The position numbers were made by a program, and so were the translations under genes. 64,000 bases of DNA from Frigoribacterium sp. PhB116 (lineage in GTDB: Bacteria > Actinomycetota > Actinomycetes > Actinomycetales > Microbacteriaceae). Location: positions 868,001 through 932,000 of the forward strand of contig NZ_SOBE01000002.1 of the NCBI RefSeq assembly GCF_004364285.1, in the 5' to 3' direction. This document shows, piece by piece, positions 1 to 64,000 of this stretch; the first letter of the stretch is position 1; each line of letters starts with the position of its first letter. The notes beneath the pieces are model-generated. The model was not told the DNA's origin, searched no databases, and saw nothing but the letters and a program-made list of their open reading frames with translations.

Positions 1-1
1 G

Positions 2-226
2 ATCGTCGACACGCTCACGGCGGCGGGCTTCGACAAGGCGGCCATGCAGGTGACCCCGGACTCGACGTCGATCGGGCGCGCGGCCGACACCGTGCAGTTC
101 TCGGTGCTCTGGGGCAGCGACTGCCTCGTGGGCCAGACCGGGGCGACCGGGTTCGCCAGCGAGGTCGCGCCCGTCCTCGGCACCGGGTCCTGCCTGGTCG
201 GCACCACCCGCACGATCGACTGGTGA
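2..226 (+). CDS. C-terminal fragment of a DUF6993-like secreted protein
   Basis: This is the last 74 codons of a gene that begins before the window. The visible part contains two cysteines in the pattern QFSVLWGSDCLVG ... GTGSCLVG and ends TRTIDW. From memory of the family this resembles the DUF6993 domain found in small lipoproteins of Microbacteriaceae, usually one domain behind a lipobox signal; the N-terminus that would show the signal is missing. The two cysteines could form a disulfide outside the cell. The stop lies 27 nt before ettA on the same strand, but ettA seems to have its own promoter. Function is unknown; the family call rests on memory of the C-terminal pattern. Confidence 0.6.
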   Translation: MVDTLTAAGFDKAAMQVTPDSTSIGRAADTVQFSVLWGSDCLVGQTGATGFASEVAPVLGTGSCLVGTTRTIDW

Positions 227-240
227 CGGCGCCTCACCGA

Positions 241-246
241 TAGACT
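241..246 (+). promoter_or_regulatory. -10 box of a leaderless ettA promoter
   Basis: TAGACT ends 7 nt before the ATG of ettA, so transcription should begin at or next to the A of the start codon. No Shine-Dalgarno sequence fits between the two. The -35 region is not recognisable. Confidence 0.55.
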
Positions 247-253
247 GGTGGGC

Positions 254-1939
<1,686 letters not shown>

Positions 1940-1940
1940 G

Positions 1941-2414
1941 ATGACCCGCCTGCACGTGCCGACCCGGGTCCGCTGGAGCGACCTGGACGCGTACCGGCAC
2001 GTGAACAACGCGTCGATGCTGCGCCTCCTCGAGGAGGCGCGCATCGACGCGTTCTGGGTCTCGGACGGCACGGTCGGCGAGACGTCGGGCGCGGCCGTGC
2101 TCGACGGCCGGCCGGACGCCGCCACGATGACCCTCATCGCGCGACAGGAGCTCGAGTACCTGGTGCCGGTGCCGTACCTCCGAGCGCCCCTCGACGTGCA
2201 GATCTGGATCGGCCGTCTCGGGGGCGCCAGCCTCGAGGTCTGCTACGAGGTCTGGTCGCCCGCAGCGGTCGAGCCTGCCGTGCTCTACACGAAGGCGTCG
2301 ACCTCGATCGTCCTCGTCGACACGGCGTCGGGGACGCCGCGACGCATCACCGAGGACGAGCGGGCCGCCTGGACGCCGTTCGTCGAGGACCCGCTGACGT
2401 TCCGACGTCGCTGA
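1941..2414 (+). CDS. acyl-CoA thioesterase, 4HBT/hotdog family
   Basis: A 157-residue single hotdog domain. The N-terminal segment RWSDLDAYRHVNNASMLRLL carries the Asp-x3-His-Val-Asn-Asn pattern of 4-hydroxybenzoyl-CoA-thioesterase-like enzymes, with Glu following in the first helix. The family hydrolyses acyl-CoA thioesters in the cytosol; the chain-length preference cannot be read from the sequence. It starts 1 nt after the ettA stop, so it is probably translated by re-initiation on the same mRNA. A second, unrelated thioesterase (TesB type) faces it downstream. A thioesterase also follows the ettA orthologue in mycobacteria (Rv2475c region), which supports an ancestral pairing. Confidence 0.85.
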   Translation: MTRLHVPTRVRWSDLDAYRHVNNASMLRLLEEARIDAFWVSDGTVGETSGAAVLDGRPDAATMTLIARQELEYLVPVPYLRAPLDVQIWIGRLGGASLEVCYEVWSPAAVEPAVLYTKASTSIVLVDTASGTPRRITEDERAAWTPFVEDPLTFRRR

Positions 2415-2480
2415 TCCGGCCCGTGAGCCGTCGATCCGGGCCCTGAGCCGCTGCTCGCGGCCGTCGACCGCTCGGCCGGG

Positions 2481-3353
2481 TCAGGCGCGGGGGACCCGCA
2501 CCATCCCCTCCTGGGCGACGCTCGCGACGAGCGTCCCCGAGCGGTCGTAGATGCGCCCGAGGGAGAGCCCGCGGCCGCCGACGGCAGTGGGGGACTCCTG
2601 CACGTAGAGCAGCCACTCGTCGACGCGGGCCGGGCGGTGCCACCACATGGCGTGGTCGAGGCTCGCGACCTTGAGCCCGGGCGTCACGAGCGGCACGCCG
2701 TGGCGCCGGTAGATCGGCTCGAGCAGGGTGTAGTCGCTGGCGTACAGCAAGGAGGCGCGGTGCAGGTCGGGGTCGTCGGGCAGCGTCCCCGTCGCGCGCA
2801 GCCACACGGCCTGGTGCTCGACCCGCGCGCCCTCGACGCTGAAGTAGACCGGCGACGGCACGTGACGCATGTCGAACGCACGATCGGCCGCCCAGGCCTG
2901 GGCGATCGGGTGGTCGACGGCGCCGAGCAGCTCGGCGTCGCTCGGCACGTCCTCCGGCTCGGGCAGGCCGTCGGGCATGGCGACCTGGTGCTCGAGGCCG
3001 TCGTCCGGCGTCTGGAAGGACGCGATCATCGAGAAGATCGGCAGTCCGTCCTGGGACGCCTGCGTCCGGCGGGTGGCGAACGACCGACCGTCGTGGATGC
3101 GGTCGACCGTGAACGTGATGGGGATCGTGAGGTCGCCCGGCCGGAGGAAGTACCCGTGCAGCGAGTGGACGGGTCGGTCGCCGACGATGGTCCGCTGGGC
3201 GGCGACGAGCGCCTGCGCCATGACCTGCCCGCCGAAGACCCGGCCGAGCGGCTCGGGCTGCGACGTGCCGGTGAAGACGTCCTGCCCGCCGACGATGCCG
3301 GCCGGGGCGAGGTCGAGGGTGGCGAGCAGGTTCTGCAGGGGATCGGCGCTCAT
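2481..3353 (-). CDS. tesB: acyl-CoA thioesterase II (TesB)
   Basis: A 290-residue double-hotdog protein, the usual TesB length (about 286). Hallmarks are GRVFGGQVMAQAL near residue 40, HSLHGYFLRPGD near 75 and the C-terminal DHAMWWHRP ... DEWLLYVQESP region with the conserved Asp and Gln/Thr surroundings. TesB hydrolyses medium- and long-chain acyl-CoA. The frame stays open far upstream, but the homologous part begins at MSADPLQNL. The ATG at 3353 lies 7 nt after a -10 box (TAAACT on this strand), so the transcript is probably leaderless. The gene is divergent from the unknown gene at 3375 with only 21 bp between start codons. Confidence 0.93.
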   Translation of the reverse strand: MSADPLQNLLATLDLAPAGIVGGQDVFTGTSQPEPLGRVFGGQVMAQALVAAQRTIVGDRPVHSLHGYFLRPGDLTIPITFTVDRIHDGRSFATRRTQASQDGLPIFSMIASFQTPDDGLEHQVAMPDGLPEPEDVPSDAELLGAVDHPIAQAWAADRAFDMRHVPSPVYFSVEGARVEHQAVWLRATGTLPDDPDLHRASLLYASDYTLLEPIYRRHGVPLVTPGLKVASLDHAMWWHRPARVDEWLLYVQESPTAVGGRGLSLGRIYDRSGTLVASVAQEGMVRVPRA

Positions 3354-3359
3354 CCGATG

Positions 3360-3366
3360 TAGTTTA
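3360..3366. promoter_or_regulatory. symmetrical -10 element serving two divergent genes
   Basis: The heptamer TAGTTTA reads TAGTTT on the plus strand and TAAACT on the minus strand, both TANNNT -10 boxes. The minus copy is 7 nt from the tesB ATG at 3353 and the plus copy 9 nt from the ATG at 3375. With 21 bp between the starts, both promoters must share this element. Confidence 0.5.
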
Positions 3367-3374
3367 GGGGGCCG

Positions 3375-4040
3375 ATGAGCCGTACATTCGCCCTCCCCGA
3401 TTCCCTGTCCCTCAGCGACCTCGCGACCTTCCTGGGCCGTGCCGGCCGTGTCGAGGACGGCTCCGTGCGCCTCGTCGCCGGCTCCGGCGTCCTCGCGGTG
3501 TACGCCGCCGTCTTCTACCCGCTGGGGCTGCTCGACTCGAGCCCGACGGTGCTGGGCCTCCGCACCTTCCAGCTCGACGACGCCCCCGAGTTCGACGCGG
3601 TGGTCCCCGTCCGCTCGCTCAAGGAGCGGCTCGTCCGGCTGCAGAACGACGTCGTCGACCCGACGGCGCCCGTGACGGTCACCCTGCCGATCGAGGTCGC
3701 GACGGTCACCTGGGCGGCGATCTCGCCGCCGCGCGGCGGCTGGGTGCCGAAGGGCGCCGCCGACGCTCCCTCGCTCGACGCCGCGGCGACGGCGGGCATC
3801 GACGAGATCGCCTCCGCCCTGCCCGAGAACGCGGGCGAGCAGATCGTCCACCGCGTGCGGTCCGAGGTGTGGTCGCGCCCGGTGGACGGCGTCGAGGCCG
3901 TCCCGGCCGGGGCCGCGTTCGCGGCGCTCAGCCTCGGGTTCCTCGGTGACGGCGAGGCGGTCTCGCTCTACGAGACGGGTGCCTGGACCCGGCTGACGAC
4001 CAGCCGCGGGCACGTGCTGGTCAAGCGCCGGGGGCGTTGA
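3375..4040 (+). CDS. conserved hypothetical protein, 221 aa
   Basis: A cytoplasmic-looking protein of 221 residues with no signal peptide and at most one weakly hydrophobic segment (LAVYAAVFYPLGLL, about residues 36-49). No catalytic motif is recognisable. Codon use matches its neighbours, it starts on a shared divergent promoter and its 3' end overlaps the convergent globin gene by 20 bp, so it is a genuine gene. The position between a thioesterase and a truncated haemoglobin gives no firm functional clue. It may be an actinobacterial family without an assigned role; I do not recognise it. Confidence 0.75.
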   Translation: MSRTFALPDSLSLSDLATFLGRAGRVEDGSVRLVAGSGVLAVYAAVFYPLGLLDSSPTVLGLRTFQLDDAPEFDAVVPVRSLKERLVRLQNDVVDPTAPVTVTLPIEVATVTWAAISPPRGGWVPKGAADAPSLDAAATAGIDEIASALPENAGEQIVHRVRSEVWSRPVDGVEAVPAGAAFAALSLGFLGDGEAVSLYETGAWTRLTTSRGHVLVKRRGR

Positions 4041-4482
4041 CCATGGCGTGGGCCGCCCGGTCGAGGTAGGCCCACAGCGTCGCGTCGTGGAGGGGCGAGA
4101 GCTCGAGCTCGTCGACTGCGGTGCGCATGTGGTGCAGCCACCGGTCGCGCGCCTCCGGCGTGACCGTGAACGGCATGTGCCGCATCCGCAGCCGCGGGTG
4201 GCCGCGCTCGTCGCTGTACGTGGTCGGGCCGCCCCAGTACTGCTCGAGGAACCCGGCGAGGCGCTGGATCGCGCCCTCGAGGTCGTGCTCCGGGTACATC
4301 GGCCAGAGCACGTCATCGGTCTGCACGCCCTCGTAGAAGCGGCGGACGAGCCGCTCGAAGGTCGGCCGGCCGCCGATCTGCTGCCAGAAGTTGCCCTGAG
4401 CGTCGTCACGCCCCGCGCCGCTGCGCAGGGTGATCGGCTGGGAGGCGCCCGCAGGAGGCGGGCCGAGGGGGAGGTCGGTCAC
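4021..4482 (-). CDS. glbO: group II truncated haemoglobin (trHbO)
   Basis: A 153-residue globin of the group II (O) truncated type. Visible landmarks are FWQQIGGRPTFERLVRRFYEGV at the A/B helices, LWPMYPEHDLEGAIQRLAGFLEQYWGGP with the GlbO-type E/F region, and HPRLRMRHMPF, whose second His is the expected proximal haem ligand (F8). GlbO proteins bind O2 and NO and are linked to oxidative or nitrosative protection; M. tuberculosis Rv2470 lies in the same gene neighbourhood. The start ATG overlaps the stop of the upstream mscS-type gene (ATGA, 4479-4482), indicating translational coupling. The last 20 bp overlap the convergent gene 3375-4040. Confidence 0.93.
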   Translation of the reverse strand: MTDLPLGPPPAGASQPITLRSGAGRDDAQGNFWQQIGGRPTFERLVRRFYEGVQTDDVLWPMYPEHDLEGAIQRLAGFLEQYWGGPTTYSDERGHPRLRMRHMPFTVTPEARDRWLHHMRTAVDELELSPLHDATLWAYLDRAAHAMVNAPGA

Positions 4483-5486
4483 GAGCGCTTGCCCTTCGTG
4501 GGGCGGACGTGCGGGGTGGGCACGGTCTGCGGCGGGCGGGCGCCCTGCACCGAGGAGGCGCCGTCGAAGCCCGTGAGGACGACGCTGCTGAGCGAGGGGA
4601 GCGTGATGCCCAGCTCGTCGGTCGCCTTCTTGAGGCGCGACCGCAGCTCGCGGTCGACGTTGTCGCGCTCGGACGACCGGGTCTTGGACACGATGCGGAT
4701 GACGACGTGCTCCTCGGCGATCGACTGCAGGCCCCAGACCTCAGGGGAGTCGATCATGCTGCGCCCCCACTTCGGCAGCGCCGCCATGTCGGTGGCGGCC
4801 TTGAGCATGGCAGCCTGGACCGTGTCGACGTCGGCCTCGTAGGGCACCGCGAGGTCGATGACGACCCGGGTCCAGCCCTGCGACATGTTGCCGACCCGGA
4901 GGATCTCGCCGTTGCGGACGAACCAGAGCACGCCGTTGACGTCGCGGATCTGGGTGACGCGGATGCCAACCGCCTCGACGACGCCGGTCGCCGGCCCGAC
5001 GTCGACGACGTCGCCGACCCCCAGCTGGTCTTCTGCGACCATGAAGATGCCGTTCAGCAGGTCCTTCACGATGTTCTGCGCGCCGAAGGCGAGACCGGCG
5101 CCGACCACGCTGGCCGCGCCGACGATCGCGACGACGTCGAAGTTCAGCTCGCCGAGCACGAGGACGAGCGCGACGCCGGCGATCAGCACCGTGACGACGT
5201 TGTTGAGCACGCTGCCGAGCGTGCGGGTGCGCTGCACGACGCGGACCGCCTGCAGGGGCGAGGCGATCAGGGCCTGGGTGTCGTCGACGTTCTGCTTGCG
5301 CTTGATGCCGTTGACGACCTGGTCGACCACGCGGCGGATCATGAAGTGCAGCGCGACCCGCAGCAGCACCGCGACGACGATGATCGCGAGGATGCGGATG
5401 GGCACGCCCCACATCGCCCAGAAGGCTGCCCAGTCGAACTCGACGGGAGGGGTGTCGGTGGGGGCCGCAGCGAGGAAGTCGATCAT
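4479..5486 (-). CDS. MscS-family mechanosensitive channel
   Basis: A 335-residue small-conductance mechanosensitive channel. Three membrane segments are visible: about residues 16-45 (AMWGVPIRILAIIVVAVLL), 90-115 (NNVVTVLIAGVALVLVLG) and the glycine/alanine-rich pore helix around 120-150 (GAASVVGAGLAFGAQNIV), followed by the beta domain LGVGDVVDVG and the alpha/beta cytosolic cage. It should release osmolytes upon hypo-osmotic shock. The N-terminus was placed at MIDFLAAAP because the upstream frame is composition-driven. It is the first gene of a coupled pair with glbO; such pairing carries no obvious functional logic. The basic C-terminal tail (RPTKGKRS) is outside the family core. Confidence 0.9.
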   Translation of the reverse strand: MIDFLAAAPTDTPPVEFDWAAFWAMWGVPIRILAIIVVAVLLRVALHFMIRRVVDQVVNGIKRKQNVDDTQALIASPLQAVRVVQRTRTLGSVLNNVVTVLIAGVALVLVLGELNFDVVAIVGAASVVGAGLAFGAQNIVKDLLNGIFMVAEDQLGVGDVVDVGPATGVVEAVGIRVTQIRDVNGVLWFVRNGEILRVGNMSQGWTRVVIDLAVPYEADVDTVQAAMLKAATDMAALPKWGRSMIDSPEVWGLQSIAEEHVVIRIVSKTRSSERDNVDRELRSRLKKATDELGITLPSLSSVVLTGFDGASSVQGARPPQTVPTPHVRPTKGKRS

Positions 5487-5542
5487 CCCGTCAAGCTTCG
5501 CACGAGCCGCCGACGCCGGCCGAGAGCCTCCTGGACGCGAGA

Positions 5543-5572
5543 ACGGCGGACCCTGTGAACAGGGCCCGCCGT
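5543..5572 (-). terminator. hairpin terminator after pepN
   Basis: ACGGCGG-a-CCCTG and CAGGG-c-CCGCCGT form a 13-position stem with one internal mismatch around a TGAA tetraloop. It lies between the pepN stop and the mscS start on the minus strand. No strong U-tract follows, which is common in actinobacteria. Confidence 0.6.
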
Positions 5573-5626
5573 CCGACGGTGACGCAGGAGGCGCGCGCGG
5601 CCCCCGAGGGACGCCCGCGCCGCTGA

Positions 5627-8167
5627 CTAGCGCGCGTCGACCGCCTGCACGCGCAGGGCGCGCTCGACGCCCGAGAGGCTCTCGACCACGATGCGGCGGA
5701 GCGCCGGAACGTCCGGGTTCGCGTCGAGCCAGGCGCGCGTCGCGTCGACCAGCTGCTGGTCGGCGAGCCCGGCCGGGTAGAGGCCCGAGACGAGCGTGTC
5801 GGCGATGTGGTAGCTGCGCGACTCCCAGATTCCCGTGATCGACGAGAAGTAGCGCTCGACCACGGGCTGCAGCACGGCCGGGTCGTTCGTGTGCTGGAAG
5901 CCCTGGGCGGTCGCGCGCACGATGGCGTTCGGCTGCTCGGCGCTGTCGACGACCGACGCGAAGGCGGCGAGCTTGCCCTCGGCCGTCGGGATCGCCGCGC
6001 GGGCGCGGGCGGCGGCCTGGGCGCCGTTGGCGGTGTTGTCCGCCTCGAGCGCGGCGTCGATCTCGGCCTCGCCGGCGACGCCGACGAGCACGAGGCCCTC
6101 GAGCAGCTCCCAGCGCAGGTCGGTGTCGACCTCGAGCCCGTCGAGCGCCAGCGACCCGTCGTGCAGGGCACGGAGCGCGTCGGCGTGCGCCGGGGTCGAC
6201 GCAGCGGCGGCGAAGAACTTCACGAACTGGAACTGAGCGTCCGACCCGGCCTCCGCCTCCTTCGCCAGCTCGAGGAGGCGGTCGCCGACCTCGGCGAGCA
6301 CCTCGGCGCGACGGGACGGCGCCACGTAGCTGCGCGCGGCCTGCACCAGCTGGGTCAGGGTCGTGCGGATCGTCGTCGACTCGGTCTCGCTCGCGATGTT
6401 CGACAGCACGAGGCGGACGTAGTCGGAGGGCGAGGTCTCGGCGTCGCGCGTGGCGTCCCAGACGGAGCCCCAGACGAGGGCGCGGGCCAGCGGGTCGGAG
6501 ATCGCCGCGAGGTGCTCGATCGCGGTGGCGAGCGACTGCTCGTCGAGGCGGATCTTCGCGTAGGCGAGGTCGTCGTCGTTGGTGAGCACGAGGGCCCCGC
6601 GGCGCTGGCCGACGAGCTCGGGCACGTCGGTGCGGGTGCCGTCGACGTCGATCTCGACCCGGTGCGTCCGCACGAGGGCGTCGCCGTCGAAGTCGTAGAG
6701 GCCGACCGCGAGGCGGTGCGGGCGGATCGTCGGGTAGTCGGCCGGCGCCTCCTGCAGGAGGGCGAACGAGGTGATGACGCCGTCGGCGTCCGTCTCGATC
6801 TCGGGACGCAGCGTGTTGACGCCCGCGGTCTCGAGCCACTTCTCGCTCCAGCTCGTGAGCTCGCGCCCCGAGGTGGCCTCGAGCTCGACGAGCAGGTCGC
6901 GGAGCTCGGTGTTCGAGTGGTGGTGCTTCTGGAAGTACGCGGCGACGCCGGCGTAGAACGCGTCGATCCCGACCCAGGCGACGAGCTGCTTCAGCACCGA
7001 GCCGCCCTTGGCGTAGGTGATGCCGTCGAAGTTGACCTGGACGTCCTCGAGGTCGTTGATCGTCGCGACGACGGGGTGCGTCGAGGGCAGCTGGTCCTGG
7101 CGGTAGGCCCAGCTCTTCTCCATCGCCTGGAACGTCGTCCAGGCCTCGGTCCACTCGGTGGCCTCGGCCGTCGAGATGGTCGACGCCCACTCGGCGAACG
7201 ACTCGTTCAGCCAGAGGTCGTTCCACCACTTCATGGTGACGAGGTCGCCGAACCACATGTGGGCGAGCTCGTGCAGGATCGTGACGACCCGGCGCTCCTT
7301 GATCGCGTCGGTCACCTTGCTGCGGAACACGTAGGTCTCGACGAAGGTGACGGCGCCTGCGTTCTCCATCGCGCCGGCGTTGAACTCGGGCACGAAGAGC
7401 TGGTCGTACTTGTCGAACGGGTACGGGTAGCGGAACTTCTCCTCGTAGTAGGCGAAGCCCTGACGCGTCTTCTCGAAGATGTAGTCGGCGTCGAGGAACT
7501 CGGTGAGCGAGCGACGCGTGAAGATGCCGAGGGGGATCGTGCGGCCGTCCGAGCTCGTGAGCTCGCTGCGCACGACGTCGTAGGGGCCGGCGACGATCGC
7601 CGTGATGTAGCTCGACAGCACCGGGGTGGGCGAGAACGTCCAGGTGGCGACCTCGCCGTCGACCGCGGGCTCGGGCGTCGGCTGGTTCGAGACGACCTGC
7701 CAGCGGGAGGGGGCGGTCACGGTGAACTGGAACGTCGCCTTGAGGTCGGGCTGCTCGAAGACCGCGAAGACGCGGCGGCTGTCGGGCACCTCGAACTGCG
7801 AGTAGAGGTAGACCTCGTCGTCGACGGGGTCGACGAAGCGGTGCAGGCCCTCGCCGGTGTTCGTGTACTCGGCGTCGGCGACGACCTCGAGCACGTTCTC
7901 GGCGGCGAGGTCGTCGAGCTGGATCCGCACGCCGTCGTCGACGGCCGCCACGTCGAGGGCGGCGCCGTTCAGCGTGGCCGAGTGCACGGTGCGCGTGAGG
8001 GCGTCGATGAAGGTCGAGGCGCCGGGCGTGGCGGTGAAGCGGACCGTCGTCGAGCTGCCGAACACCTCGGCCCCCCGGGTCAGGTCGAGCTCGATCTCGT
8101 ACGACTGCACGTCGACGACGCTCTTGCGCTCCTGCGCCTCGAGTCGGGTCAGGTTCTCTCCGGGCAC
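5627..8167 (-). CDS. pepN: aminopeptidase N (M1 family)
   Basis: An 846-residue zinc aminopeptidase. The substrate-anchoring motif GAMENAG is at about residue 267, followed by the zinc site HELAHMWFGDLVT and the second ligand in LWLNESFAEW; the long C-terminal ERAP1-like helical domain is complete. It trims N-terminal residues from peptides in the cytosol, working downstream of proteases such as Clp. The start is GTG (MPGENLTRLEAQERKS), the length expected of actinobacterial PepN (about 850-860). It is divergent from the mycothiol-linked gene at 8276, the same arrangement as M. tuberculosis Rv2467/Rv2466c. Confidence 0.95.
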   Translation of the reverse strand: MPGENLTRLEAQERKSVVDVQSYEIELDLTRGAEVFGSSTTVRFTATPGASTFIDALTRTVHSATLNGAALDVAAVDDGVRIQLDDLAAENVLEVVADAEYTNTGEGLHRFVDPVDDEVYLYSQFEVPDSRRVFAVFEQPDLKATFQFTVTAPSRWQVVSNQPTPEPAVDGEVATWTFSPTPVLSSYITAIVAGPYDVVRSELTSSDGRTIPLGIFTRRSLTEFLDADYIFEKTRQGFAYYEEKFRYPYPFDKYDQLFVPEFNAGAMENAGAVTFVETYVFRSKVTDAIKERRVVTILHELAHMWFGDLVTMKWWNDLWLNESFAEWASTISTAEATEWTEAWTTFQAMEKSWAYRQDQLPSTHPVVATINDLEDVQVNFDGITYAKGGSVLKQLVAWVGIDAFYAGVAAYFQKHHHSNTELRDLLVELEATSGRELTSWSEKWLETAGVNTLRPEIETDADGVITSFALLQEAPADYPTIRPHRLAVGLYDFDGDALVRTHRVEIDVDGTRTDVPELVGQRRGALVLTNDDDLAYAKIRLDEQSLATAIEHLAAISDPLARALVWGSVWDATRDAETSPSDYVRLVLSNIASETESTTIRTTLTQLVQAARSYVAPSRRAEVLAEVGDRLLELAKEAEAGSDAQFQFVKFFAAAASTPAHADALRALHDGSLALDGLEVDTDLRWELLEGLVLVGVAGEAEIDAALEADNTANGAQAAARARAAIPTAEGKLAAFASVVDSAEQPNAIVRATAQGFQHTNDPAVLQPVVERYFSSITGIWESRSYHIADTLVSGLYPAGLADQQLVDATRAWLDANPDVPALRRIVVESLSGVERALRVQAVDAR

Positions 8168-8275
8168 GCTTGCTCCATCCGTCTTGAGGTGTCGTTCTTG
8201 AGGTGACGATGCGGGACTCGTGGTCCCCGGACGAGCCTAGACCGGCCCCCCGACGCCGGGGTGTTCACTGGGGGC

Positions 8276-8902
8276 ATGACCGACACCGTCGCCCCCGCGC
8301 CCCACACCTCCGTCGACTTCTGGTTCGACCCCTCCTGCCCCTGGGCCTGGATGACCAGCCGCTGGGTCGACGAGGTCGCCCAGCATCGAGACCTCGACGT
8401 GACGTTCCACATCATGAGCCTGGCGGTGCTCAACGAGGACAACGACGTCAGCGACGAGTACAGGGCGGCCTTCGCCCGGATGCTGCGCTACACGCGCCTC
8501 GTCACCGCCGCCGGCGAGCTGCACGGCCAGCAGATCGTGAAGCCCCTCTACGACGCGCTCGGCACCCGCATCCACCCGGGCGGCGAGACCGACGCCGACG
8601 TCGTCATCCCCGCCGCGCTCGCCGAAGTCGGCCTGCCCGCGGAGTTCGCCGCCCACGCCGACTCGGACGAGTACGACGAGCAGATGCGGGCCAGCCACTT
8701 CGACGGCATCGGCCGCGTCGGGCAGGACGTCGGCACGCCCGTGATCGCCGTGAACGGCACCGCCTTCTTCGGACCCGTCATCTCGCCGGCGCCGAGGGGC
8801 GAGATCGCCCTGACCCTGTGGGACGGCGTCGTCGCCGCCGCCTCGTACCCGGGCTTCTTCGAGATCAAGCGCACGCGCACGGTCGGCCCGATCTTCGACT
8901 GA
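8276..8902 (+). CDS. DsbA-fold protein of the mycothiol-dependent reductase family (Rv2466c-like)
   Basis: A 208-residue thioredoxin-fold protein that matches M. tuberculosis Rv2466c along its whole length: DFWFDPSCPWAWMTSRW at the N-terminus, then FHIMSLAVLNE, the cis-Pro region VGTPVIAVNGTAFFGPV, and a C-terminus FFEIKRTRTVGP. Rv2466c uses the first Cys of CPWC with mycothiol to reduce disulfides and nitro prodrugs. Here the active site is CPWA, so only the nucleophilic Cys remains, which fits a monothiol mechanism with mycothiol supplying the second thiol (inference). The ATG at 8276 is chosen over an upstream in-frame GTG by homology. It leads into rpiB and nei, as in mycobacteria. Confidence 0.88.
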   Translation: MTDTVAPAPHTSVDFWFDPSCPWAWMTSRWVDEVAQHRDLDVTFHIMSLAVLNEDNDVSDEYRAAFARMLRYTRLVTAAGELHGQQIVKPLYDALGTRIHPGGETDADVVIPAALAEVGLPAEFAAHADSDEYDEQMRASHFDGIGRVGQDVGTPVIAVNGTAFFGPVISPAPRGEIALTLWDGVVAAASYPGFFEIKRTRTVGPIFD

Positions 8903-8927
8903 CGCAGGGCCGTGGCCGGGGCCGTCC

Positions 8928-8933
8928 TAGGAT
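8928..8933 (+). promoter_or_regulatory. -10 box of a leaderless rpiB promoter
   Basis: TAGGAT ends 7 nt before the rpiB ATG at 8941. No Shine-Dalgarno sequence fits in the interval. This suggests an own promoter within the 38-nt gap after the previous gene. Confidence 0.5.
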
Positions 8934-8940
8934 CGACAGC

Positions 8941-9426
8941 ATGCGCATCCACGTGGCGACCGATCACGCCGGTCTCGACTTCAGCAAGACCGTCATCCGT
9001 CACCTCTCCGACGCCGGCCACGACGTCACCGACCACGGCCCGACCAGCTACGAGCCGCTCGACGACTACCCGTCGTTCTGCATCGCGGCGGCCCGGGCCG
9101 TCGTCCGTGACCAGCGGGCCGGCCACGAGGCCCTCGGCGTCGTCTTCGGCGGCTCGGGCAACGGCGAGCAGATCGCCGCGAACAAGGTCGAGGGCGTCCG
9201 TGCCGCCCTGGTCTGGAACGACTCGACCGCGAAGCTCGCCCGTCAGCACAACGACGCGAACGTGATCGCCATCGGCGCCCGTCAGCACACGGAGGCGGAG
9301 GCGCTGGCCTTCATCGACGCGTTCGTCGCCGAGCCCTTCAGCCACGACGAGCGCCACGTCCGTCGCATCGCCCAGGTGGGCGAGTACGAGACCACCGGCG
9401 CGATCGCCGGGCACCCGGTCGACTGA
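8941..9426 (+). CDS. rpiB: ribose-5-phosphate isomerase B
   Basis: A 161-residue RpiB/LacAB enzyme interconverting ribose-5-phosphate and ribulose-5-phosphate in the pentose phosphate pathway. The start MRIHVATDHAGLDF carries the conserved DHAG segment, and VVFGGSGNGEQIAANKVEGVRAALVW has the actinobacterial form in which Ser and Glu take the place of the catalytic Cys seen in E. coli RpiB. ARQHNDANVIAIGAR follows as expected. Length equals M. tuberculosis RpiB (Rv2465c, 162 residues), which also stands between the Rv2466c-type gene and the DNA glycosylase. Confidence 0.95.
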   Translation: MRIHVATDHAGLDFSKTVIRHLSDAGHDVTDHGPTSYEPLDDYPSFCIAAARAVVRDQRAGHEALGVVFGGSGNGEQIAANKVEGVRAALVWNDSTAKLARQHNDANVIAIGARQHTEAEALAFIDAFVAEPFSHDERHVRRIAQVGEYETTGAIAGHPVD

Positions 9427-9439
9427 CGACGTAACGTCG

Positions 9440-9471
9440 GGAGCAGCGGGACCTCCGGGCCCCGCCGCTCC
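9440..9471 (+). terminator. weak hairpin after rpiB
   Basis: GGAGC-a-GCGGG pairs with CCCGC-c-GCTCC across a 10-nt loop, with one internal mismatch. It stands 13 nt after the rpiB stop and 54 nt before the glycosylase start. It may be an attenuator rather than a full terminator. Confidence 0.35.
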
Positions 9472-9525
9472 GTCGTCCCCGTCGGATCGGCTCCGCCCGA
9501 TCGACCCAGCCAGTGAGGTGCCGCC

Positions 9526-10500
9526 GTGCCCGAGGGCCATTCCGTCCACCGCATCGCCAACCAGTTCGAGCAGACCTTCGTGGGGAGCCGGTGCGAGGTG
9601 AGCTCGCCCCAGGGGCGGTTCGCTGCCGGGGCCGAGAAGCTCGACGGCGCGACGATGATCGACGCCAAGGCCGTCGGCAAGCAGATGTTCCTCGAGTTCG
9701 ACAACGGCCTCTGGCTGCACGTGCACCTCGGCCTCTACGGCGCGTGGGACTTCGCGGGCGACATCGCCACGGGCCACTCGATGGCCGAGTCGCGGACTCG
9801 TCGGGCCCGCACCCGCAAGGCGGAGGCGGCCCCCGACGACGACGGCGAGGACTCGATGGCGAGCATCGGCGCGCCACGTCGCAGCCGCGTCCGGATGGCC
9901 GAGCAGGAGAAGGCCGAGGACGACATCGAGTCGTTCCCGCCCGAGCCCGTCGGCCAGGTGCGGGTGCGCCTGCTCACCGACACGGCCGTCGGCGACCTGC
10001 GCGGCCCCACGAAGTGCGAGGTGCTCGACGCCGCCGGGGTCGACACGGCGATCGCCAAGCTCGGCCCCGACCCTCTCGTCGACTCGCCGAAGAAGGGGAG
10101 CGACCGCTTCGTCACGACGGTGCGGAAGAAGCGCACCCCGATCGGCCTGCTGCTGATGGACCAGAGCGTCGTGAGCGGCATCGGCAACATCTACCGTGCC
10201 GAGCTGCTCTTCCGGGCGCGGCTCGACCCGCACACCCCCGGCAACCAGGTGCCGGAGGACGTGCTGAAGGCGATCTACAAGGACTGGACGAAGCTGCTCC
10301 GGAGCGGCGTCGAGCTCGGACAGATGATGACGATGGACGGCCTCACGAAGGCGCAGCACGCGAAGGCCCTGCGCAGCCGGGCCGACCGCCACTGGGTCTA
10401 CCACCGCGAGGGCCTGCCCTGCCGGGTCTGCGGCACCAACATCGTGATGGAGATGGCCGCGGGTCGGAAGCTCTACTGGTGCCCGGTCGACCAGACTTGA
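9526..10500 (+). CDS. Fpg/Nei-family DNA glycosylase (Nei1-like)
   Basis: A 324-residue base-excision repair glycosylase/AP lyase. The mature N-terminus PEGHS supplies the catalytic Pro and Glu; GLLLMDQSVVSGIGNIYRAELLF is the helix-two-turn-helix. M. tuberculosis Rv2464c (Nei1) is the closest remembered match and occupies the same locus. Two oddities stand out. About 50 charged residues (roughly 86-135, with DDDGEDS and EQEKAEDD) are inserted after the HVHLGLYG strand. The C-terminal zinc finger reads CRVCG ... WCPVDQT, with Asp where Rv2464c has the fourth Cys. Enzymes of this family remove oxidised pyrimidines or purines. The start is GTG with GAGGTG upstream. Confidence 0.9.
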   Translation: MPEGHSVHRIANQFEQTFVGSRCEVSSPQGRFAAGAEKLDGATMIDAKAVGKQMFLEFDNGLWLHVHLGLYGAWDFAGDIATGHSMAESRTRRARTRKAEAAPDDDGEDSMASIGAPRRSRVRMAEQEKAEDDIESFPPEPVGQVRVRLLTDTAVGDLRGPTKCEVLDAAGVDTAIAKLGPDPLVDSPKKGSDRFVTTVRKKRTPIGLLLMDQSVVSGIGNIYRAELLFRARLDPHTPGNQVPEDVLKAIYKDWTKLLRSGVELGQMMTMDGLTKAQHAKALRSRADRHWVYHREGLPCRVCGTNIVMEMAAGRKLYWCPVDQT

Positions 10501-10504
10501 GCCC

Positions 10505-11128
10505 ATGCGCCACACTCCGCACTTCGTGCAGTCCGACGTCGACGAGGTCAAGCGGCTCATCCGCGAGAACCCGTGGGCCACGATCGTCGCCTCGACGGCG
10601 GAGGGGATCGTCGCCTCGCACTACCCCGTCGTGCTCGAGGACGACCCTGCCGACCCGGCTGCGATCGTGCTCGTCAGCCACGTGGGCAAGCCCGACGAGC
10701 GGTCGCTCGAGCTGGGCGCGGCCGAGGTGATGGTGATCGTCCAGGGGCCGCACGGCTACGTGTCTCCAGGCTGGTACCCCGCCGAGCAGATCATCCCCAC
10801 CTGGAACCACGTCACGGCGCACCTCTGGGGCACGCCCGAGATCCTGTCGGACGACGAGAACTTCCGCGTGCTCGGCGAGCTCGTCGACCACTTCGAGCGC
10901 GTCATGCCCGAGCCGTCGACCCTGACGCTCGACGAAGCGGGCTCGCGCCGTGTCGCCAAGGGCACGGTCGGCATCCGGCTGCGGGTCACCCGGTTCGACG
11001 CGCGCGCCAAGCTGAGCCAGAACAAGGCGCCCGAGGTCGTCGACCGCATCGTCGACGAGCTCGAGCACGGGGAGCACTACGCCCAGCCTGCCCTCGCGGC
11101 CGAGATGCGCCGGGTCCGCGACCGGTGA
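10505..11128 (+). CDS. PaiB-like FMN-binding protein
   Basis: A 207-residue protein of the FMN-binding negative transcriptional regulator family (B. subtilis PaiB). The start MRHTPHFVQSDVDEVKRLIRENPWATIV and the GYVSPGWYP/PTWNHVTAHLWG segment are characteristic of the split-barrel flavin fold. PaiB was described as a regulator of sporulation and degradative enzymes, but many relatives are uncharacterised and may be flavoenzymes or haem-binding proteins. It starts 4 nt after the glycosylase stop and its stop overlaps the GTG of the following amidohydrolase, so three genes appear translationally linked. Confidence 0.85.
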   Translation: MRHTPHFVQSDVDEVKRLIRENPWATIVASTAEGIVASHYPVVLEDDPADPAAIVLVSHVGKPDERSLELGAAEVMVIVQGPHGYVSPGWYPAEQIIPTWNHVTAHLWGTPEILSDDENFRVLGELVDHFERVMPEPSTLTLDEAGSRRVAKGTVGIRLRVTRFDARAKLSQNKAPEVVDRIVDELEHGEHYAQPALAAEMRRVRDR

Positions 11129-12708
11129 GCACCAGCCAGCCGAGCTCCGGGACCGCCTCTGGGCAGGGCACCGGCACTGCCCCCGAGGAGGCGCCTCCCG
11201 TCCTCCTGAGGAACGCCCGCCTCACCGGCGTCCACAGCTCGGAGGACGCCGACCGCGTCGACGTCCTCCTGCGCGACGGCGTCGTCGCCGAGATCGGCCA
11301 GGGGCTCGCCGTCCCCGACGGCGCCGAGGTCGTCGACCTCGACGGCCGGTGGCTCGGCCCGGGCCTCTGGGACTCCCACGTGCACATGGACCAGTGGGCG
11401 CTCGTGCGTCGCCGGCTCGACGTGTCGTCGGCCGGGTCGGCCGCGGCGGCCGCGTCGCTCGTGGGGGAGCGCCTCCGCTCGCAGCCGCCGGCGCCCGGGC
11501 AGCCCCTGATCGGCTACGGGTTCCAGGACGCGCTCTGGGCCGACGAGCCGACGCGGGCACTGCTCGACGCCGTCTCCGGCGACGTCCCCGTCGTGCTCGT
11601 CAGCAAGGACCTGCACTCCGTCTGGCTCGACTCCCGCGCCCTCGAGGCCCACGGCCACGGCGGCCACCCGACGGGCCTGCTGCGCGAGGCGGACGCCTTC
11701 GCCGTGAGCACGGCGGTCAGCGCCGTCTCGGAGGACCAGCTCGACGAGTGGGTCGGCGAGGCCGCCGAGGCTGCCGCCGCCCGGGGCGTCGTCGGGATCG
11801 TCGACCTCGAGATGACCCTCTCGGTCGACCGCTGGGCGCGGCGGGTGGCGGCGGGCACGACCTGCCTCCGCGTGCGCGCCGGCGTCTACCCGGCCGACCT
11901 CGACGAGGTCGTCGGGCGCGGACTGCGCACCGGAGACGTCGTCCCCGACACGCACGGACTCGTCGAGATGGGGCCGGCCAAGATCATCACCGACGGCTCG
12001 CTCGGCACCCGGACCGCGTGGTGCCACGACTCCTACGTGGGCATGGAGGGCGACCCCGCGGCGCGGGGCGTGGCGACGTACGGCAGGGAGGCGCTCGTCG
12101 ACCACCTGAAACGTGCCTCCTCGGCGGGCCTGGTCCCCGCGGTGCACGCGATCGGCGACGCGGCGAACGCGTCGGCCCTCGACGCTCTCGAGGAGGTCGG
12201 CTGCGGCGGCTCGATCGAGCACGCGCAGCTGCTCGACCCGGTCGACGTCGAGCGTTTCGCCCGGCTCGGGATCGTGGCCAGCATCCAGCCCGAGCACGCC
12301 ATGGACGACCGCGACGTCGCCGACCGGCTGTGGGCCGGACGCACCGGGCGGTCCTATGCGTGGGGGAGCCTCGCGGAGGCCGGGGTGCGCCTGCAGCTCG
12401 GCTCGGACGCACCGGTCGCTCCGCTCGACCCCTGGGTCGCGATGGCGGCTGCCGTGTGGCGCGCGAGGGACGGCCGCGACCCGTGGCACCCGGAGCAGCG
12501 TCTGGCGGCCCGGACAGCCCTCGCCGCGTCGACCGGGGGCCGGACGAGCGTCGAGGTCGGCTCCGTGGCCGACCTGGTCGTGACGGAGATCGACCCGCTG
12601 ACCGCGACTGACCACGACCTGCGCACGATGGTCGTCTCGGCGACCCTGCTCGGGGGACGGTTCACGCACCTCACGCACCTCACGCTCCTCACGCTCCTCA
12701 CTCCCTGA
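11125..12708 (+). CDS. amidohydrolase family protein (YtcJ type)
   Basis: A 527-residue metal-dependent amidohydrolase. After a variable N-terminus it has LDGRWLGPGLWDSHVHMDQW (the first metal His pair in D-S-H-V-H), a segment GPAKIITDGSLGTRTAW with the lysine region and conserved DGSLG, then HAIGDAANASALDALE and IEHAQLLDP for later metal ligands, and LGSDAPVAPLDPW near the end. Substrate cannot be inferred. The GTG at 11125 overlaps the upstream TGA (GTGA). The extreme C-terminus is a run of HLT/LLT units encoded by a 9-nt tandem repeat (12664-12699) that is unlikely to belong to the fold and probably arose by slippage. Confidence 0.85.
   Translation: MSTSQPSSGTASGQGTGTAPEEAPPVLLRNARLTGVHSSEDADRVDVLLRDGVVAEIGQGLAVPDGAEVVDLDGRWLGPGLWDSHVHMDQWALVRRRLDVSSAGSAAAAASLVGERLRSQPPAPGQPLIGYGFQDALWADEPTRALLDAVSGDVPVVLVSKDLHSVWLDSRALEAHGHGGHPTGLLREADAFAVSTAVSAVSEDQLDEWVGEAAEAAAARGVVGIVDLEMTLSVDRWARRVAAGTTCLRVRAGVYPADLDEVVGRGLRTGDVVPDTHGLVEMGPAKIITDGSLGTRTAWCHDSYVGMEGDPAARGVATYGREALVDHLKRASSAGLVPAVHAIGDAANASALDALEEVGCGGSIEHAQLLDPVDVERFARLGIVASIQPEHAMDDRDVADRLWAGRTGRSYAWGSLAEAGVRLQLGSDAPVAPLDPWVAMAAAVWRARDGRDPWHPEQRLAARTALAASTGGRTSVEVGSVADLVVTEIDPLTATDHDLRTMVVSATLLGGRFTHLTHLTLLTLLTP
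12664..12699 (+). repeat. 9-nt tandem repeat in the amidohydrolase C-terminus
   Basis: About four units of CACCTCACG or CTCCTCACG encode the HLTHLTLLTLLT tail immediately before the stop. Repeat number could vary without shifting the frame because the unit is a multiple of three. Confidence 0.6.
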
Positions 12709-12750
12709 GGCGCGCAGCTCTGCCGTGCCCGCGACGGGGCAGCGCACGAC

Positions 12751-12782
12751 GGAGGCCGCCGCCCCGAGGGGCGACGGCCTCC
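12751..12782. terminator. bidirectional terminator between amidohydrolase and dps
   Basis: Two 15-nt arms, GGAGGCCGCCGCCCC and GGGGCGACGGCCTCC, pair with one mismatch around a very short loop. They lie between two convergent genes and can terminate both. Confidence 0.75.
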
Positions 12783-12803
12783 GTTCGTCAGGAGGGAGCG
12801 GAC

Positions 12804-13295
12804 TCAGCCGGCGACGTGCGCGGCGAGGAACCAGCGGTCCTTCTCGAGGCCCCGCGAGATCTCGATGGCGACGTCCTGGCTGGACGCGTCGAGCTCGCCG
12901 AGCTCGTCGATGGCCGTGCGGACGGCGACGAGGGAGGCGTCGATCTGGGCGACCAGCTCGGCGATCGTGCGGTCGATCTGGTTGAAGCCGGGCGAGGTCG
13001 TCGGGATGCTCGTCTTGGCAGCGACGGTCTCGATGCGGGCGTCGACGGGCAGGCCGAGGGCGACGACGCGCTCGGCGGCGAGGTCGGCCCACTCGCGGGC
13101 GTGATCGACGACCACGTCGATCAGCTCGTGAACGGCGACGAACGCGATGCCGCGCACGTGCCAGTGCGCCTGCTTGCCGTTGACCGACAGTGCGGTGAGG
13201 TCGGTGACGATCGGGCTGAGGAACTGGGCGACGCCGGCGGCGACGTCGGGGTCGACGGAACCCTGGGGGACGGTGATGGTGGTGGCGTCGGTCAT
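12804..13295 (-). CDS. dps: Dps-family DNA-protection/ferritin-like protein
   Basis: A 163-residue member of the Dps family. The ferroxidase ligands are visible: NGKQAHWHVRGIAF (two His of the first helix) and HELIDVVVDHAREWADLAAERV (His, Asp, Asp and Glu of the second helix). Dps dodecamers oxidise and store iron with H2O2 and shield DNA in stress. The N-terminus is short and not very basic, so DNA binding may be weak. A good ribosome-binding site (AGGAAAGGA) precedes the ATG. A degenerate iron-box-like sequence lies about 65 bp upstream of the start and could place the gene under DtxR/IdeR control. Confidence 0.93.
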   Translation of the reverse strand: MTDATTITVPQGSVDPDVAAGVAQFLSPIVTDLTALSVNGKQAHWHVRGIAFVAVHELIDVVVDHAREWADLAAERVVALGLPVDARIETVAAKTSIPTTSPGFNQIDRTIAELVAQIDASLVAVRTAIDELGELDASSQDVAIEISRGLEKDRWFLAAHVAG

Positions 13296-13359
13296 GTCGG
13301 TGTCCTTTCCTAGACGATCTACCCCACGGTAGAGGGCTGAGCGGATTCCGCAAGCAAGC

Positions 13360-13378
13360 TGAGGCTCGGCTCACCGAG
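13360..13378. promoter_or_regulatory. possible DtxR/IdeR-type iron box upstream of dps
   Basis: The 19 bases starting TGAGGCTCGGCTCACC match 13 of 19 positions of the iron-box consensus TTAGGTTAGGCTAACCTAA. A second GCCTCGCCTCACC half follows at 13383-13395. It lies between dps and the divergent sensor kinase. The match is suggestive only. Confidence 0.3.
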
Positions 13379-13477
13379 GCCAGCCTCGCCTCACCTGCCC
13401 GGGCGGGGGATAACCCCACCGCCCTCTCGGGCGCTGGCACCATGGGACGGTGCCCGCGCCTCCGCGAGGCTCGAGGC

Positions 13478-14860
13478 ATGACCCAGGAGAGCACCATCAG
13501 CGCCCCCACGAACCCCTACCTCTCGCCGCCGCCCCCGCCCGGCGGCTACGGGCGTCGCTGGCGTGCGCTGCCGCGCGAGCTCGGCTACGTCGCCCTGTCG
13601 GCGGTGCTGGTCGTCGTGATCGGCGGCCTCTCCACCCTCTTCTTCCGGTCGCTCGGCCAGGCCGACAACTCGGTCGTCGGGTTCGTCTTCCTCGCGGTCG
13701 TGGTCTTCGCGAGCCTGTGGCTGGCGCGCTGGTTCGGCACGTTCGAGGTGATCCGCCTGCGCTGGGCGATCGACCGTCCCGTGCGTCCCGTCGACTGGAC
13801 GCCGAACACGACCTGGGGCCGCTCCGACAACCGCGGCGTCCGCGCGCTCTCGGCCTTCGCGAACCCGCACTACTGGCTGTACCTGCTCTACGGCCTCGTG
13901 GTGTTCCCGGCTGCGGCCGCCCTCACGACCACGGTCGTCGTGCTGCTCGTCGCGGGCCCCGCCCTGTTGTTCGTCTTCGGCGGCGTGGTCGTCGGCAGCG
14001 TTCCTGGCGGTGACGGCCTGCACGCGGTCGTCGGCGGCGGCGGCGGGCTCCTGCTCCTCCTGCTCGGGGCCGTCGTGCTCGCGGGCGTCGTGCTGCTGAT
14101 GCCCTTCGTCGTGCACGGCTTCGTCGTGATGCACCACGCGATCGCCGCCGCCATGCTCGGCGGCTTCCGCAGCGACCAGCTCGCCGTCGAGCTCGCCGAC
14201 CGAGAGATCTCGCGCACGGCGGCCCTGTCGGCCGAGGGCACGGCCCTCCGTCGCCTCGAGCGAGACATCCACGACGGGCCGCAGCAGCGTCTCGTGCGCC
14301 TGCAGATGGACCTCGCCGCGGCGGCCAGGGCCGTCGACTCCGACCCCGAGAAGGGCAAGGCCCTGATCGAGGAGGCGCGGGCCCAGTCCCGCGAGGCCCT
14401 CGAGGAGCTGCGCGCCCTGTCCCGCGGCTTCGCGCCTCCTCTTCTGCTCGACCGGGGCCTGGTCGCGGCGCTCGAGTCGCTCGTCGACCGCGCGGTCATC
14501 CCGACGACCCTGCTCGACCGGGTGCCCGCCCACGTCGTGCTGCCCGCGGAGATCCAGCGGAACGCCTACTTCATCGCCTCCGAGCTCGTGACCAACACGG
14601 GCAAGCACTCGTCCGCGATCTCGGCCGACCTCGTGCTGCGCACGCGGACCGCTCCCGACGGCCGGGGCACCCTGCTCGAGCTCGTCGTCACCGACGACGG
14701 CCAGGGCGGCGCGGGCCTCCGCGACGGACACGGGCTCGCCGGCGTGCAGGAGAGGCTCGTGGGCCTGGGCGGGTTCCTCGACATCTCCAGCCCGGCGGGC
14801 GGGCCGACCATCGTGACGGTGAGCATCCCGCTCGTCGACGACTCGCCCACGGAGGTCTAG
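13478..14860 (+). CDS. sensor histidine kinase (HisKA_3 type)
   Basis: A 460-residue membrane histidine kinase. The N-terminal half has at least four hydrophobic segments (about residues 29-50, 60-80, 125-165 and 180-210) around a short cytosolic stretch, resembling the putative sensor domain of NarL-system kinases. The dimerisation region ERDIHDGPQQRLVRLQMDLA holds the phosphoacceptor His; ELVTNTGKHS is the N box and VVTDDGQGGAGLRDGHGL the ATP lid region. It phosphorylates the LuxR-type regulator encoded 51 nt downstream. The proline-rich N-terminus (PPPPPGGYGRRW) is typical of this class. The stimulus cannot be inferred. The start is taken at MTQESTIS because upstream codons look noncoding. 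Confidence 0.9.
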   Translation: MTQESTISAPTNPYLSPPPPPGGYGRRWRALPRELGYVALSAVLVVVIGGLSTLFFRSLGQADNSVVGFVFLAVVVFASLWLARWFGTFEVIRLRWAIDRPVRPVDWTPNTTWGRSDNRGVRALSAFANPHYWLYLLYGLVVFPAAAALTTTVVVLLVAGPALLFVFGGVVVGSVPGGDGLHAVVGGGGGLLLLLLGAVVLAGVVLLMPFVVHGFVVMHHAIAAAMLGGFRSDQLAVELADREISRTAALSAEGTALRRLERDIHDGPQQRLVRLQMDLAAAARAVDSDPEKGKALIEEARAQSREALEELRALSRGFAPPLLLDRGLVAALESLVDRAVIPTTLLDRVPAHVVLPAEIQRNAYFIASELVTNTGKHSSAISADLVLRTRTAPDGRGTLLELVVTDDGQGGAGLRDGHGLAGVQERLVGLGGFLDISSPAGGPTIVTVSIPLVDDSPTEV

Positions 14861-14899
14861 GCGACCGGTCCGGCTGCTCCCGCCGCGCCGCCCGCTCCC

Positions 14900-14905
14900 T
14901 AGACT
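14900..14905 (+). promoter_or_regulatory. -10 box of a leaderless response regulator promoter
   Basis: TAGACT ends 6 nt before the GTG at 14912. The regulator may therefore be made from its own leaderless transcript as well as by read-through from the kinase gene. Confidence 0.5.
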
Positions 14906-14911
14906 GGCGGG

Positions 14912-15577
14912 GTGCCCGAGCGACCTGTGACCCCCGCCCTGCGCGTCGTCGTCGCGGACGACTCGGTGCTGCTCCGCGAGGGCCTCGTCCGCCTCCTCGA
15001 CGAGATCGGCGCCGACGTCGTCGGTGCCTACGGCGACGCGGACTCCCTCCTGGCCGAGCTCGACGAGAAGGCGCCCGACGTCGCGGTGCTCGACGTGCGG
15101 ATGCCCCCGACCCACACCGACGAGGGGGTCCGCGCTGCGATCGAGGCCCGACGCCGCCGTCCCGGGCTCGGCATCCTGCTGCTCTCGCAGTACGTCGAGG
15201 TGGCGTACGCCCGCGACCTGCTCGAGGCAGGCAGCGGGGGAGTGGGCTACCTGCTCAAGGACCGCGTCGCCTCCGTGGACGAGTTCGGCGACGCGCTCGG
15301 CCGGGTGGCCGACGGCGGCACGGTGCTCGACCCCCAGGTCGTCTCGCAGCTGCTCGGCCGGCGAGGCGACCCGCTCGCCGCGCTGACGCCCCGTGAGCGC
15401 GAGGTGCTCGGCCTGATGGCCGAGGGTCGCACCAACGCGGCCATCGCCGCCGCCCTCGTCATCGGCACCGGTGCGGTGGAGAAGAACGTCACCTCGATCT
15501 TCCAGAAGCTGTTGCTCGAGGACAGCGGCAGCGACCACCGCCGGGTGCTCGCCGTCCTGGCCTTCCTCCAGCGGTGA
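14912..15577 (+). CDS. NarL/LuxR-family response regulator
   Basis: A 221-residue two-domain response regulator. The receiver domain has the acidic pair in VVVADDSVLLREG, the phosphorylated Asp in VAVLDVRMPPTHTDEG (about residue 57) and the conserved Lys in GYLLKDRV. The C-terminal LuxR helix-turn-helix reads LTPREREVLGLMAEGRTNAAIAAAL, then VEKNVTSIFQKLLL for the recognition helix. It pairs with the kinase encoded just upstream. Targets are unknown; no autoregulatory operator is evident. The GTG start fits the leaderless promoter spacing. Confidence 0.93.
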   Translation: MPERPVTPALRVVVADDSVLLREGLVRLLDEIGADVVGAYGDADSLLAELDEKAPDVAVLDVRMPPTHTDEGVRAAIEARRRRPGLGILLLSQYVEVAYARDLLEAGSGGVGYLLKDRVASVDEFGDALGRVADGGTVLDPQVVSQLLGRRGDPLAALTPREREVLGLMAEGRTNAAIAAALVIGTGAVEKNVTSIFQKLLLEDSGSDHRRVLAVLAFLQR

Positions 15578-15599
15578 GGTCGTGGCGGCGGTCGACCGG

Positions 15600-16403
15600 C
15601 TAGCTGGTCCGCGACCGGTCGCCCTCGTCCGTGCCGTCCGCCGCAGGGCCGGCCTGGGGCAGGTCGCCCCGGGTGCCGCCCACCTCGAGGATCGTCTCGC
15701 GCAGCGACTCGCCGACGCGCTGGTACCCGACCGTCGTGGGGTGGATGCCGTCGGGCGACGTCCCGGCCGCGAACACGAGGCCGTCGCGGGCGAAGCCCCA
15801 GGGGTCGGTCCAGGTCCAGCCCCTGTCGAGCACGTACCGCTCGAGGGCCCTCTGGTACACGGCGGCGGCGGCGGGCGCCCGGTCGTAGGGCGGGATCGCC
15901 GCGACGACGACGTGGCGCGGGGCGACGGTGGCGACGACGGCGTCGTACGAGGCGGCGGACGCGGCGAAGCCGATCCCCTTGCGCACGTCGTTCGTGCCCG
16001 ACATCAGCACGAGGACGTCGACGTCGGCGACCGGGGTCACCGCTGCGGCCTGCTCCTGGATGGTGCTGCCGCCCTTGGCCCACCCGCCCACCCACTCGAC
16101 GCCGTCGCCGCGCGCGTACGTCATCCAGGTGTTCGCGTCGAGGCCGTCGCTGAGCAGTCGCCCGCCGCCGGCCGTCAGGGAGTCGCCGACGATGGCGACG
16201 CGCACGGCGTCCTCACGGCGCAGGTCGTCCTCGCCTGCGCCACCGCCCGTGACGTCGCCCGGTGCGGCGGAGGCGGCGGCCTGCGGGGCCCCGGTCGGGG
16301 CCGACCCGGGGGAGGCGGTGGTCACGCCGGCGCTGCACCCCGTCACGAGGAGGGCGAGGGCCGCGCCCACGAGCGCGGCCCGGGCGGTCTTCGCGCGATC
16401 CAT
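15600..16403 (-). CDS. SGNH/GDSL hydrolase lipoprotein
   Basis: A 267-residue exported lipoprotein. The signal is MDRAKTARAALVGAALALLVTGC, with lipobox LVTGC, followed by a Ser/Ala/Pro-rich linker. The hydrolase domain shows block I VAIVGDSLTAGG (nucleophile Ser), block III VLVLMSGTNDVRKG (Asn in GTND) and block V PDGIHPTTVGY (Asp/His). SGNH enzymes are esterases, lipases or carbohydrate deacetylases, so it may act on cell-wall glycans or lipids at the outer face of the membrane. The start was placed at the lipoprotein signal although the frame is open 105 bases further. The gene converges with the response regulator gene. Confidence 0.87.
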   Translation of the reverse strand: MDRAKTARAALVGAALALLVTGCSAGVTTASPGSAPTGAPQAAASAAPGDVTGGGAGEDDLRREDAVRVAIVGDSLTAGGGRLLSDGLDANTWMTYARGDGVEWVGGWAKGGSTIQEQAAAVTPVADVDVLVLMSGTNDVRKGIGFAASAASYDAVVATVAPRHVVVAAIPPYDRAPAAAAVYQRALERYVLDRGWTWTDPWGFARDGLVFAAGTSPDGIHPTTVGYQRVGESLRETILEVGGTRGDLPQAGPAADGTDEGDRSRTS

Positions 16404-16528
16404 CCTCAGATCATGAAGCATCGCGGCAGACGCCCAGTACCGAGACGGCACCGGACGCGCCCCCTCTTCGGGGATGCAACGTCGAGGGCGTCGAGCGACG
16501 AATGACATCGAGAGGAGGATTCATGCAC

Positions 16529-16559
16529 GGTGCCTGCGGCACCGGACGCCGGAGGCGTC
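16529..16559 (-). terminator. two small hairpins after tRNA-Gly
   Basis: On the minus strand GACGCC-TCC-GGCGTC (16545-16559) and GGTGCC-GCA-GGCACC (16529-16543) lie shortly after the 3' end of tRNA-Gly and are likely to end its transcript or mark processing. Confidence 0.5.
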
Positions 16560-16570
16560 GAAGGATCGAG

Positions 16571-16641
16571 AGGGGATGACGGGAATCGAACCCGCGCCAT
16601 CAGTTTGGAAAACTGAGGCTCTACCATTGAGCTACATCCCC
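16571..16641 (-). tRNA. tRNA-Gly (TCC)
   Basis: The minus strand folds as a 71-nt cloverleaf: acceptor GGGGATG/CATCCCC, D stem GCTC/GAGC, anticodon stem TCAGT/ACTGA with loop TTTCCAA (anticodon TCC), and T arm around TTCGATT. CCA is not encoded. A TATAGT -10 box lies about 30 nt upstream. Confidence 0.95.
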
Positions 16642-16672
16642 GTGGGCGGCCTGGGCCGCTCGGGTGTCCACA

Positions 16673-16678
16673 ACTATA
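16673..16678 (-). promoter_or_regulatory. -10 box for tRNA-Gly
   Basis: TATAGT on the minus strand ends 31 nt before the tRNA 5' end. A weak -35 (TCGAGC) sits 17 bp upstream of it. Confidence 0.5.
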
Positions 16679-16793
16679 GAGCATCTCCGCCAGGGGCTCG
16701 AACGGCGTGCCCTGTGGTCGGCTAGACTCCCTCGAGGCTTGTCTCCACCCGACCTCAACGGGACCAACGGAGCTCGCCGTGCCAGGTGATATA

Positions 16794-16866
16794 CGGGGCG
16801 TAGCGTAGTGGCTAGCGCGTCCGTTTTGGGGGCGGAAGATCGCAGGTTCGAGTCCTGTCGCCCCGA
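16794..16866 (+). tRNA. tRNA-Pro (TGG)
   Basis: A 73-nt cloverleaf: acceptor CGGGGCG/CGCCCCG, anticodon stem TCCGT/GCGGA with a terminal T-G pair, loop TTTGGGG (anticodon TGG) and T arm with GGTTCGAGTCC. CCA is not encoded. A TAGACT -10-like box at 16730-16735 probably drives it, and read-through into tig 62 nt downstream is possible. Confidence 0.95.
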
Positions 16867-16928
16867 CGATCGTCTACCTGCTGTCTCGGACGTGAGTTCA
16901 GCACCACCAACACAGGAGAAGCCCCACA

Positions 16929-18251
16929 TTGGTCCAGACCACCGTTGAGAAGCTCAGCCCCACGCGCGTCAAGCTCAACATCGTCGTCAGCCCTGACGAG
17001 CTCAAGCCCAGCGTCACGCACGCCTACGGCCACATCGCGGAGTCGATCAACATCCCCGGCTTCCGCAAGGGCAAGGTGCCGCCGCCCATCATCGACCAGC
17101 GCGTCGGTCGCGAAGAGGTCCTGAACCACGCCGTCAGCGAGAGCCTCGACAAGTTCTACCGCGAGGCCGTCTCCGAGACCGAGATCCGCGTGCTGGGCCG
17201 CCCCGAGGCCGACGTCGTCTCCTGGCCCGACGTGAAGGACTTCTCGGGCGACCTGACCATCGCCGTCGAGGTCGACGTCCGTCCCGACTTCGACCTGCCC
17301 GACTACGAGGGCATCGAGCTCACCGTCGACTCGGTCGAGATCAGCGACGACGAGGTCGAGGAAGAGCTGTCGAACCTGCGCACGCGCTTCGGCACGCTCG
17401 TCACGGTCGACCGTCCCGCCACCACCGGCGACTTCGTCCAGATCGACCTCACCGCCACCATCGGCGACGACACCGTCGACACCGCCCAGGGCGTGTCGTA
17501 CGAGCTCGGCTCCGGCGAGCTCATCGAGGGCATCGACGAAGCGCTCGAGTCGCTCACCGCCGACGAGAGCACCACGTTCGAGTCGAAGCTGCTCGGCGGC
17601 GACCGCGAGGGCGAGACCGCCCAGATCGCCGTCACCGTCACCGCCGTCAAGGAGCGCGAGCTCCCCGAGGCCGACGACGACTTCGCGCAGATCGCCAGCC
17701 AGTTCGACACCATCGACGAGCTCAAGGGCGACCTGAAGGAGCAGCTGGCCAAGTCGAAGACGTTCGGCCAGGGCGCCCAGGCGCGCGACCAGGTCGTCGA
17801 GAAGCTGCTCGAGTCCGTCGAGATCCCCGTGCCCGAGAAGCTCGTCGAGGACGAGGTGCACCGTCACCTCGAGCAGGAGAACCGCCTCGAGGACGCCGAG
17901 CACCGCACCGAGGTGACCGAGAGCAGCGAGAAGGCCTTCCGCAACCAGATCCTCCTCGACGCGATCGCCGAGAAGGAAGAGGTCAAGGTCGAGCAGGACG
18001 AGCTGACCCAGTACCTGATCCAGGGCGCCGCCCAGTACGGCATGGAGCCCGGCGAGTTCATCAAGGTGCTCGACCAGAACGGCCAGATCCCGGCCATGGT
18101 CGGCGAGGTCGCCCGCAGCAAAGCCCTGGCGGTCGTGCTGTCGAAGGCCAAGGTCGTTGACGGCGAGGGCAAGGAGGTCGACCTGTCGGCCTTCACCGCC
18201 ACCGCGGGCGTCGGCGGCGACGACGACCACGAGGGTCACGACCACGCGTGA
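16929..18251 (+). CDS. tig: trigger factor
   Basis: A 440-residue ribosome-associated chaperone and peptidyl-prolyl isomerase. The N-terminal ribosome-binding domain has the signature [12 protein letters not shown] (about residues 44-55), the FKBP-like domain spans roughly 155-245 ([17 protein letters not shown] ... [16 protein letters not shown]) and the helical C-terminal arms follow, ending in an acidic/His tail ([11 protein letters not shown]). The start is TTG, supported by AGGAG 9 nt upstream and by homology from [15 protein letters not shown]. It stands before clpP1-clpP2-clpX, the same order as Rv2462c-Rv2457c in M. tuberculosis and in many other bacteria. Confidence 0.97.
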
Positions 18252-18291
18252 GCTGAGCTGACGCGTCGGCGCCGATGAGGCGCTGACGTCG

Positions 18292-18323
18292 AGAGGGCCG
18301 GGTGCTGGTGCACCCGGCCCTCT
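18292..18323 (+). terminator. terminator after tig
   Basis: A perfect 14-bp stem (arms AGAGGGCCGGGTGC and its complement) closes a 4-nt loop 40 nt after the tig stop. It separates tig from the clpP operon. Confidence 0.85.
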
Positions 18324-18382
18324 GTCGTTCCCGGACTGCACCCGCGCCTCCTCGGCTCGGTCTGGTCAGCGAGGGGCGGAAG

Positions 18383-18400
18383 TTATTGCCGTGGGCGAAC
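18383..18400 (+). promoter_or_regulatory. candidate ClgR box upstream of clpP1P2
   Basis: The 18-mer TTATTGCCGTGGGCGAAC fits the actinobacterial ClgR consensus (WNNWCGCYNANRGCGWWS) except for two positions. Its centre is about 36 bp before a likely -10 (TAGATT, 18428-18433) with a poor -35, as expected of an activated promoter. ClgR activates clpP1P2 in corynebacteria and mycobacteria. Confidence 0.4.
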
Positions 18401-18466
18401 AGCCCGGAACCCGTGCGTTCCACCGGATAGATTCGACGACAAGCGACAACGAATGGGAGCTCCACC

Positions 18467-19054
18467 ATGGCCGACGTGACACTGCCCAACAGTGTTTTTG
18501 ACCGACTTCTCAAGGACCGCATCATCTGGCTCGGTTCCGAGGTGCGGGACGAGAACGCCAACGAGATCGCAGCGAAACTCCTGCTCCTCGCCGCTGAGGA
18601 CAGCGAGAAGGACATCTACCTCTACATCAACTCGCCCGGCGGGTCGATCACGGCCGGCATGGCGATCTACGACGCCATGGAGTTCGTGCCGAACGACATC
18701 GTGACCGTGGGCATCGGCATGGCGGCCTCGATGGGCCAGCTGCTCCTGACGGCCGGCACCAAGGGCAAGCGCTACATCACGCCGAACGCGCGCGTCCTGC
18801 TGCACCAGCCGCACGGCGGCTTCGGCGGCACCAGCTCCGACATCCAGACGCAGGCCCAGCTCATCCTCTCGATGAAGCAGCGCCTGGCCGAGATCACCGC
18901 TGCCCAGACGGGCAAGACGGTCGAGCAGATCAACGAGGACGGCGACCGCGACCGTTGGTTCACCGCCGAGGAGGCCCTGGAGTACGGCTTCGTCGACCAC
19001 ATCCGCGGCTCGGCCACCGACGTCGTCGGCGGCGCCGGCACGGACCAGTCGTAG
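18467..19054 (+). CDS. clpP1: ATP-dependent Clp protease proteolytic subunit ClpP1
   Basis: A 195-residue serine protease ring subunit. The oxyanion/nucleophile segment is [16 protein letters not shown] (catalytic Ser), the catalytic His is in [13 protein letters not shown] and the Asp follows in the [12 protein letters not shown] region. With ClpP2 it forms a mixed tetradecamer fed by ClpX or ClpC. A ribosome-binding site GGGAG precedes the ATG, and the gene is first in a two-gene operon after a probable ClgR-controlled promoter. The short N-terminus ([18 protein letters not shown]) is typical of actinobacterial ClpP1. Confidence 0.95.
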
Positions 19055-19094
19055 ACCTCCCTCCCCGATCGTCAGCAGAGAAAGAGACACACTC

Positions 19095-19757
19095 ATGGAA
19101 CTTCCGATGATGGGCGGCGCGGGCCGACTGCAGACCCCCAGCTCCCGGTACATCCTCCCCAGCTTCGAAGAGCGCACGGCCTACGGCTACAAGCGCCAGG
19201 ACCCCTACGCCAAGCTCTTCGAGGACCGCATCGTGTTCCTCGGCGTGCAGGTGGACGACGCCTCGGCCGACGACATCATGGCGCAGCTCCTCGTGCTCGA
19301 GAGCATGGACCCCGATCGCGACATCACCCTTTACATCAACTCGCCCGGCGGCTCGTTCACGGCCATGACGGCGATCTACGACACGATGCAGTACATCCGT
19401 CCGGAGATCCAGACGGTGTGCCTCGGCCAGGCTGCCTCGGCGGCCGCGGTCCTGCTCGCGGCCGGCCAGCCCGGCAAGCGCCTCGCCCTGCCGAACGCCC
19501 GCGTGCTGATCCACCAGCCCGCGACCGGCGGGAGCAGCGGCGGCCAGGCGTCGGACATCGAGATCCAGGCGAAAGAGGTGCTGCGCATGCGCACCTGGCT
19601 CGAGGAGACGCTGTCGAAGCACTCGAACAAGACGCCCGAGCAGGTCAACCGCGACATCGAGCGCGACAACATCCTGGGCGCCGACGAGGCTCTGGCCTAC
19701 GGCCTGGTCGACCAGGTGCTGACCTCGCGCAAGAACCAGCCGGCGCTCACGCGCTAG
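19095..19757 (+). CDS. clpP2: ATP-dependent Clp protease proteolytic subunit ClpP2
   Basis: A 220-residue paralogue of ClpP1, 40 nt downstream in the same operon. Catalytic Ser lies in [15 protein letters not shown] and His in [34 protein letters not shown] supplies the third residue region. The extended N-terminus (about 30 residues before [11 protein letters not shown]) fits ClpP2, which in mycobacteria is processed and pairs with ClpP1. The ribosome-binding site AGAGAAAGAG is modest. A very strong terminator ends the operon before clpX. Confidence 0.95.
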
Positions 19758-19780
19758 CCGACCACGCGTCGCGAGCACGA

Positions 19781-19817
19781 CGACGGAGCCCCGGGCGAGC
19801 TGCCCGGGGCTCCGTCG
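19781..19817 (+). terminator. terminator after clpP2
   Basis: A perfect 16-bp stem (left arm CGACGGAGCCCCGGGC) with a 5-nt loop starts 24 nt after the clpP2 stop. It shows that clpX is transcribed separately. Confidence 0.88.
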
Positions 19818-19860
19818 CGTCCGGGCCGCAGGTCGGTCCCGGAGTGTCGGGGGATCGGGT

Positions 19861-19866
19861 TAGGCT
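19861..19866 (+). promoter_or_regulatory. -10 box for clpX
   Basis: TAGGCT lies 52 nt before the clpX ATG, after the clpP2 terminator. A Shine-Dalgarno AGGGAGG is located 6 nt before the start, so this transcript has a short leader. Confidence 0.4.
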
Positions 19867-19918
19867 CGGTGCACGACGTCCGACAGGGGGCGACGACGAT
19901 CTCGTAGGGAGGCCGGGC

Positions 19919-21199
<1,281 letters not shown>

Positions 21200-21223
21200 T
21201 CCCGCCGCCTCCCCGCGCCTCCT

Positions 21224-21254
21224 GAACGCCCCGGCCCCTCTGGTCGGGGCGTTC
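21224..21254. terminator. bidirectional terminator between clpX and the M3 peptidase gene
   Basis: GAACGCCCCGGCC and GGTCGGGGCGTTC form a 13-bp stem (one G-T pair) with a 5-nt loop between two convergent genes. Confidence 0.8.
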
Positions 21255-21283
21255 GCGTGCGTGTCCCCGCGATGTCGACGGGG

Positions 21284-23350
21284 TCAGGCGAGGCCGCGGC
21301 GCTCCAGCAGCGGCTCGACCCGAGCGTCGCGGCCACGGAAGTCGCGGTAGGCCTCGAGGGGGTCCTTCGACCCGCCGACGCCGAGCAGACGCGCCCGGAA
21401 CCGGTCGCCCGCTTCCCTGCTCAGTCCGCCGTTCTCCTCGAACCACTCGACGGCGTCGGCGTCCAGCACCTCGCTCCAGATGTACGAGTAGTAGCCCGCG
21501 TCGTAGCCGCCCGAGAAGGTGTGAGCGAAGTACGTGCTCGAGTAGCGAGGGGGCACCTGCGGGCGGTCCAGGCCGACCGCGGCCAGCGCCTCCTGCTCGA
21601 ACGCCTCGACGTCGTCGACCCGGTCGGCCTGCTCGGGCGACAGCCTGTGCCACGCCTGGTCGAGCAGGGCGCTGGCGAGGTACTCGCTCGTCGCGAAGCC
21701 CTCCCCGTAGGTGCGCGAGGCGACGAGCTTCTCGACCAGCTCGCGGGGCATCCGCTCGCCCGTGACGTGGTGGACGGCGTAGTTCTCGAGCACCTCCGGC
21801 CAGAGCATCCACATCTCGTTGACCTGGCTCGGGAACTCCACGAAGTCGCGGAACACGTTCGTGCCCGAGAACGACGGGTAGGTGACCCGGGCCAACAGGC
21901 CGTGCAGGGCGTGGCCGAACTCGTGGAACAGCGTCGTCACCTCGTCGAGCGTGAGCAGGGTCGGCGAGCCGGCCGCGGGCTTCGAGACGTTGAGGTTGTT
22001 GACGACGACAGGCGGCAGGCCGAGCAGGTCCGACTGCGACACGAGCGGGTTCATCCACGCCCCGCCGCGCTTCGAGTCGCGGGTGTAGAGGTCGAGCACG
22101 TACAGGCCGACGGGCGCGCCGCCGTCCTCGGTCACCTCGAAGACCCGGGCCTCCGGGTGCGGGCCGACGAGGTCCCGCCGCTCGGCGAACTCGAGGCCGT
22201 AGAGGCGGGAGGCGGCGTGGAAGACACCGTCGTGCAGCACGCGGTCGGCCTCGAAGTAGTCGCGCATCGCGGCCGTGTCGACGTCGAAGCGCTCGGCACG
22301 GACCTTCTCGGCCCACCAGGCCCAGTCGGAGGCGCGGACCTCGCCGCCGTCGGTGTCGCTTCCGCTGCCGCTTCCCGCCTCGCTCGAGGCGAGCTGGCGC
22401 AGATCGGCGAGCTCGGCGGCGGCGTTCCGGGCCGCGGGCACCGCGAGCCGGCCGAGCAGCTCGGCGACGGCTGCCGGGCTGCCGGCCGTCTCGCCCGCCG
22501 TCACCCAGGAGGCGTGGTCCGGGAACGCGAGCAGGACGGCGCGCCGGGCCCGGAGCCGAGCGATCTCGAGCACGAGCGCCCGGGTGTCGTGCTCGCCGCC
22601 CCGCCGTCCGCGCGACAGGGAGGCGGCCATCACGCGCTCCCGCAGCGCCGGGTCGTCGAGCGACGCCAGCAGCGGGTGCCCGGTGGGCAGCACGAGCGAC
22701 ACGACCCAGGCGTCCTCGAGCCCGCGCTCCCGTGCCGCCTCGGCTGCCGCCCCGAGCTGGCCCTCGGTGAGGCCGCGCAGCTCGGCAGGGTCGTGCACGA
22801 CGACCGCGAGGTCGTTCGTGTCGGCCAGCAGCGCCTTCTCGAAGCGGGTGGTCAGGGTCGAGAGCTCCTGGTTCAGCCTGCGGAGCACCTCCTTGTCGTC
22901 GTCGCCCAACGCGGCACCGGCCCGGCCGAAGTCGGCCACGGTGCGCTCGAGCAGGTAGCGCTGCTCGGCCGTGAGGTCGAGCTGGTCGCTCCTCGCGTCG
23001 AGAGCCTCGAGGCGACGCCACAGTCGGGGGTCGAGGCGGATCGCGTCGGCGTGCTCGGCGAGCCGCGGGGCGAGCTCGAGCTCGAGGGCGTCCGTGACGT
23101 CGTTCGAGTCGCTCGACGCCTTGTCGAAGAACGCGTGCTCGACGCGGGCGAGGATCCGCCCGCTGTGCTCGAGCGCCTCGAGGGTGTTCGCGAAGGTCGG
23201 CTCGGTCGGGTCCGTCGCCATCGCCTCGAGCTCGGCCCGCTGCTGCTCGAGGCCGGCCTCGAACACCGGCAGCCAGTCGTCGTCGGTGATCTCGGCGAAG
23301 GGCGGCAGCGCGTACGGCAGGGAGCTCGGCTCGAGGAACGGGTTCGTCAT
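21284..23350 (-). CDS. dcp: M3-family oligopeptidase (peptidyl-dipeptidase Dcp type)
   Basis: A 688-residue zinc metallopeptidase. The zinc motif HEFGHALHGLLARVTYPSFSG lies at about residue 480, with the downstream Glu ligand region and the Tyr/His substrate-binding segment YYSYIWSEVLDADAV near 620. M3A enzymes degrade oligopeptides released by proteases; Dcp removes C-terminal dipeptides and OpdA is an endopeptidase, and sequence alone does not separate them. The N-terminus NPFLEPSSLPYALPPFAEI is the normal family start. The ATG lies 6 nt after a minus-strand TAGTGT -10, suggesting a leaderless transcript. It is convergent with clpX. Confidence 0.93.
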   Translation of the reverse strand: MTNPFLEPSSLPYALPPFAEITDDDWLPVFEAGLEQQRAELEAMATDPTEPTFANTLEALEHSGRILARVEHAFFDKASSDSNDVTDALELELAPRLAEHADAIRLDPRLWRRLEALDARSDQLDLTAEQRYLLERTVADFGRAGAALGDDDKEVLRRLNQELSTLTTRFEKALLADTNDLAVVVHDPAELRGLTEGQLGAAAEAARERGLEDAWVVSLVLPTGHPLLASLDDPALRERVMAASLSRGRRGGEHDTRALVLEIARLRARRAVLLAFPDHASWVTAGETAGSPAAVAELLGRLAVPAARNAAAELADLRQLASSEAGSGSGSDTDGGEVRASDWAWWAEKVRAERFDVDTAAMRDYFEADRVLHDGVFHAASRLYGLEFAERRDLVGPHPEARVFEVTEDGGAPVGLYVLDLYTRDSKRGGAWMNPLVSQSDLLGLPPVVVNNLNVSKPAAGSPTLLTLDEVTTLFHEFGHALHGLLARVTYPSFSGTNVFRDFVEFPSQVNEMWMLWPEVLENYAVHHVTGERMPRELVEKLVASRTYGEGFATSEYLASALLDQAWHRLSPEQADRVDDVEAFEQEALAAVGLDRPQVPPRYSSTYFAHTFSGGYDAGYYSYIWSEVLDADAVEWFEENGGLSREAGDRFRARLLGVGGSKDPLEAYRDFRGRDARVEPLLERRGLA

Positions 23351-23356
23351 CCGCCC

Positions 23357-23378
23357 ACACTAGGAGGCTCGCTAGGGT
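23357..23378. promoter_or_regulatory. back-to-back -10 boxes of two leaderless genes
   Basis: On the minus strand TAGTGT (23362-23357) is 6 nt from the dcp ATG; on the plus strand TAGGGT (23373-23378) is 7 nt from the methyltransferase ATG. Only 35 bp separate the two start codons. Confidence 0.5.
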
Positions 23379-23385
23379 CGGGCAC

Positions 23386-24240
23386 ATGAGCGAACCGACC
23401 GCACCGCGCGAGCCGACCGCACCGGGCGGACCCGCCGCACCGCGCGCGACGTACACCCACGGGCACCACGAGAGCGTGCTGCGGAGCCACGCGTGGCGCA
23501 CGGTCGAGAACAGCGCCGCCTACCTCGTGCCGCACCTGCGCCCCGGGCTGTCGCTGCTCGACGTCGGGTGCGGGCCGGGCACGATCACCGTCGACCTCGC
23601 CGAGCGGCTCGCCCCGGGGCGCGTCGTCGGGGTCGACGCGGCGGCCGGGATCGTCGCGCAGGCCGCCGGGCTTGCAGCCGAGCGCCGGGTCGAGAACATC
23701 GAGTTCGTCACGGCCGACCTGTACGAGCTTCCCTTCGACGACGACACGGTCGACGTCGTGCACGCGCACCAGGTGCTCCAGCACGTAGCGGATCCCGTCG
23801 GGGCGCTCCGCGAGATGCGTCGAGTCGCCCGGCCCGGGGGAGTCGTCGCCGTGCGCGAGGTCGACTACCACGGCACCATCTGGGCCCCGGAGTCGCCCGG
23901 CCTCGACCGGTGGATGGACGTCTACCAGCAGGTGCACCGCGGCAACGGCGGCGAGCCCGACGCCGGGAGGCGCCTCAAGGGCTGGGCGCTCGAGGCCGGC
24001 CTCGAGGCGGTCGTCAGCACCGCCTCCTCGTGGTGCTTCGCCTCGGACGAGGAGCGCACCTGGTGGGGCGACAGCTGGGCCGCGCGCGCGACGGAGTCCG
24101 CGTTCCACGGGGACGCGATCGCGAAGGGCGTCGCGACCGACGCCGAGCTGCACGCGATCGCGGACGCGTGGCGCGCGTGGCGGGACGCGCCCGACGGGTG
24201 GCTGCTCATGCCGCACGGCGAGATCGTCGCCCGAGCATGA
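23386..24240 (+). CDS. class I SAM-dependent methyltransferase
   Basis: A 284-residue methyltransferase of the UbiE/COQ5-like group. Motif I is LLDVGCGPGTITVDLAE (about residues 60-76), followed by VVGVDAAAGIV (acidic residue binding the ribose), the FVTADLYELPF segment and HAHQVLQHVADPVGALREMRRVARPGG. The acceptor is unknown. The N-terminal 25 residues form a low-complexity repeat (EPTAPREPTAPGGPAAP) probably not part of the fold. It is divergent from the M3 peptidase gene and convergent with the small gene at 24569; the gap between them is full of repeats. The start fits a leaderless promoter. Confidence 0.88.
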   Translation: MSEPTAPREPTAPGGPAAPRATYTHGHHESVLRSHAWRTVENSAAYLVPHLRPGLSLLDVGCGPGTITVDLAERLAPGRVVGVDAAAGIVAQAAGLAAERRVENIEFVTADLYELPFDDDTVDVVHAHQVLQHVADPVGALREMRRVARPGGVVAVREVDYHGTIWAPESPGLDRWMDVYQQVHRGNGGEPDAGRRLKGWALEAGLEAVVSTASSWCFASDEERTWWGDSWAARATESAFHGDAIAKGVATDAELHAIADAWRAWRDAPDGWLLMPHGEIVARA

Positions 24241-24263
24241 CCCGCGTCTCGGCGAGCTCCGTC

Positions 24264-24346
24264 CGCAAATGCCGACCGCGGCCTCTCCCATAGCGGGAGA
24301 TCTGGGTACAGCACACGCTGAGGAGGCTCCGCGGTCGGCGTTTGCG
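24264..24346. repeat. 83-bp element with 18-bp inverted ends
   Basis: The left arm CGCAAATGCCGACCGCGG and the right arm CCGCGGTCGGCGTTTGCG are complementary with one mismatch and enclose a smaller hairpin (TCTCCC/GGGAGA around 24285-24301). The form recalls a REP or a non-autonomous miniature element. No target-site duplication was recognised. Confidence 0.55.
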
Positions 24347-24348
24347 AA

Positions 24349-24400
24349 GGTGCGGGGTGCGAGGTGCGAGGTGCGGGGTGCGGGGTGTCGGGTGCGAGGG
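24349..24400 (+). repeat. imperfect 7-bp tandem array (GGTGCGR)
   Basis: About seven units of GGTGCGG or GGTGCGA run from 24349, with a few drifted copies towards 24400. The period of seven makes frame-shifting slippage possible. It stands between two palindromic elements. Confidence 0.6.
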
Positions 24401-24456
24401 GCGACGTGCGAGCAGTGTCGGGGGCAGAACAGGGCAGAGGCGGGGAACACGGAGAG

Positions 24457-24526
24457 CGAGAGGGATCCGCGGCCGCGGGAACGGTCTGCAGGGGCAGACC
24501 GGCCTCGGCGGGGCGGATCCCTCTCG
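24457..24526. repeat. 70-bp element with perfect 14-bp inverted ends
   Basis: CGAGAGGGATCCGC (24457-24470) is repeated in perfect inverted form at 24513-24526. The interior holds a perfect 7-bp hairpin (GGTCTGC/GCAGACC, 24483-24500). It lies 42 bp after the stop of the minus-strand gene at 24569 and may be its terminator or a REP-like repeat. Confidence 0.55.
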
Positions 24527-24568
24527 GATCACGGGGGTGAGGACGCGGAGGTGGGCGCCCGGCCCGGG

Positions 24569-24823
24569 TCAGTCCTCGTCGGGGGCGTCATCGGGCGCGT
24601 GCACGTGTGCCTCGCCCGTGACGGCGTCCACACGGATCACCGTGCCGTCGTCGAGCTCGACGACGGGTCGGTGCTCGAGGTACGTGAGCGTCCAGCGCCA
24701 GGACGACGCGTCGACGCCCTCGTCGGCGAGCTCGCGCTCGACCTGGGCGACCGCGCCGAGCACGGGGGCGGGGAGGCTGGCCGGAGCCGCGCTTCCCACG
24801 GTCCAGCGCGTGCCGAGCTGCAT
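24569..24823 (-). CDS. small conserved protein downstream of valS
   Basis: An 84-residue soluble protein with an acidic C-terminus (DDAPDED). The central part WRWTLTYLEHRPVVELDDGTVIRVDAVTGEAHVH looks like a compact beta sheet. Its ATG overlaps the valS stop by one base (TGATG), so it is coupled to synthesis of valyl-tRNA synthetase. No motif or known family could be assigned, and no paralogue is present in the window. The tight coupling and normal codon use indicate a true gene. Confidence 0.65.
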   Translation of the reverse strand: MQLGTRWTVGSAAPASLPAPVLGAVAQVERELADEGVDASSWRWTLTYLEHRPVVELDDGTVIRVDAVTGEAHVHAPDDAPDED

Positions 24824-27453
24824 CAGGCGCCCGCAGCCGGGGTCGCTGCCGCCGCAGCAGGCGCGACCGCCGCCTCCGGCAGCTCGCCCAGCTCGATCGC
24901 GGTCACCGCCAGCGACTCGCCCTCGACGAAGCCCAGCGACTGGATCTTGCCCACGGCGGCCAGGTCGGAGGCCGCCCCGCGGAGCACCTCGAGCTGGTCG
25001 GCCGGCGCCGAGATGGTCGCCGAGACGACGGGCGTCTTCTGCGAGGCCTTGGCGTCGGACTTCGCCCGGCGGACGCCGATCAGCGCCTCGCCGACGAGGC
25101 CGAGCAGGCCGGTGGGCGCGCCCACCTCGCCGAGCTCGGCTGCCGTCGGCCAGGAGGCGCGGTGCACGGAGTCGTCGTGCGTCCACGACCACACCTCCTC
25201 CGTCGCGAACGGCAGGTACGGCGCCAGCAGGCGCAGCAGGCCGTCGATCGTCGTGCGCAGGGCGAGCACGGCCGAGGCCTGCTCGGCCGGCGTCGTCGCC
25301 CCGTAGGCGCGCTCCTTGACGAGCTCGAGGTAGTCGTCGCAGAAGGTCCAGAAGAACTTCTCGGTGACCTCGAGCGCACGGGCGTGGTCGTAGCCCTCGA
25401 GCGCCTCGGTGGCGGTCGAGACGACGGCGGCGAACGACGCGAGCAGGTCGCGGTCGAGCGGCTCGGTGATCGAGAACTCGCCCGACGGCAGCTCGAACGA
25501 GTACACGAACTTGGCCGCGTTGAGCACCTTGATCGCCAGGCGGCGGCCGATCTTGATCTGCTTCGGGTTCTGCGGGTCGAAGGCCGCGTCGGTGCCGAGC
25601 CGGCTGGAGGCGGCCCAGTAGCGGACCGCGTCGGAGCCGTGGTCGTCGAGCATCGCGGCGGGCGTCACGACGTTGCCCTTCGACTTCGACATCTTCTTGC
25701 GGTCCGGGTCGACGATGAAGCCCGAGATCGAGGCGTCCGTCCACGGCACCGTGCCGTGCTCGAGCTGCGACCGCAGCGCCGTCGAGAACAGCCAGGTGCG
25801 GATGATGTCCTGGCCCTGCGGGCGCAGGGAGTACGGGAACACGAGCTCGAACAGCTCAGGGTCGGCCTCCCAGCCGCCGGCGAGCTGGGGCGTGAGCGAC
25901 GAGGTCGCCCAGGTGTCCATCACGTCGAGCTCGCCCTGGAACCCGCCGGGCACGCCGCGCTGGGACTCGTCGTAGCCGGGCGCCGGGTCGCTCGACGGGT
26001 CGACGGGCAGCGACGCCTCGTCGGGCACGATCACGTCGTCGAAGACGGGGTTGCCGTCGGCGTCGAGGGGGTACCAGACGGGCAGCGGCACGCCGAAGAA
26101 GCGCTGGCGCGAGATGAGCCAGTCGCCGTTGAGGCCGTTGACCCAGTTCTCGTAGCGCACGCGCATGAAGTCGGGGTGGAAGCCGACCTCGCGGCCGCGC
26201 TCGAGCAGCGACTGCTGCAGGGCCTCGTCGCGGGCGCCGTTGACGATGTACCACTGGCGGGTCGAGACGATCTCGAGCGGCTTGTCGCCCTTCTCGAAGA
26301 ACTTGACGGGGTGCGAGATCTTGCGGATCTCGCCGATCAGCTCGCCCGAGGCCGTCAGCTGCTCGACGATGGCGGCCTTGGCGCTGAAGACCGTCTTGCC
26401 GGCGAGCTGGGCGTAGGCCTCGCGGCCCGCCTCCGACTCGATCGCGGCCGGGGCCTCGCTGACGAAGCGGCCGTCGAAGCCGATCACGGCACGGTTCGGC
26501 AGCTGCAGCTCGCGCCACCACACCACGTCGTTCGTGTCGCCGAAGGTGCAGACCATGGCGATGCCCGAGCCCTTGTCGGGCTGGGCGAGGTGGTGCGCCA
26601 CCACGGGGACCTCGACGTCGAAGAGCGGCGAGCGCACGGTGGTGCCGAAGAGGGCCTGGTAGCGCTCGTCGTCGGGGTGCGCGACGAGGGCCACGCAGGC
26701 GGGCAGCAGCTCGGGACGCGTCGTGTCGATCAGCACGTCGCCCTCGCCGTCCGTGCGGTGGAAGGCGAGCTTGTGGTACGCGCCCGGCACCTCCTTGTCC
26801 TCCAGCTCGGCCTGCGCGACCGCGGTGCGGAAGGTGACGTCCCACAGGGTGGGCGCGTCGGCCTGGTAAGCCTCGCCGCGGGCCAGGTTGCGGAGGAACG
26901 CCTTCTGCGCCATCGCCTGCGAGCGGTCGTCGATCGTGCGGTAGCTCTGGGTCCAGTCGACCGAGAGGCCGAGCTTGCGCCAGACGTCCTCGAACTGCTT
27001 CTCGTCCTCGACGGTGAGGCGCTCGCAGAGCTCGACGAAGTTGCGGCGCGAGATCGGCACCTGGTCGGCGGCCTTCGCCGACTTGCCGTCGCCGCCCTCG
27101 AACGGCGGCGTGAACGACGCGTCGTAGGGGAGCGACGGGTCGCAGCGCACCCCGTAGAAGTTCTGCACGCGACGCTCGGTCGGCAGGCCGTTGTCGTCCC
27201 AGCCCATCGGGTAGAAGACGCTGGCGCCGCGCATGCGCTCGAAACGCGCCTTGACGTCGGTGTGCGTGTAGCTGAAGACGTGGCCGATGTGCAGGCTGCC
27301 CGACGCGGTCGGCGGCGGGGTGTCGATGGAGAACACGGAGGCGCGGGTCGCCTGGTCACGGTCGAACCGGTAGGTGCCCGACTCCTCCCAGACCTGGCCC
27401 CAACGGGCCTCCAGCCCCTCGAGGGCGGGCTTCTCGGGCATCGGTGACGTCAT
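24823..27453 (-). CDS. valS: valyl-tRNA synthetase
   Basis: An 876-residue class I synthetase that charges tRNA-Val. The HIGH motif is in PTASGSLHIGHVFSYTHTD, followed by GWDDNGLPTERRVQN; the editing domain occupies roughly residues 200-370 and the KMSKS loop is KMSKSKGNVVTP. The anticodon-binding helical domain follows, and the C-terminus is short with an Ala-rich tail. The start MTSPMPEK is supported by GGAG 6 nt upstream; the frame extends further but lacks a ribosome-binding site. A TACACT -10 box on the minus strand (27524-27519) may drive it. Position between clpX and folC parallels M. tuberculosis. Confidence 0.96.
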   Translation of the reverse strand: MTSPMPEKPALEGLEARWGQVWEESGTYRFDRDQATRASVFSIDTPPPTASGSLHIGHVFSYTHTDVKARFERMRGASVFYPMGWDDNGLPTERRVQNFYGVRCDPSLPYDASFTPPFEGGDGKSAKAADQVPISRRNFVELCERLTVEDEKQFEDVWRKLGLSVDWTQSYRTIDDRSQAMAQKAFLRNLARGEAYQADAPTLWDVTFRTAVAQAELEDKEVPGAYHKLAFHRTDGEGDVLIDTTRPELLPACVALVAHPDDERYQALFGTTVRSPLFDVEVPVVAHHLAQPDKGSGIAMVCTFGDTNDVVWWRELQLPNRAVIGFDGRFVSEAPAAIESEAGREAYAQLAGKTVFSAKAAIVEQLTASGELIGEIRKISHPVKFFEKGDKPLEIVSTRQWYIVNGARDEALQQSLLERGREVGFHPDFMRVRYENWVNGLNGDWLISRQRFFGVPLPVWYPLDADGNPVFDDVIVPDEASLPVDPSSDPAPGYDESQRGVPGGFQGELDVMDTWATSSLTPQLAGGWEADPELFELVFPYSLRPQGQDIIRTWLFSTALRSQLEHGTVPWTDASISGFIVDPDRKKMSKSKGNVVTPAAMLDDHGSDAVRYWAASSRLGTDAAFDPQNPKQIKIGRRLAIKVLNAAKFVYSFELPSGEFSITEPLDRDLLASFAAVVSTATEALEGYDHARALEVTEKFFWTFCDDYLELVKERAYGATTPAEQASAVLALRTTIDGLLRLLAPYLPFATEEVWSWTHDDSVHRASWPTAAELGEVGAPTGLLGLVGEALIGVRRAKSDAKASQKTPVVSATISAPADQLEVLRGAASDLAAVGKIQSLGFVEGESLAVTAIELGELPEAAVAPAAAAATPAAGA

Positions 27454-27518
27454 GGGCTGCTCCGGTTCTGTGGGCGGCGCCGTGTCGGTGGGGAGGCGCC
27501 TGGTTGTGGGACTGCCCC

Positions 27519-27524
27519 AGTGTA
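27519..27524 (-). promoter_or_regulatory. -10 box for valS
   Basis: TACACT on the minus strand lies 66-71 nt before the valS ATG, giving a leader of about 60 nt. No T-box features were found in it. Confidence 0.4.
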
Positions 27525-27736
27525 CGCGCGGCGGGGACGGCGGCCGGGGCGACGACGAGGGGCGGCGACAGGGCGGCTGCGGAGGAGGCGTCATGGTCGT
27601 CGTCGACGAAAAGTGCGGTCAGGGCACTGTTGCGACCACTGCACTGGATCTGACATGCCGGTCTCTGTTAGCCTCGTCCGGTTTTGCCCGACACCGTGGT
27701 CGCGCTCCGTCCGACCACCCGGAGGTATCCCGACAC

Positions 27737-29281
27737 ATGGCCTTACGCAAGAACGACACCCGCAAGAACAGCCCGGAGGCCGCGCGCCGCGAGCTCACCA
27801 CGGACGACGTCACCGTCGTCGAGGAGTCGATGCTCAAGCGCGCCGTCAGCGCCGCCGCGCTCGGCAACGCCATGGAGTGGTTCGACTTCGGCGTCTACGC
27901 CTACATCACCACGACCATCGCGCAGGTCTTCTTCCCGCCCGGGAACGACGCCCTCAACATCCTCTTCACCTTCGGCACCTTCACCGCGGCCTTCGTGGTC
28001 CGCCCGATCGGCGGCGCGTTCTTCGGGCCGCTCGGCGACCGCATCGGCCGGCAGAAGGTGCTCGCCATGACCATGATCCTGATGGCCGCGGGCACGCTGG
28101 CGATCGGCCTCATCCCGTCGTACGCGACCATCGGCATCTGGGCCCCGATCCTGCTGCTGCTGGCGCGCCTCCTGCAGGGCTTCTCGACCGGCGGCGAGTA
28201 CGGCGGCGCCGCGACCTTCATCGCCGAGTACTCGCCCGACAAGCGCCGCGGCTTCATGGGCTCGTGGCTCGAGTTCGGCACCCTCGGCGGCTACGTGCTC
28301 GGCGCCTCCCTCGTGACCGCCCTGCAGCTCGGCCTGAGCGAGGAGGCGCTGCTCGGCTGGGGCTGGCGCATCCCGTTCATCGTCGCCGGGCCGCTCGGCC
28401 TGATCGGCCTCTACCTGCGCCTCAAGCTGGAGGAGACCCCGGCGTTCCAGAAGCAGCAGGCGGAGGCGTCGGAGCGCGAGCACCAGAAGGTCCCGTTCCT
28501 CACGCTCTTCCGTGAGAACTGGCGTGCGCTCATCGTCTGCGTGGGCCTCGTGCTGGTCTTCAACGTGACCGACTACATGCTGCTGTCGTACATGCCGACC
28601 TACCTGACCAACACCCTCGGCCGCGACGCCACGAGCGGGCTGCTCTTCATCATCGTGGTGATGGTGCTGATGATGCTCGTCATCACGTTCGGCGGGCGGC
28701 TCAGCGACCGCTTCGGTCGCCGGCCCGTGCTCTTCGCCGGCTGCATCGGGTTCCTGGTGCTGTCGTTCCCGGCGCTCCGCATGGTGCAGAGCGACAACGG
28801 CGTGCTGTCGTTCGCGGGCCTGCTCGTGCTCGGCCTCGTGCTCGTCACCTTCACGTCGACGATGCCCTCGACGCTGCCCGCGCTGTTCCCGACGATCATC
28901 CGCTACGGCGCCCTCGCGATCGCGTTCAACGTGTCGGTGTCGCTCTTCGGCGGGACCACCCCCCTCGCCACGGAGGCGCTGGTCGTCTGGGCAGAAGGCC
29001 GCGGCTTCGGCTGGGCCCACGACATCCCCGCGTTCTACCTGATGGCCGCCGCGGTGATCGGCCTCGTCGCCGTCTCGTTCACCAAGGAGACGGCCAACGA
29101 GCCGCTGCTCGGCTCGGGCCCGTCCGTCGCGACCGACGCCGAGGCCCAGGAGCTGATCGCCGCGTACTCGGACGAGTCGAGCGACGTGTCGAAGTCGGAC
29201 TGGGCGCTCGCGTTCGCGGAGTCGGGACCGATCCAGGTCGTCCGCCCGCCGGCCGACGACGAGGCGTCCGCGAAGGCATAG
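27737..29281 (+). CDS. MFS transporter of the metabolite:H+ symporter (ProP-like) family
   Basis: A 514-residue membrane protein with about twelve transmembrane segments. ALGNAMEWFDFGVYAYI after TM1 and GPLGDRIGRQKVLAM in the first cytosolic loop are signatures of the MHS family, which includes proline/betaine transporter ProP and shikimate/citrate symporters. The substrate is probably a compatible solute or organic acid; the long soluble C-terminus (about 60 residues, acidic) could act in osmosensing, but no clear coiled coil as in E. coli ProP is seen. GGAGG precedes the ATG by 11 nt. It is divergent from valS. Confidence 0.88.
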   Translation: MALRKNDTRKNSPEAARRELTTDDVTVVEESMLKRAVSAAALGNAMEWFDFGVYAYITTTIAQVFFPPGNDALNILFTFGTFTAAFVVRPIGGAFFGPLGDRIGRQKVLAMTMILMAAGTLAIGLIPSYATIGIWAPILLLLARLLQGFSTGGEYGGAATFIAEYSPDKRRGFMGSWLEFGTLGGYVLGASLVTALQLGLSEEALLGWGWRIPFIVAGPLGLIGLYLRLKLEETPAFQKQQAEASEREHQKVPFLTLFRENWRALIVCVGLVLVFNVTDYMLLSYMPTYLTNTLGRDATSGLLFIIVVMVLMMLVITFGGRLSDRFGRRPVLFAGCIGFLVLSFPALRMVQSDNGVLSFAGLLVLGLVLVTFTSTMPSTLPALFPTIIRYGALAIAFNVSVSLFGGTTPLATEALVVWAEGRGFGWAHDIPAFYLMAAAVIGLVAVSFTKETANEPLLGSGPSVATDAEAQELIAAYSDESSDVSKSDWALAFAESGPIQVVRPPADDEASAKA

Positions 29282-29304
29282 CGCCCCGCGTCCCCCTTCA
29301 CGTC

Positions 29305-29351
29305 GAGACCCCTCGGACGCGCGCGCACCCGCGTGCGCGGCGAGGGGTCTC
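29305..29351. terminator. large bidirectional terminator after the MHS gene
   Basis: GAGACCCCTCG and CGAGGGGTCTC form a perfect 11-bp outer stem, and GCGCAC-CCGC-GTGCGC an inner stem. It lies between convergent genes. Confidence 0.82.
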
Positions 29352-29409
29352 CGTGGTTCTCGGGGTGTCGGCGCAGCGGCGCGGGGCAGCGCGGCAGGGC
29401 GGCCCCGCG

Positions 29410-31179
29410 CTAGGGGCGCGCCGCGAGCAGGGCCCGCGTGTGCTCGTGCCGGGGAGCCGCGAACACCTCGGCCGTCCGGCCCTGCTCGACGACCCGCCCG
29501 TGCTGCATCACCGCGACGCGGTCGGCCATGTGCCCGACGACGTCGAGGTCGTGCGAGATGAGCAGGTAGGCCAGGCCCTCCTCGCGCTGCAGGTCGTCGA
29601 GCAGGTCGAGCACCTGGGCCTGCACCGAGACGTCGAGGGCCGACACCGGCTCGTCGCAGACGATGACCCTCGGGCGTGCGGCCAGGGCGCGGGCGATCGC
29701 CACGCGCTGCCGTTGACCTCCCGACAAGGAGGCGGTGCCCCGGTCGGCCAGGTCGGCCGCGAGCCCGACCCGGTCGAGCAGGGCGACCACGTCGCGACGG
29801 AGGGCGCCGCTGCCGACGCGCGTGCGGTCGCCGCCCGTGAGCGCGTCGGCGAGCAGCCTGCCCACCGGCAGCCGCGGGTCGAAGGAGCTCGCCGGGTCCT
29901 GGTAGACGGCGCCCAGCAGCCGGCGTCGGGCACGGCGGTCCCGTTCGTGCAGCGGTGTCCACGGCTCGCCGAGCAGCTCGACCGTGCCGGCGTCGGGAGC
30001 GTCCAGCCCGAGCAGGAGGCGCGCGGTCGTCGTCTTGCCGCTCCCGGAGGCGCCCACCAGGCCGAGCGTCTCGCCCGCGCGCAGCTCGAGGGAGACGTCG
30101 TCGACCGCGACCCGGTCGGGCACCGCGCCGCGCGCCGGGAACACGCGGCGGAGGCCGCTCGCGGAGAGCACGACGGGCGCGGCCGGCGTGTCGAGCGCCC
30201 GTGCCGCCGCCGTTTGCGCTTCGGCACGCGATGAACTGCGTTCCGGACGATGAACCGGGACATGTCCCGGTTCATCGTCCATAACGCGGTTCACGGAGGA
30301 CGACACGGCACGAGTCGGCGCTTCGGCGGCTGGCGCGGGCTGATCCGCGTCCGGCGGCGTGCCGGCGCTCGCGGCAGCCGGCGCGGACAGCTGCGCGCCG
30401 CGGGGCGCCCCGGCAGGCAGGGCCGCGACGAGCATGCGCGTGTACTCGTGCTCGGGCGCGTCGAGCACCTCGGCCGTCGGCCCGGTCTCGACGACCTCGC
30501 CCGCCCGCATCACGACGACCCGGTCGGCGAGTCGGCGCACGACGCCGAGGTCGTGGCTGATCATCAGCACGGCCGTCCCCCCGTCGCGCAGCGCGCGCAG
30601 CCGGTCGACGACGACCCGCTGCACCTCGGCGTCGAGCGCTGTGGTCGGCTCGTCGGCCACGACCAGCTCGGGCCGGACGGCGAGGGCTGCCGCGATCAGC
30701 GCCCGCTGGCGCAGCCCGCCCGACAGCTCGCCCGAGCGGGAGCCGAGCCGCGCCTCCGGGTCGGGCATGCCCACCTCGACCAGCGCCTCCAGGGCCCGCT
30801 CCCGCCGCTGTCGGGGCGTCAGGCGGGTGTGCAGCCGGAGCGCGTCGTCGATCTCCCGGCCGATCGGGCGGAGCGGGTCGAGCGACACGAGCGCGTCCTG
30901 CAGCACGAGGCCCACCCGCGCGCCGCGCACGCGACGCCAGGCGCGCTCGCCGAGGCCGGCGAGGTCGGTCTCGCCGAGCGTCAGCCGGCGGGAGGCGACC
31001 GTCCCGCCCGTGAGCCCGAGCAGCGCGCGCGCGGTCACGCTCTTGCCCGACCCCGACTCGCCCACGATCGCGACGCACTCGCCGGCCGCGAGCGTGAACG
31101 AGACCCCGTCGACGACCGTGCCGGAGCCGAACGACACGCGGAGGTCGTCGACGACGAGGAGGGGAACGGAGGCGGTCAC
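29410..31179 (-). CDS. fused ABC transporter ATPase (DppD-DppF type) of an oligopeptide importer
   Basis: A 589-residue protein with two complete ABC ATPase domains, normally separate proteins in Dpp/Opp systems. Domain 1 has GESGSGKSVTA, signature LSGGLRQR and Walker B LVVADEPTTALD; domain 2 has GASGSGKTTTA, LSGGQRQR and VIVCDEPVSALD. They drive import through the two permeases encoded upstream in the operon. The start GTG overlaps the permease stop (GTGA, 31176-31179). The linker (about residues 280-335) is Ala/Pro/Ser-rich and includes a 36-bp perfect palindrome at DNA level, which looks like a secondary insertion kept in frame. The first ATPase stays in frame with the second, so the fusion is intact. 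Confidence 0.9.
   Translation of the reverse strand: MTASVPLLVVDDLRVSFGSGTVVDGVSFTLAAGECVAIVGESGSGKSVTARALLGLTGGTVASRRLTLGETDLAGLGERAWRRVRGARVGLVLQDALVSLDPLRPIGREIDDALRLHTRLTPRQRRERALEALVEVGMPDPEARLGSRSGELSGGLRQRALIAAALAVRPELVVADEPTTALDAEVQRVVVDRLRALRDGGTAVLMISHDLGVVRRLADRVVVMRAGEVVETGPTAEVLDAPEHEYTRMLVAALPAGAPRGAQLSAPAAASAGTPPDADQPAPAAEAPTRAVSSSVNRVMDDEPGHVPVHRPERSSSRAEAQTAAARALDTPAAPVVLSASGLRRVFPARGAVPDRVAVDDVSLELRAGETLGLVGASGSGKTTTARLLLGLDAPDAGTVELLGEPWTPLHERDRRARRRLLGAVYQDPASSFDPRLPVGRLLADALTGGDRTRVGSGALRRDVVALLDRVGLAADLADRGTASLSGGQRQRVAIARALAARPRVIVCDEPVSALDVSVQAQVLDLLDDLQREEGLAYLLISHDLDVVGHMADRVAVMQHGRVVEQGRTAEVFAAPRHEHTRALLAARP
30232..30293. repeat. 62-bp near-palindrome inside the ABC ATPase gene
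   Basis: Positions 30245-30280 form a perfect 36-bp palindrome centred on GGGACA/TGTCCC; outside it the symmetry continues to 30232 and 30293 with three mismatched pairs. It encodes part of the interdomain linker. The shape is that of a palindromic mobile repeat or joined inverted ends. Confidence 0.7.
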
Positions 31180-32054
31180 GAGGCTCCTCCGCCCCGGCGC
31201 GCGAGCCCCCGGCCGAGCACCGTCGCCGAGGCGGCGGTCAGCACCACGGCGAGCCCGGGGAACACCGTCATCCACCACGCGCTCGTGACGTACAGGCGGC
31301 CCGCCGAGAGCATGGCGCCCCACTCCGGGGCGGGCGGCGGCGCGCCGAGGCCGAGGTAGCTGAGCGACGACGCCCAGACGACGGCCTGGCCGAGGCCCAG
31401 CGTCGCGAGCACGACGACGGGCGCGAGGGCGTTCGGCAGCACGTGCCGCCAGAGCACGGTCGCGGGGCGGCGGCCCAGCACGACCGCGGCCTCGACCATG
31501 GCCGAGCGCCGGACGCGGACGACCTGGCTCCGCACGATGCGCGCGTAGCCCGGCGCGGTGGCGAGGCCGACCGCGACGGTCGCGGGGAGGGCGCCCGGCC
31601 CCGTGAACGCGATGACGACGAGCGCGAGCAGGAGGCCCGGCAGCGCGAACATGACCTCGAGGAGGCGTGACACCGCCACGTCGGCGACGCGCCCCGGCAG
31701 GCGCCCGCCCCCGAAGCCCGCAGCCACGCCGAGGAGGACGCCGAGGCCCGTGCCGATCACCGTCGCGGCGGCCCCGATCGCGAGGCTGGCGCCGGCTCCG
31801 TGGACGATGCGGGTCCAGATGCCGCGGCCGGACTCGTCCGTGCCGAGGGGGTGCGCGAGCGAGGGCGCCGTGAACGCGTCCGTCGGCGAGACGGCCAGGG
31901 GATCGGCGGGGGCGAGCAGCCCCGGCGCGATCGCCGCCACGACGACGAGCGCGAGGGCGACGGCGGCGACGACCTCGGGGACGCGGAGGCGCGGGCGAGG
32001 CGATCGGGTGCGGAGCCGGCCACGCGCCGGCCGGGTGCTCGACACGACGCTCAC
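31176..32054 (-). CDS. ABC transporter permease (DppC type)
   Basis: A 292-residue inner-membrane permease with about six transmembrane segments. The N-terminal arginine-rich stretch and the LAHPLGTDESGRGIWTRIVHGAGASL segment are characteristic of DppC/OppC proteins, and the EAA loop is near VEAAVVLGRRPATVLWRHVLPNALAP. It dimerises with the DppB-type subunit for dipeptide, oligopeptide or metal-chelate import. The GTG start overlaps the stop of the preceding permease gene (GTGA, 32051-32054). It shares the operon with the lipoprotein binding protein and the fused ATPase. Confidence 0.9.
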   Translation of the reverse strand: MSVVSSTRPARGRLRTRSPRPRLRVPEVVAAVALALVVVAAIAPGLLAPADPLAVSPTDAFTAPSLAHPLGTDESGRGIWTRIVHGAGASLAIGAAATVIGTGLGVLLGVAAGFGGGRLPGRVADVAVSRLLEVMFALPGLLLALVVIAFTGPGALPATVAVGLATAPGYARIVRSQVVRVRRSAMVEAAVVLGRRPATVLWRHVLPNALAPVVVLATLGLGQAVVWASSLSYLGLGAPPPAPEWGAMLSAGRLYVTSAWWMTVFPGLAVVLTAASATVLGRGLARRGGGAS

Positions 32055-33118
32055 GACGCCCGCGCCCGAGGGTCGACGAGCCGCTCGGCCAGGTCGCCGA
32101 GGGCCACGACGACCACGTACGAGAGCGCGGAGGCGAGGGCCACGCCGGTGACGAGCGGGATGTCCCGCAGCGTCACGGCCCCGAGCAGGGTGCGGCCGAG
32201 GCCGGGCCGGGCGAAGACCGACTCGACGACGACCGCCCCGCTCAGCAGCGAGCCGAAGGCCCAGCCGGAGAGGGCCAGGCCGGGCAGGGCGGCGTGCCGC
32301 AGCAGGTGCCGCCCGAAGAGCCCGGAGGTCGACTCGCCCCGGGCGCGGGCGGAGAGGGCGAACGGCGACGAGGCCGCGTCGAGCAGGGAGTCGCGCGTCA
32401 CCTGGCCGAGGAACCCGGCGACGGGCACGGCCAGCGTCACCACCGGCAGCACGAGGCCGATCGGGGTGCCCGTGCTCACCGGGGGCAGGAGGCCGAGCTG
32501 GGTGCTGAGCACCAGCACGAGCACGCTGCCGAGCCAGAAGTGCGGCACCGCGGCCGCCACGACCTCGAGGCCGGACGAGACGGCGGCGGCGACCCGGCCG
32601 CCCAGCGTGGCCCACCAGGCGGTCCCCAGCGCGATCAGCCAGGCGACGGCGAGCGCGCACGCCGCCAGCACGACCGTGCCGGGCAGCTGGTCGAGCAGCA
32701 GCGCGCCGACGTCCGTGCGGAGCGAGTACGAGGTGCCGAGGTCGCCGGTCGCGAGACGGCCGAGCTGGGCCAGGTACTGCAGGAGGAGGGGGTCGTCCAG
32801 CCCGTACTGCTCGCGCACCAACGCCAGCGCCTCGGCCGACGCCTGCGACCCCGGACCCCCGAGGATCGCCTCGGCGGGGTCGCCGGGCACCAGCCGGATC
32901 GCGAAGAAGACCATGGTCGCGACCGCCCAGAGCACGACCACGCCGCCGACGACGCGACCGGCCAACCACCGGGCCGCCGCTGCCGCGCGCCCGCGCCTCC
33001 TTCGCTCCGTCCCCGCGGGCGACGGCGAGGACGCGTCGTCGGTGGTGGGGGGAGCGGTCGAGGAGGCGCGGCTCGCCGCGGCGTCGCGCCCCGGCTCAGT
33101 CGGTACGGGAAGCGTCAT
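32051..33118 (-). CDS. ABC transporter permease (DppB type)
   Basis: A 355-residue membrane protein. After a Ser/Pro/Arg-rich N-terminus of about 45 residues absent from E. coli DppB, the first membrane segment is GRVVGGVVVLWAVATMVFFAIRLVPGDPAE, the standard DppB start; FARPGLGRTLLGAVTLRDIPLV near the C-terminus is the conserved EAA-adjacent region. It begins inside the end of the binding-protein gene (23-nt overlap), so translation is coupled. With the DppC-type partner it forms the channel of the importer. Confidence 0.88.
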   Translation of the reverse strand: MTLPVPTEPGRDAAASRASSTAPPTTDDASSPSPAGTERRRRGRAAAAARWLAGRVVGGVVVLWAVATMVFFAIRLVPGDPAEAILGGPGSQASAEALALVREQYGLDDPLLLQYLAQLGRLATGDLGTSYSLRTDVGALLLDQLPGTVVLAACALAVAWLIALGTAWWATLGGRVAAAVSSGLEVVAAAVPHFWLGSVLVLVLSTQLGLLPPVSTGTPIGLVLPVVTLAVPVAGFLGQVTRDSLLDAASSPFALSARARGESTSGLFGRHLLRHAALPGLALSGWAFGSLLSGAVVVESVFARPGLGRTLLGAVTLRDIPLVTGVALASALSYVVVVALGDLAERLVDPRARAS

Positions 33119-34733
33119 ACAGGGTGACGGCCGAGACCGGCGGCAGGGCGCGGACGCCGGTCACGGACGAGCGCACGAGGTAGTGGTTCTGCTGGTCGTA
33201 GAGCGGCAGCACCGTGTAGCTCTCGAGGACGATCTCCTGTGCCTGCTGGTAGAGGTCGGCCCGCTCGTCGGGGTCGCTCGTCTGCGCGGCGTCGGTCAAC
33301 AGCTGGTCGAGGTCAGGATCGCTCAGCTGCGCCAGGTTGGCGAAGTAGCCGCTCGGCGCGGGCGTGATGCCGGCCGTGTCGTAGAGGATGCGCAGCACGT
33401 CGGGTCCGACCTTCGTGTACGGAGCGCTGACCAGGTCGTAGTCGTTCTCGGCGAGGGCGCCGTACCAGCTCGACAGGTCGAGGGGAGACAGCACGACCTC
33501 GATGCCCAGCTGCTTCGCGCCGGCCTGGATCTGCTCGAAGAGCGACTGCTCGGCGGGGATCGACTGGTTCGTGCTCACGGGGAACTCGAGGGAGAGGCGC
33601 TCGCCGCCCTTGGTGCGGTAGCCGTCGGAGTCGCGCTCCGTCCAGCCGGCCTCGTCGAGCAGGTCGCCGGCGGCGTCGGGGTCGACGTCGAACAGCGACT
33701 CGTCCGAGTACGCGAGCGGCTCGACGCTCGAGAGGGGCGAGTACGACCGCTCCGCCGTGCCGAAGAAGAGCGAGTCGATGCCGTCGTTCACGTCGACCCC
33801 GGTGATGAAGGCCTGACGCACTCGCTCGTCGTCGAAGGGCGCCTTGCCCGAGTTCAGCTCGATGCGGTTCGCGGCGCCGGGGCGGGGCGCGTCGATCTCG
33901 TCGAGCGAGTCGTCCTTCTCGGCGGCGACGAGGGTGTCGGGCTGGACGTTGTCGATCACGTCGACCTGCCCGGCCTGGAGGGCCGCGTAGCGGGCGGCGG
34001 AGTCCGGGACGAAGCGCCAGACGACCTCGTCGAGGTGGGCGGGGCCGTCGTGGGAGGCGTCGGCGGGCGGCGACGAGTAGTCGTCGTTGCGGCTCAGCAC
34101 CACGCGGTCCTGCTTGGTCCAGGACTCGACCACGAAGGGGCCCGTGCCGACCGGCGACTCGCAGTTCGCCTCCTGGGAGCGCTCGAGCGCCTCCGGCGAC
34201 TCCATGGCGAGCCACGGCTGCGTCAGCGACTCGAGCAGCGCGCTGTCGGGCTCGCTCAGGTCGAAGCGGGCGGTCCGGGCGTCGACGGCCTCGACGCCGG
34301 TGACCTTCTGCAGGGCGAGGTAGCCGGTCGACGAGAGCGTCTCGGGATCTTGCAGGTGCGCGACGTTCGCGGCGACGGCTGCCGCGTCGAAGGGTGTGCC
34401 GTCGGTGAACGAGACGCCGTCGCGCAGGGTGAAGGTCCAGCTGAGGCCGTCGTCCGACTCCTCCCACGAGTCGGCGAGCCACGGCACGATCTCGCCCGCC
34501 GAGTCCTTCGACACGAGCGACTCGAGGTACTGCGTCGAGACGAGAGCCTGAGGGTAGTTGCCGCCGACGTGGGGGTCGAGGCAGGTGGGCTCGGCGTCGC
34601 CCGTGGCGTAGGTCAGGGTGCCGCCGGCCCGCGGGGTCCCGTCGTCGGACGAGTCGCCGCCGGGGGCGCAGCCCGCGAGCAGCAGGGCGCCGGCCGAGGC
34701 GAGGGCGAGCAGGGGCAGTGAGCGCGTGCGCAT
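33096..34733 (-). CDS. solute-binding lipoprotein of the oligopeptide-type ABC importer
   Basis: A 545-residue family 5 extracellular binding protein. The lipoprotein signal is MRTRSLPLLALASAGALLLAGC with lipobox LLAGC, followed by an acidic spacer and GGTLTYATGDAEPTCLDPH. The motif WTFTLRDGVSFTDGTPFDAAAVAAN is diagnostic of SBP_bac_5 proteins. Ligands may be peptides, nickel or opine-like compounds; none can be singled out. It is first in the operon and lies divergently from a TetR regulator with a palindromic operator between them, which suggests substrate- or product-induced expression. GGAG stands 5 nt before the ATG. Confidence 0.92.
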   Translation of the reverse strand: MRTRSLPLLALASAGALLLAGCAPGGDSSDDGTPRAGGTLTYATGDAEPTCLDPHVGGNYPQALVSTQYLESLVSKDSAGEIVPWLADSWEESDDGLSWTFTLRDGVSFTDGTPFDAAAVAANVAHLQDPETLSSTGYLALQKVTGVEAVDARTARFDLSEPDSALLESLTQPWLAMESPEALERSQEANCESPVGTGPFVVESWTKQDRVVLSRNDDYSSPPADASHDGPAHLDEVVWRFVPDSAARYAALQAGQVDVIDNVQPDTLVAAEKDDSLDEIDAPRPGAANRIELNSGKAPFDDERVRQAFITGVDVNDGIDSLFFGTAERSYSPLSSVEPLAYSDESLFDVDPDAAGDLLDEAGWTERDSDGYRTKGGERLSLEFPVSTNQSIPAEQSLFEQIQAGAKQLGIEVVLSPLDLSSWYGALAENDYDLVSAPYTKVGPDVLRILYDTAGITPAPSGYFANLAQLSDPDLDQLLTDAAQTSDPDERADLYQQAQEIVLESYTVLPLYDQQNHYLVRSSVTGVRALPPVSAVTLYDASRTD

Positions 34734-34767
34734 GGGGCTCCGGAGGTGTGCGGCGAGGTGGGTTGGT

Positions 34768-34788
34768 TTGTTGAACTGGGTACAACAA
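34768..34788. promoter_or_regulatory. palindromic operator between the importer and tetR-type gene
   Basis: Arms TTGTTGAAC and GTACAACAA are complementary at 8 of 9 positions and separated by 3 nt. The A+T-rich palindrome stands out from its surroundings and lies 35 bp before the importer start and 22 bp before the regulator start, the expected place for a TetR site controlling both. Confidence 0.6.
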
Positions 34789-34810
34789 GGCCGTGGACGA
34801 GTCTAGCGGC

Positions 34811-35455
34811 ATGATTGACCCCATGTCAGACGAGACGACGTCCCGCAGCGCCCGGCCCTCGGGACGGCCGCGACGGTCGTCGGCCGACGTCCTCGCCGAC
34901 GCCGCGGCCGAGCTGTTCCTCGAACAGGGCTGGTCCCGCACGACGGTGGACCAGATCGCGCAGCGGGCAGGGGTGAGCCGCGGCACGTTCTTCAACTACT
35001 TCGAGTCGAAGGCGGACACGTTCTGGCTCGACCTCGACGCGACGGCGGCGGGCCTCGGGGACGCCCTCCGCGCCTCCTCGGGCACCTCGCCCGTGCGGCG
35101 GGTCGAGGCCGCGCTCGTGCAGCTCGCCGCCGCGCACCCTGCCGACCGTGTGCCGTGGGCCCTCACCCAGTCGGACGCGATGGGCCTCGGCGACGACCTC
35201 GTGTCGTCGGCGGCCGTCCGCGTCGTGCGGATCCGCGCGACGGTCGCGTCGTTCCTCTGCGAGACTGCCGGCGCGCCGCGCGGGGACGTGGGGGCCGAGG
35301 TGGCGGCGTCGGCGCTGCTGGCGGCGGCGGCCACCGCCGTCGTCACGTGGGCGCGGACGGGCGTGCGCCGACGACCACTCGACGAGGAGGTGGCGGCGGC
35401 CCTGGCGCCCGTGGCCGACGGCCTCGCGCGCACCGACCGCCTCGCGGACGGCTAG
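34811..35455 (+). CDS. TetR-family transcriptional regulator
   Basis: A 214-residue regulator. The N-terminal helix-turn-helix is typical: VLADAAAELFLEQGWSRTTVDQIAQRAGVSRGTFFNYFESKADTFW in the first 65 residues, with VSRGTFFNYF as recognition helix. The C-terminal ligand-binding domain is Ala-rich and has no recognisable family. The divergent ABC importer operon and the palindrome at 34768-34788 make it the probable local repressor. Starts at 34793 (GTG), 34811 or 34823 are all possible; 34811 is chosen because it leaves the operator clear of the coding region and keeps the basic N-terminus. It overlaps the convergent gtrA-like gene by 4 bp. Confidence 0.85.
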   Translation: MIDPMSDETTSRSARPSGRPRRSSADVLADAAAELFLEQGWSRTTVDQIAQRAGVSRGTFFNYFESKADTFWLDLDATAAGLGDALRASSGTSPVRRVEAALVQLAAAHPADRVPWALTQSDAMGLGDDLVSSAAVRVVRIRATVASFLCETAGAPRGDVGAEVAASALLAAAATAVVTWARTGVRRRPLDEEVAAALAPVADGLARTDRLADG

Positions 35456-35961
35456 GCCGTGGGGGTGGAGGCGGTCGAGGGCGAGACGGGGGACAGCACG
35501 TCGTCGAGCTGGGCGCGCTTCGGGAACACCCACTTGTTCATCGCCCAGTAGCGGAAGACCATCGCCAGCATCGTGCCGATGACGGGGCCGCTGACGAAGT
35601 CCGCGATCTCCTGGGTCGTGCGCGAGACCTGGGGCACCTCGAAGCCGAGACCATAGCGCGACAGGTACAAGGGGGCCGAGTTGATCGCGACCCCGATGAC
35701 GCTGACGACGACGAAGAGCAGCATCTCCTGGCCGGTGTGGCGGTCGCCGCGGTCGTCGAACGACCACTTCTTGTTCATCCAGTACGACACGACGGTCGCG
35801 ACGATGATGCCGAGCGACAGCGCGGTCACGGGGTGCTGGGGGATGACGAAGAGCTTGAGCCCGTAGTTGATCACCATGGTGATGACGAAGCCGATGCCGC
35901 CGACCACGAGGAAGCGGAGGGCGGAGGGGTGGGCCTTGGCCAGCCGGATCATCGTGCGCAC
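35452..35961 (-). CDS. GtrA-family membrane protein
   Basis: A 169-residue protein with four transmembrane helices: ALRFLVVGGIGFVITMVINYGLKLF, VTALSLGIIVATVVSYWMNKKWSF, MLLFVVVSVIGVAINSAPLYL and VIGTMLAMVFRYWAMNKWVF. The NKKWSF and NKWVFP motifs are characteristic of GtrA, which in Shigella is thought to flip prenyl-phosphate-linked glucose; actinobacterial members act in polysaccharide or arabinogalactan modification. No glycosyltransferase is adjacent. The GTG start lies 6 nt after a minus-strand TAGCGT, suggesting a leaderless transcript. Confidence 0.9.
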   Translation of the reverse strand: MRTMIRLAKAHPSALRFLVVGGIGFVITMVINYGLKLFVIPQHPVTALSLGIIVATVVSYWMNKKWSFDDRGDRHTGQEMLLFVVVSVIGVAINSAPLYLSRYGLGFEVPQVSRTTQEIADFVSGPVIGTMLAMVFRYWAMNKWVFPKRAQLDDVLSPVSPSTASTPTA

Positions 35962-35967
35962 GGATCG

Positions 35968-35973
35968 ACGCTA
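35968..35973 (-). promoter_or_regulatory. -10 box of a leaderless gtrA-like gene
   Basis: TAGCGT on the minus strand ends 6 nt before the GTG at 35961. No Shine-Dalgarno sequence is present. Confidence 0.45.
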
Positions 35974-36218
35974 CAGGGGCTCCCTAAGAAGGCGCCGGGC
36001 GTTGTCCCCTCCGCGCAGGCGAGTGGTCCGGTCGGTCGGGGAGATGAGGCGGGTCGGTCGGGAGGATGACTTAGGGCAACGGTCCGGTCACGGCATGAGG
36101 ATCGCTCGTCACGTGCCCCTACTGTGAGCGGAGGACGGCCTCACGAGGCCGGGAGCGCCGTGCTCGGGGGTGGGTCGAGGGCACGGCGGCCACCTCGACT
36201 CACACGAGAGAGAAGATC

Positions 36219-37472
36219 ATGAAGAACACTGTGTCGGCCGCCGTGGCGCTGCCGACTGCCATCGTCATCGCCCTGGGGGGACTCCTGATGACGACGCCCG
36301 CGGCACATGCCGAGACGGCGCCCGTCGAGCAGGCCGACGGGGCGGCCGCCCCCGTCGCGGTCGACGCGCCCAGCGTCGCCGCGGAGCCGGATGCCGCGTC
36401 GGACGTCGGGGACGCGACGCCCGCCGAGCCGTCCCCGGAGGAGGGCGACGCAGGGACCGCCGTGGAGGCGCCGGACGCCGAGGAGGTGCCCGACGGCGAG
36501 GTCGCGCCTCCTGTCGTCGAGGCGCCTGTCGCCGAGGCACCGGTCGCCGACGGGGGCGTCCTGACGCCCGCGGAGGTGCCGGTCGTCGAAGACGAGGCGG
36601 CAGCCGACGAGGCAGCAGCCGCGCCCGGCTTCGAGGTCACGTCCCCGACTGCGGAGGGCGAGCTCGCGTTCCGCGGCGGCGTCGTCGTCACCGGGACCGT
36701 CCCGGAGGGCAGCAGCGTCAGCATCGTCGTGAGCAACGGGACGTCGCTCCGGGCTGCGGTCACGGGGACGACCTTCCGCGAGGCGATCGCCATCGACCCC
36801 GCTCCGTTCATGGTCGACTACCAGGTGACGGTCACGGCGTCCGCGGCCGACGGGAGCCCGCTCGGCTCGATCGTGCGCGAGGTCCTCGTGCTCGGGCAGC
36901 TGGCCTCCGACGCTCCCGTCATCACGTCGCCCGTCGACGGATCGCAGGTGGACGGGGACGTCGTGCCCTTCGGGGACACCGACACGCGGAGGTTCGTCGT
37001 CTCGGGGACGGGGACGCCGGGAGAGCTCCTGGACATCGAGCTCCTGATGCTCGACCCCGAGACGGGCTGGGGATACGGGCACGACCCCGTCTCCGTCGGG
37101 GCGGACGGCACCTGGTCGACCCCGGTGTGGCTCCCGGTGGGCCTCGCACGCGTCTCCATCGCCCAGCAGTCCTACGACGAGGACGGATTCGCCACGACGC
37201 TGCCGTCGGCGTTCGCGAGCATCGACGTGCGGGTCGGGCCGGAACCGGCGCCCGTCGTGCTGGCGCCCTCGGCACCGGCGCCCGTCGTGCTGGCGCCCGT
37301 CGTCGCCCCGAGTGCCGTCCGCCCGGCCGCCGTGGTCCCGCGGACGACGTCCTCGCTGGCCCACACGGGCACGGACGAGGCGACCCCGTGGGCGGGAGCG
37401 CTCGGCCTCGGGCTGATGCTCGCGGGCCTCGGCGGAGTCGGCGTGGCCCGGCGTCGAGCGCGGCGCGCCTGA
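36219..37472 (+). CDS. sortase-anchored surface protein with LAHTG motif
   Basis: A 417-residue exported protein. The signal peptide ends near TTPAAHAET (residues 20-30). Residues 30-135 are very rich in Ala, Pro, Glu, Val and Asp (wall-spanning spacer); residues 140-350 hold two Ig-like beta domains (FEVTSPTAEGELAFRGGVVVTGTV and SDAPVITSPVDGSQV...). A direct repeat PAPVVLAP precedes the anchor: LAHTG, a hydrophobic segment GALGLGLMLAGLGGVGV, and RRRARRA. LAXTG is the motif used by class E sortases of high-G+C Gram-positives. Function is likely adhesion or wall structure. No sortase gene is in the window. AGAGAGAAG is the probable ribosome-binding site. Confidence 0.85.
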   Translation: MKNTVSAAVALPTAIVIALGGLLMTTPAAHAETAPVEQADGAAAPVAVDAPSVAAEPDAASDVGDATPAEPSPEEGDAGTAVEAPDAEEVPDGEVAPPVVEAPVAEAPVADGGVLTPAEVPVVEDEAAADEAAAAPGFEVTSPTAEGELAFRGGVVVTGTVPEGSSVSIVVSNGTSLRAAVTGTTFREAIAIDPAPFMVDYQVTVTASAADGSPLGSIVREVLVLGQLASDAPVITSPVDGSQVDGDVVPFGDTDTRRFVVSGTGTPGELLDIELLMLDPETGWGYGHDPVSVGADGTWSTPVWLPVGLARVSIAQQSYDEDGFATTLPSAFASIDVRVGPEPAPVVLAPSAPAPVVLAPVVAPSAVRPAAVVPRTTSSLAHTGTDEATPWAGALGLGLMLAGLGGVGVARRRARRA

Positions 37473-37486
37473 CGCACGGACACCAC

Positions 37487-37521
37487 GGAGGGCCCGTCTC
37501 CTGCTCGGAGGCGGGCCCTCC
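37487..37521. terminator. bidirectional terminator between the surface protein and CDF genes
   Basis: GGAGGGCCCGTCTCC and GGAGGCGGGCCCTCC pair over 15 positions with one G-T mismatch around a 5-nt loop. Confidence 0.8.
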
Positions 37522-37539
37522 CGTGTGGCGGAGCAGACG

Positions 37540-38544
37540 TCAGCGACGCGGCTGCAGGCTCGGCTCGTCCGGCGTCGAGAGGGTGAGCACCGCCTCCTCG
37601 ACGACGTCGTGCTCCTCCAGCTCGCGCTCGACGCGGCGGAGCGCGACGGCGACGTGCTCCTCGGTGTCGTCACCCGTCATGTCGACGGCGGCGACCAGGT
37701 AGAGGCGGCTCGGCCCGACGAACTCCGTGTGCAGGTAGGTGACGCGGGCGATCTCGGGCCGGGCGAGCAACCGCTCGAGCACCGTGGTCTCGAGCTCGTC
37801 GCTCGGGCTCTCGCCGACCAGGAACCTGCGGTTGCGGTCGACGAGCACCAGGGCGACGACCCCGAGCAGCACGCCGACGAGGATCGAGCCGACGGCGTCG
37901 AACACCGCCGAGCCCGTGACCTGGTGCAGGAAGATGCCGAGGAACGCGATCAGCAGGCCGACGAGAGCGGCGGCGTCCTCGGCGAAGACGGCGCGCAGGG
38001 TCGAGTTCGAGCTCCGGAGCACGTAGCGCAGGGTGGGCACCTGCCCGGCCCGGGCGCTGCCGCGGGCCTGGCGGAAGGCCTGGAGGAACGACGTCCCCTC
38101 GAGGAGGAAGGCCACGCCGAGCACGACGTAGTTGACGAGGTAGTCCTCCGCCTCCTCGGCAGCGCCGAGCTGGGAGATGCCGTGTTGGATCGACACCACG
38201 GCGCCGACGGTGAACAGCCCGAACGCCGCGAACATCGACCAGACGTAGGTCTCCTTGCCGTAGCCGAGCGGGTGGTCGTCGTCCCTCTTCTTCACGCCCC
38301 GCTTGTCGGCGATGAAGAGGAAGATCTCGTTGCCCGTGTCGGCCCACGAGTGCGCCGACTCGGCCACCATCGACGCGGAGCCCGTGAGGAACGCCGCGAC
38401 GGTCTTCGCCACGGCGATCAGCAGGTTCGCGAGGAACGCCACGATCACCGTCGTCGTGCTCTCGGGCTTCGGCGCGGACCCGGCGCCGGGCTCGGTGGGC
38501 GGCTCGGTCGCCGCGGACGGCGCCGCGGAGGGCTCTGGTGTCAT
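37540..38544 (-). CDS. cation diffusion facilitator family transporter
   Basis: A 334-residue CDF transporter exporting divalent metals such as Zn, Mn, Co or Fe by proton exchange. Membrane segments begin at VIVAFLANLLIAVAKTVAAFL; the first metal site is in ESAHSWADTGNEIF (family pattern H-x3-D) and the second in FAEDAAALVGLL, where Asp-Asp replaces the more frequent His-x3-Asp. DHPLGYGKETYVWSMFAA is the conserved loop. The C-terminal cytoplasmic domain spans about residues 235-320. The start MTPEPSAAP precedes the homologous region. Metal specificity cannot be decided. The gene is divergent from the ileS T-box promoter. Confidence 0.9.
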   Translation of the reverse strand: MTPEPSAAPSAATEPPTEPGAGSAPKPESTTTVIVAFLANLLIAVAKTVAAFLTGSASMVAESAHSWADTGNEIFLFIADKRGVKKRDDDHPLGYGKETYVWSMFAAFGLFTVGAVVSIQHGISQLGAAEEAEDYLVNYVVLGVAFLLEGTSFLQAFRQARGSARAGQVPTLRYVLRSSNSTLRAVFAEDAAALVGLLIAFLGIFLHQVTGSAVFDAVGSILVGVLLGVVALVLVDRNRRFLVGESPSDELETTVLERLLARPEIARVTYLHTEFVGPSRLYLVAAVDMTGDDTEEHVAVALRRVERELEEHDVVEEAVLTLSTPDEPSLQPRR

Positions 38545-38596
38545 GCTGCCGATTCTGCACTGCCTGCACCTGATCGCGTCCCGCCTCCTCGGCTCG

Positions 38597-38602
38597 TATG
38601 AT
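38597..38602 (+). promoter_or_regulatory. -10 box of the ileS promoter
   Basis: TATGAT lies about 7 nt before the expected start of the T-box leader. The -35 region is poor. Confidence 0.55.
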
Positions 38603-38608
38603 GGACGA

Positions 38609-38820
38609 GCACTGATCCGGCCATCACCGGGGAGCACTCGGCAGAACGCGTCGATCGTCCCGACACCGGGGCAGGAGGCGTCACTAGACCCGAGCGGGGC
38701 AGGCCCGTCACAGCCGCAGCAGAGAGGTCGTCCCGCCAGGGGCGGCAAGCGAGGTGGTACCGCGCCGACCGAGAACCCTCGGCAGGCGTCCTCGTGGACG
38801 GACATCCGCAGCACCTGGAG
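38609..38820 (+). promoter_or_regulatory. T-box riboswitch for ileS (isoleucine, translational type)
   Basis: The leader has an ultrashort stem I: CCGG-CCATCA-CCGG, with the Ile specifier ATC at 38623-38625 exposed in the loop, as in the ileS leaders of Mycobacterium and Nocardia. The T-box core TGGTACCGCG is at 38755-38764. No U-tract terminator follows; instead GGAG just before the ileS ATG can be sequestered, so uncharged tRNA-Ile should switch on translation rather than elongation of transcription. Confidence 0.92.
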
Positions 38821-38825
38821 CCCCC

Positions 38826-41800
38826 ATGGCCTACAAGCCGGTACCCGCATCGCCCCGGTTCCCCGACGTCGAGCAGGGCGTGCTCGCCTTCTGGCGTCGC
38901 GACGACACCTTCCAGGAGTCGATCCGCGCCCGCGAGGGCAGCGACGAGTGGGTCTTCTACGACGGCCCGCCCTTCGCCAACGGCCTGCCGCACTACGGGC
39001 ACCTCCTCACCGGCTACGCCAAGGACGTGTTCCCGCGGTACCAGACCATGCGCGGCAAGCAGGTGCACCGCCGGTTCGGCTGGGACACCCACGGCCTGCC
39101 CGCCGAGCTCGAGGCCATGCGCCAGCTCGGCATCACCGAGAAGCACCAGATCGACGACATGGGCATCGGCGCGTTCAACGCCGCGGCGCGCAGCTCGGTG
39201 CTGCAGTACACCGACGAGTGGCAGGGCTACGTCACCCGCCAGGCCCGCTGGGTCGACTTCGACGACGACTACAAGACCCTCGACGTCAGCTACATGGAGA
39301 GCGTCCTCTGGGCCTTCAAGCAGCTGTGGGACAAGCAGCTCGCGTACGAGGGCTTCCGGGTGCTGCCCTACTGCTGGCACGACCAGACGCCTCTGTCGAA
39401 CCACGAGCTCCGCATGGACGACGACGTCTACAAGATGCGCCAGGACCAGACGGTCACCGTCGCGTTCCCCCTCGTCGGGGCCAAGGCCGAGTCGCTCGGC
39501 CTGACCGGCGTCGAGGCGCTCGCCTGGACGACGACCCCGTGGACGCTGCCGACGAACATGGCGCTCGCCGTGGGGCCCGACATCTCGTACGTGACGGTGC
39601 CGCACGCCCTGCTGCCCGGCGAGCGCACGGGCGACCAGCAGCTGCTCACGGGCAGCGTGTTCCTGCTCGCCGCCGACACCCTCGCGGCCTACGCGAGGGA
39701 CCTGGGCTACGAGTCGCCCGAGGCGGCCCAGGCCGCCGTCACGGCGACCTTCGCCGGCGCCGAGCTCGAGGGCGTCGAGTACGACCGCGTCTGGGACGTC
39801 TACGCCGACACGGAGGCGTGGGGCACCGAGAACGCCTGGCGCCTGCTCGTCGCCGACTACGTCGCGACCGGCGAGGGCACCGGCATCGTGCACCAGGCGC
39901 CCGCCTACGGCGAGGACGACCAGCTGGTCTGCGCCGCCGCGGGCATCCCCGTCATCGTGTCGGTCGACGAGGCCGGCCGCTTCCTGCCGATGTTCGACGA
40001 GCTCGGCGTCGCCGGGCTGCAGGTGTTCGACGCCAACAAGGTGCTCGTGCAGCGCCTCCGGGCCGACGGCCGCCTCGTGCGGCTCGCGAGCTACGAGCAC
40101 AGCTACCCGCACTGCTGGCGCTGCCGCAACCCGCTGATCTACAAGGCGGTCTCGAGCTGGTTCGTCCGCGTCACCGACGTGCGCGACCGGATGGGCGACC
40201 TCAACCAGGAGATCACCTGGGTGCCCGAGAACGTGAAGGACGGCCAGTTCGGCAAGTGGGTCGCGGGCGCCCGCGACTGGTCGATCTCGCGAAACCGCTA
40301 CTGGGGCTCGCCGATCCCCGTCTGGCGCAGCGACGACCCGGCGTTCCCGCGCACCGACGTCTACGGCTCGCTGGCCGACCTCGAGGCCGACTTCGGCCGC
40401 CTGCCGACGAACGAGCAGGGCGAGCCCGACCTGCACCGTCCGTACATCGACGACCTGACCCGGCCGAACCCCGACGACCCCTCGGGGCAGAGCACGATGC
40501 GCCGCATCGAGGACGTCTTCGACGTCTGGTTCGACTCGGGCTCGATGCCGTTCGCGCAGGTGCACTACCCGTTCGAGAACCAGGAGTGGTTCGAGTCGCA
40601 CGCCCCCGCCGACTTCATCGTCGAGTACATCGGGCAGACGCGGGGCTGGTTCTACGTCATGCACGCGCTGTCGACGGCGCTCTTCGACCGGCCCGCGTTC
40701 TCGAACGTGATCAGCCACGGCATCGTGCTCGGCTCGGACGGACAGAAGATGTCGAAGAGCCTCCGCAACTACCCCGACGTCTCCGAGGTCTTCGACCGGG
40801 ACGGCGCCGACGCGATGCGCTGGTTCCTGATGTCCAGCTCGGTCATCCGCGGCGGCAACCTCGTCGTCACCGAGGAGGGCATCCGCGAGGGCGTCCGGCA
40901 GTTCCTGCTGCCGCTCTGGAGCACCTACTACTTCTTCACCCTGTACGCGAACGCCGCCGACGGCGGCAGCTCGGGAGGCGAGGGCCGGCACGTCGCGGAC
41001 GGCCTGGTCGCGACCTGGCGGACCGACTCGACCGACGTGCTCGACCGGTACCTGCTGGCCAAGACGCGCCTCCTCGTGACCGACGTCGAGCGGCACCTCG
41101 ACGCGCTCGACTCGCCGCTCGCGGCGGCCGCCCTGCGCGACTTCGCCGACGTGCTCACCAACTGGTACGTGCGCCGGTCGCGCGACCGTTTCTGGGCCGG
41201 CGACGACCGCGACGCCTTCGACACGCTCTTCACGGTCCTCGAGACGGTCACGCGCGTCGCCGCGCCCCTGGCGCCGCTCGTGACGGAGGAGATCTGGAAG
41301 GGCCTCACCGGCGGTCGCAGCGTGCACCTCACCGACTGGCCCGACGCCTCCTCGTTCCCCGAGGACGACGCCCTCGTCGCCTCGATGGACGCCGTCCGCG
41401 CGATCGCGTCGTCGGGCCTGGCGCTCCGCAAGGCGACCGGCCTGCGCGTGCGCCTGCCGCTGGCCCGCCTCACCGTCGTCGCGCCCGACCCGGCCGGCCT
41501 CGAGCCGTTCGGCTCGATCCTCCGCGACGAGCTGAACGTCAAGGAGGTGGCGTTCACGCCCCTGACGGAGGAGAGCCTCGGCGAGTGGGGCGTCACCCGC
41601 AAGCTGACCGTCAACGCCCGTGCGGCAGGGCCCCGCATCGGCAAGCAGGTGCAGCAGGTCATCCCGGCCGCCAAGAAGGGCGACTGGGCCCCCGTCGGCG
41701 AGAACGTCGTCGTCGGCGGCGTCGAGCTGCTGCCGGGCGAGTTCACCCTCGAGCTGGCGGTCGACGACCCGTCGGCGGCGATCGCCTTCGTCGGCGACGG

Positions 41801-42107
41801 CGGCTTCGTGCTGCTCGACACGGCCACGACGCCCGAGCTCGAGGCCGAGGGCCTGGCCCGCGACGTGGTCCGGGCCGTGCAGCAGGCACGCAAGGCCGCG
41901 GGCCTCGACGTGTCCGACCGGGTCGTGACGACCGTGGCGACCGACGCGGTCGCGGCCGCGGCGCTCGGGACGCACCGCGACATGGTGCAGGCCGAGACCC
42001 TGACGACCGAGCTGGTCGTCGACGTGCAGGACGACGTCGCGGGACGCGACGGGAAGGTCGCGGTCGGCTCCGGCTCAGCCGTGACGGTGGAGGTGCGACG
42101 AGCGTGA
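38826..42107 (+). CDS. ileS: isoleucyl-tRNA synthetase, long eukaryote-like type
   Basis: A 1093-residue class I synthetase. The HIGH-type motif is [20 protein letters not shown] and the KMSKS loop [17 protein letters not shown]; the CP1 editing domain lies between, with the [15 protein letters not shown] segment typical of IleRS editing. The length and the long C-terminal anticodon-binding region identify the type 2 (eukaryote-like) enzyme, which is generally mupirocin-tolerant in other bacteria; tolerance here is inference. Expression is controlled by the T-box leader. The stop overlaps the folC start (GTGA), placing ileS, folC and the DUF4233 gene in one operon. Confidence 0.96.
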
Positions 42108-43507
42108 GCCCGAAGAAGAGCAAGAAGGACGACGGCGCGGGCCAGGGCGACGGCGAGTTCGCCGCCGAGGCGACCCGGGTGCACGACGAGCTGCTGGCCC
42201 GCGTGGGGGAGTCCGCCCCCGAGCCGCGCCTGTCGGCCACGCGCCGGGCCGTCGAGCTGCTCGGCGACCCGCAGCGTGCCTACCCCGTGATCCACATCAC
42301 GGGCACCAACGGCAAGACGTCGACGAGCCGCATGATCGAGAGCGTCCTCCGCGCCCACGGACTCCGGACCGGGCTCATGACGAGCCCCCACCTGGTGCGA
42401 CTCAACGAGCGCATCGTCGTCGACGGCGAGCCGATCAGCGACGAGCGCCTCGTCGCCAACTGGGACGACATCCAGCCTTACCTGACGATGGTCGACACCG
42501 AGCTCGAGGCGGCGGGCGAGCCGACGCTCACGTTCTTCGAGGCGCTCACGGCGCTCGCCTTCGCGTGCTTCGCCGACGCCCCGGCCGACGTCGTCGTGCT
42601 CGAGGTCGGCATGGGCGGCGAGTGGGACAGCACGAACGTCGCCGACGGCCAGGTCGCGGTCTTCACGCCGATCGCGCTCGACCACCAGGCCCGGCTGGGG
42701 TCGACCGTCGAGGCCATCGCCCGGACCAAGGCCGGCATCGTGAAGCCGGCCGCGTCGGTCGTCAGCGCGGCCCAGCTGCCGGAGGCGCTGGCCGAGCTGC
42801 AGCGCGCGGCCGAGCTCACCGAGTCGTCGCTGGCCGTCGAGGGCGTCGCCTTCGGCGTCGAGTCCACGACGGTGGCGGTGGGCGGCCAGGTCGTCACGAT
42901 CCGCGGCGTGGCCGGCCGCTACGAGGACTTGCTCCTGCCGCTCTTCGGCGACCACCAGGCGCAGAACGCGGCCGTCGCGGTGGCCGCGGTCGAGTCGTTC
43001 CTCGGCAGCGGCAGCCAGGCGCTCGACCACGACGTGCTCGCCGAGGGGCTCGCCGCGGCGACGTCGCCCGGGCGGCTGCAGATCGTGGCCAACGAGCCGA
43101 CCATCCTCGTCGACGCGGCCCACAACCCGCACGGCGCGCGAGCACTCGCCAAGGCGATCGACGACTACTTCCAGTTCGGACGCGTCGTCGCGGTGCTCTC
43201 GGTCCTCGCCGACAAGGACGCGGCGGGCATCGTCCGCGCGCTCTCGGGCACGGTCGACCAGTTCGTCGTCACGCAGAGCGGCTCCGACCGCTCCGTGGAC
43301 GCCGACGAGCTCGCGGCCGTGGCGGTCGGCGTCGTCGGGGCCGCACGCGTCGTGGTCGAGACCGACCTCGTGGCGGCGCTCCGCACGGCCCGCGACCTCG
43401 CGGACGAGGCCGAGGGCGACGAGCCCGGCGGCGTCGTGGTGGCGGGGTCGATCACGCTGGTCGGCGACGTGCTCGCGCTCTCGCAGGCCGAGGGCGGGCT
43501 CTCGTGA
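42104..43507 (+). CDS. folC: bifunctional folylpolyglutamate/dihydrofolate synthase
   Basis: A 467-residue Mur-ligase-like enzyme adding glutamate to dihydropteroate and to tetrahydrofolates. After a basic N-terminus ([10 protein letters not shown]) come [20 protein letters not shown] (P loop, about residues 62-81), [15 protein letters not shown] (substrate-binding omega loop), the Lys of [26 protein letters not shown] and [12 protein letters not shown] in the C-terminal domain. The GTG start overlaps the ileS stop. In M. tuberculosis folC follows valS (Rv2448c-Rv2447c); here it follows ileS, a local rearrangement of the same block. Confidence 0.95.
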
Positions 43508-43914
43508 CCGAGGCCCCGCCTCCTGCGGACCCCACCGGCCGCGCGCGCCCGACGCGTCGCGCGCGTCGACGCGGCGCGGCCGAGAGCCTGCTGTCGATCG
43601 TGCTCGTGCTCGAGGCCATGTCGCTGTTCTTCGTCATGCTCGTCGTCAACGGACGCGACCTGCTGCCCACGGGCGTCGCCTTCGGCGGCGGCCTCGGCGC
43701 CATCGTCCTGATCCTCCTCGTGTCGCGCACCCTGCGCTGGCGGTGGGGGATCGTGCTCGGCTGGGTCGTCCAGCTCGGGCTCGTCGCCTGCGGTCTCCTC
43801 GACCCCGTCATGTACGTCGTCGCGGCCCTCTTCGTCGCGATCTGGACCTACTGCCTCGTCAAGGGCACCCAGCTCGACCGCCTGAACGCGGCGCGCTTCG
43901 GCCCGCAGCCCTGA
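43504..43914 (+). CDS. DUF4233 membrane protein
   Basis: A 136-residue protein with a basic N-terminus (ARPTRRARRRGAAES) and four membrane segments: LLSIVLVLEAMSLFFVMLVV, GGGLGAIVLILLV, WGIVLGWVVQLGLVACGLL and VMYVVAALFVAIWTYCLV. The family (DUF4233) is found after folC in most actinobacteria, including Rv2446c, yet its role is unknown; conservation suggests a link to folate or to the envelope. The GTG start overlaps the folC stop (GTGA at 43504-43507). Confidence 0.9.
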   Translation: MTEAPPPADPTGRARPTRRARRRGAAESLLSIVLVLEAMSLFFVMLVVNGRDLLPTGVAFGGGLGAIVLILLVSRTLRWRWGIVLGWVVQLGLVACGLLDPVMYVVAALFVAIWTYCLVKGTQLDRLNAARFGPQP

Positions 43915-43993
43915 CGGCTCGCGCCGCCGCCGCCCCGCGACCACAGCCCACCAGCCACCCGAACCACCACCCGCCCCACACGAAGGAGCACCA

Positions 43994-44410
43994 GTGACCG
44001 ACCTCCAAGAGACCCTCGTCCTCGTCAAGCCCGACGGCGTCGCCCGCGGCCTCACCGGCGAGATCCTCCGCCGCATCGAGGCGAAGGGCTACTCGCTCGT
44101 CGACCTGCGCCTCGTCCAGGCCGACCGCGACCTGCTCGCCCAGCACTACGAGGAGCACGTCGGCAAGCCGTTCTACGAGCCGCTCGTCGAGTTCATGCAG
44201 AGCGGCCCCACCGTCGCGATCCGCGTCGCGGGCAACGGCGTGATCCCGGGCTTCCGTTCGCTCGCCGGCACGACCGACCCGACCACTGCGGCCCCCGGCA
44301 CGATCCGCGGCGACCTCGGCCGCGACTGGGGCCTCGCCGTGCAGCAGAACCTCGTGCACGGCAGCGACAGCCCCGAGAGCGCCGCGCGCGAGCTCGCTCT
44401 CTGGTTCTGA
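43994..44410 (+). CDS. ndk: nucleoside-diphosphate kinase
   Basis: A 138-residue enzyme that equalises nucleoside triphosphate pools via a phosphohistidine. The catalytic His lies in NLVHGSDSPESA (about residue 117), preceded by the nucleotide-binding segments VKPDGVARGLTGEILRRIE and GTTDPTTAAPGTIRGD. Length and motif order are standard. The GTG start follows AAGGAG by 6 nt. It has the same position after folC-DUF4233 as Rv2445c in M. tuberculosis. Directly downstream lies the abnormal G/C homopolymer hairpin. Confidence 0.97.
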   Translation: MTDLQETLVLVKPDGVARGLTGEILRRIEAKGYSLVDLRLVQADRDLLAQHYEEHVGKPFYEPLVEFMQSGPTVAIRVAGNGVIPGFRSLAGTTDPTTAAPGTIRGDLGRDWGLAVQQNLVHGSDSPESAARELALWF

Positions 44411-44431
44411 TCCCTTTGAACCCTTGACCGA

Positions 44432-44584
<153 letters not shown>

Positions 44585-44609
44585 TTCGTCGTTCAGGACC
44601 GGGCGTCGC

Positions 44610-45533
44610 TCAGGGGGTCGGCGTGGCCGTCGACCCGGGCAGCTCGCCCGTGCTCGTGTCGCCGGTCGGCTGGCCACCGGCGACCTCGGCCACGAACTGC
44701 GCGAACGCGGCGGCGTCGGTGGGCGAGCCCTGGTATTGCTGGCCGTTGACCAGCACGGTCGGCGTCGCGGACACCGCCGCGAGGTCGGAGTTCGGCAGCG
44801 GCTCGTTCAGCGCGCGCTCGGTCGCGGACGCGACCCAGTCGGTGAACTCGCCGTCGGTGATGCAGGAGGCGACGGCAGGGTCGTCGGCGCCGGCGCCCTG
44901 GACCAGCGTCACCAGCTCGTCGTTCGTCAGGCCGGTCGTGTTCTCGGTCGGCTGCTGCGCGAACAGGGCGGTGTTGACGTCGAGCGCCGTGTCGGGCTGG
45001 TAGTTCGCGACGCAGGCGAGGGCGTTCGCCGACCGGGTCGAGTACTTCGACCCGAGGCTCGCGTTGTCGAGGAACCCGAGGGGGTGGATCTCGAGGTCGG
45101 CCGCGCCCTGGGTGACCCAGGTCTCGAGCTGCTCGGCGTTCGTGGTGTCGAACTGGCCGCAGTAGGGGCACATGTAGTCGAGGTAGACGACGATGCTCGG
45201 CTTCTCGGCCGTGCCGGCCGCGGACGGCGTGGGGGAGCCGTCGGCGGGCGTGGCGTCCGTCGTGACGGCGGAGACGGTCGTGCCGTCGCCCGAGAGCACG
45301 ATGCCGTCGCTGGCCATGTTCAGGGGGCCGGGGCCGGCGGGCGCGAGCGATCGCGTGATCACCAGTGCCACGACGGCGAGGATCGCGAGCACGCCCACCA
45401 CGAGGCCGCCCTGCAGGGCCCACTTGTTGCGGCGTCGGCGCTTGGCCTCCGCCTCACGCGTGACGCGCGCCTTCTCGCGGGCGGACTCCCGTCGCTCGCG
45501 CTTGGTCTCTCCTGGTCCGGCTGGTGGCGTCAT
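44610..45533 (-). CDS. membrane-anchored DsbA-like thioredoxin-fold protein
   Basis: A 307-residue protein: a highly charged cytosolic N-terminus (ETKRERRESAREKARV), one transmembrane anchor (LVVGVLAILAVVALVIT, about residues 45-62), a Thr/Ser/Pro linker and an extracytoplasmic thioredoxin-like domain with the active site DYMCPYCGQFDTTN. A second cysteine pair (LACVANY, ASCITDG) could form a structural disulfide. It should introduce disulfides in exported proteins and be re-oxidised by the VKOR protein encoded just upstream. The start MTPPAGPGE is supported by GAGGAA; an upstream in-frame ATG lacks a ribosome-binding site. Confidence 0.9.
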   Translation of the reverse strand: MTPPAGPGETKRERRESAREKARVTREAEAKRRRRNKWALQGGLVVGVLAILAVVALVITRSLAPAGPGPLNMASDGIVLSGDGTTVSAVTTDATPADGSPTPSAAGTAEKPSIVVYLDYMCPYCGQFDTTNAEQLETWVTQGAADLEIHPLGFLDNASLGSKYSTRSANALACVANYQPDTALDVNTALFAQQPTENTTGLTNDELVTLVQGAGADDPAVASCITDGEFTDWVASATERALNEPLPNSDLAAVSATPTVLVNGQQYQGSPTDAAAFAQFVAEVAGGQPTGDTSTGELPGSTATPTP

Positions 45534-45603
45534 GGTTCCTCGCTCGTCGGTGTCGGTGGCCTCGTCGACCCTCTCGTACCTCCCCATGGGGAGGCTGAGC
45601 GGC

Positions 45604-46248
45604 TCAGCGGAGCAGTGTGGGCAGGAGGAGCGGGAACTGCACGACGATCACCGTGGCGACGACGACGTAGTTCAGCACGGGCAGGATCCAGGAGAACGGC
45701 AGGAACGCCGCGGCGGCCCGCTGGAGCCGCCCGTGCGGCACGGTCACGCCGCGCGCGAGGCCCCACACCAGCAGGATCCAGAAGAGCGGGATGGTCACCG
45801 ACCAGACGAGCATGCACCACGGGCAGAGGGCCCCGATGACGAACACCGTCTGGGTGAACAGCCACGTGACGAACACCCAGGCCAGGAACACGCCCACCGT
45901 GAAGGCGACCCAGAACCACCGGGCGAACCGTGCGCCGGCGAGCAGCCCGACGCCCACGGCGACGGGGGCCGCGAACCCGACGAGGCCGAGGATCGGGTTG
46001 GGGAAGCCGAACAGCGAGGCCTGCCAGCTGTTGATGACGGGCGAGCAGCCGACGAACGGGTTGACGTCGCAGCCGAGCGAGGCCGTCGGGTCCTCGAGCA
46101 GCCGGAACTTGTCGACGGTCAGCGCGAACGACCCGAGCAGCCCCACGAGCCCGACGATCACCAGGAGGACGGCCGGGACGACGACGGGTCGCCCCGTCGA
46201 CGGGTGGGTGCGCTGAGGCGCTCTTTGCTCGGTCACGACGACGATCAT
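45604..46248 (-). CDS. vitamin K epoxide reductase family protein (VKOR)
   Basis: A 214-residue membrane protein with about five helices. The loop cysteines are in LGCDVNPFVGCSPVINSW and the quinone-proximal active site is CPWC in IGALCPWCMLVW, the standard VKOR arrangement. In actinobacteria VKOR re-oxidises DsbA-like proteins with menaquinone, replacing DsbB; its partner is encoded 70 nt downstream. Two possible starts exist (MIVVVTEQ or the internal GTG at VTEQ); the first is used. The gene is divergent from the rne leader. Confidence 0.92.
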   Translation of the reverse strand: MIVVVTEQRAPQRTHPSTGRPVVVPAVLLVIVGLVGLLGSFALTVDKFRLLEDPTASLGCDVNPFVGCSPVINSWQASLFGFPNPILGLVGFAAPVAVGVGLLAGARFARWFWVAFTVGVFLAWVFVTWLFTQTVFVIGALCPWCMLVWSVTIPLFWILLVWGLARGVTVPHGRLQRAAAAFLPFSWILPVLNYVVVATVIVVQFPLLLPTLLR

Positions 46249-46678
46249 CTCACCGTCCCGATCGTGGTCCCGGGTGAGGCGTGCGATAATCGAGCCAGTC
46301 GCGGGGCGTGAGTCCCGGGATCAAGACTTTCCGGGCCGTGCTGCACCGCGGGGCCGTCGGCAGGTCGGCCTCCACGAGTGGCCGTCCTCGCGGGCGGGCA
46401 CCGTCAGGTGGCAGCTAGATCCGGGCCAGGGCGCAGTCGCCCACCGCCGGACAGCCAGTTCCGGACAGAGCAACGAAGAACCTGACGTCGACGAACGACA
46501 TCCGGGGAGACGCCCGCAGAGACGGGCGCCGGCTCCGGCTGACCGAACGCGACGTCACTGACGATGCGCGCCGTGAGAGGGCGCGGTGGCCGCAGGCAGG
46601 TGCACGGCGCCTCCCGGCCACGACACGAGACCACCCGGCGACGGCGATGCCGACGGCGGGTCGAGGAGCACACCAGCA
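46249..46678 (+). promoter_or_regulatory. long rne promoter/leader region
   Basis: A GATAAT -10 box at 46285-46290 suggests transcription from about 46297, giving a 5' leader near 380 nt before the rne start at 46679. No reading frame with a ribosome-binding site is convincing in it. Long structured leaders are used for RNase E autoregulation in enterobacteria, so an analogous mechanism is plausible here. The remainder of the region holds nothing else recognisable. Confidence 0.5.
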
Positions 46679-49603
46679 GTGGTGGACAAGAACGACAACG
46701 ACAGAGACGGCCAGCCGAAGAAGAAGAGGGGCCTGTTCGCCGGGCTCCTGTCGCGCCAGGTGCCCGCACCGGCGACGACCGCGCGCCGCGCGCTCGGCAC
46801 CGCCCCCCACGACCGGAACGACGACGCCCAGGAGGCTTCCCCCGTGACCACCGAGAAGGAGGTCGGGGCCGAGGCCGCGACCAGCAGCACCAGCATCGAC
46901 ACCGCCCGCCCCGCCCAGCCCGAGGCCGTCGTCGACACCGAGGCCGTCCAGGCCGACATCGCCGCCGTCGCGCCGCCGCGTGCCGAGGCCCCGGCCGACG
47001 ACGCGGGCGACGTCTCCGCAGCCGAGTCGGGTCCCATCCCGGCCCAGCTCACCACGACGAGCCTGATCTTCCACGCGCCCGAGATCCTCCCCCTGCCGGC
47101 CCGGCCGGGGCGTCGTCGCCACGACGACGAGTGGGACGACCGCGACGACCGTGACGACCGCGACGACGACGACCGCGACCAGCGTGACGACGACCGCGAC
47201 GACGACGACCGCGACGAGCCGCAGCGCGGCACCTCCCGCCGTCGCCAGCGCGGCCGCTCGCAGGACAGGGAAGAGCGCGACTCCGAGCAGCGCCAGGGCG
47301 GCGACCGCGGCGACCGTCGCGAGCGCCCGCAGCGCCAGGTCGAGCTCATCACCGAGCCGCAGCGCATCAAGGGCTCGACCCGTCTCGAGGCCAAGAAGCA
47401 GCGCCGCCGCGACGGCCGTGACGCCGGCCGCCGACGCACCGTCATCACCGAGGCCGAGTTCCTGGCCCGCCGCGAGAGCGTCGACCGCAAGATGATCGTC
47501 CGCTCGTCGGGCGACCGCATCGAGATCGGCGTCATGGAGGACGGCACCCTCGCCGAGCACTACGTCGCCAAGGCGCAGAACGTCTCGCTGATCGGCAACG
47601 TCTACCTCGGTCGCGTCCAGAACGTGCTCCCGAGCATGGAGGCGGCGTTCGTCGACATCGGACGCGGCCGCAACGCCGTGCTGTACTCGGGCGAGGTCGA
47701 CTGGGACTCGCTGTCGAACGGCAACCAGCCCCGCCGCATCGAGCTCGCGCTCAAGCCCGGCGACCGCGTCCTCGTCCAGGTCACGAAGGACCCGGTGGGC
47801 CACAAGGGCGCCCGTCTCACCAGCCAGATCTCGCTGCCCGGCCGCTACCTCGTCTACGTGCCCAACGGCTCGATGAACGGCATCAGCCGCAAGCTCCCCG
47901 ACACCGAGCGCGCGCGCCTCAAGAAGATCCTGAAGGAGGCGCTGCCCGAGAACGCGGGAGTCATCGTCCGCACCGCGGCCGAGGGCACCACGGAGGAGCA
48001 GCTCACCCTCGACATCACGCGCCTCACGAACCAGTGGGCCGACATCAGCAGCAAGGTCGAGGCCGGCAACGCCCCCGCGCAGTTGCACTCGGAGCCCGAC
48101 CTGCTGATCAAGATCGTGCGTGACGTCTTCAACGAGGACTTCCACGAGCTCGTCATCGACGGCGACGACGCCTACGACACCCTCCAGTCGTACCTGTCGG
48201 CCGTCGCGCCCGACCTGCTCGACCGCGTGAAGCGCTACGAGGGCGACCGCGACGCGTTCGACGAGCACCGCCTCAACGAGCAGATCGAGAAGGCGCTCGA
48301 CCGCAAGGTCTGGCTGCCCTCCGGCGGCTCGCTCGTCATCGACCGCACCGAGGCCATGACGGTCGTCGACGTCAACACGGGCAAGTTCGTCGGCTCCGGG
48401 GGCAACCTCGAGGAGACGGTCACGAAGAACAACCTCGAGGCCGCGGAGGAGATCGTCCGCCAGCTGCGCCTCCGCGACATCGGCGGCATCATCGTCGTCG
48501 ACTTCATCGACATGGTCCTCGAGTCGAACCGCGACCTCGTGCTCCGCCGGCTGGTCGAGTGCCTCAGCCGCGACCGGACCAAGCACCAGGTCGCCGAGGT
48601 CACCTCGCTCGGCCTCGTGCAGATGACGCGCAAGAAGCTCGGCCTCGGCCTGGCCGAGTCGTTCGCCGAGGCAGGCAGCGCCGCACGCGTGCAGGAGCAG
48701 CAGCCCCGCAAGGGCCAGGAGCAGCGCCGCCGTGGCGGAGCCCAGGCCGGCAAGCAGGGCGGCGCGGCGGGCGCCTCCGGCGGTCAGGGCCGCGGCCAGG
48801 GCGGCCAGGCGGGCTCGTCGGCACACCCGACGACCGGCACGCACGCCATCACCGACGACGTGAAGAACGCGCTCTCGCGCATCGCGGCGTCGACCATCGC
48901 GCACGCCGAGGACGGCGACCGGCCGGCCGACAGCGACAGCGCCGCCACGGCGGCGGCCGCGGTCGAGGCGGCCATCGACGCCGCCGCGGCCTCGGTGTCG
49001 TCCACGCGAGCCGACGAGGCCCAGGACGACTCGTCCGACGAGCCGCGTCGCAGCCGGGGCGGCCGCAAGGGCCGTCGTGGCTCGCGGTCGCGCGACGCCG
49101 AGCAGGGCGAGCAGCAGGGCGGCCAGCAGGGCGGCCGACAGCGCGACGCGCAGGCCGACGACCAGTCGGCCCGCGAGACGGCCCCGGTCGCCGAGGCGCC
49201 GACGTCGGCACCCGTCGTCGAGGCCCCGGCTGCCGACGTCGCCCCCGCGGCGGCGCAGCAGCCGGCCGCAGCCGCCGAGCCCGCGGCCCCGGCGAAGCGC
49301 GGCAGCCGCCGTGCGGCGTCGACCGCCACGGTCACCCCCGAGGCGTCCGTCGCGATCCTCGACATCCCGGTGGCCGCGACCCGTCGCGAGCCGCGCAAGA
49401 TGAGCACGCACGACGCCGAGCAGATCCTCGACAGCGTGCTCGGCGCGCTGCCCGAGCCCAAGCAGCCCGGACAGGGCCGCGGCCGTTCGCGCCGGGCCTC
49501 GAGCTCGGGCACGACGACGGCAGCCGCGTCGTCGGACGCGTCCGAGCAGGCCGAGGGCGGACCGTTCATCCTCGGCGTGGGGGTCAGCTCCGACGAACTG
49601 TGA
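46679..49603 (+). CDS. rne: ribonuclease E/G
   Basis: A 974-residue endoribonuclease central to mRNA decay and rRNA maturation. Disordered acidic/basic N- and C-terminal arms (for example the RDD repeats at about 150-185 and Ala/Gln/Arg-rich regions after 670) flank the catalytic core, as in mycobacterial RNase E. The S1 domain is around KMIVRSSGDRIEIGVMEDG; the catalytic Mg site is in MTVVDVNTGKFVGSGGN and IVVDFIDM. The zinc-link region reads RDRTKHQV without the paired Cys of E. coli, as usual in actinobacteria. The GTG at 46679 follows GAGGAG; an adjacent GTG at 46682 is equally possible. Confidence 0.95.
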   Translation: MVDKNDNDRDGQPKKKRGLFAGLLSRQVPAPATTARRALGTAPHDRNDDAQEASPVTTEKEVGAEAATSSTSIDTARPAQPEAVVDTEAVQADIAAVAPPRAEAPADDAGDVSAAESGPIPAQLTTTSLIFHAPEILPLPARPGRRRHDDEWDDRDDRDDRDDDDRDQRDDDRDDDDRDEPQRGTSRRRQRGRSQDREERDSEQRQGGDRGDRRERPQRQVELITEPQRIKGSTRLEAKKQRRRDGRDAGRRRTVITEAEFLARRESVDRKMIVRSSGDRIEIGVMEDGTLAEHYVAKAQNVSLIGNVYLGRVQNVLPSMEAAFVDIGRGRNAVLYSGEVDWDSLSNGNQPRRIELALKPGDRVLVQVTKDPVGHKGARLTSQISLPGRYLVYVPNGSMNGISRKLPDTERARLKKILKEALPENAGVIVRTAAEGTTEEQLTLDITRLTNQWADISSKVEAGNAPAQLHSEPDLLIKIVRDVFNEDFHELVIDGDDAYDTLQSYLSAVAPDLLDRVKRYEGDRDAFDEHRLNEQIEKALDRKVWLPSGGSLVIDRTEAMTVVDVNTGKFVGSGGNLEETVTKNNLEAAEEIVRQLRLRDIGGIIVVDFIDMVLESNRDLVLRRLVECLSRDRTKHQVAEVTSLGLVQMTRKKLGLGLAESFAEAGSAARVQEQQPRKGQEQRRRGGAQAGKQGGAAGASGGQGRGQGGQAGSSAHPTTGTHAITDDVKNALSRIAASTIAHAEDGDRPADSDSAATAAAAVEAAIDAAAASVSSTRADEAQDDSSDEPRRSRGGRKGRRGSRSRDAEQGEQQGGQQGGRQRDAQADDQSARETAPVAEAPTSAPVVEAPAADVAPAAAQQPAAAAEPAAPAKRGSRRAASTATVTPEASVAILDIPVAATRREPRKMSTHDAEQILDSVLGALPEPKQPGQGRGRSRRASSSGTTTAAASSDASEQAEGGPFILGVGVSSDEL

Positions 49604-49621
49604 CTCGTCTAGGGTGACGGA

Positions 49622-50443
49622 GTGACTTCGACACCGCAGCCCGGCGCGGCGACCGACCGGTCGTCCCGTCGGGCTGCGGTGTTCGTGCGCCGGGCGGCCT
49701 CCGAGGTCCGAGGCCTGCGGTCCGACCGGGGCCGGAGCCGCCTCCTCTCCGCCGCGACCGCCCTCGGAGTCGTGCTCGTCGCACGGTTCGCCCTGGGTCT
49801 CGCGGCGCTCGTCGGCTCGGCGCTCGGCTACTCGGTGACGCCCTGGCCGAGCGACTTCACGGCGACGCCGGTCGGCCAGTTCCTCGGCAGCTTCGTGCTC
49901 TACCCGTTCCCGTTCTACCTCGTCGCGTTCGTCGTCCTGCTGCTCGTGCGCCCCGTCGACGCCGGTCTGTCGCTGCCCCGGGCGCTGCGCCACGGTCTCG
50001 TCGCCGGTGCCGCGGGCACCGTCGCCCTGGCCCTCGTCGGCATCGTGCCCGGGGTGGCGGCGTCGCTGAGCGGGGGCACCTGGGTCAACCTCGCGCTCTA
50101 CCTCACGACCATCCCCTTCGCCGCGGGCGTCGTCGACACGGCGCTGCTGCTCGTCGGCGTGGTGCTCGCGTGGCACGCGTCCCGTGCGGCGACGATCCCG
50201 GGCGACCCGGTCGACGTCGAGTCCGGCGGCGACGAGATGCCCGCCGCCGACCAGGTCGAGCCCCACCCTGCCCCCGTCGAGGTCCCGACCGTCGAGGAGG
50301 CGCCGGCCGGCCCCCGGGGACGCGTCCACGACACGGCACGCGAGCCTGCCCCCGCGACCCGGCCCACGCCTCCTCGGAGCGCCTCCGCCGCCGACGACTG
50401 GTCGCGCTTCGCGCCCCCCGCCGCCGACGGGGACGACCGGTGA
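49622..50443 (+). CDS. hypothetical membrane protein, first gene of the rne-obgE cassette
   Basis: A 273-residue protein with a basic N-terminus and four or five membrane segments between about residues 40 and 190 (LLSAATALGVVLVARFALGL, FPFYLVAFVVLLLV, LVAGAAGTVALALVGIV, IPFAAGVVDTALLLVGVVLAW). The last 80 residues are soluble, rich in Pro, Glu and Ala, and end DDWSRFAPPAADGDDR. No family is recognised. The GTG start is 18 nt after rne. The 3' end is part of a 62-bp tandem duplication shared with the next gene, and its stop overlaps a GTG at 50440. Confidence 0.7.
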   Translation: MTSTPQPGAATDRSSRRAAVFVRRAASEVRGLRSDRGRSRLLSAATALGVVLVARFALGLAALVGSALGYSVTPWPSDFTATPVGQFLGSFVLYPFPFYLVAFVVLLLVRPVDAGLSLPRALRHGLVAGAAGTVALALVGIVPGVAASLSGGTWVNLALYLTTIPFAAGVVDTALLLVGVVLAWHASRAATIPGDPVDVESGGDEMPAADQVEPHPAPVEVPTVEEAPAGPRGRVHDTAREPAPATRPTPPRSASAADDWSRFAPPAADGDDR

Positions 50444-50543
50444 GCGCCTCCCTCCGCGAACGCGACGTCCTCCGCCGGGCCGCCGCCGACGGGGACGACC
50501 GGTGAGCGCGCCCCTCCGCGAACGCGACGCCCTCCGCCGAGCT
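50420..50543 (+). repeat. 62-bp tandem duplication across a gene junction
   Basis: Unit 1 (50420-50481) and unit 2 (50482-50543) agree at about 57 of 62 positions. Each contains the end of the upstream reading frame (AADGDDR, stop) and the GTG plus first codons of the permease. Because 62 is not a multiple of three, the copy created a new short frame linking the two. Confidence 0.85.
50440..50505 (+). CDS. 21-codon junction peptide created by the duplication
   Basis: Starting at the GTG of the first repeat unit, this frame reads VSASLRERDVLRRAAADGDDR and stops at 50503-50505. Its start overlaps the previous stop (GTGA, 50440-50443) and its stop overlaps the permease start (GTGA, 50502-50505). 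It consists of a permease-like N-terminus joined to the C-terminus of the upstream protein. It may be translated as a passive relay; a function of the peptide itself is doubtful. Confidence 0.4.
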   Translation: MSASLRERDVLRRAAADGDDR

Positions 50544-51557
50544 GCCCACGAGCACGCCACTGCCCGCCGGTCGAGGCGCGGACCGCTGCTCGCGGTCGGG
50601 ATCGGCATCGCGGCGGTGCTGCTCGTGCTGCGCGTCGCCAGCCCGGCGCTCGGCTCGCAGCTGCTGCCCGACACGCTCCAGGACTTCGTCACCCTCACCA
50701 TCAGCGTGATCGTCGAGTCGGTGCCGTTCGTGCTGCTGGGCATCGTCCTGTCGATCATCGTGCAGGTCTGGCTGCCCCAGGCGTTCTTCACCTCGTGGCT
50801 GCCTCGACAGCCGCTGCTGCGCCGGGCCGTCATCTCGTTCCTCGGCATGTTCCTGCCGGTCTGCGAGTGCGGCAACGTGCCCCTGGCGAGGGGGCTGGTC
50901 CTCAAGGGCTTCACCGTCTCGGAGTCGATGACGTTCCTGCTGGCCGCCCCGATCCTCAACCCGATCACGATCATCACGACGCACCAGGCGTTCGGCTGGA
51001 GCGACGGCATCCTCGTCGCCCGGCTGGCGGGCGGGTTCCTCATCGCGAACCTGATCGGCTGGCTCTACAGCCGCCACCCCGACCCCGAGAGCCTGCTCAC
51101 CCGCTCGTTCGCGGCCGAGTGTGCGCTGCCCCAGGAACACGGCCACAGCGGCGCCTCGAAGCTGCGCGAGAGCGTCGAGCTGTTCCGTCGTGAGATGTCG
51201 ACCATGATGCCGGCGCTGTTCATCGGTGCCGCCGTGGCCGGCGGCATCCAGACCGCGGTGCCGCGCTCGGTGCTCGTCACCCTGGGCAGCAACCCCGTCT
51301 GGTCGGTGCTCGCGATGATGGTCCTGGCCTTCGTCATCTCGCTCTGCTCCAACGTCGACGCGTTCTTCGTGCTGCCCTTCGCGTCGACCTTCATGCCCGG
51401 CGGCATCGCGGCGTTCCTCGTCTTCGGGCCGATCATCGACGTCAAGATGCTGGCCCTGCTCCGCACGACGTACCGACCGCGCACCCTCGCGCAGCTGACC
51501 CTCGTGGTGGCGCTGACCAGCGCCGCCATCGGACTGGTGGTGAACTACTTTGCCTGA
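50502..51557 (+). CDS. UPF0718-type permease
   Basis: A 351-residue membrane protein with about eight segments. The motif LPVCECGNVPLARGL, with the Cys-x-Cys pair, and AAPILNPITIITTHQAF identify the UPF0718/DUF318 permease family, distantly related to ArsP. The companion gene downstream is the TIGR03943 subunit, as in many Gram-positive bacteria, where the pair is often under zinc (Zur) control; a role in metal or metalloid export is inference. The true start is the second of two duplicated GTGs (50502); the first would be out of frame. Confidence 0.85.
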   Translation: MSAPLRERDALRRAAHEHATARRSRRGPLLAVGIGIAAVLLVLRVASPALGSQLLPDTLQDFVTLTISVIVESVPFVLLGIVLSIIVQVWLPQAFFTSWLPRQPLLRRAVISFLGMFLPVCECGNVPLARGLVLKGFTVSESMTFLLAAPILNPITIITTHQAFGWSDGILVARLAGGFLIANLIGWLYSRHPDPESLLTRSFAAECALPQEHGHSGASKLRESVELFRREMSTMMPALFIGAAVAGGIQTAVPRSVLVTLGSNPVWSVLAMMVLAFVISLCSNVDAFFVLPFASTFMPGGIAAFLVFGPIIDVKMLALLRTTYRPRTLAQLTLVVALTSAAIGLVVNYFA

Positions 51558-52461
51558 CTCCTCCCCGCGCGACTCCACGCGCGCTCCCGGCGCTGCCCGC
51601 ACGCCGCTCCGCCTCGACGCCGTCTCGCGCCTCGCCGATCGCTGGCAGGGCGTGCTCCTGACCCTCGTGGTCGGCATCTCGACCCTGTGGCTGTCGGCCA
51701 CGGGGCAGCTCGTGCTCTACATCCACCCGCGCTACGTCGTGTTCACCGTGATCATGATCGCGATCGGCATGGTGTTCTCGCTCGGCGTGCTCGTCCTCGC
51801 GCCGTCGTCCCGCGACGCGGGAGCCGAGGACGACGGGCACGGCCACGACGGCCACCACCACGACCCACACGCGGACGAGCTCCGTGCCCCGGCCGAGCGT
51901 CCCCGCCGCCGCCGTCGTGGCCGTGCGGCCGCCCGCACGGCCGCCGTCGCCGGGGGCGCGCTCGTCACCACCGCCGTCGCCGTGTCGCTCGTCGTCCTCC
52001 CGCCCGCGACGCTGACGAGCGCGACGGCCGGCCAGCGCGACGTGAACTCGTCCACCGCCTCCCTCGCCGGCACGAGCGTCGAGGACGCCGCGTCCGCGGA
52101 CGCCGACGCCTACGCGGCGTTCTCGGTGCTCGACTGGGCGGGGCTGCTGCGGCAGACCAGCGACCTGTCGTTCTTCGAGGGCAAGACCGCCGACGTGGTC
52201 GGCTTCGTCGTCCCGGCCGGCGACGATCCCGACGTGTTCTACGTGTCCCGCTTCGTCGTCACCTGCTGCGCCGTCGACGCGCAGCCGGTGGGCGTGCCGG
52301 TGCACCTCGTCGACTGGCGCAGCCAGGTGTCGGCCGACGAGTGGCTCGACGTCTCCGGCGGCTTCCAGACGAACCCGAGCCGCACGTCGAGCGACCCGAT
52401 CGCCCTGGTGCCCGACGAGCTCGAGAAGGTCGGCCAGCCGAGTGACCCCTACCTCTACTGA
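51550..52461 (+). CDS. TIGR03943-family permease partner protein
   Basis: A 303-residue protein starting with TTG inside the end of the permease gene (8-nt overlap). It has two N-terminal membrane helices (GVLLTLVVGISTLWLSATGQ, VIMIAIGMVFSLGVLVLA), a His/Asp-rich loop (DDGHGHDGHHHDPHADE, about residues 94-110) apt for metal binding, a further helix near 135-155, and an outer domain with YVSRFVVTCCAVDAQPVGVPV, the family signature. It is presumed to work with the UPF0718 permease in metal handling. Function is not established for any member that I know. Confidence 0.85.
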   Translation: MPDSSPRDSTRAPGAARTPLRLDAVSRLADRWQGVLLTLVVGISTLWLSATGQLVLYIHPRYVVFTVIMIAIGMVFSLGVLVLAPSSRDAGAEDDGHGHDGHHHDPHADELRAPAERPRRRRRGRAAARTAAVAGGALVTTAVAVSLVVLPPATLTSATAGQRDVNSSTASLAGTSVEDAASADADAYAAFSVLDWAGLLRQTSDLSFFEGKTADVVGFVVPAGDDPDVFYVSRFVVTCCAVDAQPVGVPVHLVDWRSQVSADEWLDVSGGFQTNPSRTSSDPIALVPDELEKVGQPSDPYLY

Positions 52462-53848
52462 TCTCTGGGCGGCCGACGGCGATCTCGACGAGGCGGACCG
52501 GCACGCCCGGCAGCGGCGTCGCTTCGTCGCGCTCGTCGTCGCGCTCGCACTCGTCTGCACGGTGTTCGGCGTCCTCACGCACCTGCAGGGGCCCAAGCTG
52601 ACCGACGCCCAGGTCGACACGACGGCCGTCGTCGGCCGGTCGGGCCAGCAGCTCCGCCTGTTCGCCAACCAGCCCGTGGCGCACGTCGACCCCGAGCAGG
52701 TGACCATCTCGCCCGCCGCCGACTTCCGGGTGCAGACGTCGGGCGACGTCGTCGCGGTCGAGTTCGCGGACAGGCTCCGCTACGGCACCGACTACACCGT
52801 CACGGTGCAGGGCGTCTCGAGCGTCTACCAGGCTCGCGACGCGACGCTCCGCACGACCTTCAGCACCGATCCGGCCGTGACCTGGCGCGTCGTCCACGGC
52901 GCCGAGGGAACCGACGACGTCCTCGAACGAGCCTCCCTCCTGGGAGGCGGCGACCGGACCGCGGTCTGGTCGGCCCCCCGGATCCAGGCCTTCGAGGCCT
53001 TCGACACGGCCGTCGCGGTCGTGACCGACGACGGCGAGCAGTCGACCCTGAGCCTCGTGTCCGACGACGGCGTCGCCGCGGAGACCCTGCCGCTGCCCGA
53101 CGGGACGGGGCTGATCACGCAGCTGGGCGCGGACGCCGCCACGACCACGCTGGCGTTCTCCTGGCGGCCCCAGGGCTCCGAGCAGGAGCTGCTCTACACG
53201 CTGCCCCTCCAGGGCCAGCGCGCCGTCGCCCCCGTCCTGTCCCTCTCCGGCCAGCCCGTGTCGGTGCTCGACTGGGCGGTCGTCCCGGGTCAGGCGAGCC
53301 TCGTCGCCCAGGCGGGCGACGAGCAGGTGGCCGTCTACGACCTGACCGGCACCGCGCCTCCTCGTCCCCTCGGCACGTTCGTCGCCCTGCAGGGCGTCTC
53401 GCTCGACGGCCGGGGCATCGTGGCGGCCACGGCGCTCCAGGCGTTCCGCGTCGACCTGGCGACGGGGGAGCAGACGCCGATCCCGTTCTCGGCGGTCGAC
53501 GGCGGCACGCCCTACCGGGGCGACCTCGTCGCCGTCGCCGCGACCGAGTACGTGCAGCAGGTGGCCGTGCCGGCCGACGGCGGGGCCAGCTTCACGAACC
53601 TGATCGTGTTCGACGACGAGCAGGAGGCGCGGGTGCTGTTCCGCCCCGCGGGCGAGTCGTCGCAGATCGAGGGGTTCTCGGTCTCGCCGAACGGGCAGTA
53701 CCTGGCCGTCGAGACCGCCTCGGCGGACGACTCCACCGACTACAGCTACACGATCGACCCGGTGCCGCAGGGGACGACCACGACGGTCGTCGACGTCGAG
53801 ACCGGGGCCGTCGTCGCGAGCTTCACGGGCCACGCTGCGGCCTGGTGA
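52442..53848 (+). CDS. membrane-anchored Ig-like/beta-propeller protein of unknown function
   Basis: A 468-residue protein with one N-terminal transmembrane segment (FVALVVALALVCTVFGVLTHL, about residues 28-48), a short beta domain resembling Big_5-type Ig folds (LRLFANQPVAHVDPEQVTISPAADFRVQTSG, to residue 140) and about 320 residues of repeated beta strands with SVSPNGQYLAVE near the end, as in WD40/TolB-like propellers. The GTG start overlaps the upstream gene by 20 nt, so it is translationally coupled to the permease pair. Extracytoplasmic location is likely. No known family was recognised; partner or sensor for the permease is a guess. Confidence 0.7.
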   Translation: MTPTSTDLWAADGDLDEADRHARQRRRFVALVVALALVCTVFGVLTHLQGPKLTDAQVDTTAVVGRSGQQLRLFANQPVAHVDPEQVTISPAADFRVQTSGDVVAVEFADRLRYGTDYTVTVQGVSSVYQARDATLRTTFSTDPAVTWRVVHGAEGTDDVLERASLLGGGDRTAVWSAPRIQAFEAFDTAVAVVTDDGEQSTLSLVSDDGVAAETLPLPDGTGLITQLGADAATTTLAFSWRPQGSEQELLYTLPLQGQRAVAPVLSLSGQPVSVLDWAVVPGQASLVAQAGDEQVAVYDLTGTAPPRPLGTFVALQGVSLDGRGIVAATALQAFRVDLATGEQTPIPFSAVDGGTPYRGDLVAVAATEYVQQVAVPADGGASFTNLIVFDDEQEARVLFRPAGESSQIEGFSVSPNGQYLAVETASADDSTDYSYTIDPVPQGTTTTVVDVETGAVVASFTGHAAAW

Positions 53849-53867
53849 GCAGGAGGAGCGGCTGAGG

Positions 53868-54140
53868 TCAGAGCCCCCGCTTGACCCGCTGCGAGACGCG
53901 CAGGCCGCTGCGCTCGAGCCGTCGTACGAGGTCGAGACCGGTGACCGGCTCGGCCCCGGCGGCGACGAGGTCGTGCCAGCGCGACTCCGGCACGTCGTAG
54001 TGGTCGTGGTCGAAGCCCCGTCGGGGAATGTCCTGGGCGGCGGCGAAGGCGTGCAGCTCGTCGTACGACGCGTCGCTGACCAGGTGGGCCCAGACGGTGT
54101 CGTGGGCGGGCCAGATCGGCTCGTCGATCAGGATGGTCAC
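53868..54140 (-). CDS. DUF4031 domain protein
   Basis: A 90-residue protein beginning MTILIDEPIWPAHDTVWAHLVSDASYDELHAFA and containing RRGFDHDHYDVPESRWHDLVAAGAEPV. This is the DUF4031 pattern (a conserved YDVPE with neighbouring Asp/His residues), present in many actinobacteria without a known function; the Asp/His cluster may bind metal. It is convergent with the propeller gene and divergent from the obgE promoter. Confidence 0.88.
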   Translation of the reverse strand: MTILIDEPIWPAHDTVWAHLVSDASYDELHAFAAAQDIPRRGFDHDHYDVPESRWHDLVAAGAEPVTGLDLVRRLERSGLRVSQRVKRGL

Positions 54141-54169
54141 GCGCCGATGCTAGTCGGGCGGCCGTCGCG

Positions 54170-54198
54170 TTGACCGCCTCCGACCGGCCCTGTATCAT
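54170..54198 (+). promoter_or_regulatory. strong sigma-A promoter before obgE
   Basis: TTGACC (54170-54175) and TATCAT (54193-54198) are separated by 17 bp, and TG precedes the -10 box (extended -10). This is the best consensus promoter noticed in the window. Transcription should start near 54205. Confidence 0.7.
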
Positions 54199-54204
54199 CA
54201 CAAG

Positions 54205-54392
54205 TTGGTGCTCACCCGGCCCAGGTGCGCCCGGCTCCGCGGGAGCCCGCGAGGCCACAGGGCCTGTCGGGACACCATCGTCGCCTCCGTCCGCCGACGG
54301 CGAGGCACCACCGCACGGCCCGACACCGGTCGCCCGTGCGCGACAGACCCGGGGCAGCGCGCGCCGGCACCAGAGCTAGAAGAGATCGATAC
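54205..54392 (+). promoter_or_regulatory. 188-nt leader of obgE
   Basis: The leader includes a perfect small hairpin GGCTCC-GCG-GGAGCC (54233-54247). No ribosomal protein gene is present between this promoter and obgE, although rplU and rpmA are expected there. AGAAGAGAT lies shortly before the ATG. Confidence 0.45.
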
Positions 54393-55928
54393 ATGGCCAC
54401 ATTCGTCGACCACGTGACCCTCCACCTGCGAGCAGGCAACGGGGGCAACGGCTGCGTCTCCGTCAAGCGCGAGAAGTTCAAGCCCCTCGCCGGCCCCGAC
54501 GGGGGCAACGGCGGCAACGGCGGCGACATCGTGCTCGTCGCCGACGCCGGTGTGACCACGCTGCTCGGGTTCCACCGCGCGCCGCACCGCTCGAGCGACA
54601 ACGGCGGCCCCGGCATGGGCGACCACCGCAGCGGCACCCAGGGCCAGGAGCTCGAGCTCGCGGTCCCGCTCGGCACGGTCGTCAAGACGGTGGACGGCGA
54701 CGAGCTGATCGACATGACCGAGCACGGCATGCGCTACGTCATCGCCGAGGCCGGCATCGGCGGGCTCGGCAACGCCGCGCTCTCGTCGACCAAGCGCAAG
54801 GCCCCCGGCTTCGCGCTGCTGGGCACGCCCGGTTGGCAGGGCGACGTGCTGCTCGAGCTGAAGGTCGTCGCCGACATCGCGCTCGTGGGCTACCCGTCGG
54901 CAGGCAAGTCGAGCCTCGTCGCCGCGCTCTCGGCCGCCAAGCCGAAGATCGCCGACTACCCCTTCACGACCCTGCACCCGAACCTCGGCGTCGTCGAGTC
55001 GGGCGAGACCCGCTACACGGTCGCCGACGTGCCCGGCCTGATCGAGGGCGCGAGCGAGGGCAAGGGCCTCGGGCTCGAGTTCCTCCGCCACGTCGAGCGC
55101 TGCTCGGCCCTGCTGCACGTGCTCGACTGCGCCACGCTCGAGCCCGGCCGCGACCCGCTGACCGATCTCGAGATCATCCGCCGCGAGCTCGAGGCGTACC
55201 CGGTGCCCGAGGGGCAGACGCCCCTGCTCGAGCGCCCCCAGCTGATCGCGCTGAACAAGGTCGACGTCCCCGACGGCCGCGAGCTCGCCGACTTCGTCAC
55301 GCCCGAGCTCGAGGCCCGCGGCTACCGCGTCTTCGAGATCTCGGCCGTCAGCCACGAGGGCCTCCGCAACCTCTCCTTCGCCCTCGCCGAGGTCGTCGAG
55401 CAGAGCCGCGCCGAGATCGCGGCCCGGCCCGCGCCTCCTCGTCTCGTCATGCGCCCCCGCGCGGTCAACGAGAAGCCGTTCGTCATCAAGGTCGAGGGCG
55501 GCACGTACGGCAACGTCTACCGCATCCTCGGCCAGAAGCCCGAGCGCTGGGTCGTGCAGACCCAGTTCAACAACGAGGAGGCGGTGGGCTACCTCGCCGA
55601 CCGGCTCAACGCCATCGGCATCGAGGACGCCCTGTTCAAGGCGGGTGCGCAGGCCGGCTCGACCGTCGTCATCGGTCCCGAGGGCGGCATCGTCTTCGAC
55701 TGGGAGCCGACGCTGACCTCCACCGCCGAGCTGATGACCTCGGCCCGCGGCACGGACCCGCGCCTGATCAAGAACGACCGCCCGACCCGCAACCAGCGCC
55801 GCGAGGACTACTTCGAGCGCATGGACGCCAAGGCCGAGGCCCGGGCCGAGCTGCAGCGCGAGCGAGCTGCCGGTCTCTGGACCGACGACGAGGGCTTCCT
55901 CGTCAAGGAGGGCGACGAGCAGGAATGA
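54393..55928 (+). CDS. obgE: GTPase Obg/CgtA
   Basis: A 511-residue essential GTPase in 50S ribosome assembly and stringent control. The glycine-rich Obg fold is N-terminal ([19 protein letters not shown] ... [15 protein letters not shown]), the G domain has [15 protein letters not shown] (G1), [16 protein letters not shown] (G3) and NKVD (G4), and an OCT domain occupies the C-terminus ([19 protein letters not shown]). A further 80-residue acidic/basic tail is typical of actinobacteria. The ATG overlaps no other gene, and proB begins inside the stop (ATGA). Confidence 0.97.
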
Positions 55929-56761
55929 GCACCGACGGTCCCGTCGAGGCCCTGCCGCACGCCGGCGGCGACCCGGTCGTCGCCGCCCGGGGCGACATCG
56001 CCCGTGCCCGGCGCATCGTCGTCAAGGTGGGGTCGTCGTCGATCAGCGGCGCCGCAGCGCACCAGATCGAGCCGCTCGTCGACGCCCTCGCCGGCGCCCA
56101 CGCCCGCGGCGCCGAGGTGGTGCTCGTCTCGTCCGGCGCCATCGCGACCGGGATGCCGCACCTGCGGCTCGACTCGCGGCCGACCGACCTCGCGACGCAG
56201 CAGGCAGCCGCGGCAGTGGGCCAGAACGTGCTCATCTACCGGTACCAGCAGAGCCTCCGTCGGCACGACATCGTCGCTGGGCAGGTGCTGCTCACGGCCG
56301 GCGACATGGCCGACCCGACGCCGCGCAGCAACGCGCAGCGGGCGATGGGGCGCCTCCTCGAGCTCGGCATCCTCCCCATCGTCAACGAGAACGACACCGT
56401 CGCCACGCAGGAGATCCGCTTCGGCGACAACGACCGCCTCGCCGCCCTCGTCTCCGAGCTGATCGGCGCGGACGTGCTCGTGCTGCTCAGCGACGTCGAT
56501 GCGCTCTACACCCGCCCGCCGCACGAACCGGGCGCCGTGCGCATCGACGACGTGCCCCAGGGCGACGACCTGGCCGGGGTGACCTTCGGCGACGCAGGCG
56601 CGGCCGGGGTCGGCACCGGGGGAGCAGGCACGAAGGTGGCCGCCGCGCGCTACGCGGCCGCGGCCGGCACCCCCGTGCTCGTCACCTCGGCGGCGAACGT
56701 CGCCGCGGCCCTGTCCGGTGCGTCGGTGGGGACCTTCTTCTCGGCGGCGCCCCGCCGCTGA
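55925..56761 (+). CDS. proB: glutamate 5-kinase lacking the PUA domain
   Basis: A 278-residue amino acid kinase catalysing the first step of proline synthesis. The ATP site is [13 protein letters not shown] and the substrate segments are [12 protein letters not shown] and [24 protein letters not shown]. The protein ends [13 protein letters not shown], just where the roughly 100-residue PUA domain begins in E. coli and M. tuberculosis ProB, so the enzyme is a kinase domain alone. PUA deletion in E. coli alters but does not abolish activity and proline inhibition, so function is probably retained. Its ATG overlaps the obgE stop. Confidence 0.93.
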
Positions 56762-56794
56762 CACGCCCCCGACGCGACGGCGAGCCCGTCGCCG

Positions 56795-56800
56795 TAGGCT
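56795..56800 (+). promoter_or_regulatory. -10 box of a leaderless proA promoter
   Basis: TAGGCT ends 6 nt before the proA ATG at 56807, within the 45-nt gap after proB. It would allow proA expression apart from obgE-proB. Confidence 0.5.
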
Positions 56801-56806
56801 CCTGGG

Positions 56807-58087
56807 ATGTCGTCCGTCGTCGCCCCGTCGTTCACCGAGACCCTGCGCGCCGCGAAGGCGGCGTCCGTCCGTCTCGCGACCCTCACCGCCGCCGAGAAGG
56901 ACGCCGCGCTGCACGCCGTCGCCGGTGCCCTCGTCGCCGAGGGCCCGCGCATCGTGGCCGCGAACGAGCTCGACCTGGCGCGGGCGCTCGACGAGGGGGT
57001 CGGCGACGCCCTGCGCGACCGCCTCCGCCTCGACGCCGCCCGGCTGGAGGCGCTGGCCGACGCCGTGCGGCTCGTCGCCGGCCTCGTCGACCCGGTCGGC
57101 GAGAGCATCCGGGGCCGGGTCCTGCCCAACGGCCTGCGGCTCGACCAGGTCCGCGTGCCGTTCGGCGTCGTCGGGGTCATCTACGAGGCCCGCCCGAACG
57201 TGACGGTCGACATCGCCGCGCTCGCGCTCAAGAGCGGCAACGCGGCGGTGCTGCGGGGCGGCAGCGCGGCGCGCGAGACGAACCAGGTGCTCGTCGACGT
57301 CGTGCAGGAGGCGCTGGTCGCCTCGGGGCTGCCCGCCGACGCGGTCGTCACGGTCGACGAGCACGGCCGGGCCGGGGCCGCCGAGCTGATGCGGGCTCGC
57401 GGGCTCGTCGACGTCCTCGTGCCGCGCGGCAGCGCCGAGCTGATCGAGACCGTCGTGCGTGAGTCGACCGTCCCCGTGATCGAGACCGGGGCGGGCGTGG
57501 TGCACGTGTTCCTCGACGCGTCCGCCGACGAGGAGATGGCCGTCGACGTCGTCGTCGACGCCAAGGTCAGCCGGCCGAGCGTCTGCAACGCGCTCGAGAC
57601 CCTGCTCGTGCACGCGGACGCGGCCGACCGCCTGCTGCCGCCGGTGCTGGGGGCCCTCCGCGCCTCCGGCGTGACGGTGCACGGCGACGAGCGCGTCGTC
57701 CGGACGTTCCCCGACGCGGTCCCCGCGACGGACGCCGACTGGGCCGCCGAGTACATGAGCCTCGACCTGGCCGTGCGCGTCGTGGCCGACGTCGACGAGG
57801 CCATGGCGCACATCGCGCGCTGGTCGACGCACCACACCGAGTCGATCCTGACGAACGACCACGCGGTCGCCGAGCGGTTCCTGCACGAGGTGGACAGTGC
57901 GGTCGTCATGGTCAACGCCTCGACCCGGTTCACCGACGGGGGCGAGTTCGGCTTCGGCGCCGAGGTCGGCATCTCGACGCAGAAGCTGCACGCCCGGGGG
58001 CCGATGGGGCTGCCGGAGCTCACCAGCACGAAGTGGGTCGTTCGAGGGCAGGGCCAGGTGCGCGGCCAGGCCCGGCCGCGCGGCTAG
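56807..58087 (+). CDS. proA: gamma-glutamyl phosphate reductase
   Basis: A 426-residue aldehyde-dehydrogenase-like enzyme, second step of proline synthesis. The NADPH-binding part has [36 protein letters not shown]; the catalytic Cys is in [46 protein letters not shown] is the family's C-terminal signature. Length is standard. It directly follows proB; together they make glutamate-5-semialdehyde. proC is not in the window. Confidence 0.96.
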
Positions 58088-58121
58088 ACTGTCGGGGATC
58101 GCCCCTCGGAACGGAGAACCC

Positions 58122-58340
58122 ATGCTCGACGTCGCCCTCCTGGCCGCAGCCCACGAAGACCTCGCGCCGCTGATCGCGCCCCCCGTCGTCATCGCCGCCA
58201 CCTTCGGCCTGTTCTTCTTGTTCCTCGGCTTCGTCGTGTGGAGCTACCGCGACGTCGCGAACCGCTCGCCCCGCAAGGCGTCGACGCAGGCGCACCACGC
58301 CGGGCCGATCGACGAGTTCGGGCACCCCGAGCAGCACTGA
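58122..58340 (+). CDS. small membrane protein between proA and nadD
   Basis: A 72-residue protein with one transmembrane helix ([24 protein letters not shown], about residues 19-42) and a hydrophilic tail with three His ([12 protein letters not shown]). The ATG has GGAGA at 5-9 nt upstream and lies 38 nt after a TAGACT box at 58085-58090 that overlaps the proA stop. The family is unknown to me, though small membrane proteins of this kind are frequent at this place in Micrococcales. Confidence 0.7.
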
Positions 58341-58357
58341 CCCGGCGGCACCGCAGA

Positions 58358-58993
58358 ATGGTCGGCACGACGCCTGCGACGAGCACCCCCGGGGCGTTCG
58401 TCACCGGTCGTCGACCCCGCGTGGGCATCATGGGCGGCACGTTCGACCCGATCCACCACGGTCACCTCGTCGCCGCGAGCGAGGTCGCGCAGTCGTTCCA
58501 CCTCGACGAGGTCCTGTTCGTGCCCACGGGCCAGCCCTACATGAAATCGGGCGTCAGCGACAGCGAGCACCGCTACCTGATGACGGTCGTGGCCACCGCC
58601 TCCAACCCGATGTTCACCGTGAGCCGGGTCGACATCGACCGTGACGGCCCCACCTACACGATCGACACCCTCCGCGACATCCGGGCCCAGCGACCCGACT
58701 CCGAGCTCTTCTTCATCACCGGGGCCGACGCCGTCGCGCAGATCCTCGACTGGAAAGACGTGAGAGAGCTCTGGGACCTCGCGCACTTCGTCGCCGTGAC
58801 CCGTCCGGGCCACGACCTCAGCGTCGGCGGCCTCCCGGAGAGCGACGTAAGCTTGCTCGAAGTCCCCGCCCTCGCCATCTCGTCGACCGACTGCCGCGCT
58901 CGGGTGGGCCGCGGCTTCCCGGTGTGGTACCTGGTCCCCGACGGGGTCGTCCAGTACATCTCCAAGCACCACCTGTATCGGAGCAACGCATGA
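58358..58993 (+). CDS. nadD: nicotinate-nucleotide adenylyltransferase
   Basis: A 211-residue enzyme joining ATP and nicotinate mononucleotide to deamido-NAD. The nucleotidyl-transferase motif is [23 protein letters not shown] and the second motif [13 protein letters not shown]. About 20 residues precede the core ([17 protein letters not shown]), so the in-frame GTG of VTGRRP is an alternative start; the ATG at 58358 is used because it is 18 nt after the preceding stop, but its ribosome-binding site is weak. The next gene overlaps by ATGA. M. tuberculosis Rv2421c holds the same place before rsfS. Confidence 0.94.
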
Positions 58994-60204
58994 GCACGTC
59001 CGACGAGCAGCCGCTGACGCGGCGCCAGATCCGCGAGCGCGAACGTGCCCGCGAGGCAGGCCGCGCCGTCGCCGAGGGCACCGCAGGAGGCGCACCCGCC
59101 TCGGGCTCGACGTCCGCGTCCGCCGCCGCCCCGGTCCCCACGTCCACGCCGGTGCCCGCCACGCCCGTGCCGGCCTCGGCCCCGCAGGCTGCAGGCGCCC
59201 CGGCCGCGGCACCGGTCCCCGCCTCGGCCCCCACGCCTCCTCCGGCTTCCGTCGCCGGGCCCGACGGGCTCACCCGACGCCAGATGCGGGCCCAGCGCGC
59301 CGAGCAGACGGGGCCGTCGGCGCCCGTCCCGCTCCAGGCCCCCGGCCCCGAGCCGCGTCGCCGCTTGGTCGACGCGCTCAGCACGGTCGACGAGATCGTG
59401 GCGCCGCTCGACGAGAGCGCCCCTGCCAGCGCGCGGCAGCCGGTCGGCGACGACTCGTCCGTCGTGCCGAGCGTCGCCGCGGACAGCGACGACGACGGGC
59501 GCGCGCCCGGCCCGCGCCGCACGGGGCAGCCGACTGCCTCGCCCACCGGGCCTGCGGTCGCGCCCACCTCTGCGCCCTCCGTCTTCCCCCTCGACCTCAG
59601 CGGCTCGCGTCCCGGCTCGGCCTCGACCCCCGACGGCGGCGGGTCGGCCGCCGCCCCCGACGGCACAGGGTCGCCCGCAGCGGCAGCCGTCGCCGAGCCC
59701 GCGCCCGCGTCCGTCCCCGAGCCGAGCGGCTTCGTGCCGCCCGTCGGCCACTGGACGACCCAGTCGGACGAGCCCGACGACGACACGGCCCCCGGTCGTG
59801 CCCTCGGCACCCACACCGGCCAGACGAACGCGCTCATCCTCACCGACCAGCAGGTCGCGGACGTCACCGGAGCGCTCAACGCGACCGGCGAGATCATCAT
59901 CACGGGCTCGATCGACCTGCCCCGCAGCCTGGGCGCCACGGGGTCGCAGGCCCGCATCGACAACTCCGACATCGACCGCCTGCTCGAGCAGGGCGACGCC
60001 GAGAGCGCCGAGACCGACGCGGCTCCCGTCCGGGCCAGCCGGGCCATCAGCACCCACACGTCGACGCGGTCGGTCGTCCTCGCGGCCTCACAGCCCGCCT
60101 CCAGCAAGCTGCCCCTGATCCTCGGGATCGGCGGGGGCATCCTCGGAGCAGGTATCATCGGTGTCGTCATCGCCGGGTTCGCCACGGGCATCCTCGGCGG
60201 TTGA
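58990..60204 (+). CDS. hypothetical protein with Ala/Pro-rich tract and C-terminal membrane anchor
   Basis: A 404-residue protein. The charged motif [17 protein letters not shown] near residue 10 recurs as [13 protein letters not shown] near 97; between them and up to about residue 260 the sequence is almost entirely Ala, Pro, Ser, Thr and Val. A more structured stretch ([40 protein letters not shown], about 277-316) precedes a single C-terminal transmembrane segment ([29 protein letters not shown]). It is a likely tail-anchored protein with a cytosolic unstructured part. Translationally coupled to nadD (ATGA) and upstream of rsfS. The homologues I remember from Microbacteriaceae are unnamed. 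Confidence 0.7.
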
Positions 60205-60249
60205 CGCCGCCGTCGTCCCGTCCCGGGGCGACCCACCCCGAAGGAATCC

Positions 60250-60657
60250 GTGACAGCCACCCCTCGTGCCATCGAGCTCCTGCAGATCGCAGCCCGCGCC
60301 GCCGACGACAAGCAGGCCGACGACCTCGTCGCGCTCGACGTCTCCGAGCCGCTGGCCCTCACCGACATCTTCCTCCTGGCCTCCGGCCGCAGCGAGCGCA
60401 ACGTCGTCGCGATCGCCGGCGAGATCGAGGACAAGATGCTCGAGGCCGGCGCCCGCACCCTGCGCCGTGAAGGCCGCGCCGAGGGCCGTTGGATCCTCCT
60501 CGACTTCGGCGACGTCGTCGTCCACGTCTTCCACGACGAAGACCGCCAGTACTACTCGCTCGAGCGCCTGTGGAGCGACTGCCCGGCGATCCCGCTCGAC
60601 GTGGTGACCGCCTCCTCCGCCGAGGTCGCCTCGGCTCCGGCCTCCTCCGAGGCCTAG
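60250..60657 (+). CDS. rsfS: ribosomal silencing factor RsfS
   Basis: A 135-residue member of the RsfS/Iojap/DUF143 family, which binds L14 and blocks subunit joining during nutrient limitation. Characteristic segments are ALDVSEPLALTDIFLLASGRSERNVVAIAGEIEDKML and GRWILLDFGDVVVHVFHDEDRQYYSLERLW. The GTG start follows AAGGAA. It occupies the same place after nadD as Rv2420c. The Ser/Ala-rich C-terminal 20 residues are an unremarkable extension. Confidence 0.95.
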   Translation: MTATPRAIELLQIAARAADDKQADDLVALDVSEPLALTDIFLLASGRSERNVVAIAGEIEDKMLEAGARTLRREGRAEGRWILLDFGDVVVHVFHDEDRQYYSLERLWSDCPAIPLDVVTASSAEVASAPASSEA

Positions 60658-60725
60658 GCCCGCACCTCGCGTCTCCGGACGTCGATGACGTCCGCGACGT
60701 CGGCGGTCCGTGCGACCCTGTCGAC

Positions 60726-61433
60726 ATGATCATCGACCGGGTCCGCGTGCCGGAGGCGCTCGTCGCCGACCCGGTCGAGTGGCCGTTCACCGTCCCGGCC
60801 GTCGCCGCGCTCGTCGGCTCGGGCGTGTCCCTCGACGGGCCCGTCACCTTCCTCGTCGGCGAGAACGGCAGCGGCAAGTCGACGATCGTCGAGGCCCTCG
60901 CCGAGGCGTGGGGCGCCGACGTCCGCGGCGGTCGCTCGCACGGCAGGTGGTCGTCCGAGCTCGAGCCGTCCGAGCTGGGTGCCGTGGTCGAGCTCGGACG
61001 CACGCCGACGGGCAGCCGCATGGTCGGCCGCAAGGCGAAGGGATACTTCCTCCGGTCCGAGACGGCGCTGGACATGTTCGCGCGGTACGAGAAGCGCGAC
61101 CCGGGGTTCCACGACGTGAGCCACGGTGAGAGCTTCCTGCACGCCTTCGATGCCCGGCTCGCCGAGAAGGGGCTGTACCTGCTCGACGAGCCCGAGGCGG
61201 CCCTGTCGTTCACGGCCTGCCTCCAGCTGATGGGCACGCTGGCCGACGTCGCCGACGCCGGCGGGCAGGTCGTCTGCGCGACCCACTCGCCCGTGCTCAC
61301 GGCCCTGCCCGGCTCGTCGGTGCTGCAGCTCGGCGAGCGGGGCATCGAGCGGACGACCTGGGGCGAGCTCGACCTCGTGCAGCACTGGCGGGCGTTCCTC
61401 GACGAGCCTGGGCGGTACCTGCGGCACCTCTGA
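60726..61433 (+). CDS. AAA/ABC-type ATPase
   Basis: A 235-residue ATPase of the AAA_21 (SMC/RecF-like) group. The P loop is FLVGENGSGKSTIVEAL (about residues 40-56), a signature-like segment is VSHGESFLHAF, Walker B is GLYLLDEPEAALSF and the H switch VCATHSPVL. No membrane segment or partner domain exists, and no nuclease gene (as in OLD or Gabija defence pairs) is adjacent, so a stand-alone housekeeping or stress role is more likely than phage defence. A GACCCT box 6 nt before the ATG hints at leaderless transcription, weakly. Confidence 0.82.
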   Translation: MIIDRVRVPEALVADPVEWPFTVPAVAALVGSGVSLDGPVTFLVGENGSGKSTIVEALAEAWGADVRGGRSHGRWSSELEPSELGAVVELGRTPTGSRMVGRKAKGYFLRSETALDMFARYEKRDPGFHDVSHGESFLHAFDARLAEKGLYLLDEPEAALSFTACLQLMGTLADVADAGGQVVCATHSPVLTALPGSSVLQLGERGIERTTWGELDLVQHWRAFLDEPGRYLRHL

Positions 61434-61550
61434 GGCACGACGCAGTGCGATGCGGGCCCCGGCGGCGGGTGTACTTGCGCCACTGGATTCTGTAGTAAGG
61501 TTGACGAGTTGCTTCGGCAGCGGAACACGAGCAAGACGGCAACATCATCT

Positions 61551-61626
61551 GGGTCTGTGGCGCAGCTGGTAGCGCACCTGCATGGCATGCAGGGGGTCAG
61601 GGGTTCGAGTCCCCTCAGATCCACCA
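61551..61626 (+). tRNA. tRNA-Ala (GGC)
   Basis: A 76-nt cloverleaf with encoded CCA: acceptor GGGTCTG/CAGATCC with one G-T pair, D stem GCGC/GCGC, anticodon stem CCTGC/GCAGG with loop ATGGCAT (anticodon GGC), and T arm AGGGG-TTCGAGT-CCCCT. A promoter-like TTGCGC and a TAGTAA/TAAGGT region lie near 61476-61501. Confidence 0.96.
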
Positions 61627-61646
61627 GAAGAAAGACAACAGTAGAG

Positions 61647-61679
61647 ATGGCCTCACCTCCGGGTGGGGCCATTCTTCGT
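61647..61679 (+). terminator. terminator after tRNA-Ala
   Basis: ATGGCCTCAC and GTGGGGCCAT form a 10-bp stem (one T-G pair) with a 6-nt loop, followed by TCTTCGTT, 21 nt after the tRNA. Confidence 0.8.
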
Positions 61680-61749
61680 TCCGCTGCTGAGCCGCCGACT
61701 GCTGTGCTGACGGTTCCTGTGTATTCCGCGATTCAGGAACGTGAGGCCT

Positions 61750-61802
61750 GACTCTGCGTCGTGCAGGACTACGGGTCCTGAGCTGCGCACGATGCAGGAG
61801 TC
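61750..61802. repeat. imperfect nested palindrome
   Basis: GACTCTGCGTCGTGC (61750-61764) pairs with GCACGATGCAGGAGTC (61787-61802) apart from one bulge and one mismatch; inside, CAGGAC/GTCCTG (61764-61780) forms a second hairpin. It resembles in design the elements at 24264 and 24457. Confidence 0.45.
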
Positions 61803-61961
61803 GGCTGGGTCCACCTCCTGGATCATGAGGGGCAAGGCCAGTCAGGGCCGAGCAGGCGAGAGCGCAGGAGGCGCGGGTCGGCCCCCGCAGAGAGCCCCGA
61901 CCGTCTGGACGTGCGCTGTGCATCGGCTCCACGCGGGCGGCGGACGCGGTAGACATCATGC

Positions 61962-62696
61962 ATGAGCAACGAGCAGCACGGCCAGACCCCCGCCCCCGAC
62001 GACGACGCGACCCGCGCCTCCGGGACGCCGACGGGTGCGGACCGCCCCCGTCCTGCGTACGGCGAGTACGCCCCGACGCCCGCGGGCGGTGCCGCCGCGC
62101 CGTCCGAGCAGCAGCCGGTCGCCTCCGGCGCACCTCAGGACGCCCCTCAGCAGGGCTCGCCCTACGGTGCCCCGCAGCAGGCCGCGCCCGCGTCGTCGCC
62201 CACGACCGGCGCCCCCGGCCCCAAGGGCATCGGCGCCTTCGCCGGCGAGGGTCACCCCCAGACGCTGGCGACCTTCACGCGATACGAAGACGCGCAGTCC
62301 GCCGTCGACCTGCTCAGCGACGAGGGCTTCCCCGTCGAGAGCGTGTCGATCGTCGGCCACGACATCCGCACGGTCGAGAACGTCGCCGGCCGCCTGACCA
62401 CCGGCAAGGCCGCGGCGCGCGGTGCCGCGGGCGGTGCGTGGTTCGGGCTCCTGCTCGGCCTGCTCTTCAGCATCTTCGCCCCGGGCGTCGCGTTCATCGG
62501 CGTCCTGCTCATCGCCCTCGGCGCCGGTGCCCTGTGGGGCGCCCTGTGGGGCGCGGTCGGCCACGCCGCCACGCGTGGTCGTCGCGACTTCGCCTCGGTC
62601 AAGACGATGGAGGCGGGCCGCTACGAGGTGCTCGTCCGTGGCGAGCTCTCCGCCCGCGCCCACCAGGTGCTCGCGCAGGGTCGCAAGGTCGGCTAG
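61962..62696 (+). CDS. general stress protein 17M-like (DUF1269/GSP domain) membrane protein
   Basis: A 244-residue protein. The first 95 residues are disordered, rich in Pro, Gln and Ala (QQPVASGAPQDAPQQGSPYGAPQQ). The GSP17M-like part starts at TLATFTRYEDAQSAVDLLSDEGFPVESVSIVG and is followed by a Gly/Ala-rich hydrophobic hairpin (GAAGGAWFGLLLGLLFSIFAPGVAFIGVLLIALGAGALWGALWGAVG) and FASVKTMEAGRYEVLVRG. In B. subtilis related proteins belong to the sigma-B general stress response. Probably membrane-associated; function unknown. TAGACA 6 nt upstream suggests a leaderless transcript. Confidence 0.85.
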   Translation: MSNEQHGQTPAPDDDATRASGTPTGADRPRPAYGEYAPTPAGGAAAPSEQQPVASGAPQDAPQQGSPYGAPQQAAPASSPTTGAPGPKGIGAFAGEGHPQTLATFTRYEDAQSAVDLLSDEGFPVESVSIVGHDIRTVENVAGRLTTGKAAARGAAGGAWFGLLLGLLFSIFAPGVAFIGVLLIALGAGALWGALWGAVGHAATRGRRDFASVKTMEAGRYEVLVRGELSARAHQVLAQGRKVG

Positions 62697-62719
62697 CAAC
62701 AGCCTCCGGAAGTGCACCG

Positions 62720-62757
62720 ACGACGAAGGGCCCCGCATCTGCGGGGCCCTTCGTCGT
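62720..62757. terminator. strong bidirectional terminator
   Basis: A perfect 18-bp self-complementary stem (left arm ACGACGAAGGGCCCCGCA) with a minimal loop, located between the convergent stress-protein and SDR genes. Confidence 0.9.
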
Positions 62758-62783
62758 GTCAGGGCGTCCCGACGGTCACCGCC

Positions 62784-63683
62784 TCACGGTGTGACCATCC
62801 CGCCGTTCACGTTCAGCGTCTCGCCCGCGACGAAGCTCGACTCGGCGCTGGTGAGGAACACGTAGGCGGGCGCCTGCTCGGCGGGCTGAGCGGCGCGTCC
62901 CATCGGCGACTCGCTCGAGCCGAACTCGGGCAGGGTCTCGGGGTCGACGCCCTGCGTCACCTGCAGCACGGACCAGGTCGGCCCGGGAGCGACGACGTTC
63001 ACGCGGATGCCCTTGCCGACGAGCTGCTGCGCGAGGCCCTTCGAGAAGTTGTTGATCGCGCCCTTGGTGGTCGCGTAGTCGAGGCGGTCGGGCGCCGGCG
63101 TGTAGGCCTCGAGCGAGGCCGTGTTGACGATCGTGGAGCCGGGCTGCAGGTGGGGCAGGGCCGCCTTGATGATCCAGAAGGGCGCGTACACGTTGGTCTT
63201 GAACGTGCGGTCGAACTGCTCGTCCGTGATCTGGTCGATCGACTCCTGCCAGACCTGGACCCCGGCGACGTTGACGATCGCGTCGAGCCCGCCCATGCCG
63301 TCGACGGCCTGCTGCACGAGCTCACGACAGAAGGAGGCGCTGGTCAGGTCTCCGGGGACGGCCACGGCCTTCTGCCCGGCCGCCTCGACGAGCGACACGA
63401 CGTGGCGCGCGTCCTCCTCCTCCTCGGGCAGGTACGAGAGGGTGACGTCCGCGCCCTCCCGGGCGAAGGCGATGGCCACGGCCGCGCCGATGCCGGAGTC
63501 GGCGCCGGTGATGAGCGCCTTGCGCCCTGTGAGGCGGCCGGTGCCGCGGTAGGTCTCCTCGCCGAGGTCGGGGACGGGCGTCATGCGCGACTGGAGCCCG
63601 GGCTCCGGCTGCTGCTGCACCTCCGGGCTGATCACGGGATAGCGGGTGCGGGGGTCGTCGAAGGTGTACTGATCGCGGGTCAT
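62784..63683 (-). CDS. SDR-family oxidoreductase (YhdG/glucose dehydrogenase-like)
   Basis: A 299-residue classical short-chain dehydrogenase with an N-terminal extension of about 50 residues (DQYTFDDPRTRYPVISPEVQQQPEPG) seen in stress-linked SDRs. The cofactor site is ALITGADSGIGAAVAIAFAREGADV; NVAG follows, the catalytic Ser is in IVNTASLEAYTP, and Tyr-x3-Lys in DYATTKGAINNF. The C-terminus SSFVAGETLNVNGGMV is standard. NADP preference is suggested by the Arg/Lys-poor but SYLP-containing loop, with low certainty. It is convergent with the stress protein gene, and both could belong to a general stress regulon. Confidence 0.92.
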   Translation of the reverse strand: MTRDQYTFDDPRTRYPVISPEVQQQPEPGLQSRMTPVPDLGEETYRGTGRLTGRKALITGADSGIGAAVAIAFAREGADVTLSYLPEEEEDARHVVSLVEAAGQKAVAVPGDLTSASFCRELVQQAVDGMGGLDAIVNVAGVQVWQESIDQITDEQFDRTFKTNVYAPFWIIKAALPHLQPGSTIVNTASLEAYTPAPDRLDYATTKGAINNFSKGLAQQLVGKGIRVNVVAPGPTWSVLQVTQGVDPETLPEFGSSESPMGRAAQPAEQAPAYVFLTSAESSFVAGETLNVNGGMVTP

Positions 63684-63787
63684 GCACCCGTGATACGCCG
63701 TCGGGCTGGTCGCCTGCTCAGGGCTGGGGCCTGCCGGGGTACGCGCGCACCGCCTCCTGGACAATCGTGTGGGGCACCAATCGTTGG

Positions 63788-63793
63788 TACACT
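63788..63793 (+). promoter_or_regulatory. -10 box of a leaderless promoter with adjacent palindrome
   Basis: TACACT ends 6 nt before the ATG at 63800. A perfect palindrome ACCAA-TCG-TTGGT (63776-63788) overlaps the upstream edge of the box and may be a regulator site. Confidence 0.5.
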
Positions 63794-63799
63794 CACGAC

Positions 63800-64000
63800 A
63801 TGGCATCGACGAGATCCTCCCGGGCCGGGCGTGAGCCCGACCACGAGCACGGCAGCTGGTTCGGCGACGCGGTCGAGCGGATGAACGCCCGACTCCGCCC
63901 CTACATCGGCGGCGCGCAGCTCGGCATCCGCGACGAGGCGCCGGTCGTGGCCCCGGCGCACGGCGGAGCGTGCCCGCTCTGCGGCCGCCCGATGGACGAG
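63800..64000 (+). CDS. N-terminal part of an unknown protein with a CPLC motif
   Basis: The first 67 codons of a gene continuing beyond the window. The protein starts MASTRSSRAGREPDHEHGSWFGDAVERM and reaches GGACPLCGRPMDE, where CPLC with the following Cys-free end could be the first half of a zinc ribbon. No family is recognised. Start position rests on the leaderless promoter spacing and on uninterrupted coding composition. Confidence 0.65.
   Translation, partial: MASTRSSRAGREPDHEHGSWFGDAVERMNARLRPYIGGAQLGIRDEAPVVAPAHGGACPLCGRPMDE

Follow-up and report, generated by a model that had tools for sequence, protein, structure and literature searches.

A 62-bp tandem duplication of an overlapping stop/start junction in three Frigoribacterium species, and the 21-codon frame it creates

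We found that the junction between two adjacent genes of Frigoribacterium sp. PhB116 has been duplicated in tandem, and that the copy carries a short hybrid reading frame which may hand ribosomes from the upstream gene to the downstream one. The window analysed was a 64,000-nt stretch of contig NZ_SOBE01000002.1 (positions 868,001 to 932,000), and all coordinates given below are positions within the window on its forward strand. The duplicated junction is a GTGA stop/start overlap which joins a gene of 273 amino acids to an ArsP_1-type permease gene, and a repeat search of the 64-kb window placed it in two adjacent 62-nt tandem units, at 50418–50479 and 50480–50541, which are 94% alike. No other tandem repeat of the window scored as high (TRF score 223, vs 129 for the next). 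Unit 1 comprises the end of the upstream gene, the GTGA junction and a copy of permease codons 1–13; unit 2 comprises the copied gene end, the GTGA junction and the present permease start. The initial annotation of this DNA had described a 62-bp tandem duplication of a gene junction, which the repeat search confirms, and its coordinates of 50420–50543 denote the identical repeat shifted two bases along. The divergence between the units that it reported is also real; it gave about five differences, and counted from the repeat listing 58 of the 62 bases are identical, leaving four.

The relay frame (50440–50505; 21 codons plus a stop, VSASLRERDVLRRAAADGDDR) begins at a GTG at 50440 which overlaps the upstream stop codon TGA at 50441–50443, and its own stop codon TGA at 50503–50505 overlaps the permease GTG at 50502. 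A hybrid frame of 21 codons with a GTGA overlap at both ends had been annotated from the letters alone, and both our reading of the sequence and the list of open reading frames agree with this. The N-terminal part of the relay copies the permease N-terminus (VSAPLRERDALRRAA...) and the C-terminal part copies the C-terminus of the upstream protein (...AADGDDR). Frames of equal length are open in two further species, G015 and G012, and the three relay peptides, VSASLRERDVLRRAAADGDDR in the window, VTAPLRERDVLRRAADDGDER and VRAPLRERDVLHRAADDGDGR, have amino acids in common according to the pattern VxAxLRERDVLxRAAxDGDxR.

The existence of this frame had been presented as unexpected, on the grounds that a 62-bp shift is out of frame, but that framing is overstated, as the frame follows automatically from 62 = 3 × 20 + 2. 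By arithmetic, when a length L with remainder 2 modulo 3 is copied, the first start reads copy 1 in the frame of the downstream gene, after which copy 2 is entered in the frame of the upstream gene and translation would end on the copied upstream stop, which overlaps the second start. A remainder of 0 would lengthen the N-terminus of the downstream gene, if the frame was open, and a remainder of 1 would overrun the second start. As 62 leaves a remainder of 2 on division by 3, a 21-codon frame links the upstream stop to the permease start, and because both of its halves were already coding the relay was open at birth, with the exception of the joint codon. No selection is required to produce such a frame; it is sufficient to copy an NTGA junction with a length of remainder 2.

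We compared the junction across 16 Frigoribacterium genomes, one per species. The upstream gene and the permease gene are linked in 15 of these and apart in G007. Twelve of the linked pairs are joined by a single NTGA overlap (GTGA in 11 and ATGA in one, G009) and three carry the 62-bp duplication: the window's own species (G000), G015 and Frigoribacterium sp. ACAM 257 (G012). In one genome, G010, the permease has a longer N-terminus, and the overlap is found at its start, 126 nt further upstream. In each of the three duplicated species the spacing is still 62 nt, GTGA is retained at both sites, the 21-codon frame is open and the copy number is two (one genome per species). The initial annotation had proposed checking the junction in relatives and had held that the structure has persisted; persistence is borne out more strongly by this comparison, with intact 21-codon frames in 3 of the 16 species genomes, all in one clade.

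This clade was found in a permease tree of 15 rows, from which G007 and a second permease copy of G014 were left out. The three duplicated species group together with support of 100/99 and the single-copy F. faeni AS3.2 (G003) is placed next to them, also with support of 100/99. Synonymous divergence of the permease is 0.22–0.26 among the three duplicated species and 0.27–0.35 to G003. Because the carriers form one clade, the duplication most likely arose once and has outlived two speciations. Relay base 29 is T in unit 1 of all three species, C in unit 2 of all three and C in G003; relay base 33 is C in unit 1 of all three, C, G and G in unit 2, and G in G003. These patterns favour one duplication before the species split, and three independent duplications are disfavoured by the unit-1 T at base 29 and by the single clade. 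A single origin in the common ancestor of the three species is well supported.

Identity between the units over one period is 0.94 in G000, 0.90 in G015 and 0.84 in G012. At relay bases 5 and 12 the pattern among species is identical in both units, and immediately ahead of GTGA the two units agree with each other within G000 and within G015. As the units share states within species, limited exchange (homogenisation) between them is suggested.

We then considered the pattern of base changes within the relay, counted as the minimum number of changes among the three species over its 63 coding bases and compared by one-sided binomial tests. Changes at codon positions 1, 2 and 3 numbered 1, 4 and 9 (9 of 14 at third positions, P = 0.017). 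The first 39 bases, which derive from the permease, had 1, 2 and 8 changes (8 of 11, P = 0.009), and the last 24 bases (eight codons) had 0, 2 and 1, without a codon pattern (P = 0.70). For comparison, permease codons 1–13 had 1, 1 and 7 changes and the whole permease 10, 2 and 86. When the homogenised bases 5 and 12 were dropped, third positions accounted for 7 of the 9 changes left in the first part (hand count; binomial P = 0.008). It should be noted that these tests were post hoc, having been chosen after the data were seen, and that they concern 14 changes in three sequences. A neutral simulation (5,000 runs, with fourfold-site branch lengths, assumed G+C-rich frequencies and an assumed rate ratio, and no gene conversion) gave expectations of 6.7, 9.7 and 6.9 changes at codon positions 1, 2 and 3. 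Together, positions 1 and 2 were expected to change 16.4 times and were observed to change 5 times (P = 0.0004, 0.04% of runs); third positions therefore change approximately neutrally and positions 1 and 2 less than neutrally. The codon-position pattern fits a translated relay frame and gives it support, if weak, and we infer that the relay is translated.

The following sequence of events would account for the junction as it stands. A 62-bp tandem duplication in the common ancestor of the three species would have copied a conserved 4-nt stop/start overlap, perhaps via slippage or recombination between short GCCGCC-type matches, a putative microhomology between the last codons of the upstream gene and the first codons of the permease gene. 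Ribosomes which finish the upstream gene would then restart at GTG 50440 and translate the relay peptide, stop at 50503–50505 and restart once more at the permease GTG at 50502. The relay would in this way keep 4-nt overlaps at both steps in place of a 58-nt gap, and its peptide would probably be a carrier of ribosomes, not a protein with a job of its own. In one study of E. coli gene pairs, 38 nt between stop and restart lowered reinitiation by 80–90% in two pairs, while a third pair lost it completely; for coupling, the final 15 nt of an upstream gene were enough (PMC10666635). We consider this whole explanation, of a single duplication of a conserved overlap and a ribosome relay through the 21-codon frame, to be somewhat probable.

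By our own reading, a GGGGA which could serve as a weak Shine-Dalgarno-like sequence lies at 50429–50433, and its copy at 50491–50495 lies inside the relay frame. Each is six bases ahead of its GTG (50440 and 50502 respectively) and is a weak candidate ribosome-binding sequence. Shine-Dalgarno duplex energies were −6.5 to −9.5, within the 5% to 50% range obtained for random sites and so not distinct from these, using an rRNA tail longer than the core. The start sites were no more accessible than their surroundings, with accessibility near background. The junction RNA was no more structured than its shuffles and, if anything, less so (z = +1.73; 193 of 200 shuffles folded at least as well), and Rfam gave no match at gathering scores in 49500–51000. 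We rejected a regulatory RNA as a candidate on these three counts: no Rfam match, no unusual structure and start sites that are not unusually open.

The relay could alternatively be an arithmetical by-product which is translated little or never, with the permease started independently at GTG 50502 and the duplication drifting. This is possible, though we hold it to be less likely than the ribosome relay. The frame was open at birth whatever its use, and the GGGGA ahead of the two starts is identical, so the copied one might start the permease alone. Survival of the frame is weak as proof of function, given that a stop was gained in none of the relay copies in 91% of the neutral simulations and that frame-changing indels between the window and the other duplicated species are few in crudely called intergenic DNA (0.55 per 66 nt for G015 and 0.38 for G012). 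The relay also differs between species at 7, 10 and 9 of 63 bases (11–16%), above the average of crudely called intergenic DNA (7.5–7.6%). A passive spacer is, however, at odds with the concentration of changes at third codon positions and with first- and second-position changes that are too few compared with the neutral simulation. The relay peptide could also have its own function, for example in regulating the permease, and be kept for its amino-acid sequence: that sequence is alike in the three species, and in the first part nonsynonymous changes are few compared with synonymous ones. This we think unlikely, as nonsynonymous differences in the relay still number 3.5–5.5 per species pair, the peptide has by our reading no run of a single codon of the kind seen in attenuators, and neither the folding of the RNA relative to shuffles nor the Rfam search of 49500–51000 points to a regulatory structure.

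A mobile element inserted at the junction, like the MIRUs of mycobacteria, would reproduce the geometry, as a MIRU also has an ORF coupled at −4 spacing (PMC12548453). We nevertheless regard an insertion as highly unlikely, given that the unit is built from sequence of the two genes themselves: one half corresponds to the adjoining gene end and the other to the adjoining gene start, and both of these are native to the locus and also present in the single-copy outgroup G003. We found no scattered homologous units of the MIRU type in the window's own genome or in 394 genomes of the class. The 62-bp unit had one full-length match in its own genome, with 11 other matches each of at most 53.6 bits, and although 195 of the class genomes (own genome included) had some match at E 0.001, the best outside the unit's own locus was a partial one of 53.6 bits, vs 224 bits for the unit itself. 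An assembly artefact was also considered. Tandem repeats can be mis-assembled. We judged an error very unlikely, and the least likely of the readings considered, because the assemblies of two other species show the duplication with different bases, making three separately assembled genomes, and one of these two assemblies is a single contig of 3.33 Mb.

The ribosome relay which we favour resembles several known arrangements. According to a 2025 review, MIRUs appear to be mobile and insert at start codons, where the gene is likely to be affected only minimally (PMC12548453); they occur at 41 places in H37Rv (PMC2734929), and the unit at senX3-regX3 is 77 bp (PMC9392950). The Frigoribacterium unit is likewise a short repeat at a gene junction with an internal ORF coupled at −4 spacing, and 77 also leaves a remainder of 2 modulo 3. 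The MIRU-type relay geometry, with a start on the upstream stop and a stop on the downstream start, was found in all three duplicated species. However, the 55- and 79-bp mycobacterial units described for rnc-fpg1 (PMC2734929) do not fit, leaving a remainder of 1 and starting 40 bp after the stop, and MIRUs are a scattered, seemingly mobile family, whereas the Frigoribacterium unit was copied locally from the junction at which it lies. We filed the unit, on its sequence features, as a putative variant of the short-ORF relay kind and not as a MIRU, because it is native to its junction and lacks a second full-length copy in the genome.

In a bicistronic design, the ribosome-binding region of the second cistron lies inside a short first cistron whose stop falls on the second start. 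Such designs are synthetic short leader ORFs which deliver ribosomes to a gene (PMC5995908, PMC12548453), and the relay resembles them in being a short first cistron with a candidate second ribosome-binding region within and a stop on the next start; it differs in being natural, within an operon and born by duplication. With gene pairs which undergo termination-reinitiation at 4-nt overlaps (PMC10666635, PMC6728339), the junction shares GTGA at both steps, and the single overlap is common in the genus: the conserved −4 overlap of coupled pairs was present in 12 of 12 single-copy linked pairs. It differs from them in that the overlap is duplicated and a 21-codon frame stands between the genes. 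The short ORF mgtQ between Salmonella mgtC and mgtB has a strong AGGAGG, starts 51 nt past the upstream stop and, according to the headings of the paper, works with alternative stem-loops (PMC8092293). Both are short frames which lie between two genes of an operon and precede a transporter, but the Frigoribacterium relay overlaps the stop, has a weak ribosome-binding candidate and is predicted to have no unusual structure. A literature search which covered few subscription papers gave no report, among the matches listed, of a junction duplication producing a relay ORF in bacteria.

We surveyed 3,076,826 nt for other duplicated junctions, comprising the window, 400 kb each of G000, G021, G029, G032, G036 and G037, 80 kb each of G015, G012 and G003, and 55 loci (L038–L092). 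After crude filtering, 539 single NTGA gene pairs remained; these are not all independent, because pairs from the three sister species repeat genes of the window. Duplicated junctions were found at three independent places (5 rows), all with remainder 2: the present junction (3 genomes), one in Microbacterium rhizomatis (L045; 20 bp, 90% over the period) and one in G037 (23 bp, 83%), this last case being weak and perhaps due to chance. As only two of these places were not chosen in advance, 3 of 3 with remainder 2 is suggestive at most of a preference. NTGA pairs lying in 14–79 bp tandem repeats in any context, unfiltered and from seven sources, numbered 123 with remainder 0, 21 with remainder 1 and 24 with remainder 2, which counts against a general preference for remainder 2 over 1 (24 vs 21). 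An earlier scan of less DNA had returned a 108-bp repeat in G000 (contig C1), without a relay, which failed the later filters; the 85% limit of that scan excluded the G012 units. The M. rhizomatis repeat (L045, 6302–6347) is a 20-bp duplication of an ATGA junction which yields a predicted 7-codon relay, MTRNPPK by our own reading, between an ORF of 481 amino acids and the next gene, a different gene pair from that of Frigoribacterium. Its downstream gene was found in two more of 65 loci (L046 and L061), each with a single GTGA overlap by our reading. Judged by its sequence, this is a second, independent junction duplication with a putative relay.

A coupled small ORF of this kind would have been born in one step from two existing genes, and the single-copy state survives in sister species. 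From the arithmetic comes a simple rule, open to testing, on the lengths at which a duplicated junction could leave a coupled operon functional. The single overlap and the relay form a natural pair of states for testing termination-reinitiation. More tentatively, stop/start overlaps may act as a filter on duplications, such that mainly remainder-2 lengths survive, the hybrid peptide being there from the outset to pass ribosomes on; events like this, if recurrent, could give rise to new small coupled ORFs, and possibly to MIRU-like elements, with the Frigoribacterium ORF already under codon-level constraint after two speciations. We regard this wider proposal as speculative and rather unlikely to hold in full.

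The upstream gene (49622–50443, from the ORF list) encodes 273 amino acids which are membrane-like by reading, and at E 0.001 its product matched neither a Pfam nor an NCBIfam family. Homologues were found in 17 of 60 genomes searched, namely all 16 Frigoribacterium species genomes and one of another genus. The protein evolves fast, with a dN of 0.11–0.14 vs < 0.01 for the permease among the three duplicated species. Even so, in 12 of 15 species it ends in DDWSRFAPP followed by a short tail; 2 others have close variants, and no such ending is present in the stretch printed for G010. The permease gene (50502–51557, with its GTG overlapping the relay stop) encodes 351 amino acids with an ArsP_1 domain (PF03773, Pfam E = 7e−59), and relatives are present in all 16 Frigoribacterium species genomes. 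The second permease copy, elsewhere in G014 (L025, contig C4), is 64% identical to that of the window, and the sole copy in G007, which is unlinked to the upstream gene, is 61% identical. A gene for a putative permease subunit of the TIGR03943 family follows at 51550–52461 (NCBIfam E = 2e−40) and, provided that its TTG start is listed correctly, overlaps the end of the permease gene by 8 nt.

Elsewhere in the window, approximately 137 bases at 44440–44576 are nearly all in homopolymer runs of G or C, including 30 Gs at 44491–44520 and 20 Gs at 44540–44559. This stretch lies between convergent genes, according to crude gene calling. Alignments to G015, G012 and G003 break at 44408–44412 and resume at 44575, with approximately 43–46 bases between these points in those species.
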